From NCBI GenBank assembly GCA_020720325.1, contig DYOW01000012.1:1-40648 (forward strand): DNA of 40,648 nucleotides, in the 5' to 3' direction. This stretch comes from Desulfobulbus propionicus (GTDB taxonomy: Bacteria > Desulfobacterota > Dissulfuribacteria > Dissulfuribacterales > DYOW01). Under the pieces are notes generated by a model that did no database searches, was not told the origin of the DNA, and worked only from the letters and a program-made list of their open reading frames with translations. The position numbers and the translations under genes were made by a program. Shown here in pieces: positions 1-40,648 of the stretch; position 1 is the first letter of the stretch; every line of letters starts with the position of its first letter.

Positions 1-207
1 GTTATATATATTCATTGTGTTTATAGCGCCAAATTGGTAGAATATACACAATTGTATAAATTTAACTTATATTGCAATAAGTTAATTTTATTCTAAAAAT
101 TACAATTTTATAAAAATTTTGTTGGATTAAAATATAAAAATCAGAAAATTATATAATTATATCGTAATTTTTTTGTCTGAATCACGGAAAAAATCCATTC
201 ACCCTAA

Positions 208-230
208 CCCTCTCCCACAAGGGGAGAGGG
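208..230. repeat. Palindromic intergenic repeat (CCCTCTCCC-ACAAG-GGGAGAGGG)
   Basis: Perfect 9-bp inverted repeat 208-216/222-230, preceded by CACCCTAA, in noncoding DNA. Confidence 0.75.
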
Positions 231-324
231 AAGCCATTTAATTGAGTTAATTCTTTAATTCCAAAAATTTAAGTTCAGACATTCCTTCTTTTTCCATGTA
301 ATCCTGTGATCGGCATTTCAGCAT

Positions 325-390
325 ACTTCGGAAGGCTCAGTAACCACGCTCACTGAGCCTGTGGTCATTGAGCGTGAATCCGTGTGATTC
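325..390. repeat. Compound inverted-repeat element with overlapping hairpins
   Basis: AGGCTCAGT (333-341)/ACTGAGCCT (352-360) and CACGCTCA (345-352)/TGAGCGTG (369-376) are complementary arms that overlap each other. Confidence 0.7.
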
Positions 391-430
391 AGACAATTAC
401 AAATGTCTTTACTTTATGAAGTTCTTATTA

Positions 431-1258
431 TTAAAGGTCAAAGGAATCGTCCTCCATCATTTTTTCCATAGTTTTCTGGCTTTTTCTTAATCTTTCTATG
501 GCTATTGTAACTTTTACAATTTCATCCCCCACATCTTTTTCCTCCATATCACCAACTCCAAGGTCAACGTCAAGATTACCCAGGCTCATTTCTTTAACTT
601 TTTCAGCAAGGAAATTTAAGGGGTTTAATATTTCAAAGCGCACAAGACCGTACATTGAAATAATGGATATAATAAAGGCAATAATATTCCATGGGGTTAC
701 AAAGTCCAGAAAGATTTCTTCAAAATTCTGACCTATTACTCTTATTGTTAAAGAGCCTGATATTTCTCCTTCTTTAAGAAAACCCGAAGCGCCCATTTTA
801 TTGTGGCACGCAACACAAGATTTATTGGTGACAATTGGTCTTTTGTAAGAAAGAGTATTATCTTCAATAGTCCATGAGGGTTCAAGAGCGGAAAACTCAC
901 GGGCGGCTTCATCTCCAAAATTAATAATGATTTCAGAATTTTTATAAAAGAATGAAGCAATAATTTTAGAAAACTCAGGATCATGTATCCTGTATAATTT
1001 TAAGTTATCTTTTTCATTTTGTGATAAGGTGATAACTCTCGTTTTTGAAGGATTTTCAAGCCAGATTCCCTGTGCTTCTTTGGAGAAAAGGAAAATATTG
1101 TCTATTCCTGCTGAAAGCGCCTCAGCCTGCGCAAGAAGTTCTGTTGTCTGGGCTTTAGCAAGGATTAGACGCACACCAATTGCTGATAAAAATACTATGA
1201 GGAGAAAAAAGAAAGTGACTTTATACTTTAAGCTTATCTTTTTCAGTTTTAATTGCAT
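431..1258 (-). CDS. Membrane sensor with DUF3365 (Tll0287-like) c-heme domain and HAMP domain
   Basis: N-terminal TM, CVACHNKMG (CxxCH) motif, second TM, then HAMP-like 'LNPLNFLAEKVKEMSLGNLDVDL'; no further output domain. Confidence 0.8.
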   Translation of the reverse strand: MQLKLKKISLKYKVTFFFLLIVFLSAIGVRLILAKAQTTELLAQAEALSAGIDNIFLFSKEAQGIWLENPSKTRVITLSQNEKDNLKLYRIHDPEFSKIIASFFYKNSEIIINFGDEAAREFSALEPSWTIEDNTLSYKRPIVTNKSCVACHNKMGASGFLKEGEISGSLTIRVIGQNFEEIFLDFVTPWNIIAFIISIISMYGLVRFEILNPLNFLAEKVKEMSLGNLDVDLGVGDMEEKDVGDEIVKVTIAIERLRKSQKTMEKMMEDDSFDL

Positions 1259-1270
1259 TTGTATCTCCTA

Positions 1271-1885
1271 TTAATAATAATTTCGCAATAACTCTTTTAT
1301 ATTTTTCATGATCTTAGATCGCAGATGAATGTCAATAATCTCATTTTCAATCATTTTATCAAAAGTTTCAAGCTTTGAACGGTAGATTCCCTCAGAAGTT
1401 GCATTAGAGAGCTTTAAAGCCTTTTTTACCATTAATTTTGCTGCAGGCCCGTAATGCCTTGATAACACATCCACTACAGGATGAAAAATAGACAAGGGCA
1501 GCAAGACAGAGCTGGTCTCAGGCTTTTCAACATATTGTGTGGTTTCAATTATTTGGGATTCAATCTTTTTTAATAAATCCCTTACTGCAAAACAGGAAAA
1601 AGCGCTGGGTTTTGATGTGTTTAATATGAGATAAATCTGTTTTGGAGGCAGCGCCTTTAAATAAAGGGTTCCCATTTCAAAAAAAATTATAATTTCGTTT
1701 TTTTTGCGATAAATATTATCGGATAGAGCAGATAGGGAATCATTTATAATTTTTATTACTTTTTCAAAGTCATGGAAAGAGTCGTGTTTTTGGGATGATT
1801 GAATTATTTTGCCGTTTTCATCAGCTATGAAAATAGCAACGAGTTCATCTATGTTGGAAATAATAGGGTATAAATTATCTATCAT
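1271..1885 (-). CDS. Roadblock/LC7-like regulatory protein with C-terminal helical domain
   Basis: 'LVAIFIADENGKIIQSS' roadblock-like start; 4-bp overlap with upstream gene. Confidence 0.5.
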   Translation of the reverse strand: MIDNLYPIISNIDELVAIFIADENGKIIQSSQKHDSFHDFEKVIKIINDSLSALSDNIYRKKNEIIIFFEMGTLYLKALPPKQIYLILNTSKPSAFSCFAVRDLLKKIESQIIETTQYVEKPETSSVLLPLSIFHPVVDVLSRHYGPAAKLMVKKALKLSNATSEGIYRSKLETFDKMIENEIIDIHLRSKIMKNIKELLRNYY

Positions 1886-2850
1886 AATTCAAGGAGTTTT
1901 GTGCAGTTTGACATAAGATCACATCTCGATTCACCTTTTAAACACATTCTGTCAAAGAGTTTGTTTGAAACAGCCAAAAATTCTCCCTCCGTTGAAATGG
2001 CAAGCGCATTAATTCTGCCCATGTTTAATAGTGAGGTTGTCCGTAATAATTTGGGAAAGACTATATTGTTTAAGTCTGACAGGATTTTTTTATCTTGTGG
2101 ATCTGTTATTTCTTTTAATCTTCCCTCTTCGGAAAATATAGCGGCAGAACTTATGCAGTCTATTTTATCCTGTATATTTTTTATACTTAAAGTTTGTGAC
2201 TGGTCGGTTGAATCGGAAAAAGAAGTTGGTCCCTGCTTGTCATCTCTATATTTTAAGGTGTTTAAGATAATATCAACAGCGCCGCTTATATTGGAAAATT
2301 CAGGGGCGCAAAAGGTTTCCCTTACATCAAAATATCCTGATTTAAGGGTAAGCAAAAAGGATATTGCATTGATCCCGCTGTGTGAATCTTTACCCTGATA
2401 TTCTGCATAAATCAGGTCATCATTATCTAAAAAAATACATCCCCTGCCGGAATGCTTAAAAATTCTTAATCTTTTTCTGTTTGGGATCATTTTTATTGTG
2501 TTTAATATCTCGGCTACAGAATGATTAGATAATTCTCCACTCATGATAGGAGGGTCAATCATGGAAAGTATATGTTTTATCTCAAGTTCCTTTGCAGTAT
2601 ATCTTATAAGATCAGCGCTGTTATAAAGCAAGATGTTTGTATTTAAGATGTTTTCATCTATCAGGATTAAAGGAGGATATTTAAAGATATCATTTGGAGG
2701 AACACTGGATGCCACCACAAGATCAAAGTTATTGACATTAGAAGGGAAGTAAGAAATTGATTCAATTTGAATCAAAGGGATTGAGGTTTGAAACCATAAT
2801 TTGCAAGGCTCAAAGCTATTTTTAGGGTCAACAAAAAGGATTTTTTTCAT
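1882..2850 (-). CDS. DUF4388 (PatA N-term-like) domain protein with receiver-like N-terminus and roadblock-like C-terminus
   Basis: 'MSGELSNHSVAEILNTIKMIPNRKRLRIFKHSGRGCIFLDNDDLIYAEYQGKDSHSGINAISFLLTLKSGYFDV' is typical of DUF4388. Confidence 0.65.
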   Translation of the reverse strand: MKKILFVDPKNSFEPCKLWFQTSIPLIQIESISYFPSNVNNFDLVVASSVPPNDIFKYPPLILIDENILNTNILLYNSADLIRYTAKELEIKHILSMIDPPIMSGELSNHSVAEILNTIKMIPNRKRLRIFKHSGRGCIFLDNDDLIYAEYQGKDSHSGINAISFLLTLKSGYFDVRETFCAPEFSNISGAVDIILNTLKYRDDKQGPTSFSDSTDQSQTLSIKNIQDKIDCISSAAIFSEEGRLKEITDPQDKKILSDLNNIVFPKLLRTTSLLNMGRINALAISTEGEFLAVSNKLFDRMCLKGESRCDLMSNCTKLLEL

Positions 2851-3141
2851 TTTTAATTACATTATCCCCTAAAAAATTTATTTTTTAAATTTATAACGAT
2901 ATTTTTAACACAGATTTTTAAAAAATGTAATATAAATTTTGATTTTTTTTATTTTTTTATGCAATTATTTTTGCATTATAATGTATGTTATCTTATTCGG
3001 CAGACAGCATAGAATAAATGATTTTTTAACAAATGCTCCTTGCTGGTGTTAATGTCCTTGACAAAGAAAAGATGTGTGACGATAATTTTATTTATCTGAA
3101 GATTAAATTTTTTTTATTAATTTAAAATATCCGGAAAATAA

Positions 3142-4182
3142 GTGTTTACTGTAAATTTATCTCAAAAAAATCAAAGTTTTTTCAATGAAATCAATATTCC
3201 TTGTTTTTTACATTCTGATGATATTATTGTTGCCTATAATGACGATGTCCTCAGACTTCTTGGGTTTAACAGGGATGATGAAATTAAGGGAAGGCATATT
3301 GGTGAATTTTTATTACCCTGGACTAATTCCAATGAGATAAAGAAAAATTGTATTAAAAAATTTATAGCAAGGACAAAAACTGGAAAACACATAGATGTGG
3401 AGGTTGTGACATTACCTTTTTGTCAGGAAAATAAAGATGATTTTATTTTCCAGTCAATAATAAAGGATATCTCACACCAGAGAGACTGGGAAGAAAGAAA
3501 TCTTCAGGCAGAAAGACTTACAGCAATGGGAAAGCTTGCAGGTGAAATTGCGCATGAGCTTAATAATCCTTTGGGAGGCATTCTCCTTTATGCTAACCTA
3601 ATTAAAGAAGACCTAAAGGAAAATTCCTTTGCGTCAGTAAATCTTGACAAAATTGTAAAACTTGCGACAAGATGCAAGATTATTGCAAAGGGACTCTTAA
3701 ATTTTGGAAAATCATCATCAACCCAGTTTGTATCAATGGATATTAATCAGGTGATTATTGAGGTATTTTCTTTTCTTGAAAATCATCTTCTTTTTAAGGA
3801 TATTGATGTAAAATTTTTTTTTGATAATAATATTCCCCATTTTATGGGGGATAAAGGCGGAATAGAGCAGGTGATGTTAAATCTTATAATAAATGCAGGC
3901 GAGGCATTGGCAGGTTCAGGAACGCTTATAATAGAAACATTATTTGAAGAAGAAAAAAAGGGTATAACTATAAAGATAAAAGACACCGGTTTTGGAATAT
4001 CTAAGGAGATAAAAAACAGGATTTTTGAGCCTTTTTTTACTACAAAACAGGGCACAAAAGGAACAGGGCTTGGGCTTTCCATTACTCTTGGCATCATCCA
4101 GAGGCATAACGGCAAGATTGATGTCTACAGCGAGCCTGGAAAAGGAACTTGTTTTGAAATTTTTTTGCCGTTAAATCATTAA
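3142..4182 (+). CDS. PAS-domain sensor histidine kinase (NtrB-like)
   Basis: H-box 'GKLAGEIAHELNNPLGGI', N-box 'VMLNLIINAGEAL', G boxes 'DTGFGI', 'GTGLGLSI'. Confidence 0.93.
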   Translation: MFTVNLSQKNQSFFNEINIPCFLHSDDIIVAYNDDVLRLLGFNRDDEIKGRHIGEFLLPWTNSNEIKKNCIKKFIARTKTGKHIDVEVVTLPFCQENKDDFIFQSIIKDISHQRDWEERNLQAERLTAMGKLAGEIAHELNNPLGGILLYANLIKEDLKENSFASVNLDKIVKLATRCKIIAKGLLNFGKSSSTQFVSMDINQVIIEVFSFLENHLLFKDIDVKFFFDNNIPHFMGDKGGIEQVMLNLIINAGEALAGSGTLIIETLFEEEKKGITIKIKDTGFGISKEIKNRIFEPFFTTKQGTKGTGLGLSITLGIIQRHNGKIDVYSEPGKGTCFEIFLPLNH

Positions 4183-4202
4183 TAAAGTTTTAAGTTAAAC
4201 AA

Positions 4203-4277
4203 AGTGTTAAGTTTTAAGAAATGAAAAAAAATTAAAATTGTATTATTCTTCTAAGTTATTGCTTACAACTTAACATT
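4203..4277. repeat. Imperfect inverted repeat between kinase and regulator genes
   Basis: GTTAAGTTTTAAG (4206-4218) vs CTTACAACTTAAC (4262-4274), 12/13 complementary. Confidence 0.55.
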
Positions 4278-4297
4278 AATACAATAAAGGTAATATA

Positions 4298-5698
4298 ATG
4301 CAGGGAAATATTCTTATTATTGACGATGACACTGGCATTAGAGACGGTTCATCAATTGTGTTAAAGAGGCAGGGATTCGAGGTTTATGAGGCTGCGACCG
4401 GGGAAGAGGCCTCACATTTATTGCAGGAATATGATTTTGATCTGATACTTCTTGATTTGAAGCTTCCAGATGTAAATGGTTTGGACTTCTTAAAACAGAT
4501 TCGTGAAACCGACCAGATTGTCTCTGTTATTATAATAACAGCTTTTGGAACAGTGCAAAATGCGGTTGAGGCAATGAGGCTTGGGGCTAATGATTTTCTT
4601 TCAAAACCTTTTGAGCCGGAAGAACTGAGACTTACTGTTAACAGAAACATAAAAACAAGAAAAATAACCCTTGAAAATATATACCTCAAAGAAGAATTAA
4701 AAAAGCGAGAGGGTGATGTCAAGATAATAGGTAGGGGAAATGCAATAATACAATGCCTTTCACAGGCAGAGAAAATTGCGCCAACTGACACCACCGTTCT
4801 TGTAACAGGTGAAAGCGGCACAGGAAAAGGCCTTATGGCAAGATATATCCACGAAAAAAGTCTGAGGCATTCAAAATCCTTTGTTTCAGTTGATTGCGCC
4901 ACCCTTGTTCCATCTCTTTTTGAAAGCGAGCTTTTTGGACATCTTAAGGGTTCTTTTACAGGCGCAACCTCAAATAGAACCGGAAAATTTGAAATAGCAA
5001 GCGGAGGCACGCTTTTTCTTGATGAAATAGGTAATGTGAGCATGGAACTTCAGGCCAAGCTTCTTAAGGCAGTTGAGGAAAAGATTATTTATAAGGTAGG
5101 AGGGGCAAACCCCATAAAGGTTGACACACGAATTATTGCCGCAACCAACAAAGACCTTAAAGAACTTGTCAAAACAGGGCAGTTTCGTGAAGACCTTTAT
5201 TTCAGGCTTAATGTTGTATCAATTGTTGTTCCACCTTTAAGGGAGAGAAAAGAAGACTTAAAGCTTCTTATTGAGTATTTTCTTGTGAAATTTTCCCAGA
5301 AGTATAACAAAAAAGGACTTTATATCTCATCTGATGCAATGGAATTTTTAAGTGATTATGATTGGCCCGGAAATATCAGAGAGCTTGAAAACATGATGGA
5401 AAGGCTTACAATCTTTGCAAGGGAAAATGTTATTAAGCTTGAAGATATTGATCTTTCAGGCGCAACCTTCTGGATAAAAAAAGATAATAAAAAAGAGGAG
5501 ATTCAAGATGACGAACATTTTGAAAAAAAACAGCAGCCCTTTGAGACCTTTGATTTAATGCCCCTTGATGAGATAGAAAAAATTTATGTATTAAAGGTCC
5601 TTGAAGATGTTCATGACAATAAAACCGAAGCCTCCCAGATACTTGGCATTGACAGAAAGACCCTTGGCGCAAAACTTAAAAAATGGGGTATTAAATAA
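4298..5698 (+). CDS. Sigma-54-dependent response regulator (NtrC family)
   Basis: REC domain, 'GESGTGKGLMARYIH', 'ESELFGHLKGSFTGA', 'GTLFLDEIGN', Fis-type HTH C-terminus. Confidence 0.96.
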   Translation: MQGNILIIDDDTGIRDGSSIVLKRQGFEVYEAATGEEASHLLQEYDFDLILLDLKLPDVNGLDFLKQIRETDQIVSVIIITAFGTVQNAVEAMRLGANDFLSKPFEPEELRLTVNRNIKTRKITLENIYLKEELKKREGDVKIIGRGNAIIQCLSQAEKIAPTDTTVLVTGESGTGKGLMARYIHEKSLRHSKSFVSVDCATLVPSLFESELFGHLKGSFTGATSNRTGKFEIASGGTLFLDEIGNVSMELQAKLLKAVEEKIIYKVGGANPIKVDTRIIAATNKDLKELVKTGQFREDLYFRLNVVSIVVPPLRERKEDLKLLIEYFLVKFSQKYNKKGLYISSDAMEFLSDYDWPGNIRELENMMERLTIFARENVIKLEDIDLSGATFWIKKDNKKEEIQDDEHFEKKQQPFETFDLMPLDEIEKIYVLKVLEDVHDNKTEASQILGIDRKTLGAKLKKWGIK

Positions 5699-5703
5699 AA
5701 AAT

Positions 5704-6114
5704 TTGTCTTTAGCAATTATTTTAGCTGATTTAATCCTAATATTTCATTTTATAATTGTTATTTTTAATATTTCAGGGCTTCTTGCAATTTGGACTGGTT
5801 ATTTTTTCAAATGGAAGTGGATAAGAAATCCTTTTTTCCGCTATATCCATCTTGTTATGATTGGTTTTGTCACCCTGAATGCTGCGCTTGGAAAATATTG
5901 CCCTCTGACATCATGGGAAGTCCAATTGAGGAAGGCAGGAGGTCAGGAAGCGCATGGTCAGTCCTTTATCCAATATTGGGTAGGCCGTTTATTATATGTT
6001 GATGTTAATTTAGACACATTAAGTCTAATTTATTTTATATTTTTGATTGTGGTGATTGTGACTTTTTTTGTAATTAAGCCTGAAAAGATAAAGACATTAG
6101 AAAAAATTAAGTAA
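5704..6114 (+). CDS. DUF2784 family membrane protein (TTG start)
   Basis: 'LNAALGKYCPLTSWEVQLR' motif, multiple TM segments. Confidence 0.75.
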   Translation: MSLAIILADLILIFHFIIVIFNISGLLAIWTGYFFKWKWIRNPFFRYIHLVMIGFVTLNAALGKYCPLTSWEVQLRKAGGQEAHGQSFIQYWVGRLLYVDVNLDTLSLIYFIFLIVVIVTFFVIKPEKIKTLEKIK

Positions 6115-6186
6115 AGGAAATCTCTGAAAATAGCCCTAAAACAAATCAGACAATTACTTATTTAAAATTTTTGAATTGCAGAAATA

Positions 6187-7284
6187 TTAAAACCTTATTT
6201 TTTTGTAATTAAAAATTCCAAAGAATATTAATGATAAGTGGATGGATAAAAACGGAATTAATGAGAAAATTTTCCCTGATCTTCCGATATTAATGCTGAA
6301 TTTCCATATTGCCCATGCAAAAGTGGCAATAATAATACCTTTTGCCATTGTCAGCACAATCGCATCTTTTCTTGCAGGAACAATTAGAGGCAAAAGGGCA
6401 AAACAAAGAGTAAGGGATAAGAAAGGAAATAAAAGTTTGTTAAAAAAAACTGTTTCAGCTTCATTATTAATAAATCCGGAATCCCTTGATTTTAATATGC
6501 TTGAAACAAGTGATTTTAATCCAAGCTCTGAGACTGGATTTCTTAATGCAATAAAATCTTTGGGTTTTTCTTTAATAGTAATATTTTTTTCACTGTATCT
6601 GGTTAGGGAAGAAAAATTCCCATCAGATTCCTGATTACTGCTCATAATTTTTATTTCAAACAAATCCGATGCCTTCCATGCATTTCCTTTAATATTTGAG
6701 AGTTCTTTAATGGAAAAAACATCTGTGGTGGTATTGTTGTCGTCAGTATTAAAAATTATCAGATTATTTATTTTTTTTGCGTTTGGAGATATTCTTTCAG
6801 CAATCCATATCTGGTTATCACCTTTATAAAAAAGTAAATCACCCTGAAGAACACCTTTTTTTTCCTTTTTATTTAATTTTTCATACCAAACTTCACTGAC
6901 TTTTTTGTTTGCCTTTGGAACAACCGCAAAATCAAAAAAAATAGAGGTAAACGACAAAAAAATTGCCAATAAAATAAAAACCGAAATTATGGACTGATGT
7001 CTTATGCCAAGGGTTCTTAAAGCAATAAGTTCATTGCTTCTTGAAATAAACAGGAAAAAAATAAGACCACTGAAGATAAAAACAAGGGGATAAATATCAA
7101 TGAATAATGATGGGGAAAGGCTTATAAAATATATAAAAATATCTTTAAAAGAAGCGTTTGCTTTAATAAATTCATCAAGCTTGTCAAAAACCTGAACCAC
7201 AAGAAGTATCGCAAATATACCGAAATATACAGCAAAAAAAATTTCAAAAAATATTGAAACTATAAATTTTGTAATAATTGACAT
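6187..7284 (-). CDS. lptG: LptF/LptG family LPS export permease (LptG-like)
   Basis: N-terminal TM pairs, 'SRSNELIALRTLGI' motif, C-terminal TM helices. Confidence 0.75.
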   Translation of the reverse strand: MSIITKFIVSIFFEIFFAVYFGIFAILLVVQVFDKLDEFIKANASFKDIFIYFISLSPSLFIDIYPLVFIFSGLIFFLFISRSNELIALRTLGIRHQSIISVFILLAIFLSFTSIFFDFAVVPKANKKVSEVWYEKLNKKEKKGVLQGDLLFYKGDNQIWIAERISPNAKKINNLIIFNTDDNNTTTDVFSIKELSNIKGNAWKASDLFEIKIMSSNQESDGNFSSLTRYSEKNITIKEKPKDFIALRNPVSELGLKSLVSSILKSRDSGFINNEAETVFFNKLLFPFLSLTLCFALLPLIVPARKDAIVLTMAKGIIIATFAWAIWKFSINIGRSGKIFSLIPFLSIHLSLIFFGIFNYKKIRF

Positions 7285-7300
7285 AATTTTTTAAAATCTT

Positions 7301-7344
7301 AAAAAGTTTCCATTTATAACCCGTCAAAAATTTTAAAATTTTTG
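7301..7344. repeat. Dispersed intergenic repeat, copy 1
   Basis: AAAAAGTTTCCATTTATAACCCGTCAAAAATTTTAAAATTTTT nearly identical to 36042-36080; includes 20-bp palindrome 7325-7344. Confidence 0.7.
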
Positions 7345-7406
7345 GAAAAGGGTTTTTACAATTTATTCAGAGATTACTATAGGGTTGCTCTAAAAATATA
7401 TATTTT

Positions 7407-7476
7407 GAGATTGCTTAGATATCGCTCGCAATGACTGACATTGTCATTGCGAGGAGCATTGTTGCGAAGCAATTTC
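7407..7476. repeat. MITE/REP-like palindromic element (GTCATTGCGAGG type)
   Basis: GAGATTGCTT...TCGCAATGAC / GTCATTGCGA...GAAGCAATTTC inverted arms. Confidence 0.75.
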
Positions 7477-7591
7477 ATATTTTCTAATCAGAGCTTGCTA
7501 TATTATATTTGATTATAATTAAATTTGCTTTACAATTCTATCACAAATCTTTATTATTTTCAGGATTACTCCCATACTGAGGTATAACATT

Positions 7592-8953
7592 ATGTCAGAA
7601 AATATAAAATGTTTCAAGGCTTATGATATTAGGGGCAGGATGCCCGAAGAACTTAACGAAGAAATTGCCTATAAAACAGGACTTGCTTTTTCAAATTATT
7701 TTTCACCCCAAAAAGTAATACTTGGGATGGATATGCGTCTTTCAAGCCCCATGCTTCTGAAAGCGTTGGCGGAAGGTATAACGGACGGAGGCGCGGATGT
7801 GTATGATATTGGTCTTTGCGGAACTGAGGAGGTGTATTTTTCAACTTTTTTTTATGAAATGCACGGAGGCATCATGGTCACCGCAAGCCATAACCCCGCA
7901 GATTATAATGGCATGAAACTTGTTAGGGAAAATTCAAAGCCAATAAGCGGTGACAGCGGACTTCATAATCTGAGGGCATTAATAGAAAATAATCAATTAA
8001 AAAAATCTGAAAATAAAGGTAAAATCCATAAGCTTTTCCATAAGGAAGAATATATCAGGCATATTTTGGGTTTTGTGGACTTAAAAAATTTATCTCCTTT
8101 AAAAATTGTTGTAAATCCCGGAAACGGAACAGCAGGAGATATAATTGAGCGGCTTGCAAAGCGCCTGCCCGTTAAATTTATAAAAATCAATTTTGAGCCG
8201 GACGGGACATTTCCAAACGGCATACCAAATCCTCTTTTACCGGAAAACAGAAAGGCAACAATGAATGCTGTGCTTAAAAATAATGCTGATCTTGGCATTG
8301 CCTGGGACGGCGACTTTGACAGGTGTTTTCTCTTTGATGAAAAGGGAAATTTTATTGAGGGATATTATCTTGTGGGGCTTTTGGCTGAGGCATTTCTCTC
8401 AAAACAAAAGGGAATTAAGATTATCCATGATCCGAGGCTCACATGGAATACTATTGATATAGTTAGTAAAAATGGGGGCATGCCTGTTATGAGCAAGACC
8501 GGTCATGCCTTTATAAAAGAGAGGATGAGGCTTGAAGATGCAATATACGGCGGTGAAATGAGTTCCCATCATTATTTTAAGGATTTTGCATATTGCGACA
8601 GTGGTATGATTCCGTGGCTTCTGGCTGCTGAGATAATGTCATTAAAAAATAAAAAGTTATCCCAGTTAATTGAGGAAAGAATGAAGCTCTTCCCTGTAAG
8701 CGGTGAAATAAACAGAAAGGTTCGGGATATACAAGAGGCAATTGAAAAGATAAAATTAAACTATCAGGAGCAGTCAAATAATGTTGATTATACTGATGGC
8801 ATAAGCATGGATATGGGAAACTGGCGTTTTAACCTGAGAGGCTCAAATACAGAGCCGCTTTTAAGACTTAATGTGGAATCAAGGGGCAATACAGGATTAA
8901 TGAAAGAAAAAACAGAAGAAATACTTAATCTGATAGGAGAATTTTGTGTCTGA
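7592..8953 (+). CDS. Phosphomannomutase/phosphoglucomutase
   Basis: 'TASHNPADYNGMKLV', 'WDGDFDRCF', 'GGEMSSHHYF', 'LRGSNTEPLLRLNVE'. Confidence 0.95.
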   Translation: MSENIKCFKAYDIRGRMPEELNEEIAYKTGLAFSNYFSPQKVILGMDMRLSSPMLLKALAEGITDGGADVYDIGLCGTEEVYFSTFFYEMHGGIMVTASHNPADYNGMKLVRENSKPISGDSGLHNLRALIENNQLKKSENKGKIHKLFHKEEYIRHILGFVDLKNLSPLKIVVNPGNGTAGDIIERLAKRLPVKFIKINFEPDGTFPNGIPNPLLPENRKATMNAVLKNNADLGIAWDGDFDRCFLFDEKGNFIEGYYLVGLLAEAFLSKQKGIKIIHDPRLTWNTIDIVSKNGGMPVMSKTGHAFIKERMRLEDAIYGGEMSSHHYFKDFAYCDSGMIPWLLAAEIMSLKNKKLSQLIEERMKLFPVSGEINRKVRDIQEAIEKIKLNYQEQSNNVDYTDGISMDMGNWRFNLRGSNTEPLLRLNVESRGNTGLMKEKTEEILNLIGEFCV

Positions 8954-9043
8954 TTTGTTATGAAAAAAGATATTTAATCCCTTTTGCTAAAAATTATAAA
9001 CATAAGACCTTGAAATATTTTTTTTTATTTGTATGCTTTATAA

Positions 9044-9442
9044 ATGGTGACTATTTCTGTCAAAACAGATAATAAAGCAGAATTTATTGATATAACCAGT
9101 GAGATTGAGGCTGTTATATCAAAGGAAACATATAGCGACGGGGTTATTTATATTTTTAGCCCGCATACAACCGCAGGAATAACAATTAATGAAGGCGCAG
9201 ACCCAGCGGTAAAACAAGACATTATAAATTATTTAGATAAAATTATTTCAACAGATTTTAATTACAGACATCTTGAAGGAAATTCTCCTTCACACATAAA
9301 GACAAGCCTTATGGGCTCCGGGGTATTTGTTTTTGTGGAAAAAGGCAGGCTGCTTCTTGGAACATGGCAAAAGATTTTTTTTGCAGAATTTGACGGGCCA
9401 AGAAACAGAAATGTCTGGATAAAATTTATAAAGACAGCATAA
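9044..9442 (+). CDS. Secondary thiamine-phosphate synthase / YjbQ (UPF0047) family protein
   Basis: 'SPHTTAGITINEGADPAVKQDI', 'HLEGNSPSHIKTSLMG', 'GTWQKIFFAEFDGPRNR'. Confidence 0.92.
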   Translation: MVTISVKTDNKAEFIDITSEIEAVISKETYSDGVIYIFSPHTTAGITINEGADPAVKQDIINYLDKIISTDFNYRHLEGNSPSHIKTSLMGSGVFVFVEKGRLLLGTWQKIFFAEFDGPRNRNVWIKFIKTA

Positions 9443-9488
9443 ATATTTTTGCTGTTAATTAAGAAATTTCTCAGGAGAAAAAGATAAA

Positions 9489-10865
9489 ATGCAACAAAAA
9501 CATATAATATTTTCTATATATGCCATGATTTTTTTGGTTTTTTTACAGTTTTTAAGCTTTGCAGGCAATAGCAGATTTATTGCTGAAAAAATGAAAGAAA
9601 ATGAAATGACTGCCTATTTACAGGAAAAAAAAGAAACCATAAACGAGATGGAAGAATTTTTTCAGTCAATAAAAAATGAAAAAGAAGAACAGGAAGTCGT
9701 CTCGTCAAACTATGATTTAATGGAATTCTATGACCAGTTGGAGGCCGGCGAGACTTTTTCAAATATGCTTGCAAAATATAGTATTTCAGACTCCATTTCT
9801 CAGGCTCTTGTAAAAAAAATGTCAGGACATGTTGATTTCAGAAAATGCCGTCCCGGTGATAAATTTAAGATTTCAATGGGATATGATGGAAAATTGGAGT
9901 CACTTGTGTTTGAGAGAGGTGATTTTGAACAATATGTTGTTGTGGCTAATAAAGATAATTTTGATTTCAAGGTTGTTCAGGAGGCTGTTACAATTCAAAG
10001 AGAGGTTGTAAAAGTATCCGGCGCTGTGGAATATTCCCTTTTTGAAGCCTTTTCAAAGGTAGGTCTTGGTGACCAGCTAACCCTTGCATTTGCAGATATT
10101 TTTGCATCAAAAATTGATTTTAACAGGGAAGTAAAAACAGGAGACACCTTTGATCTTGTTTTTGAAAGATATAAAAAAGGTGAACAAGTTATTGGCTACG
10201 GCAGGATACTTGCCGCAAAATACAGGGGAGTAAACGGAGAGCAGGATGCATTTTTCTATGAGGATCATGAAAACAACGCAGGAGGATACTACGACACAAA
10301 AGGCGAATCAAAATTGACTGCCTTTTTAAAATCACCCCTGCCATTGTATAAGATTACATCAAAATTTACCAACAACAGATTACATCCGGTTCTTGGCTAC
10401 AGCAGACCACATCTCGGCATTGATCTTTCCGCTCCTGTTGGGACACCAGTAAGGGCTGTCGCAGATGGAGAGGTTATTTTTGCGGGAACACAAAGTGGCT
10501 ACGGAAATATTTTAATCTTAAAACATGATGGCGGATATGAAACCTATTACGCACATTTGTCTAATTTTGCCAATGGAATTAAAAAAGGATCTAAAGTTAG
10601 CCAAAAAGACGTTGTGGCATATGTTGGAATGACAGGCATAACAACCGGGCCTCACCTTGATTATAGAATAAAATATAACGGCAATTTTGTTGATCCAGAG
10701 AAAGTCAAAGGGGTAAGCAGAAAAGTGCTTGTGGCAAAGGTCAAGGAAAAATTTTCAGAAGACAAAAATTTCCTTGTTAATGCCATTAAAAATCCTGAAG
10801 ACTTTGTTATCCTTAAAACAGAAACAAAACAACTCAAGTCAAAACCAGAAGGATGGCTTGGATAA
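9489..10865 (+). CDS. M23 family peptidoglycan metallopeptidase
   Basis: 'RLHPVLGYSRPHLGIDLSAPVGTPVRAVADGEV' and 'GITTGPHLDYRI' peptidase M23 motifs; N-terminal signal/TM. Confidence 0.9.
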   Translation: MQQKHIIFSIYAMIFLVFLQFLSFAGNSRFIAEKMKENEMTAYLQEKKETINEMEEFFQSIKNEKEEQEVVSSNYDLMEFYDQLEAGETFSNMLAKYSISDSISQALVKKMSGHVDFRKCRPGDKFKISMGYDGKLESLVFERGDFEQYVVVANKDNFDFKVVQEAVTIQREVVKVSGAVEYSLFEAFSKVGLGDQLTLAFADIFASKIDFNREVKTGDTFDLVFERYKKGEQVIGYGRILAAKYRGVNGEQDAFFYEDHENNAGGYYDTKGESKLTAFLKSPLPLYKITSKFTNNRLHPVLGYSRPHLGIDLSAPVGTPVRAVADGEVIFAGTQSGYGNILILKHDGGYETYYAHLSNFANGIKKGSKVSQKDVVAYVGMTGITTGPHLDYRIKYNGNFVDPEKVKGVSRKVLVAKVKEKFSEDKNFLVNAIKNPEDFVILKTETKQLKSKPEGWLG

Positions 10866-10893
10866 AATTTTTTTGGGACTATAGATAATTATT

Positions 10894-11823
10894 ATGAATT
10901 ATTTTAATTTATTTCGTTTTTTATTGTTATTTTTTCTTGTTTTTAATGTAGGATGCGCTGGAACAACCACCGCTGCAAAATATAAGTCATCATCGGGTTT
11001 TGACTGGACTCCCCTCATTGATAAACTTGCCGCGGACGGTCTTGATAAAAATTATTTATCCCAGATTTATAATAACACCAAAGTTATTTTTAACCCAAGG
11101 GTAATGCCAAAAAAAATAACCCATGAGGAAAAAAAACTTAATTATGCCCAATTTTTGGAAGATAGCCGCATTAACAGGGGGAGAAATTTCATTAAAATAA
11201 ATAATTCCTTAATGGCTGAGGTTGAAAACGCTTATGGAGTCCCCAAAGAAATTCAAGCTGCAATCCTTCTTGTTGAGACTGGTTTTGGTGATTTTGTAGG
11301 CTCTGATCTTGCCATAAATATCCTTTCAAGCATGGCAATGTCTTCCAATATGGAACAGGTTAGACCATATCTGCCACAGGAATATGTGATTGATTCAAAC
11401 GTAACAGAAAAAGTTACAAAGAAATCCCAGTGGGCCTATAATGAATTAAAATCTTTTATTCAATATGCTTCTGATAACAATATTGACCCAATTGGCGTAA
11501 AGGGTTCAATATTTGGAGCAATTGGGATATGCCAGTTTATGCCGTCAAATATCCTTAAATTCGGGGTTGATTACAATAAAGACAACAAGATTGACCTTTT
11601 TATCCTTGACGATGCCCTTGCAAGCATGTCCAATTATCTTGTCCATTACGGATGGAAACCCGGCATTTCAAGGGAACAGCAGGAAAAAGTTATAATGAAA
11701 TATAATCCCAGCAGACCCTATACAGATACCATACTTGCAGTTGCTCACAAACTTGGGTGGAAAGGTTATATCCCTGATTACGGTCCTCTGAGTTCTCGGG
11801 ATTTATCAGTATTTGAGAAATAG
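10894..11823 (+). CDS. Lytic murein transglycosylase (MltB-like)
   Basis: Lipoprotein-like signal (FNVGCAG), 'AAILLVETGFGDF', 'GAIGICQFMPSNILKFGVDYNKDNKIDLF'. Confidence 0.88.
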   Translation: MNYFNLFRFLLLFFLVFNVGCAGTTTAAKYKSSSGFDWTPLIDKLAADGLDKNYLSQIYNNTKVIFNPRVMPKKITHEEKKLNYAQFLEDSRINRGRNFIKINNSLMAEVENAYGVPKEIQAAILLVETGFGDFVGSDLAINILSSMAMSSNMEQVRPYLPQEYVIDSNVTEKVTKKSQWAYNELKSFIQYASDNNIDPIGVKGSIFGAIGICQFMPSNILKFGVDYNKDNKIDLFILDDALASMSNYLVHYGWKPGISREQQEKVIMKYNPSRPYTDTILAVAHKLGWKGYIPDYGPLSSRDLSVFEK

Positions 11824-11851
11824 CGCTAAAAAATTTTTAATTTTTTTCGCT
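11822..11851. terminator. Probable bidirectional terminator between convergent genes
   Basis: AGCG..AAAAAATT / AATTTTTTT..CGCT hairpin overlapping both stop regions. Confidence 0.5.
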
Positions 11852-12196
11852 TGCTGGCAGTCCGTCTGTCAAGCTCCAGTTTTCCCTTTCAATTTCATAA
11901 AGAGTGACCCTGATATTTGTGACTTCAACATCATATTTTTGAGCAAATTGAAAAAGCTGTTTATATAATGCCCTCTTTATTTCAATTGTCCTTCCTATAA
12001 ACAGGCTTATTTCAAAAAGAATATATCTGCCAGTTGTGTTGGTTGGAGGATAAAATCCGGTTTCCATCTGATTTAATATGATAAATCTTTCATGGTCAGG
12101 GACTTTAAGGGTATTTTTTATTAATTCATGAAAATCATTTATAAATTTTGATGTATTATCAAGCTTAAAATTTGTGGTTATCTTTGAAACAGGCAT
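11837..12196 (-). CDS. Tautomerase (4-OT/MIF-like) family protein
   Basis: 'MPVSKITTNFKL' with N-terminal Pro, 'LIKNTLKVPDHERFIILNQM'. Confidence 0.65.
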   Translation of the reverse strand: MPVSKITTNFKLDNTSKFINDFHELIKNTLKVPDHERFIILNQMETGFYPPTNTTGRYILFEISLFIGRTIEIKRALYKQLFQFAQKYDVEVTNIRVTLYEIERENWSLTDGLPASEKN

Positions 12197-12236
12197 TTTT
12201 TGCTCCTAAAAAAGGTTTAATTACTATTTTTATAAT

Positions 12237-12962
12237 TTATATTTTGTTATATAACCAGTTCGGCAGTATCTTCAAAATGGTAGCAATTATAGCCCACCTT
12301 TTGGTCACATATCCTATGTCTTTTTTTCTATCAATAATGTCAAAAATCTGTTTTGCTGCCTTTTCCTTTGTTGAAACCCAGAACAGACCCTCACCCTTTG
12401 CCATGTCCGTGTCAACAAAACCCGGTCTTATATCTGTTACAAAAATTGGCTTTCCTGATTTTTTTGCCTTTTGCCGTAATCCTTCAAGATAATTTATCTG
12501 ATAAGCCTTAGAAGCGCTATAAGCAGGCGCCATGCTGCTTCCCCTTAATCCCCCAATGGATGTGACAGCAATTAAATGTCCGTGTCCCTGCTTTTCAAAG
12601 AAATTATAAGCCCATGTAACAATTTCAGTAAATGCCGCAACATTTAAATCATTTGTTTTTTTCTCAGTGTCATAATCAAGATTTTTGTTTAAATCACCAG
12701 TTCCCGCACTCACAACCAGCAAATCAAGACCGCCTAATTCCCCTGTTAATTCATTAAGTTTTTGGGCGCTGCATCCGGTTGCGCAGTCAAATGAACTAAC
12801 AAAAAAATTTTCTGGGCTAATATTTTTTAGTTCATCAAGAAGGTGTTTTCTTCTTCCCGTTATGCCGACTTTATAATTTTTTAATGCAAAAATTTTCGCA
12901 AGTTCCCTTCCAATGCCTGATGAAGCGCCGATTATGATTGATTTTTTTACAGGTTTTTGAAA
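12237..12962 (-). CDS. SDR family oxidoreductase (start codon unclear; the ORF track's 12722 ATG is internal)
   Basis: In-frame upstream translation gives 'FQKPVKKSIIIGASSGIGRELAKIFALKNYKVGITGRRKH', the SDR GxxxGIG motif; 'AYSASKAYQINYLEGL' is the YxxxK catalytic motif. Confidence 0.85.
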   Translation of the reverse strand, partial: FQKPVKKSIIIGASSGIGRELAKIFALKNYKVGITGRRKHLLDELKNISPENFFVSSFDCATGCSAQKLNELTGELGGLDLLVVSAGTGDLNKNLDYDTEKKTNDLNVAAFTEIVTWAYNFFEKQGHGHLIAVTSIGGLRGSSMAPAYSASKAYQINYLEGLRQKAKKSGKPIFVTDIRPGFVDTDMAKGEGLFWVSTKEKAAKQIFDIIDRKKDIGYVTKRWAIIATILKILPNWLYNKI

Positions 12963-12975
12963 TTATATAATTCTT

Positions 12976-13605
12976 CTAACAAGATGGGCACAAATCACAT
13001 AGAAAACATATATCATGCCTTGGTTTTTTGGCGTCACAGATTTGTCTTCCATGAGTGATAAGAATATAGGTTATCTCTCCCCACAATTCCCTTGGGATTA
13101 TCTGCATTAAATCCATTTCAATCTTATCAGGATTAGTTGCATCTGAAAGCCCAAGCCTGTTTGAAAGCCTTTTAACGTGGGTGTCCACTGCAATTCCCTC
13201 AATTATGCCGTAGCCATTATACAGGACAATATTTGCGGTTTTTCTTGCGACACCTGAAAGCTTAAGCAAATCATTTATGGTATCAGGGACTTTTCCATTA
13301 AACTCTTCGGTTATAATCTGGCTTGTTTTTATTATATTTTGCGCCTTATTGTGGTAAAAACCAGTTGACCTGATTATGACCTCAATATCTTCTGTTTTCG
13401 CGCTTCCAAGGGACGCTGGGTTAGGATATTTCTTAAAAAGCGCTTCAGTCACCTCATTAACCTTTTTATCAGTGCATTGGGCTGACAGTATTGTTGCTAT
13501 TAAAAGCTCAAAAGGATTTTGAAATTTAAGGGCAATCTTTTGATGCCCGTAATTATCCATGAGCAATTTGAATATTTCATCTGTTTTTATGTTTGTTGTA
13601 GTCAT
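12976..13605 (-). CDS. nth: Endonuclease III
   Basis: 'LLIATILSAQCTDKKVNEVT', HhH 'LLKLSGVARKTANIVLYNGYG', 'VDTHVKRLSNRLGL', C-terminal Fe-S cysteines. Confidence 0.97.
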   Translation of the reverse strand: MTTTNIKTDEIFKLLMDNYGHQKIALKFQNPFELLIATILSAQCTDKKVNEVTEALFKKYPNPASLGSAKTEDIEVIIRSTGFYHNKAQNIIKTSQIITEEFNGKVPDTINDLLKLSGVARKTANIVLYNGYGIIEGIAVDTHVKRLSNRLGLSDATNPDKIEMDLMQIIPRELWGEITYILITHGRQICDAKKPRHDICFLCDLCPSC

Positions 13606-13650
13606 AATTTTTTTATTTTACTTAATTTTTTTTAAAAGTAAAATAGATAA

Positions 13651-13683
13651 TAGTAGCGACAATCCTAAGAGTTGTCACTACTA
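13651..13683. repeat. Palindromic intergenic repeat (TAGTAGCGACAA/TTGTCACTACTA)
   Basis: 11/12-bp complementary arms, 9-nt loop. Confidence 0.7.
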
Positions 13684-13720
13684 TATATAAAAATTATATT
13701 AAATAACAAAAGGTTGTAAC

Positions 13721-15367
13721 ATGAAGGCATCTGATCTCTTTGTAAAAGCGCTTGAAAATGAGGGCGTTGAATATATCTTTGGCATTCCGGGTGAAGAAAA
13801 TCTTCATCTCATGGATTCACTACGAAAATCAACTAAAATCAGATTTATTCTAACCCGCCATGAACAGGCAGCAGGATTTATGGCTGCGACTCTTGGCAGA
13901 TTAACGGGAAAGCCGGGGGTTTGTCTTTCCACACTTGGACCAGGCGCGATGAATCTTGTGACAGCAGCGGGATATGCAAAGCTTGGCGGAATGCCAATGA
14001 TTATGATAACTGGGCAAAAACCTATAAAAATAGGCAAACAAGGGCAATTTCAGATTGTTGATATAGTTCAGATGATGCATGGAATCACAAAATTTTCCAA
14101 AACCATTGTTGACGGACATAATATATCTTTTTCAATTCGGGAGGCTTTTCGTGTCGCATCCGAAGAAAGACCCGGTCCTGTTCATCTTGAACTTCCAGAA
14201 GATATTGCTGTTGAAGAGGTTGACGAAGAAATATATCAGCCAGGCTACGCAAGAAGACCTGTTGCTGAGGAAAAGGCGGTAAGCAAGGCTGTTAAAGACA
14301 TAATGCGCGCAAAACATCCTCTTCTTCTTATCGGCTCAGGGGCAAACAGAAAACGCACGTCAAACATGCTCCATGAATTTATTGAAAAATTAGGAATTTT
14401 TTTTATCACCACACAGATGGGAAAAGGCGTTGTGGATGAAAGAAGCCCTTATTATCTTGGGTGCGCCGCGCTTTCTGATAATGATTATTTGCACTGCGCT
14501 ATTCAAAAAGCTGATCTTATTATAAATGTAGGTCATGATATCATAGAAAAACCCCCTTTTTTTATGAAACATTATGAAAATAAAAAGGTTATACACATTA
14601 ATTTTTTTTCTGCATCAGTTGACAGGGTATATTTCCCTCAGATTGAGGTAATTGGTGATATAGCCAATGCAATATGGCAAATTAAAGAAAGACTTCACAA
14701 AAAAGAACACTGGGATTTTTCACATTATAAATTTTTAAAGGACAAACTTCACAGGGAAATACATAAAAATGACTGGGACGCAACATTTCCCTTAATGCCT
14801 CAATATATAGTGAGGTCTGTAAGAGACATAATGCCCGATGATGGTATTTTGTGCCTTGATAATGGCATGTATAAAATATGGTTTGCAAGGAATTATCCTG
14901 CATATTTTCCAAATACAGCGCTTCTTGACAATGCCCTTGCCACTATGGGAGCAGGGCTGCCCTCCGCAATTGCGGCAAAGCTGATATATCCCCAAAAAAA
15001 GGTTGTGGCTGTGTGCGGAGACGGTGGTTTTATGATGAATTCCCAGGAAATTGAGACTGCAATAAGATTAAACCTTGATTTAACAGTTCTTATATTGCGG
15101 GATGATCGTTATGGCATGATACTCTGGAAACAGCAGGGCTTGGGACTTCCTGAATTTGGGCTGGATTATGGCAATCCTGATTTTGTGAAATATGCTGAAA
15201 GTTATGGAGCTAATGGATTCAGGGCGCTAAGTTCAGGAGATTTTCCGCCGCTTCTTGAACGCTGTATCCATTCAAAAGGATTAAGTATTATTGATGTGCC
15301 TATTGATTATAGATCACCTGCCAGCGCACTTCCTAAATGCCTGAAAAAAGAGGATTGCAATATGTAG
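13721..15367 (+). CDS. Acetolactate synthase large subunit-like TPP enzyme
   Basis: 'FGIPGEENLHLMDSL', 'RHEQAAGFMAATLGRLTGKPGVCLSTLGPGAMNL', 'VCGDGGFMMNSQEIETAIRLNLDLTVLILRDDRYGMI'. Confidence 0.92.
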   Translation: MKASDLFVKALENEGVEYIFGIPGEENLHLMDSLRKSTKIRFILTRHEQAAGFMAATLGRLTGKPGVCLSTLGPGAMNLVTAAGYAKLGGMPMIMITGQKPIKIGKQGQFQIVDIVQMMHGITKFSKTIVDGHNISFSIREAFRVASEERPGPVHLELPEDIAVEEVDEEIYQPGYARRPVAEEKAVSKAVKDIMRAKHPLLLIGSGANRKRTSNMLHEFIEKLGIFFITTQMGKGVVDERSPYYLGCAALSDNDYLHCAIQKADLIINVGHDIIEKPPFFMKHYENKKVIHINFFSASVDRVYFPQIEVIGDIANAIWQIKERLHKKEHWDFSHYKFLKDKLHREIHKNDWDATFPLMPQYIVRSVRDIMPDDGILCLDNGMYKIWFARNYPAYFPNTALLDNALATMGAGLPSAIAAKLIYPQKKVVAVCGDGGFMMNSQEIETAIRLNLDLTVLILRDDRYGMILWKQQGLGLPEFGLDYGNPDFVKYAESYGANGFRALSSGDFPPLLERCIHSKGLSIIDVPIDYRSPASALPKCLKKEDCNM

Positions 15368-15405
15368 TTTTTTTTAATAGGAATAAGCTTTAGTTAAAAT
15401 TATCA

Positions 15406-15987
15406 TCACAAATACGAATAATATGCCCCGTAAGCGCAGGATTTACATAAAATTTTTCCATCCATGGCAATGTCTTTGCAATCTTGTATAAAATCGCCGC
15501 ATTTTTCGCATTTTATCCGTTTTAGAGGCCTTCCAGGCATGTCATAATCAGGGATATTAATTTTTATGGATCTTATGTCAAAAAGTTCTTCATCAGACAT
15601 TATTTTATATGCCTGTTTCTGTCTTTCGTATTTGTCTTCAATATCAGGAAAATAGTTGGACGCAGCCTCCTTGCTCTCTTCCTTTGCAATAATCCTGAAT
15701 GCGCTGCCGGTTTTAAGATTTATAAAACTTGCAGCCATAATGCCGTTATCAAGGATTTTCAGGGATCTTTTCCCAGGAGTGCAGCCTGTCACTGACATTA
15801 TTGCGTCTGTTGCGCATCTGTCTATTTCAACATAAGCAATGAGGGATTTTCTGTCTTTGCCTTTTGGGTCATGAATATCAATTAGTTTTAACCCAAGAAT
15901 AGCCATTCTTACCCCAAGCACCTGACCAGGGCAGAGATGTCCGTGAAATTTTACTGATTCCTGTAATAATTTTTCAAAATTAAGCAT
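15406..15987 (-). CDS. FmdE family protein with C-terminal zinc ribbon
   Basis: 'FHGHLCPGQVLGVRMA', 'DRCATDAIMSVTGCTPGKRSL', C-terminal CxxC-CxxC 'CEKCGDF...CKSCAYG'. Confidence 0.9.
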   Translation of the reverse strand: MLNFEKLLQESVKFHGHLCPGQVLGVRMAILGLKLIDIHDPKGKDRKSLIAYVEIDRCATDAIMSVTGCTPGKRSLKILDNGIMAASFINLKTGSAFRIIAKEESKEAASNYFPDIEDKYERQKQAYKIMSDEELFDIRSIKINIPDYDMPGRPLKRIKCEKCGDFIQDCKDIAMDGKILCKSCAYGAYYSYL

Positions 15988-16043
15988 GATAGAATAATAT
16001 TAATAAATTAAGTGATAAATAGCAAATAAAACCTTAAAAATTT

Positions 16044-17486
16044 TTATATCACTGAAACCTTAAGGGCATTTGTTGTGCCAGAGACATAAAGCGGAAGACC
16101 AACAACCACAAGCACTCTGTCGCCGGAAACAAGTTTTCCGAATTGTTTTACTAGCTCTATTGCTTCTTTTTCCATTTCATCCTCATTTGCAGCCTTTCCG
16201 CTAACAAGGACAGGGTGTACCCCCCAGTTTAATGATAGATTTCTGAAGGTGTTCATTTCAGGTGTAAGTCCGTATATACTTTGGGAAGGTCTGTATTTTG
16301 AAATAAGCCTTGCGGTGCTTCCTGACTGGGTATAGGCAATGATTGCCTTGACTTCAAGCCTGTTTGCAATTTCGCAGGCAGTGGCAGCAACAGCCTCCTG
16401 TATGGAATAATGGTCATCATGCATATACCTTGCAGAGAAGGTCTTGTATGGAAAAAGTGATTCTGCATACGAAATGCTTTTTGACATGGTTTCAACCGCA
16501 AGAAAAGGAAATTTTCCAATGGCAGTCTCTTCAGAGAGCATAAGAGCGTCACTTCCGTCAAGAACAGCATTGGCAATATCTGTTACCTCTGACCTTGAGG
16601 GGAGGGGATTATCAACCATTGATCTAAGCATCTGGGTGGCGGTTATAACGGGTTTTCCGTTATTGTTTGCCTTTTGAATAAGACTTTTCTGAACAATTGG
16701 GACTTTCTCAATGGGAATATCAACTCCAAGGTCTCCCCTTGCGATCATTATGCCGCTTGTGTTTGCTATTATTGCATCAATCTCGTCTAATGCCTCATGT
16801 TTCTCAATTTTTGCAATAATCGGGATATTTCCACTGAAATTTTCTATTATTTCCTTTGCCTGTAAGATATCGTTAAGGTTTCTTACAAAAGATAATGCGA
16901 TATAATCCACATTGTTTTCAATGCCAAAACTTATATCATTGATGTCTTTTTTGGACAAAATTGGAATATTCATGGATTTATCAGGAAGATTTATTCCTTT
17001 ATGGGAATTTAAAAAACCTCCGATAATCACACGGCAATGCACATCATGACCGTTTACTTCTTCTACGGACATTTTGATTGTGCCGTCTGCAAGGAGGAGT
17101 TTATCACCTGGCTTTACATCTGAAACAAGTCCTTTATAAGTCAGGGAAACCTCTTTGTTATTTCCTGCAATATCTCTGGAGGTTAAAATAAATATCTGAT
17201 TGGATTCAAGATAAACAGGTCCGTCCTGAATCAGCCCCACCCTTACCTTTGGTCCTGAAATATCCTGTAAAATTGCAGTGGGACAACAAAGTTCTCTGGA
17301 TATTTCTCTTATTATATTTATTACTTTGCCGTGTTCTTCGTGTGTTCCGTGGGAAAAATTTAATCTGGCAACGTTCATGCCAGAGGCAATAAGTTCATAA
17401 ATTGCCTCCGGAGAATTTGTATTTGGGCCAATGGTGCAAATAATTTTGGTTTTTCTCTGGTTAATAGGGGGTGTAATTGATGTCAG
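16044..17486 (-). CDS. pyk: Pyruvate kinase (ORF extended upstream to an apparent CTG start)
   Basis: In-frame extension 'LTSITPPINQRKTKIICTIGPNTNSPEAIYELIASGMNVARLNFSHGTHEEH'; 'ATQMLRSMVDNPLPSRSEVTDIANAVLDGSDALMLSEETAIGKFP'; Shine-Dalgarno AAGGAGG 8 nt upstream of CTG at 17486-17484. Confidence 0.93.
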   Translation of the reverse strand: MTSITPPINQRKTKIICTIGPNTNSPEAIYELIASGMNVARLNFSHGTHEEHGKVINIIREISRELCCPTAILQDISGPKVRVGLIQDGPVYLESNQIFILTSRDIAGNNKEVSLTYKGLVSDVKPGDKLLLADGTIKMSVEEVNGHDVHCRVIIGGFLNSHKGINLPDKSMNIPILSKKDINDISFGIENNVDYIALSFVRNLNDILQAKEIIENFSGNIPIIAKIEKHEALDEIDAIIANTSGIMIARGDLGVDIPIEKVPIVQKSLIQKANNNGKPVITATQMLRSMVDNPLPSRSEVTDIANAVLDGSDALMLSEETAIGKFPFLAVETMSKSISYAESLFPYKTFSARYMHDDHYSIQEAVAATACEIANRLEVKAIIAYTQSGSTARLISKYRPSQSIYGLTPEMNTFRNLSLNWGVHPVLVSGKAANEDEMEKEAIELVKQFGKLVSGDRVLVVVGLPLYVSGTTNALKVSVI

Positions 17487-17500
17487 CGCCGTATCCTCCT

Positions 17501-18904
17501 TTATTCCATAAAGTTTCTTAGTTTATCTTTGCGGCTGGAATGTCTAAGCCTGTTTAAGGCCTTTTTTTCAATCTGTCTTATCCTTTCACGGGATACATTA
17601 AACCTTTTTCCAATTTCTTCAAGTGTAAACTGACATTGTTCACCGATCCCGAATCTTAAACGGATAATTTTTTCTTCCCGTGGGGACAGGGTGGAGAGAA
17701 TGCTTTTGATACGATTATTTAATTCCTTTTCCTTGACAGATTCATATGGGGAAACTGACTCGGAATTTGCAATAAAATCCCCAAGTGTGCTGTCTTCATC
17801 GCCTACCGGTGTTTCAAGGGATACAGGCTCACGGGATGCCTCAAGTATGGAGAGAATTTTATCCATTGGAAGGCCTGTTCTGTCTGATAGTTCATGGGGT
17901 GTAGGCTCTCTTCCAAGTTCTTTTGAAAGCGCATAGAATGCCTTGAAAAACTGGCTCCTAAGCTCAAGAAAATGGACGGGAAGTCTGATCGTCCTGGTTT
18001 TGTCAAGAATAGCCCTTGTGATAGCCTGTCTTATCCACCAGCTTGCATAAGTTGAAAATTTATTTCCCTTTGTATAGTCAAACCTGAAAACAGCTCTCAT
18101 AAGACCAAGATTTCCTTCCTGGATGAGATCCGCAAGGGAAAGACCCTGATGCATATATCTTTTTGCTATGCTTACAACAAGTCTCAGGTTGGCATTTATC
18201 ATCTCATCCTTTGCTCGTTCAATCTTGTTTCTTTCTTCTTTTACAATGCTGAATAAATCAAGAATAGCCGGATCATGAGTGTATTTTTCATGCAAAAGAC
18301 ACACGTTCTGAAACATTATATTAAGTTGTTGTTTTTTGGGTTTAAGGGTAGGGTCTCTTTTTTCCCAGATAGTTATTTGCTCCCGCATCTCAAGAATTTC
18401 TTTAAAATTTGAAGAACAATTGATAATTTTATCGAGAATAATCTTAAAGCCATTTCTGATAATAAAACTTAGATATTCTTCCTTTTCAGAGGTCAGAAGG
18501 TCATATTTGCCCATTTCTTTAAGATAAGATGTGGTTATTTCTTCTGTTTCTACCTGGTCTTCGGTTTCATCATCAAAAAGTTCGGCGTTAGCGGGCAATT
18601 CTTCTTCAGTGGCTTCATCAAAGGATAATTCAATGTTTTCTTCGCCTATTTTTCTCGTTTCTAAGTCGCTGGTTTCAAGGTAAGTATTGTTGGAAGCGCC
18701 ATTTCTAAAAAGATTATTTTCATCATAATCCCTTTCAAAACCTTCATTGTCTTCAGCTTTATCAGGTTTTCTTATTTTATCAATAAACTCTATAAAGGTG
18801 GGAAAAGATGTACTGTCAGGAAGAATATGTCCTTCAAAGATATTAAATGCTTCTTCTTTTTTTGGTCTTCCTTTTTTTACAACTTTTTTAATCTTCATTG
18901 TCAC
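17501..18904 (-). CDS. RNA polymerase sigma-70 factor, RpoD/SigA-like
   Basis: Regions 2-4: 'NLRLVVSIAKRYMHQGLSLADLIQEGNLGLMRAVFRFDYTKGNKFSTYASWWIRQAITRAI', 'FTLEEIGKRFNVSRERIRQIEKKALNRLRH'. Confidence 0.95.
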   Translation of the reverse strand: MTMKIKKVVKKGRPKKEEAFNIFEGHILPDSTSFPTFIEFIDKIRKPDKAEDNEGFERDYDENNLFRNGASNNTYLETSDLETRKIGEENIELSFDEATEEELPANAELFDDETEDQVETEEITTSYLKEMGKYDLLTSEKEEYLSFIIRNGFKIILDKIINCSSNFKEILEMREQITIWEKRDPTLKPKKQQLNIMFQNVCLLHEKYTHDPAILDLFSIVKEERNKIERAKDEMINANLRLVVSIAKRYMHQGLSLADLIQEGNLGLMRAVFRFDYTKGNKFSTYASWWIRQAITRAILDKTRTIRLPVHFLELRSQFFKAFYALSKELGREPTPHELSDRTGLPMDKILSILEASREPVSLETPVGDEDSTLGDFIANSESVSPYESVKEKELNNRIKSILSTLSPREEKIIRLRFGIGEQCQFTLEEIGKRFNVSRERIRQIEKKALNRLRHSSRKDKLRNFME

Positions 18905-19016
18905 CTCATTCGAAAAAAGATTTCATTTTTTTTATATAAGAGATGGAAACATTGCAATTAAACATATTTATTTTATAAATGCAATATCGAAAAATGATTT
19001 TTTTAAAAAAAATATT

Positions 19017-19730
19017 TTAAGATTTTTGTACATAAAAATCTGATACTATGATCCCTGTTTCGTATAAAAAATAAAATGGAACTGCCATTAACAGGAGATT
19101 TAAAATATCCGGAGTGGGTGTTAACATTGCGGATACAATCATTATCAGAAGAAAGGCAATTTTTCTGTTTTTTTTTAGAAATTTCACATTAATAATACCA
19201 GTATAAGATAAGAATAAAATTAAAATCGGCAATTGGAAAATTATGCCAAAAATCAACCCGAGAAAAAGGGTAAAATCAATGAATCTGGTGACTGATATCG
19301 CTGGCTGAAGCGCTTCATTCTGGAAGGCAAGTAGAAATTTTATACCAAAAGGCAGTGTGACAGAAAGGCAGAAAATTATTCCAATAAAATATAAAAATAA
19401 AGAAAGAGCTGACAGGTCTATGAAAAAAGGTGTTTTAAGCTCAAATGTCCTTGCAAACAGCATTGTTAAGGAAAATAGGATAGGCGCAAGCAAAATAATA
19501 AAAGAGAGCAGGAACGAAAGTTTCATAAGAGATGTCAATGGCTCGATAATGCCGAAAAAAACCAGTTTCTGTCCGTACAAAGCCTGCATTAACATTATTA
19601 TTTCCCGTGAAAAAAACAGAAAAAATATAAACAGAAAGGGAAATATGCATCCATAAATTATAAATCTTACCCTTAATGAGGAGAAAATTATCCCAAGCTT
19701 TTCAGAATAGTCAAAAGTTAATGTATTTAT
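19017..19730 (-). CDS. tatC: Sec-independent translocase TatC (frame extends upstream of the ORF-track ATG; likely ATA start at 19730)
   Basis: Polytopic TatC-like sequence 'FFGIIEPLTSLMKLSFLLSFIILLAPILFSLTMLFA', 'LTPTPDILNLLLMAVPFYFLYETGI'; upstream in-frame 'SSLRVRFIIYGC' resembles the TatC ELRxRL N-terminus. Confidence 0.75.
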   Translation of the reverse strand: MNTLTFDYSEKLGIIFSSLRVRFIIYGCIFPFLFIFFLFFSREIIMLMQALYGQKLVFFGIIEPLTSLMKLSFLLSFIILLAPILFSLTMLFARTFELKTPFFIDLSALSLFLYFIGIIFCLSVTLPFGIKFLLAFQNEALQPAISVTRFIDFTLFLGLIFGIIFQLPILILFLSYTGIINVKFLKKNRKIAFLLIMIVSAMLTPTPDILNLLLMAVPFYFLYETGIIVSDFYVQKS

Positions 19731-20560
19731 TGTTTTCCCCTAAGAAAATCTATGGCATTTCGGAAAAATATCAAACCCATTCCTTCTCCTGAATAATTTT
19801 CTTTCCGTGTCCAGTTTGGATGATTAACTCCACTCCAAAAGGCCTCGGGATGAGGCATTAACCCCATTATTCTACCTGTCGGATCACAGATGCCCGCAAT
19901 TGAATTTGTTGACCCATTAGGATTCTCAGGATAGACCATGCTTTCCATTCCAGTTTCTTTGTTTGCATATCTTAAAACAATAAGGTTCTCATCTTCAAGG
20001 CGTTTTAGAATCTGTTCGTTAAGGGTGACAAATTTGCCCTCGCCATGCCTTATTGGAAGTTCTATATAGTCCATATTTCGTGTAAAAATACAATTGCTTT
20101 TTGCATTAATCCTGCAATACACCCATCTGTCCTCAAAACGACCCGAATCATTTTGTGTAAGACTCACTGTCCTTTCAGTGTATTTGCCGTCAAAACCCGG
20201 TAAAAGTCCAAGCTTTACCAGAAGCTGAAAGCCGTTGCAAATACCAAGGATTATGCCATTGTTTTTTATGACATCAATAAACTGGTCTATTAATTTCTCA
20301 CCCGTTGATAATATTTTGGACATTTTGATCCTGTGGGCGCACATCTGAGCAGCCCCAAGATTGTCTCCATCAAGAAATCCTCCGGGCAAATTTATAAAGT
20401 TGTAATCCTTAATGCTTACATCCCCGTGGAGGACATCGCTCAGATGTGCTATGTCAACAACATCTGCCCCTGCAAGCTTACATGCCTGAGCCATTTCATT
20501 TTCACAATTTATTCCGTAACCTGAGATTACTATTGCCTTAACTTTGTTTTGGTTTATCAT
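19727..20560 (-). CDS. purQ: Phosphoribosylformylglycinamidine synthase, glutaminase subunit
   Basis: 'VISGYGINCENEMAQACKLAGADVV', 'LPGGFLDGDNLGAA', 'ILGICNGFQLLVKLGLLPG', 'GLMPHPEAFW'. Confidence 0.95.
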   Translation of the reverse strand: MINQNKVKAIVISGYGINCENEMAQACKLAGADVVDIAHLSDVLHGDVSIKDYNFINLPGGFLDGDNLGAAQMCAHRIKMSKILSTGEKLIDQFIDVIKNNGIILGICNGFQLLVKLGLLPGFDGKYTERTVSLTQNDSGRFEDRWVYCRINAKSNCIFTRNMDYIELPIRHGEGKFVTLNEQILKRLEDENLIVLRYANKETGMESMVYPENPNGSTNSIAGICDPTGRIMGLMPHPEAFWSGVNHPNWTRKENYSGEGMGLIFFRNAIDFLRGKQ

Positions 20561-20608
20561 AAAATTAACCCTTAAAAAATAAAAGAATCAGAAGAATGGA
20601 TAAATAAT

Positions 20609-20944
20609 ATGGAAAAAAATGAGTATATCATTGTCATCTCCACAACGGAAACAAAGGATGAAGCAAAAAAAATCGCTCAAATCCTGATAGAAAAAAAGAT
20701 TGTTGCCTGCATCCAGATTTCCGGTCCAATTTTAAGCCTTTACTGGTGGGAAGGAAAAATAGAAGAATCAGAAGAATGGAGGATAATGGCAAAGACAACA
20801 AACAAGCTATATGATAAGGTTGAAAGATGCATCAGACAAAATCACTCCTATTCTGTTCCTCAAATTATATCAGTGTCTATTTCAGATGGTTTTGCAGAAT
20901 ATCTTAAATGGATTGATGATAGCGCCACCGCTTTATTTGCTTAA
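20609..20944 (+). CDS. cutA: Divalent-cation tolerance protein CutA
   Basis: 'STTETKDEAKKIAQILIEKKIVACIQI', 'YWWEGKIEESEEWRIMAKTT', 'HSYSVPQIISVSISDGFAEYLKWI'. Confidence 0.95.
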   Translation: MEKNEYIIVISTTETKDEAKKIAQILIEKKIVACIQISGPILSLYWWEGKIEESEEWRIMAKTTNKLYDKVERCIRQNHSYSVPQIISVSISDGFAEYLKWIDDSATALFA

Positions 20945-21394
20945 ACCTATCTCAACTACAAAATCCCCTTTTGGTGTGGAAAACGGAACGGCAATAACTG
21001 GTCCCTTTACAATATGCGCAATCACATGGCGCTCACCTGAAACCACAGTTGGGGTGCCTGCCTGAAGGACAATCCCCTGGGACTCAAGTCTTCTTCTTGC
21101 ATCGCCGCATATCATATTTGTAAGTTCACCCACGGCATCCCTTACTTCATCGTTTAAATCAGCAGGAGGACTCCCAAAAAGATTTCCCACAATGGTAATA
21201 ATACAATCTTTTTGAAAGGAAATGGAAAGCGAGCCTTCTGATTGCCCGGTAATACCTATTATGCCAGTCACATCGCCAATAGCGGTTCTTTCTTTCTTGA
21301 GGTAAGGAGCCTTTGGTTTTGCATCAACCATAGCCATAGTTTTTAGAACATTAATAGCCGCCTCAAGAAAAGGGTTAATTAATTTAACATCCAA
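20933..21394 (-). CDS. cheX: Chemotaxis protein CheX-like
   Basis: 'INPFLEAAINVLKTMA', 'DAVGELTNMICGDARRRLESQGI'; 12-bp tail-to-tail overlap with cutA. Confidence 0.88.
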   Translation of the reverse strand: MDVKLINPFLEAAINVLKTMAMVDAKPKAPYLKKERTAIGDVTGIIGITGQSEGSLSISFQKDCIITIVGNLFGSPPADLNDEVRDAVGELTNMICGDARRRLESQGIVLQAGTPTVVSGERHVIAHIVKGPVIAVPFSTPKGDFVVEIGLSK

Positions 21395-21594
21395 TGTTGC
21401 CTCCTGTTATTAACAGATAAAAATACTAAGAACTTAACAAAACAATAACAAAAATATTTAAGATAACATATCATCGCAAAAAAAAAATACTTAAAATTAA
21501 AATTTTAAATTCAAAAAAAAATTATCTAAAAATTATTTCGGTAAAATTTAATTTTATCTTATTTTTTTAAGATATTTGCATGAAAAAAATTGAA

Positions 21595-21834
21595 TTAGAA
21601 TTCATCCTCATCCATATATCCGAACCCTTCTTCGTCAGACCAATCTTCTCCCTTTTCAGACGGCTCAATATCCATATCATACCAGTCATCAAGGGTTAAT
21701 TCCTCTACTTCTCCCTCATCGTCTTCAATTTCTATCATGCCTTCTTCAAAATCAACAGAAATGACCTGAAATATCCTGCTCATTTCCACTTCTTCATACC
21801 AGTTTCCTTCTATGGGTTTTATGCTTGTAGGCAT
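21595..21834 (-). CDS. Small acidic protein, DUF6763-like
   Basis: 'GNWYEEVEMSRIFQVISVDFEEGMIEIEDDEGEVEELTLDDWYDMDIEP'. Confidence 0.6.
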   Translation of the reverse strand: MPTSIKPIEGNWYEEVEMSRIFQVISVDFEEGMIEIEDDEGEVEELTLDDWYDMDIEPSEKGEDWSDEEGFGYMDEDEF

Positions 21835-21847
21835 GTTTTAAATCCTC

Positions 21848-22480
21848 CTAAATAGAAAAATAGTCTCCTTCTTTAAATTTATCTTCAAGAAACTTTGAAT
21901 TGTTGATTAATTCTTGAGTGTTATTTTCATGAATGCTTACAACAATCTGCTTGATTTTATTATCCATTAACTTTAGCTGGTCAATTAATATCTGATGGGC
22001 TGTTTTTCCATCTTTAAGAACATGAACCTTTCTGAAAGACCAGGGAAGTTTAAGATAATTTTCGAGCAAAGAAGGAAGATACTTAAATACAGTTTGCTTA
22101 ATTGTAAAAAAATTATGGTCAAATACCGCGGCGCCATTTTCAAAATCCTTTAAAATATCAAAAATAGAGTCCCTGATACTTATAACAAGGGTTAAAATGT
22201 CAGGGCTTACCTTATTTTTGATTGTTTTAATAAGACTTTCAAGTGAGTCCTTTATTTCATCAATGGTCATTGGATTGCCAAGCTGGATTTCAAGGTGAGG
22301 CTCCCCTGGCGTTCCAATAATTCCAATAAAATAAAGTGAAATAACAATAGGTAGCCAGAATTTTTGGATGACACCTGTAAAAAATAAGATAAGCCCGATA
22401 ATGCCAAGCATAGAAGCAACAATGTTTCTATTGCTGTATAAAAATAATAATACTCTTAATTTAAGGCTTTTTTCAGGCAT
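21848..22480 (-). CDS. Membrane-anchored helical protein, possibly XpaC-like, in TelA cassette
   Basis: Two N-terminal TM segments then helical region; adjacent to VWA and TelA genes. Confidence 0.45.
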   Translation of the reverse strand: MPEKSLKLRVLLFLYSNRNIVASMLGIIGLILFFTGVIQKFWLPIVISLYFIGIIGTPGEPHLEIQLGNPMTIDEIKDSLESLIKTIKNKVSPDILTLVISIRDSIFDILKDFENGAAVFDHNFFTIKQTVFKYLPSLLENYLKLPWSFRKVHVLKDGKTAHQILIDQLKLMDNKIKQIVVSIHENNTQELINNSKFLEDKFKEGDYFSI

Positions 22481-22484
22481 ATAC

Positions 22485-24071
22485 TTATTGATAACCTCTT
22501 ATTTGTTTAAATACAAAGGATAAATTATCCTTTTTGGCATCAAAAACCTTGCCACCGGTTACTTGTGCAATACGTTCAAGCTCAGTTTTATCAGCATCTC
22601 CGAAAATAATCGGAAATACCTTAACAACCTTTGCCTGTTCCGGTAGTGTATTATAATAACGTTCAAATTCATTTATATCAACACCCGCTGTATTTTTTCC
22701 GTCTGTCATAAGAACAATGGAATAATAACGATTTTGGTCCATATTGATGTTTTTTAATGCATTCTGATATGCATTAATAGTTGCGGAAAAAATGGCTGTG
22801 CCGCCGACTGCATTAAGGGAAAGGGCAAAATTTTTAATATTTCCCAAAATTTCATTATATTTTGATAAATCAGCAAGGTCAAAATGAACAACAGGATTAA
22901 TCCTGTCATTAAATGTAATAATATCGATTTGTTCTCTCTTTTGAAAACGTGCGAATCTTCCTGTAAGGCTCTGGTCGTCACCGCAAAGAACAAGAAATGC
23001 CTTTTTAAGGTCTTCTATCCTTTGTCCCTGCATTGAACCGCTTACATCAAGGATAAATGTGGAAGATGCGGGAAGCCTTTGTTCATCAAGGTAACTGAAA
23101 AGAATAGAGTTTACCACATCGAGTGTGCCCGGAAATGGAAGCTCCACTATGAGATTTTTGGGAAAGATATTGCTTAATGCCACCTCAGGGATAACAGGTC
23201 TTCTGTAGGTTGAATCCATCATTGTTTTCTGAAATTCTGAAGATTTTAAGTAATCAACCAATTTTTTATAATCTTCACGTTTATTGTCATTTAATAGTAT
23301 AAGTGGATAATCAGCTGTAATAATGCCTTCCTTTGGGTAGATAAGAACAAGTTTTTCCCTGAGCTGATTCTCTTTGTTTAAGCCTATTAAAACAGATTCA
23401 TAGTTAATTATGGCATCAAGTCTGTCCTGCTCCCTTACAAATACATCAGAAAGCCAACCTGAACTGCCGGATGTTAGCTTCATGCCCTTAAAAAATTTCT
23501 GTAATTTTTCAGTGTTTATATCGGATTCTTTTAAAGAATCAGGATTTCCTGAAAGAGCGGAAACAACACCTATAACAGCGCTAAAACCTGTATTTGATGA
23601 TGTGGGGTTTGTCATTGCAAATTTAAGCTTGTTTTCATTAATTTTTATTGCAATATCCTCCCATGTTACATTGGGATTATCTTTCCATCCGAATTCCTTT
23701 GCCTTTGATTCCTTTACACCAATAATTACAGGTGACAGCATGATTTTTTCCGATGCCTTTACAAGCTCTTTTTGGGTGAGCATGAGATATTTTGCATGGG
23801 AAAACCAGGCTGCATCAAATTTTTGACCGGCAGCGAGCATATCTATTCCGTCAAGGGTGCCGCTGTATTTAAGTTGTAAGCTAATGCCTGTTTTTTGTTT
23901 TATGGCAGGGAAAAAAGGCTCAAGGTCTTTTAATTCAGAACCTGCTAATATTGTAAATGCGTTTTGTGGCGGAGTCTTCACCCCTGATTGCTTATTTTTA
24001 TCTTTATCATCGCTGCATGACACAAGAAATGCAAAAAACAATATAAACAACACTGATAATAACTTTTTCAT
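22485..24071 (-). CDS. Lipoprotein with extracellular substrate-binding domain fused to VWA domain
   Basis: Lipobox 'AFLVSCSDD'; SBP-like 'FTILAGSELKDLEPFFPAIKQKTGISLQLKYSGT'; MIDAS 'ILDVSGSMQGQRIEDLKKAF' and 'LMTDGKNTAG'. Confidence 0.85.
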   Translation of the reverse strand: MKKLLSVLFILFFAFLVSCSDDKDKNKQSGVKTPPQNAFTILAGSELKDLEPFFPAIKQKTGISLQLKYSGTLDGIDMLAAGQKFDAAWFSHAKYLMLTQKELVKASEKIMLSPVIIGVKESKAKEFGWKDNPNVTWEDIAIKINENKLKFAMTNPTSSNTGFSAVIGVVSALSGNPDSLKESDINTEKLQKFFKGMKLTSGSSGWLSDVFVREQDRLDAIINYESVLIGLNKENQLREKLVLIYPKEGIITADYPLILLNDNKREDYKKLVDYLKSSEFQKTMMDSTYRRPVIPEVALSNIFPKNLIVELPFPGTLDVVNSILFSYLDEQRLPASSTFILDVSGSMQGQRIEDLKKAFLVLCGDDQSLTGRFARFQKREQIDIITFNDRINPVVHFDLADLSKYNEILGNIKNFALSLNAVGGTAIFSATINAYQNALKNINMDQNRYYSIVLMTDGKNTAGVDINEFERYYNTLPEQAKVVKVFPIIFGDADKTELERIAQVTGGKVFDAKKDNLSFVFKQIRGYQ

Positions 24072-24106
24072 GGAAAATACCTCTTAATTGTATTATTGAA
24101 AAAAAA

Positions 24107-25339
24107 TTATAATGTCACTACTCCGTCCTTAGAAATTGCAATATCTTTTGAAGCCTCTTTTACCCCTTCCTGCCTTACTTTATCAAGATAGGTCTTTGAT
24201 TTTTCAATCTCACTGGTAAGGGCATCAACTGTTTTGCTCATACTGTCCAGAGCCTTTAGCTTGTATGTGGACATGGTGTCCATAGCCTCATAAATATTAC
24301 TAAATGCCTTTTGAAGCTGCTCTATCTTTATTGTTGAACTTGCAGCCTGTTCGTGTATCTGAGCGCCCTGGGTTTTTAATAATTCTGATGTTGATTCAAT
24401 CATGTTGCCTGTTGTGGTATTAAGGGCAGATATCTGGTCAAGAACAAGTTTCTGGTTTGCAAGGGCTTGGGCTACTATAACCGCCGTCCTTAATGCGGAA
24501 ATAGTTGTTGTTGTCGCCCTGTCCACACCCTTAATAAGCTCAAGGTTGTTTTTTCTGACCAGGTCAAGGGCAAGATAGCCCTGTATGCTAACAGTCATTT
24601 GTGTTAAAATATCCTGGACTTTTTGTCTTAAATAAAAAAGAAGTTCTTCTTTAACTATTCTTGCCTTTTCTCTGTCAGTGGACTCAATCTGCGCTATCCT
24701 TGTTGAGACAGCCTCGTCAATTTTTTTGCCAAGATATACATATTGTTCAAGCTTTTGCATAATATCCCATAGATTTACCTTTTCCTGTTCTATGGCGATA
24801 TTATCCTTTTTAAGCTCTTCCTGACCATTATAAAGGCTTTCAATTATTGCGTTTATGTGCGACTGGGCAGACTGGTACTGGTCAAAATATTCTTTGATTT
24901 TATTTCCAAAAGGGATAATGCCAAAGAGTTTTCTTGGTTCAAAAAGATTTCCCTGTTTTACCGGGTCAAGCTCCTCAACCTTGTTTCTTAATTTTATTAA
25001 ACCCTGGGAAATCTCAGAGCCTTCATCAAAAAGACCGCTTTTCATTGCCTTCATAGGTCTTTCAAGCATCCTGTTTGACACATTTGCAGAAGCCTTTATA
25101 TCTGAACTTCCCATAGTATGGATTGCATCAAGTTTTTTGACAAATTCCGGATTTTTGCTGTCAAGGTTTATAACATCATCAACAAACTGATTGACCATTG
25201 TGTCTAATTTATTTACAACATTATCAGGAATTTTTACCATTTTATCCGCTTTCTCAACAGGGACAGGAGCGACAGGCTCAGGCGGGTTAAGCTGAAATTC
25301 TGCTGTGGGCGGGGCAAGGGTGATTGTTTCTTGTTTCAT
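24107..25339 (-). CDS. Toxic anion resistance protein, TelA/KlaB family
   Basis: 'KLFGIIPFGNKIKEYFDQYQSAQSHINAIIESLYNGQEELKKDN' and 'DLVRKNNLELIKGVDRATTTTISALRTAVIVAQALANQKLVLDQI'. Confidence 0.92.
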   Translation of the reverse strand: MKQETITLAPPTAEFQLNPPEPVAPVPVEKADKMVKIPDNVVNKLDTMVNQFVDDVINLDSKNPEFVKKLDAIHTMGSSDIKASANVSNRMLERPMKAMKSGLFDEGSEISQGLIKLRNKVEELDPVKQGNLFEPRKLFGIIPFGNKIKEYFDQYQSAQSHINAIIESLYNGQEELKKDNIAIEQEKVNLWDIMQKLEQYVYLGKKIDEAVSTRIAQIESTDREKARIVKEELLFYLRQKVQDILTQMTVSIQGYLALDLVRKNNLELIKGVDRATTTTISALRTAVIVAQALANQKLVLDQISALNTTTGNMIESTSELLKTQGAQIHEQAASSTIKIEQLQKAFSNIYEAMDTMSTYKLKALDSMSKTVDALTSEIEKSKTYLDKVRQEGVKEASKDIAISKDGVVTL

Positions 25340-25416
25340 TTTGTTTAATTTACCTCCATCTTTTGAATTTATAATTTAATTTGTCAAAAATATCCGGTTT
25401 TATCACAATTAATTTT

Positions 25417-26538
25417 TTATTTGTTTTGAGTGGAAGGATAAAGTTTTTCAATTTCAACTATCATTTTTTCCAGCGCTTCATAGCTTGGAGGGTCAACAAC
25501 ATCAATAATGGTCTCAGGAAGTTTTATATTTTTTTCCTGCCAGAGATTTTTTATGAACGTGGTATTATTTATGCGATAACCGTATTCAGCGGCAATTTTT
25601 TGAAGAACTTCATCCTGTTCCATTAATAAACCCACTTTTTCTCCTTTTTCCGTAAAAGGAACAAGGATATGCTTAGTAAAAAGCGTTGGTTTTGGATAAA
25701 GAAGAACCATATCAGAATTGCGGCTGTTTTTTATTATAAATTCTATAAATTGAGCCTCATAAATCATAACCAGGGGAGATTTTCCCAAGCCCATGCTTGT
25801 GTAGTCTTCAAAAGGGCCTGCAGTGGAAGATTCAAGATATCCCTGTTTAAGAAAAAGACTGCTTAAAATAGGAATCAGGGTTGTAATCTGTTCATCTGTG
25901 GTTACGATATTGTCATTATTAAGAATATAACTTGCAAGGGCAAGATACATTGCGGCGGAATTTGATGTCCTTGCGTCAGTTGTGGAAATAAGTATTGATT
26001 TGCTTATGGAATATTCTGTGTTGTCTTTGAGTTCCTTCCATCTTTTTTCTTCTTTAATGAACTGAAAAAGGAGCTTCATGTTGATTATGTAATAATAATC
26101 CCCTTTTTGCTCAACTATACCATTTTTTTTGAGTATTTCTGCAATGGGTCTCCATGAGGCAATCACCATTGGCGTATAAAAAGGGGTAAATTGTTTATTT
26201 TTACCCCAATCATGTTTTATTTTTTCAGCTCCCGGAATGCCAGCAGGAAAGGCAAAATCGTATTTTTTTAAGTCAGACCTTACTGCCATCTCCCTTGAGC
26301 CTGATTTTTCAACCTTCAGTATTATTCCGTTTTTTCTGAAGATATCAAGAACCCTCTGGTCTGTTAAAAAATTATATTTTTCCGAACCCGTAAGTCCTTT
26401 AACCTCAACAAGTTGTGATTCCAGCGTTTTTTTTTCCTTTTCAACTTTTGCTTCTTTTGAAGAAAGATAAATTGCCGCTCCAACGCCAAGCGCCAGTATT
26501 ACGAGCAAAAGTGGACCAATAAGTTTTTTTATGTTCAT
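25417..26538 (-). CDS. Membrane-anchored substrate-binding-protein-like protein
   Basis: N-terminal TM anchor; 'YDFAFPAGIPGAEKI', 'ILISTTDARTSNSAAMYLALASYIL' resemble periplasmic binding proteins; first gene of TelA cassette. Confidence 0.6.
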   Translation of the reverse strand: MNIKKLIGPLLLVILALGVGAAIYLSSKEAKVEKEKKTLESQLVEVKGLTGSEKYNFLTDQRVLDIFRKNGIILKVEKSGSREMAVRSDLKKYDFAFPAGIPGAEKIKHDWGKNKQFTPFYTPMVIASWRPIAEILKKNGIVEQKGDYYYIINMKLLFQFIKEEKRWKELKDNTEYSISKSILISTTDARTSNSAAMYLALASYILNNDNIVTTDEQITTLIPILSSLFLKQGYLESSTAGPFEDYTSMGLGKSPLVMIYEAQFIEFIIKNSRNSDMVLLYPKPTLFTKHILVPFTEKGEKVGLLMEQDEVLQKIAAEYGYRINNTTFIKNLWQEKNIKLPETIIDVVDPPSYEALEKMIVEIEKLYPSTQNK

Positions 26539-26599
26539 ACACCTCTCCTTTTTATAGCTTATTTATAAACTAAAAAAACACTTACGGAAAGTCAAGTTA

Positions 26600-27925
<1,326 letters not shown>

Positions 27926-28029
27926 TTAAAAACTCCTTTATTTAATCCAAAATAGAGATTACACTAAATAAGATGTTTGTCAAATGACAAATGAAATTTA
28001 TGTTGGAATTATTTTAGTTACCCTAAGTT

Positions 28030-30654
28030 ATGAAGCAGGAAAAATATTTTTATATAATTGATGGAAATTCGTGGCTTTACCGGGCATATTATGCCATAAA
28101 AGGTGAGCTTACAAGCAGGGATGGCTTTCCCACTAAGGCAATATTCGGCGTTATTAATATGCTTTTAAAAGTTATTAAGGAAAAAAAGCCTCATTATTTT
28201 GCCTTTGTATGGGATTCACCAAAAACCGGCTTCAGAAAGGAGCTATATACCGAATATAAGGCAAACAGACCCTCCATGCCCGAAGACCTTTCAGTACAGA
28301 TACCAATATTAAAGGAAATAATATCGTATCTTGGGATAAATCAGCTTGAAATAGAAGGCGCTGAGGCTGATGATTTAATTGCCTCTCTGTCAAAAAAAAC
28401 AGACTCTTTATCCCAAAAAATAATTGTTACCCTTGATAAAGACCTTATTCCACTTATTGACGACATTACTACTTTATGGGACCCCATGAAGGATGAATTT
28501 CTTGATGAAAAGGCAATTAAAGAGCTATATAACATAAGTCCGGCGCAGTTTGTTGATATGCTTGCTCTTGCCGGTGACGCTGTGGATAATATTCCGGGCA
28601 TTCCCTCTGTGGGAAAGAAAACAGCCCTGAAATTAATTATTGATTATGGCAGTATTCAGGGCATATATGATAATCTTGAAAAATTAAGCCCTAAATTACG
28701 TGATAATCTTATTAATAACAAGGAAAATCTTTTTTTGTGGAAAAAACTTGTGACTTTGGATGAAGAAATCCCTGTCTCCGGAAATATTGAAGACCATATT
28801 ATCAGGGATATGAATTCTGAAAAGCTAAAAGAAATTTTCCACAGGCTTCGTTTTGAATCTTTATATAAAATTATTCCTGAATCAGCGCCAAAAAACAGTG
28901 GTTTATTCCATACTGATTCAGAAAAAGAACCTGAGTCAGAAGAAGAAATAAAAATAAATGAGATTAATAATGCAAAAGAGCTTGATAATCTCTTTGAAAT
29001 TATAAAAAAAACGAAAATTATAGGCATTGATGTTGTTTTTGACAAAAATATTTTTTCCCCAGGAATAGAAAAAATATATATAACGATTGAAACTTTGGGA
29101 ATTTATCTGCTTGATTATACAAAAAATATAATAAATTTTAACAATACTTTCCATGAATTAAAAGAAATTTTTTCTGATAAAGATATTAAAAAAATCGGTT
29201 TTGGTCTTAAAAATATTCTTTTGGGACTTTCTTATAACGAATTAGGACTGGAAGGTATTGAAGGTGATATTCAGATTGCGCAATTTCTTCTTGACCCTGA
29301 CAATAAAGAAAATTCCTTTTTACAAAAAAATATGGAGACAGAAAGGGGAAGGGCGCGCTTTTTAAGGGATATTTTTAAGTTGCATAATGACCTAACTGAC
29401 AGAATGGTTAAAGAAAATCTTATTAAATGTTACACAGAGGTTGAACTGCCTCTGATAACAGCGCTTTTTGACATGGAAAAAAACGGTATATTAATTGATA
29501 AAAACGCAATGAAATCCCTTTCAGAGGAATGGGGAACAGAAATTTTAAGGATAGAGAGACAGATTTATGAAATCTCAGGCGATGAATTTAATATAAATTC
29601 ATCCCAGCAAATTGGCGAGATACTTTTTACAAAACTTGGACTGCCTTCCCTGAAAAAAAGCAAAAAGAAAACCCAGTATTCCACGGATGTTGAGGTTCTG
29701 ACAGAACTTGCAAAGATACACCCTCTTCCCGAAAAAATACTTGCCTACAGAAATCTTGTAAAACTTAAATCAACATATGCAGACGGGCTTTACAGCAGCA
29801 TTAATCATCACACTGGCAGGATTCATACTTCTTATAACCAGACTCTTGCTGTAACCGGCAGGATTTCTTCAACCAATCCCAATTTGCAGAACATTCCAAT
29901 AAGAACCCATGAAGGAAAAAAAATCCGTAAGCTTTTTATAGCAAAGCCAGGTTATACCCTCGTCTCTGCGGATTATTCCCAGATAGACCTGAGAGTTCTT
30001 GCTTTTTATTCCAATGATGATAACCTTGTAAAATCCTTTATAGAGGATATGGACATACATGCCCGAACTGCTTCTCTTGTGTATGGTGTGCCTGCGGATA
30101 TGGTGAGCGCTGACATGAGAAGAACTGCAAAGACAATAAATTTCGGTATTATTTATGGAATGAGTCCATTTGGCCTTTCAAGGGCGCTTGGAATTGACAC
30201 AAAAAAGGCTTCTGAATTTATAAAAACATACTTTGAAAAATATCCCGGCGTAAAAAAATATATGGAAGAAATTATTGAATCAGCAAGGAGTCATGGTTAT
30301 GTTAAAACTATCCTTGACAGACGAAGATATATTCCGAATATAAAAAGTAACAATAAAAATATAAGGGAATCAGCGGAAAGGATTGCCATAAACACACCTA
30401 TACAGGGAAGCTCCGCTGATATTATAAAACTTGCCATGAAAAATATTTATGGTAACCTTCTAAATGACAACGATTGTAAGATGCTCCTTCAGGTGCATGA
30501 TGAATTGCTTTTTGAAGCAAAAAGTGAAAAAATCGGATTTTATGTCAAAATAATTAAAGACATTATGGAAAATTCTTATAAAATAAATGTACCGTTGAGA
30601 GTGAATATTTCATTGGGCGCCAACTGGGAGGAGATTGAAAAATTAAGTATATGA
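28030..30654 (+). CDS. polA: DNA polymerase I
   Basis: 5' nuclease domain 'VWDSPKTGFRKELYTEYKANRPSMPEDL', polymerase motifs 'SADYSQIDLRVLAF', 'RRTAKTINFGIIYGMSPFGLSRAL', 'LLQVHDELLFE'. Confidence 0.97.
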   Translation: MKQEKYFYIIDGNSWLYRAYYAIKGELTSRDGFPTKAIFGVINMLLKVIKEKKPHYFAFVWDSPKTGFRKELYTEYKANRPSMPEDLSVQIPILKEIISYLGINQLEIEGAEADDLIASLSKKTDSLSQKIIVTLDKDLIPLIDDITTLWDPMKDEFLDEKAIKELYNISPAQFVDMLALAGDAVDNIPGIPSVGKKTALKLIIDYGSIQGIYDNLEKLSPKLRDNLINNKENLFLWKKLVTLDEEIPVSGNIEDHIIRDMNSEKLKEIFHRLRFESLYKIIPESAPKNSGLFHTDSEKEPESEEEIKINEINNAKELDNLFEIIKKTKIIGIDVVFDKNIFSPGIEKIYITIETLGIYLLDYTKNIINFNNTFHELKEIFSDKDIKKIGFGLKNILLGLSYNELGLEGIEGDIQIAQFLLDPDNKENSFLQKNMETERGRARFLRDIFKLHNDLTDRMVKENLIKCYTEVELPLITALFDMEKNGILIDKNAMKSLSEEWGTEILRIERQIYEISGDEFNINSSQQIGEILFTKLGLPSLKKSKKKTQYSTDVEVLTELAKIHPLPEKILAYRNLVKLKSTYADGLYSSINHHTGRIHTSYNQTLAVTGRISSTNPNLQNIPIRTHEGKKIRKLFIAKPGYTLVSADYSQIDLRVLAFYSNDDNLVKSFIEDMDIHARTASLVYGVPADMVSADMRRTAKTINFGIIYGMSPFGLSRALGIDTKKASEFIKTYFEKYPGVKKYMEEIIESARSHGYVKTILDRRRYIPNIKSNNKNIRESAERIAINTPIQGSSADIIKLAMKNIYGNLLNDNDCKMLLQVHDELLFEAKSEKIGFYVKIIKDIMENSYKINVPLRVNISLGANWEEIEKLSI

Positions 30655-30696
30655 AAAAGCTTTTTGTAATTTAATATAAAGAGGATAGATTTTTTT

Positions 30697-32220
30697 TTGA
30701 TTCAAAATACTCTTAGATCAGACCAGGAAAATCAGCCCATGTCATTTAAAACCCTGAAGAAACATTTTATTCTTCTGGTGGAGGACGAAGATTTTCAAAG
30801 AGAATATCTTGCCGCCTGTCTTAAAGGGTGGGGGCTTGACATACTTGAGGCAAGAGATGGCGATGAGGCCATTGAAATACTTAAAAATTACGACAATATA
30901 AGACTTATCATATCAGATCTGAACATGCCGGGCATTTCCGGTATTGATTTAATAAAAGCATATAAATCCCTTCATAAACTCCGCCTTTATATAGTTGTAG
31001 TAAGCGGCATAAGTGACAGAAACACTCTTATTAAGTGTATGGATGCCGGCGCAATGGACTATATTATTAAGCCATATCACCCTGAGCAGATTTTTGCAAG
31101 GCTTGCCACTATTGATGAGGTTATGAGCCTTGAAAACAGATACCAGGAACAGATTCTTTCACTTTTTGATGTTATGGGAGATATGCTCGGAAGCCGTGAC
31201 CCATACACCCAGATACATAGCCTGAGGGTTGCTTTTATAGCACACAGAATTGCAAATGTTATCGGATTAACAATGGATGAAAAAGAGATACTTGAGCTTG
31301 GTTGTCTTATTCATGACATTGGAAAGATTGCAATTCCTGACGATATTCTCCTTAAACCAGGCAAATTTGACAATCTTGACCGGCAGATAATGAACCTTCA
31401 TCCTGTTATCGGCGCAAGATTTATTGCTCCAAGATATGGTGATGAAAGGGTAATTTCAATGGTTATTAACCATCACGAAAGGCTAAACGGCACAGGATAC
31501 CCCAATAAAATCATGGGGGAACAAATCGATGTTTTTACAAGAATCCTGTCAGTTGCGGATGTATATGAGGCTTTAATATCAAAAAGGCCTTACAAAAAAC
31601 CAATGGAAAAAGAAAAGGCATTTTCCATTATAATTGAAGAGGCAATGATAGGATGTCTTGACCTGGAGATAGCAAAATCACTGAAGGATGCTGTTAGCGA
31701 CTGGGATCCACTTACCATTAATATGAATTTCTTTTTTGAGATTGAGGCTCTTGAATCTTTCAGAAGCATAGCATATTTCAGGGAGCCCCTCTGTTCCTTT
31801 TATAACTACCGTTTTCTGTTTAATCTTGACCGAACCGTTGATTTTGCCAATGTTGGAAAACAATATCACCTTGTGCTTATTCATTTTGAAAATCTGAACT
31901 GTCTGAACATTAAATACGGTTATTTAAAAGTGGACACAGATCTTGACAAAATCGGAGAAGATGTCAACTCAGCGCTTAATGACTTTGATAAAATAAAAAA
32001 TCAGCCCACAAAATCCTTTCTTTTCAGACGTGGTCCTGATTATATCATATTTACTGCGCATCAGGATGAAAATTTAAGCAAGCTTTTTGAAATGATAGGA
32101 CACATCTTATCTGAAGGACAGCAAAAATATGAGCTTAAAGGGAAGGTCGCCCTTCATTCATATCATTGCACAATTCCAATACAAAATGCCCTTGCGGAGT
32201 TCCCTGGTTTTATAGTCTAA
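30697..32220 (+). CDS. Response regulator REC-HD-GYP protein with C-terminal degenerate GGDEF-like domain
   Basis: REC 'ILLVEDEDFQREYL', 'ISDLNMPGISG'; 'HDIGKIAIPD', 'HHERLNGTGYP'; C-terminal 'REPLCSFYNYRFLF' and 'FRRGPDYIIFTA'. Confidence 0.9.
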   Translation: MIQNTLRSDQENQPMSFKTLKKHFILLVEDEDFQREYLAACLKGWGLDILEARDGDEAIEILKNYDNIRLIISDLNMPGISGIDLIKAYKSLHKLRLYIVVVSGISDRNTLIKCMDAGAMDYIIKPYHPEQIFARLATIDEVMSLENRYQEQILSLFDVMGDMLGSRDPYTQIHSLRVAFIAHRIANVIGLTMDEKEILELGCLIHDIGKIAIPDDILLKPGKFDNLDRQIMNLHPVIGARFIAPRYGDERVISMVINHHERLNGTGYPNKIMGEQIDVFTRILSVADVYEALISKRPYKKPMEKEKAFSIIIEEAMIGCLDLEIAKSLKDAVSDWDPLTINMNFFFEIEALESFRSIAYFREPLCSFYNYRFLFNLDRTVDFANVGKQYHLVLIHFENLNCLNIKYGYLKVDTDLDKIGEDVNSALNDFDKIKNQPTKSFLFRRGPDYIIFTAHQDENLSKLFEMIGHILSEGQQKYELKGKVALHSYHCTIPIQNALAEFPGFIV

Positions 32221-32241
32221 TTTTTTGAGGAAATACGAGAG

Positions 32242-33531
32242 ATGGAAAGAATTTTACCTTTTTATGGTTTAAGATATAATACCGGAAAGGCAGGAGAAAT
32301 TACTGACCTTATAGCGCCTCCATATGACGTGGTTTCAGATAAGGAAAGGGACTTTTTAGTGGAAAAAAATAAATATAATATTTTTTCCCTTGAGCTTCCG
32401 AAAACCATAGATAACACAGATCCCTTTGAATTTTCTAAAAAACAGTTTCAGGAATGGTTAGATGGTGAGATACTTTCAAAAGAGCCAAAGGCATGCATCT
32501 ATCCTTATAATATAAGCTATGAGACTCATGATAATAAACTTGAAAGAAAGGGTTTTATCGCGCTTTTAAGGCTGGAAGACTGGGCAAAAGGCATTGTTAA
32601 ACCCCATGAAAGAACCTTTGACAAGGTTACGGTTAATAGGTTAAATCTTTTAAAGGAAACCAGAGCAAATTTAAGCCCTATTTTCATGCTTTATAAAACA
32701 GATAAAAATATTGCATCTGTTATTGATAAAAACAAGGGACAGGAACTTTTTTCAGTTGATGATAGCCTTAAAAATTGCCATAAATTTTATAAAATAGACG
32801 ATGAAAATATTATAAAAAAGGCGCAGGAAGGTCTAAGCAATGCATTTTTTTATATTGCAGACGGTCATCACAGATACACCACTGCCCTTAAATATTTTAA
32901 TGATTCCAACGGCGCTTCATCCGCATATATTATGACCTATCTTGTGGATACCTCAGATGACGGGCTCGTAATACTGCCCACACACAGGATATTAAAACTG
33001 GATAATGCATTCCCTGAGATACCCGCAGAGTTCAGCGAGGTTATAAAAAATGAAACTATCCGGCTTTCGGACACTGACCCTTCCAGTGTTATAGGACTTA
33101 TAAATGAAAGAGTTTCCGGTAATCATTTCAAATATATAACAATCTTTAATCCAATGGAAAAAAGTCTCTGTTTCTGGAAGATTGATATTCAAAAGGCCAA
33201 TTCTCTAAATTTTAACGGATCCCAGCGTCCGCTCTTTTCTCTTGATGTATTCTGGCTTGAGGAGATCATTTTTAAAAAAATATTAAAAAAATCCGCTCAG
33301 GAAATGAAAGAAAGCGGGGAGCTTACCTTTGTCTCAAATGGCATATCTGCTTTTAACGAAACAGATGATAATAAAATCCTTTTTTACATAAACCCTGCCT
33401 CTGTTGACGATGTAATAAATATTTCTGACAAAGGTCTTTTAATGCCCCAGAAATCAACATTTTTTTACCCAAAAATACTTACAGGTCTTGTTATTAATTC
33501 ATTTGACCATTCTTTTATAAATATTACCTGA
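32242..33531 (+). CDS. DUF1015 family protein
   Basis: 'LIAPPYDVVSDKERDFL', 'FIADGHHRYTTALKY'-type motif ('FYIADGHHRYTTALKYF'), 'LPTHRIL'. Confidence 0.9.
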   Translation: MERILPFYGLRYNTGKAGEITDLIAPPYDVVSDKERDFLVEKNKYNIFSLELPKTIDNTDPFEFSKKQFQEWLDGEILSKEPKACIYPYNISYETHDNKLERKGFIALLRLEDWAKGIVKPHERTFDKVTVNRLNLLKETRANLSPIFMLYKTDKNIASVIDKNKGQELFSVDDSLKNCHKFYKIDDENIIKKAQEGLSNAFFYIADGHHRYTTALKYFNDSNGASSAYIMTYLVDTSDDGLVILPTHRILKLDNAFPEIPAEFSEVIKNETIRLSDTDPSSVIGLINERVSGNHFKYITIFNPMEKSLCFWKIDIQKANSLNFNGSQRPLFSLDVFWLEEIIFKKILKKSAQEMKESGELTFVSNGISAFNETDDNKILFYINPASVDDVINISDKGLLMPQKSTFFYPKILTGLVINSFDHSFINIT

Positions 33532-33542
33532 GGAGCGCTTGT

Positions 33543-35996
33543 ATGCCTATTGACATCCTGATTCCGGAACAGCTTAGAGCTAAAGTTAATCTTGACAAAT
33601 ATGATTTTAATCTTGCCTCTGAATTTGTTGCTGAAGGTCATATATTTCAGCATCAGGACAGGGCAATAAAAGCCCTTAATCTTGGTCTTAAAATCCGTCA
33701 TCCTGATTACAATATTTATATCGCAGGGCCAAAAGAGACAGGCAGACTTGACCTTGCAATGATGTATTGCGAGCAGATTGTCAGGGAATTACATAACCAT
33801 GTCTCTGACTGGTGTTATCTTTTTAATTTTAAAGACATTGATTCCCCAAAGGTTGTTTCCCTGCAAAAAGGCGGCGCAAGAATTCTTAAAAACTTAATGA
33901 AGGACTTTATAGAATCCTTAAAAATCCATATTCCCCAGCTTTTTGAGGGTGAAAACTATGTCACCACCAAGGAAGAAATCATTAGAAAATTTAATAATGC
34001 AAGAAATGATGTGTTTACAGGGCTGGACCAGAAGGCAAGAGAACAGGGATTTATGCTCCAGGCAGACCAGGGCGGTATGCTTGTAATTCCAATAAAATCT
34101 GACGGAAATCCGTTAAATACCGAAGATGTGGCAAAATTAACCCTTGATGAACAAAATATTCTGAGGCAAAAGGCTGATGATATACACAAAGATATGGCCG
34201 CCTCTATGCGAAAGATACACCAGTTGGAGCATGAGGTCAAAAACGAATTGAAAAATCTTGATAAAGAGCTTGTAAAGCAGATTTGTGAGCAATACATCCA
34301 GCCTTTAAGGGATGAATTTAAGGAACATAAAGAAATCAAGCTCTATCTTGATGAAGTAATCGATGATATTACGCAAAATTATGAGGATTTCAAACATAAG
34401 CCCGAACAGTCTCAGTTTCCTTTTGCCTTTACAGCCCCGACATTTACCCAGTATGAGATCAATATTGTCGTTGATAACTCAGAAAAAGAAATAGCTCCTA
34501 TTATATTTGAAGAAAATCCATCTTATCCAAATCTTTTTGGCAATATTGAAAGAAAAGCACAGTTTGGCGCTCTTTTTACAGATTTTACAATGATTAAATC
34601 AGGTTCACTCCATAAGGCTAATGGCGGATTTCTGATAATAAAAATCCTTGATTTGTTAAAAAATCCCTTTTCATATGAGGCGTTAAAAAGGGCGATAAGG
34701 AGCAGAAAGATTAACATTGAAGACCCATATGAGCAGATGGGTGTTTTTTCCACAAAGACCATTAAACCAGAGCCAATACCCCTTGATCTAAAGATAATAC
34801 TTGTGGGGGATTCTTATTATTATGATCTGTTGTACCAGTTTGATGAGGATTTCAGGACGCATTTCAAAATAAAATCCCATCTTGATATTAATGTTGAGAA
34901 AAATGATGAGTCCATAAAAAATATAATAAACGTTATAAATCAGATTGTAAAAAAGGAAAACATCCAGGACTTAAATAAATCCGCGCTGGCAAGGCTTATA
35001 GAATACAGCTCTGAGACAACAGATTATCAGGATAAATTAAACCTTAAAATTAACGAGCTTACTGATTTTCTAATAGAAACCAATTACTGGGCGCTTCAGG
35101 ATAATGCCTCAGTCATTGACTTTAGTCATGTGGAAAAATCAATTGAGGAAAGAAAATACAGGTCAAACCTTTATGAGCAGAAACTTCAAGAATTTTTTAT
35201 AAAAGACATAATAAAAGTTAAAACTTCAGGGAAAAAGACCGGTCAGATAAACGGGCTTGCTGTTTACGGCTCAGGGGATTACAGCTTCGGGAAACCCTCA
35301 AGAATCACAGTTAATATCTCAATGGGTAAGGACGGCATAATAAATATTGAAAGGGAAGCTGAATTAAGCGGAAAGTTTCATACAAAAGGCATCATGATTT
35401 TAAGCGGTTATCTGCGTTCAATGTTTGCCCAAAAAATGCCGCTCACTCTTAATGCAACTATATGTTTTGAACAGTCTTATGGCATGATAGACGGAGATTC
35501 TGCCTCTGCGGCAGAGCTTTTTGCGCTTCTCTCCGCAATATCAGGAATTCCAATAAAACAATCCCTTGCAGTTACCGGAGCTGTCAGCCAGAAAGGTGAA
35601 ATTCTCCCAATTGGTGGTGTAAATGAAAAGATTCACGGATTTTTTGATGTTTGCTTCTCAAAAGGATTAACAGGGGAACAGGGTGTTATTATACCCAAAT
35701 CTAATGTTAAAAATCTTATGCTGAAAAAAGAGGTTATTGAGGCGGTATCAGAAGGAAAATTTCATATATGGTCAGTTGAAACCGTTGAGGACGGCATAGA
35801 ACTTTTAATGGATATGCCTGCGGGAATACCCGATGAACAGGGTAATTATCCTGAAAACACCTTATTTAACAAGGTTTCCGGTTCTCTTAAATTTCTTGCG
35901 GAAGAAGCCAGAAAATTTGCGTCTGAAGAGAAAGAAAAAAAGGAAAGCAAAGGGGAAGAGACTGTTGCTTCCTCCCCTGAAACAGATATTAAATAA
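33543..35996 (+). CDS. Lon-like (AAA_32/Lon_C) protease family protein
   Basis: Protease domain 'YGMIDGDSASAAELFALLSAISGIPIKQSLAVTGAVSQKGEILPIGGVNEKIHGFFDVC'. Confidence 0.92.
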   Translation: MPIDILIPEQLRAKVNLDKYDFNLASEFVAEGHIFQHQDRAIKALNLGLKIRHPDYNIYIAGPKETGRLDLAMMYCEQIVRELHNHVSDWCYLFNFKDIDSPKVVSLQKGGARILKNLMKDFIESLKIHIPQLFEGENYVTTKEEIIRKFNNARNDVFTGLDQKAREQGFMLQADQGGMLVIPIKSDGNPLNTEDVAKLTLDEQNILRQKADDIHKDMAASMRKIHQLEHEVKNELKNLDKELVKQICEQYIQPLRDEFKEHKEIKLYLDEVIDDITQNYEDFKHKPEQSQFPFAFTAPTFTQYEINIVVDNSEKEIAPIIFEENPSYPNLFGNIERKAQFGALFTDFTMIKSGSLHKANGGFLIIKILDLLKNPFSYEALKRAIRSRKINIEDPYEQMGVFSTKTIKPEPIPLDLKIILVGDSYYYDLLYQFDEDFRTHFKIKSHLDINVEKNDESIKNIINVINQIVKKENIQDLNKSALARLIEYSSETTDYQDKLNLKINELTDFLIETNYWALQDNASVIDFSHVEKSIEERKYRSNLYEQKLQEFFIKDIIKVKTSGKKTGQINGLAVYGSGDYSFGKPSRITVNISMGKDGIINIEREAELSGKFHTKGIMILSGYLRSMFAQKMPLTLNATICFEQSYGMIDGDSASAAELFALLSAISGIPIKQSLAVTGAVSQKGEILPIGGVNEKIHGFFDVCFSKGLTGEQGVIIPKSNVKNLMLKKEVIEAVSEGKFHIWSVETVEDGIELLMDMPAGIPDEQGNYPENTLFNKVSGSLKFLAEEARKFASEEKEKKESKGEETVASSPETDIK

Positions 35997-36027
35997 GTAA
36001 AGTTTTATTAAATATTAATTCATCAGA

Positions 36028-36053
36028 GGGAAACTTTTTGTAAAAAGTTTCCC
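36028..36053. terminator. Strong hairpin between convergent genes, probable bidirectional terminator
   Basis: GGGAAACTTTTT-GT-AAAAAGTTTCCC perfect inverted repeat followed by TTTATAA. Confidence 0.7.
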
Positions 36054-36080
36054 TTTATAACCCTTCAAAAATTTTAAACT
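36042..36080. repeat. Dispersed intergenic repeat, copy 2
   Basis: Matches 7301-7339 with three mismatches. Confidence 0.7.
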
Positions 36081-36104
36081 TTTAATTATTAATAAAAAAA
36101 ACGA

Positions 36105-36395
36105 TTATCCGCCTCTTGCAGCTCTCTTTGCAGCCTTAAGCGGGTTGACTTTCTTTCCGCTTTCGTCTTTTGGCGCTTCTTTCTTTGCATGTGTCGCAAA
36201 ATTGCAAAGTCCTTTGCGCCATTTTCCGGCAGGGCTTGGAAATACAGAACAGAATTTTTTTTCTTCCATTGTGAGTATTTTTCCGCAACCTTCGCATTTG
36301 TCAATTATAGGTCCGCATTCGCCGCCTGGGAATGAACAGCCTTTTGCTGCCATAAATTCACATTCGGCGCCTGGTTTTATTGTGCTACATTTCAT
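36105..36395 (-). CDS. PxxKW family cysteine-rich protein
   Basis: 'CEFMAAKGCSFPGGECGPIIDKCEGCGKI...YCSVFPSPAGKWRKGLCNFATH'-type pattern (here KFCSVFPSPAGKW). Confidence 0.88.
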   Translation of the reverse strand: MKCSTIKPGAECEFMAAKGCSFPGGECGPIIDKCEGCGKILTMEEKKFCSVFPSPAGKWRKGLCNFATHAKKEAPKDESGKKVNPLKAAKRAARGG

Positions 36396-36567
36396 GTCTT
36401 TCTCCTGTTATAAATAGTGATTATTTTTTTTTATTAAAATGGGTTTAAGCCTGATTTTAGATTAAAGAAAAAATTATAATTATATTTTTTTCTTTTGCAA
36501 GATGAAAAATAAGAATTTTTTTAGGGCGATTCATGAATTGCCCTTACTTTTGCTGATAATTATCCTG

Positions 36568-37128
36568 TTAATGCTTTTTATAAATATCTGACAATGGTTC
36601 GCCCCTTAAAATTTCCTTTATTTTTTCTTCCATATAAAAAAGCAGTTCTGTTTCATGTAACATACATTTCTGAAAATATTGTAATTTATCAGGAGAAATA
36701 TCTTGTTGAAGTCTTTTGCATAAATAATTAATGCAAAGGGTGTGTTTTGCCTTTATAAGACACCCGGTTTCGCCCAGAAACCAGCACCCATTTTGAACCA
36801 TCCTTTTTTCAGGGATATTAACATCAAGCAAAAGATTAATAACTATAAGAGCGCTGTCAAACCAGTCTTCTATTCCCTCACCACAGCAACTTCCGCCAGT
36901 ATTGATTGCGCAATCACAACAGATATCCGACATGCCTATTTCTCGCATGGCTTTTTGAGTGTTTTCAAATGCCTTTTCATAATCTGACAGGAATTTTACA
37001 AGCTTATCGTCAGTAAGAAGAAGAGAGCGGCGCTTTTCAATTACAGCAAGTGAAAAGGTTATTTTATCATTAATGGGATATTGAAGCCCAAAAAGCGTCA
37101 TTAAAAAGGTGTTATTCTTTTCCACCAT
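36568..37128 (-). CDS. Conserved cysteine-rich protein of unknown function
   Basis: 'CCDCAINTGGSCCGEGIEDWFD', 'NGCWFLGETGCLIKAKHTLCINYLC'; overlaps bamD by 28 bp. Confidence 0.7.
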   Translation of the reverse strand: MVEKNNTFLMTLFGLQYPINDKITFSLAVIEKRRSLLLTDDKLVKFLSDYEKAFENTQKAMREIGMSDICCDCAINTGGSCCGEGIEDWFDSALIVINLLLDVNIPEKRMVQNGCWFLGETGCLIKAKHTLCINYLCKRLQQDISPDKLQYFQKCMLHETELLFYMEEKIKEILRGEPLSDIYKKH

Positions 37129-37904
37129 GGTCTGGTTGGGACTTCGGGGGTTATGTCTTCAGGAAGTATAAGGTCTTTATCACCGATTTTTTTAATAAGC
37201 CTTGCAGCTTCAATGCTTGCCTGTGTATTTTCATATTTTTCAAGCACAATCTTAAGTCTTGCAGCAGCCTGTGGTTTTTTTCCTGTTTTAAGATACCATC
37301 TGGCAACATTTACTTCACTCATGGCAAGATTTTCCCTTGCTATTTTTATCATCCTTTCAGCCTGAAAGGTATAGGGTGAATCGGGATGCTGGGAAAGAAG
37401 CCTGGTGAGGACATCCACAAGCTTTTCACTGCTTGATCTGTCCCTGTCAGGAGTATCCATAAGGCGGTAGTAGCACATGCCCTGTTGAAAAATTACATAT
37501 GGAATCGCCTCATTATTGGGGTGGAGTTTTTCAAATTCTTCATAATGCGCAATTGCTTCTTCATATTGCAATTGATAGAATTTGATATCAGCAAGCCTTA
37601 GCTCGGCAAGGGTGGCAAATGGACTGAAGGGGTATCTGTCCTTTATTTTCTGAAAGATTTCCTCTGCCATTTCATAATTTCCCCTGACGAAATAATCCAT
37701 TGCTTTATTTGTCATGTTTATTTCATCGGTTTCTTCAGGAGGGGGAGTCTTGCTGAAAAAGGAAAAAAAGCCTTTTTTCACCTCTGCGCCAGCTTCCTCC
37801 ACCGGGCCTCTTTTACCCGAACAGGAAACAAGTATAAAATTCGAAAAAATAATCAGCAGAATTAATGGGAAAATAAATAAAGATTTTTTTTTATTAGAGA
37901 TCAT
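37101..37904 (-). CDS. bamD: Outer membrane protein assembly factor BamD
   Basis: Lipobox 'FILVSCSG', TPR 'AMDYFVRGNYEMAEEIFQKIKDRYPFSPFATLAELRLADIKFYQLQYEEAIAHYEEFEKLHP'. Confidence 0.92.
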   Translation of the reverse strand: MISNKKKSLFIFPLILLIIFSNFILVSCSGKRGPVEEAGAEVKKGFFSFFSKTPPPEETDEINMTNKAMDYFVRGNYEMAEEIFQKIKDRYPFSPFATLAELRLADIKFYQLQYEEAIAHYEEFEKLHPNNEAIPYVIFQQGMCYYRLMDTPDRDRSSSEKLVDVLTRLLSQHPDSPYTFQAERMIKIARENLAMSEVNVARWYLKTGKKPQAAARLKIVLEKYENTQASIEAARLIKKIGDKDLILPEDITPEVPTRPWWKRITPF

Positions 37905-38824
37905 TATAGTTCCAAAAGATAGTGTTCCACCGCATAGGCAGCTGTTGCCCCTTCACCGCATGCAGTAATTATTTGTCTAAGGGGCTTTGCCCTGCAATCT
38001 CCCGCAGCATAAATACCCTCACAGGAGGTTTTCATCCACTCATCGGTTATTATAAAACCAAGGGAGTCTTTTTTTATCAAATCTCCCATAAAGTCAGTAT
38101 ATGGTTCAATGCCCACATAAATAAAAACACCTGTTAATGCAATTTCCTTTATCTCACCGGATATTTTATTCTTTACTGTAATGCCGGTAACCTCATTTTC
38201 GCCGTTTATTTTTTCAATAGTTGTGTTCCATACAAGTTCTATCTTAGGCTCTTTAAAGGCCATTTCCTGGACAACTCCGGTTGCCCTTAATCTGTCCCTT
38301 CTGTGGATAAGATATATTTTTTTTGCAAATTTTGTAAGGAACAATGCCTCCTGAACAGCGCTGTCACCGCCACCTACAACCGCAATATCCTGTCCGCGAT
38401 AGAAAAAACCGTCACATGTGGCGCAATATGACACACCTCTTCCGGTAAATTCTTTTTCACCTGGCACATTTAAGGTTTTTGGACCTGCGCCTGTGGTGAT
38501 GATTATTGCATTGGTGTCAATGGAATTTCCGTCAACCAGATTTATCCTGAAATGTTTTCTGCTTACAGCCTCAATAAAGGATACCTCACCGTACTTTTCT
38601 TCAAGTCCGAATCTTTTTGCCTGATTAAGCATTTTTTCAGTAAGTTCAGCAGAAGATACTCCGTCAACAAAACCGGGATAATTATCTATCCAGTGTGTCT
38701 TTAACATCTGACCGCCGGAGCCCATTTTGTCGAGAATAAGGGTCTTCATCATTGCCCTTGAGGCATATAATCCCGCTGTCATTCCGGCTGGGCCGGAACC
38801 TATAATAACAAGCTGATAATCCAT
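37904..38824 (-). CDS. trxB: Thioredoxin-disulfide reductase
   Basis: 'IGSGPAGMTAGLYASRA', redox 'CATCDG', 'VVGGGDSAVQEALFL', 'GIYAAGDCRAKPLRQIITACGEGATAA'. Confidence 0.97.
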   Translation of the reverse strand: MDYQLVIIGSGPAGMTAGLYASRAMMKTLILDKMGSGGQMLKTHWIDNYPGFVDGVSSAELTEKMLNQAKRFGLEEKYGEVSFIEAVSRKHFRINLVDGNSIDTNAIIITTGAGPKTLNVPGEKEFTGRGVSYCATCDGFFYRGQDIAVVGGGDSAVQEALFLTKFAKKIYLIHRRDRLRATGVVQEMAFKEPKIELVWNTTIEKINGENEVTGITVKNKISGEIKEIALTGVFIYVGIEPYTDFMGDLIKKDSLGFIITDEWMKTSCEGIYAAGDCRAKPLRQIITACGEGATAAYAVEHYLLEL

Positions 38825-38861
38825 AAATTAAGGTAGTTTTTTTCTATTTTATAAAATATTA

Positions 38862-39194
38862 TTAGGCAATAGCCTTGTCAATGGCAGATATGATGAGGTT
38901 TTTACCAACAGCGCCGGTAATCTGATCAACAACCTTTCCATCCTTAAAAAGGATCATTGTGGGAATGGCTCTTATGTTGAATTTTCCTGGGGTCATCTGG
39001 TTTTCATCCACATTCATCTTGGAAATTTTTGCCTTTCCACTATATTCGGTTGCGATTTCTTCTATAACAGGAGCGATAGCCCTGCATGGACCGCACCATG
39101 CAGCCCAGAAATCCACAAGAACAACGCCTTTAAAATTTGTCACCTCTGTATCAAAGCTTGAGTCGGTAAGTTGTATAACATTATCGCTTGCCAT
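38862..39194 (-). CDS. trxA: Thioredoxin
   Basis: 'VLVDFWAAWCGPCRAIAPVIEEIA', 'IRAIPTMILFKDGKVV'. Confidence 0.97.
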   Translation of the reverse strand: MASDNVIQLTDSSFDTEVTNFKGVVLVDFWAAWCGPCRAIAPVIEEIATEYSGKAKISKMNVDENQMTPGKFNIRAIPTMILFKDGKVVDQITGAVGKNLIISAIDKAIA

Positions 39195-39244
39195 TTTTAT
39201 TCTCCTAATAAATAATTATTTTCATTAAATTATGACATTTTAAG

Positions 39245-40606
39245 TTATATGTCAAGAAACTCTTTTATTTCTGAAAGGTGTTTTATGCCAAAAAAGTTTA
39301 TTTTTTCGTAAGGTTCTTTCAAATTATCAATATTTATCGATTTATCCGGAATAATAAAATTTTTAAAACCAAGCCTCATCGCCTCTTTCAGTCTGAATTC
39401 CGCCTTAACAACCCCCCTGATTTCACCGGTTAACCCTGTTTCACCAAAAACAATAGTTTCAGACATCGCTGCTTTTTCTATAAAGCTTGAATAAATTGCA
39501 GTAATTACAGCAAGATCAGCCGCAGGTTCGGATATCTTAAATCCTCCCACAATATTAACAAAAATATCCTTGTCAAAAAGGATTATATCCAGTGTCCTTT
39601 CAGCGACAGAGATAAGCATTGCAAGCCTGTTATTGTCAAATCCAGTGGCTGTGCGTCTTGGTATGGCAATGTGGGATTTGCTTACAAGCGCCTGCACCTC
39701 AAGAAGCATGGGGCGTGTTCCTTCCATTCCAGCAAATACAACAGAGCCTGGATGCTCTTTTGCCCTGTTTTCAAGAAAAAAACACGAGGGATTTTCCACT
39801 TCCTTAAGTCCTGCGCCGGTCATCTCAAATATACCAAGCTCATGAACAGGTCCAAAACGGTTTTTTATAGCCCTTATGATCCTGTAAGCATGATCCCCTT
39901 CTCCTTCAAAATACAGCACTGTGTCCACAATATGTTCCAAAACCCTGGGTCCCGCAATGGATCCATCCTTTGTGACATGGCCTACAATAAATGCGGGGAC
40001 GGACAAGGCCTTGCAAAGCATTGTTATTTCATAAGCAACCTCTCTTACCTGAGAGACGCTTCCGGGGGATGAGTCAAGCTTATTGGAATATATGGTCTGA
40101 ATAGAGTCAATTCCTATAATATCAGGCTTAAATTGAACTGTAATATCGCGAATATTTTCAAAATTCACTTCATTCGATACATAAAGGGAGTTTGGCGGGG
40201 AGCCAAGTCTTTGCGCCCTCATTTTTATCTGATTTACTGATTCTTCGCCGGAAATATATAAAGTTTTTAAACCTTTTTGGGAAAGATACATAAAAGCCTG
40301 CATAAGAACCGTTGATTTGCCTATGCCAGGCTCGCCGCCAAGGAGTATGACGCTTCCTTTGACAATGCCGCCGCCAAGGACACGGTCAAGCTCATTAAGG
40401 CCTATCTCAAATCTTTCTTCACCCTGGAATAATATGGAATTTAGGGGCACAGGAGAGGAAGCAGAATTTGCAGGGATTTTTTTGCCTTCTTTTTGAAAGA
40501 TTTCTTCAGCAAGGGTATGCCACAGACCGCAGGACGGGCACTGTCCCATCCATTTGGGTGATTTATGCCCGCATGACTGGCATATATAAATGGTTTTTGT
40601 TTTCAT
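39245..40606 (-). CDS. radA: DNA repair protein RadA
   Basis: N-terminal zinc finger 'YICQSCGHKSPKWMGQCPSCGLWHT', 'LGGEPGIGKSTVLMQ', KNRFG motif 'AIKNRFGPVHELGIFEM', Lon-like C-terminus. Confidence 0.98.
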   Translation of the reverse strand: MKTKTIYICQSCGHKSPKWMGQCPSCGLWHTLAEEIFQKEGKKIPANSASSPVPLNSILFQGEERFEIGLNELDRVLGGGIVKGSVILLGGEPGIGKSTVLMQAFMYLSQKGLKTLYISGEESVNQIKMRAQRLGSPPNSLYVSNEVNFENIRDITVQFKPDIIGIDSIQTIYSNKLDSSPGSVSQVREVAYEITMLCKALSVPAFIVGHVTKDGSIAGPRVLEHIVDTVLYFEGEGDHAYRIIRAIKNRFGPVHELGIFEMTGAGLKEVENPSCFFLENRAKEHPGSVVFAGMEGTRPMLLEVQALVSKSHIAIPRRTATGFDNNRLAMLISVAERTLDIILFDKDIFVNIVGGFKISEPAADLAVITAIYSSFIEKAAMSETIVFGETGLTGEIRGVVKAEFRLKEAMRLGFKNFIIPDKSINIDNLKEPYEKINFFGIKHLSEIKEFLDI

Positions 40607-40648
40607 TGTCTAAGTATAATTATTTTTTTTTAATAGGGAAGAAATTTT

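Follow-up and report, generated by a model that had tools for sequence, protein, structure and literature searches.

The purQ-tatC Locus

The window, meaning the whole stretch of 40,648 nucleotides analysed here, comes from an uncultured Desulfobacterota bacterium known through a metagenome assembly (MAG) of 204 contigs. On its minus strand, purQ is followed by a tatC paralogue that lacks a standard start codon ahead of its conserved coding region. The features involved are the following:

19727..20560, minus strand: purQ, the gene upstream of tatC (PF13507, 291.8 bits); the purQ-tatC order is kept in relatives
19017..19730, minus strand: tatC, the purQ-linked paralogue; intact frame of 237 codons from ATA to a TAA stop
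19742-19740, minus strand: in-frame TAG that closes the tatC frame upstream
19737..19741, minus strand: Shine-Dalgarno (SD) sequence AGGGG inside the purQ 3' end (-6.4 kcal/mol with the anti-SD, 6 nt before the ATA)
19733..19739, minus strand: G GGA AAA heptamer in the purQ frame, a possible -1 slippery site
19728..19730, minus strand: AUA, the proposed tatC start codon
19727..19730, minus strand: ATAA, in which the proposed tatC start and the purQ TAA stop share four bases (-4 overlap)
19593..19595, minus strand: ATG, the first standard tatC start, at residue 46; its use would delete the LRxR motif and the first transmembrane helix (TM1)

After the TAG, the tatC frame reads GGG AAA ACA ATA (19730-19728) AAT ACA TTA on the minus strand, and no ATG, GTG or TTG occurs between that stop and the conserved coding region; the first one in frame is ATG 19595, residue numbers being counted from the ATA. 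The encoded protein matches the Pfam profile PF00902 with 112 bits (cut-off 25.1), its residues 17-218 covering profile positions 4-208, and it is a divergent paralogue, because its score against the NCBIfam equivalog falls below the cut-off (94.5 versus 132.7). Two more tatC genes are present in the genome, both with ATG starts. The LRxR-like segment, at residues 19-22, lies together with TM1 upstream of ATG 19595, so that the N-terminal hallmarks of the family are obtained only if translation starts before that codon. A preliminary description of this DNA had given ATA 19730, ATG 19595, the AGGGG 6 nt before the ATA, the ATAA overlap and an in-frame TAG bound, all of which hold on re-reading the sequence, and its view that about 45 codons with an ELRxRL-like segment and TM1 are encoded upstream of ATG 19595 agrees with the orthologue alignment.

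tatC in Relatives

A set of 29 tatC orthologues was assembled from the same order, nearly all of them directly downstream of purQ, and the purQ-tatC paralogue is retained in nearly all relatives examined. An in-frame ATG, GTG or TTG precedes the conserved region in 28 of the 29, the remaining one being cut by a contig end, and for this reason the lack of a standard start in the present tatC is taken to be real. The LRxR motif and TM1 are kept in every aligned orthologue that is not cut by a contig end. The position of the standard start varies from -29 to over +100 nt relative to the purQ stop, and some relatives (L016, L032) have only about 10 residues before the LR. None of these starts lies at the ATAA overlap; a conserved ATG at that place, which the preliminary description had regarded as the mark of a sequencing error, is thus not what the relatives display. 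Because relatives at the order level use ATG, GTG or TTG, the AUA of tatC looks lineage-specific.

Closer relatives were sought by scanning genome contigs with TatC, and none were found; the corresponding scan with PurQ gave a best match of 59%, in a Desulfobulbales MAG. PurQ (19727-20560, minus strand) carries 10 lone substitutions, at columns that are otherwise invariant, as compared to 0-3 in other genomes, while TatC carries 5 such lone substitutions and IF3, encoded on another contig, only 1. Since, for all three genes, this genome has a lower overall identity to its relatives than any other, a long branch would be the simplest reading of the lone substitutions in PurQ and TatC, with rapid change as the other candidate for PurQ. 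Mis-binning of the contig was considered and rejected, as the window has a GC content of 0.358 against a sample mean of 0.357 and, of 49 tetranucleotide profiles compared, its own lies nearest the mean.

AUA 19730 as the Probable tatC Start

Each in-frame codon from the TAG to mid-TM1 was scored by pairing its 16 upstream bases with the anti-SD. Among the near-cognate codons ahead of the conserved N-terminal segment, only ATA 19730 has an SD at a working distance; the pairing available to ATA 19691 and ATT 19688 abuts the codon, with a spacing of only 0-1, and ATA 19661 comes after the conserved LRVR. A start at ATA 19730 would put 19 residues before the conserved arginine, an N-terminal length like that of the orthologues (about 10 to over 40). 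An SD as good and as well placed is found at 6% of internal in-frame ATA codons versus 21% of ordinary starts, and as a single piece of evidence the SD is only moderately significant.

The overlap with purQ arises from the end of that gene, CAA TAA (stop 19729-19727), which has ATAA in common with ATA 19730-19728. In the genome sample, an in-frame ATAA overlap is observed in 6 cases among about 356 co-directional gene pairs, alongside 19 canonical -4 overlaps; apart from pyk, the other ATAA cases have a standard start no more than about 12 codons away. Taken alone, the overlap is weak evidence for the tatC start. It is the orthologue alignment, the strength and spacing of the SD, and the use of AUA by the genome's own infC that together make AUA 19730 the best-supported reading, and it is likely to be the start of tatC.

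infC and Precedents for AUA Initiation

The start region of infC, the IF3 gene, is AGGAGG-TGTGTT-ATA-ACC in this assembly, with a spacing of 6 nt and without a standard start nearby:

L254:2008-2010 (G000:C101), minus strand: infC AUA start behind AGGAGG

Throughout the order, all 22 infC starts that were read are AUC or AUA, none with an ATG, GTG or TTG close by, and the SD is nearly always G-rich. AUC accounts for 17 and AUA for 5, this genome included; the AUC count contains L247, where the automated reading gave an upstream ATT and inspection places ATC at the aligned site that follows GGGAGGTGT. The IF3 sequence is intact in this genome.

IF3 limits its own synthesis via the non-canonical start of infC, which is AUU in E. 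coli. The tatC start proposed here would resemble that case in being of the AUA/AUC class that IF3 discriminates against, and the host's own infC start is AUA; however, infC is an autoregulatory case of a translation factor, whereas no reason is known why tatC should be under IF3 control. Initiation from all 64 codons is reportedly the subject of a 2017 study by Hecht et al. The AUU start of E. coli pcnB was reportedly described by Binns and Masters in 2002 (cited in PMC13009471); the codon differs from the AUA of tatC and, to our knowledge, pcnB overlaps no other gene, whereas tatC overlaps purQ. As in the present reading of tatC, the inefficient start of pcnB keeps the expression of one chromosomal gene low.

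In S. aureus, AUA starts have been documented for infC, ccpN and citZ, with retapamulin-arrested ribosomes on the AUA of infC and ccpN, and reporters, also for citZ, in which output is reduced by the non-canonical codon (PMC13009471). These genes share with tatC an AUA preceded by an SD, and infC is common to both organisms; the S. aureus starts were demonstrated by Ribo-Ret and/or reporters, whereas that of tatC is proposed from sequence. Several of the S. aureus sites depend on extended SD motifs, and an ATAA overlap is not reported for them, in contrast to the 5-base SD and purQ overlap of tatC. Given the infC precedent in the same cell and the experiments elsewhere, an AUA start is possible in this organism; with AUA starts already documented in S. 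aureus, that of tatC is of a known sort, though unusual.

The Neighbouring Genes pyk and SDR

The preliminary description had pointed out that, together with tatC, two further genes within about 7 kb lack standard starts, namely pyk (CTG) and a gene of the SDR family, and the frames bear this out for all three:

16044..17486, minus strand: pyk (PF00224/PF02887) with a candidate CTG start at 17486-17484; no ATG, GTG or TTG until codon 37, counted from the CTG
17495..17500, minus strand: pyk SD AGGAGG (-11.6 kcal/mol, 8 nt before the CTG)
12237..12962, minus strand: SDR-family gene, intact (PF00106, 98.6 bits), without a recognisable start or SD

The open frame of pyk (16047-17522, minus strand) contains no standard start before codon 48, and the expected N-terminus follows CTG 17486. 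An SD of -11.6 kcal/mol is matched at less than 1% of internal ATA positions, and in 29 pyk orthologues an ATG or GTG falls within this same span of a few codons. An in-frame ATA that forms an ATAA overlap occurs here as well, at 17504, but has no useful SD. On these grounds the case for the CTG start of pyk appears equally as strong as that for tatC. The SDR frame (12240-12962, minus strand) shows no ATG, GTG or TTG for 80 codons and no start of any other recognised kind; its GTA 12950-12948 stands where two distant relatives have ATG, and the missing start is left unexplained.

The tatC and pyk genes lie 2.2 kb apart. Among 61,358 reconstructed AUG starts, a switch from AUG to AUA has not been reported and one to CUG was reported twice (PMC5622118), which makes the proximity of two such genes odd.

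A Model for tatC Translation

The absent standard start, the conserved coding upstream of ATG 19595, the SD with the overlap, and the AUA of infC fit a model that we hold to be fairly probable, in which AUA 19730-19728, placed by its SD, starts a TatC of 237 residues whose translation is coupled to purQ and kept at a low level by IF3. Initiation with fMet would take place on this AUA, positioned by the AGGGG within purQ, and ribosomes that end purQ would probably re-initiate at the overlap, because the tatC start shares ATAA with the purQ stop. As at infC, IF3 would be expected to keep initiation on AUA weak, and the outcome would be a low TatC output, coupled to purQ translation and reduced by IF3.

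It has been shown that -4 overlaps with an internal SD support termination-reinitiation in bacteria (PMC6728339), and that in E. coli an excess of IF3 reduces initiation at non-canonical codons as well as re-initiation where an SD is lacking (PMC2268962). In the ATGA/UGAUG overlaps of -4 and -1 (PMC6728339), as at ATAA 19730-19727, stop and start share four bases and the SD lies in the upstream gene; the described overlaps nevertheless begin with a standard start, whereas purQ-tatC has an ATA with a TAA stop. A stronger version, which we regard as rather doubtful, is that AUAA is a genuine termination-reinitiation signal and that a ribosome which has just terminated at the purQ stop takes AUA as a start efficiently, tatC output being tied to purQ translation and to the IF3 level. 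The codon would then be accepted because it is already presented to that ribosome, and coupling would offset the discrimination by IF3.

Alternative Explanations

An error of the MAG consensus, or a base from a minor strain, with ATG present in the organism itself, is improbable in our judgement. The ATA is one base away from ATG in a 204-contig assembly, the relatives have standard tatC starts, and pyk and SDR also lack starts in the same 7 kb with almost no such genes elsewhere in the sample. Against this, the genes of the window are otherwise intact, which makes a high local error rate unlikely, the strongest SD, that of pyk, sits exactly before the CTG, and independent errors at two or three start codons would be very unlikely.

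It is quite improbable that a recent mutation removed the start and left this tatC, one of three paralogues, silent or barely expressed. The two further ATG-started copies in the genome and the weakness of AUA starts (PMC13009471) would allow for such a loss, but the 237-codon frame is fully intact, the SD is retained, and the paralogue has been kept next to purQ across nearly all of the relatives.

Very unlikely, too, is a tatC start at another codon, be it ATA 19691 or ATT 19688, which would give a short N-terminus, or ATG 19595, which would leave five TM helices. The short N-termini of L016 and L032 and the weak SD of ATG 19595 (-4.3) speak for these codons; the first two, however, suffer from the cramped anti-SD spacing described above, and the third would remove the LRxR motif and TM1 that all complete orthologues keep. 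Finally, -1 frameshifting at G GGA AAA near the purQ end, giving a PurQ-TatC fusion, is scarcely credible: the heptamer does fall just where it would have to, after the TAG of the -1 frame and before the purQ stop, but X_XXY_YYZ heptamers occur at 1.6% of codons, or about a 6% chance over four codons, and none of the relatives has a fusion, tatC starting separately in them.

The assignment of tatC to AUA 19730 bears on gene annotation, since callers that accept only ATG, GTG or TTG would shorten TatC by 45 residues, with the loss of a membrane helix, and pyk by 36. Outside infC, few AUA or CUG starts have good support. An AUA in a -4 overlap would offer a direct test of whether termination-reinitiation relaxes the choice of start codon, for which the order-wide AUC/AUA start of infC provides a clean, conserved internal control. 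The tatC case is in this sense of moderate interest, both for annotation and as a test case.

Start Codon Use and Genetic Code in the Genome

Start codon use was surveyed in two ways: by composition, in about 895 kb with 633 genes whose 5' ends are closed (some stretches being masked), and by orthology against 800 kb of one complete relative, with 284 pairs of which 207 could be evaluated. Of these 207 pairs, genuine absence of a standard start is confined to pyk and infC. Both surveys together otherwise returned SDR (composition survey only), a prfB-like programmed frameshift (L062) and a few gene fragments. tatC was missed by both, owing to its hydrophobic composition in one and to an orthologue outside the sampled part in the other, and therefore the surveys undercount. 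Of the preliminary proposal that tatC begins at the AUA of an ATAA overlap, the start assignment itself stands as the best supported, by alignment, SD and infC; the hint of start selection relaxed across the genome finds no support in these counts.

A variant code in which AUA means Met was rejected: AUA is frequent inside genes, where its use comes close to that of AUU, and there is a strong match to PF01171 (TilS-type, lysidine-synthetase-type ATPase family) at G000:C12, so that internal AUA is read as an ordinary Ile codon. An initiator tRNA with a GGG/CCC anticodon stem was looked for across the assembly and none was found; as the two recovered tRNA-CAT genes look like elongator/Ile2 types, the fMet tRNA gene probably lies in the unassembled part of the genome.

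Two minor observations concern other loci. The prfB-like gene at L062:1838-2878 (minus strand) has CCTTGA ahead of GGIFD, which is probably the programmed +1 frameshift typical of release factor 2. At L039:8251-8820 (minus strand), an ORF resembling the C-terminal part of a histidine kinase follows directly after a TGA, with conserved coding, and is likely a frameshifted or broken gene.
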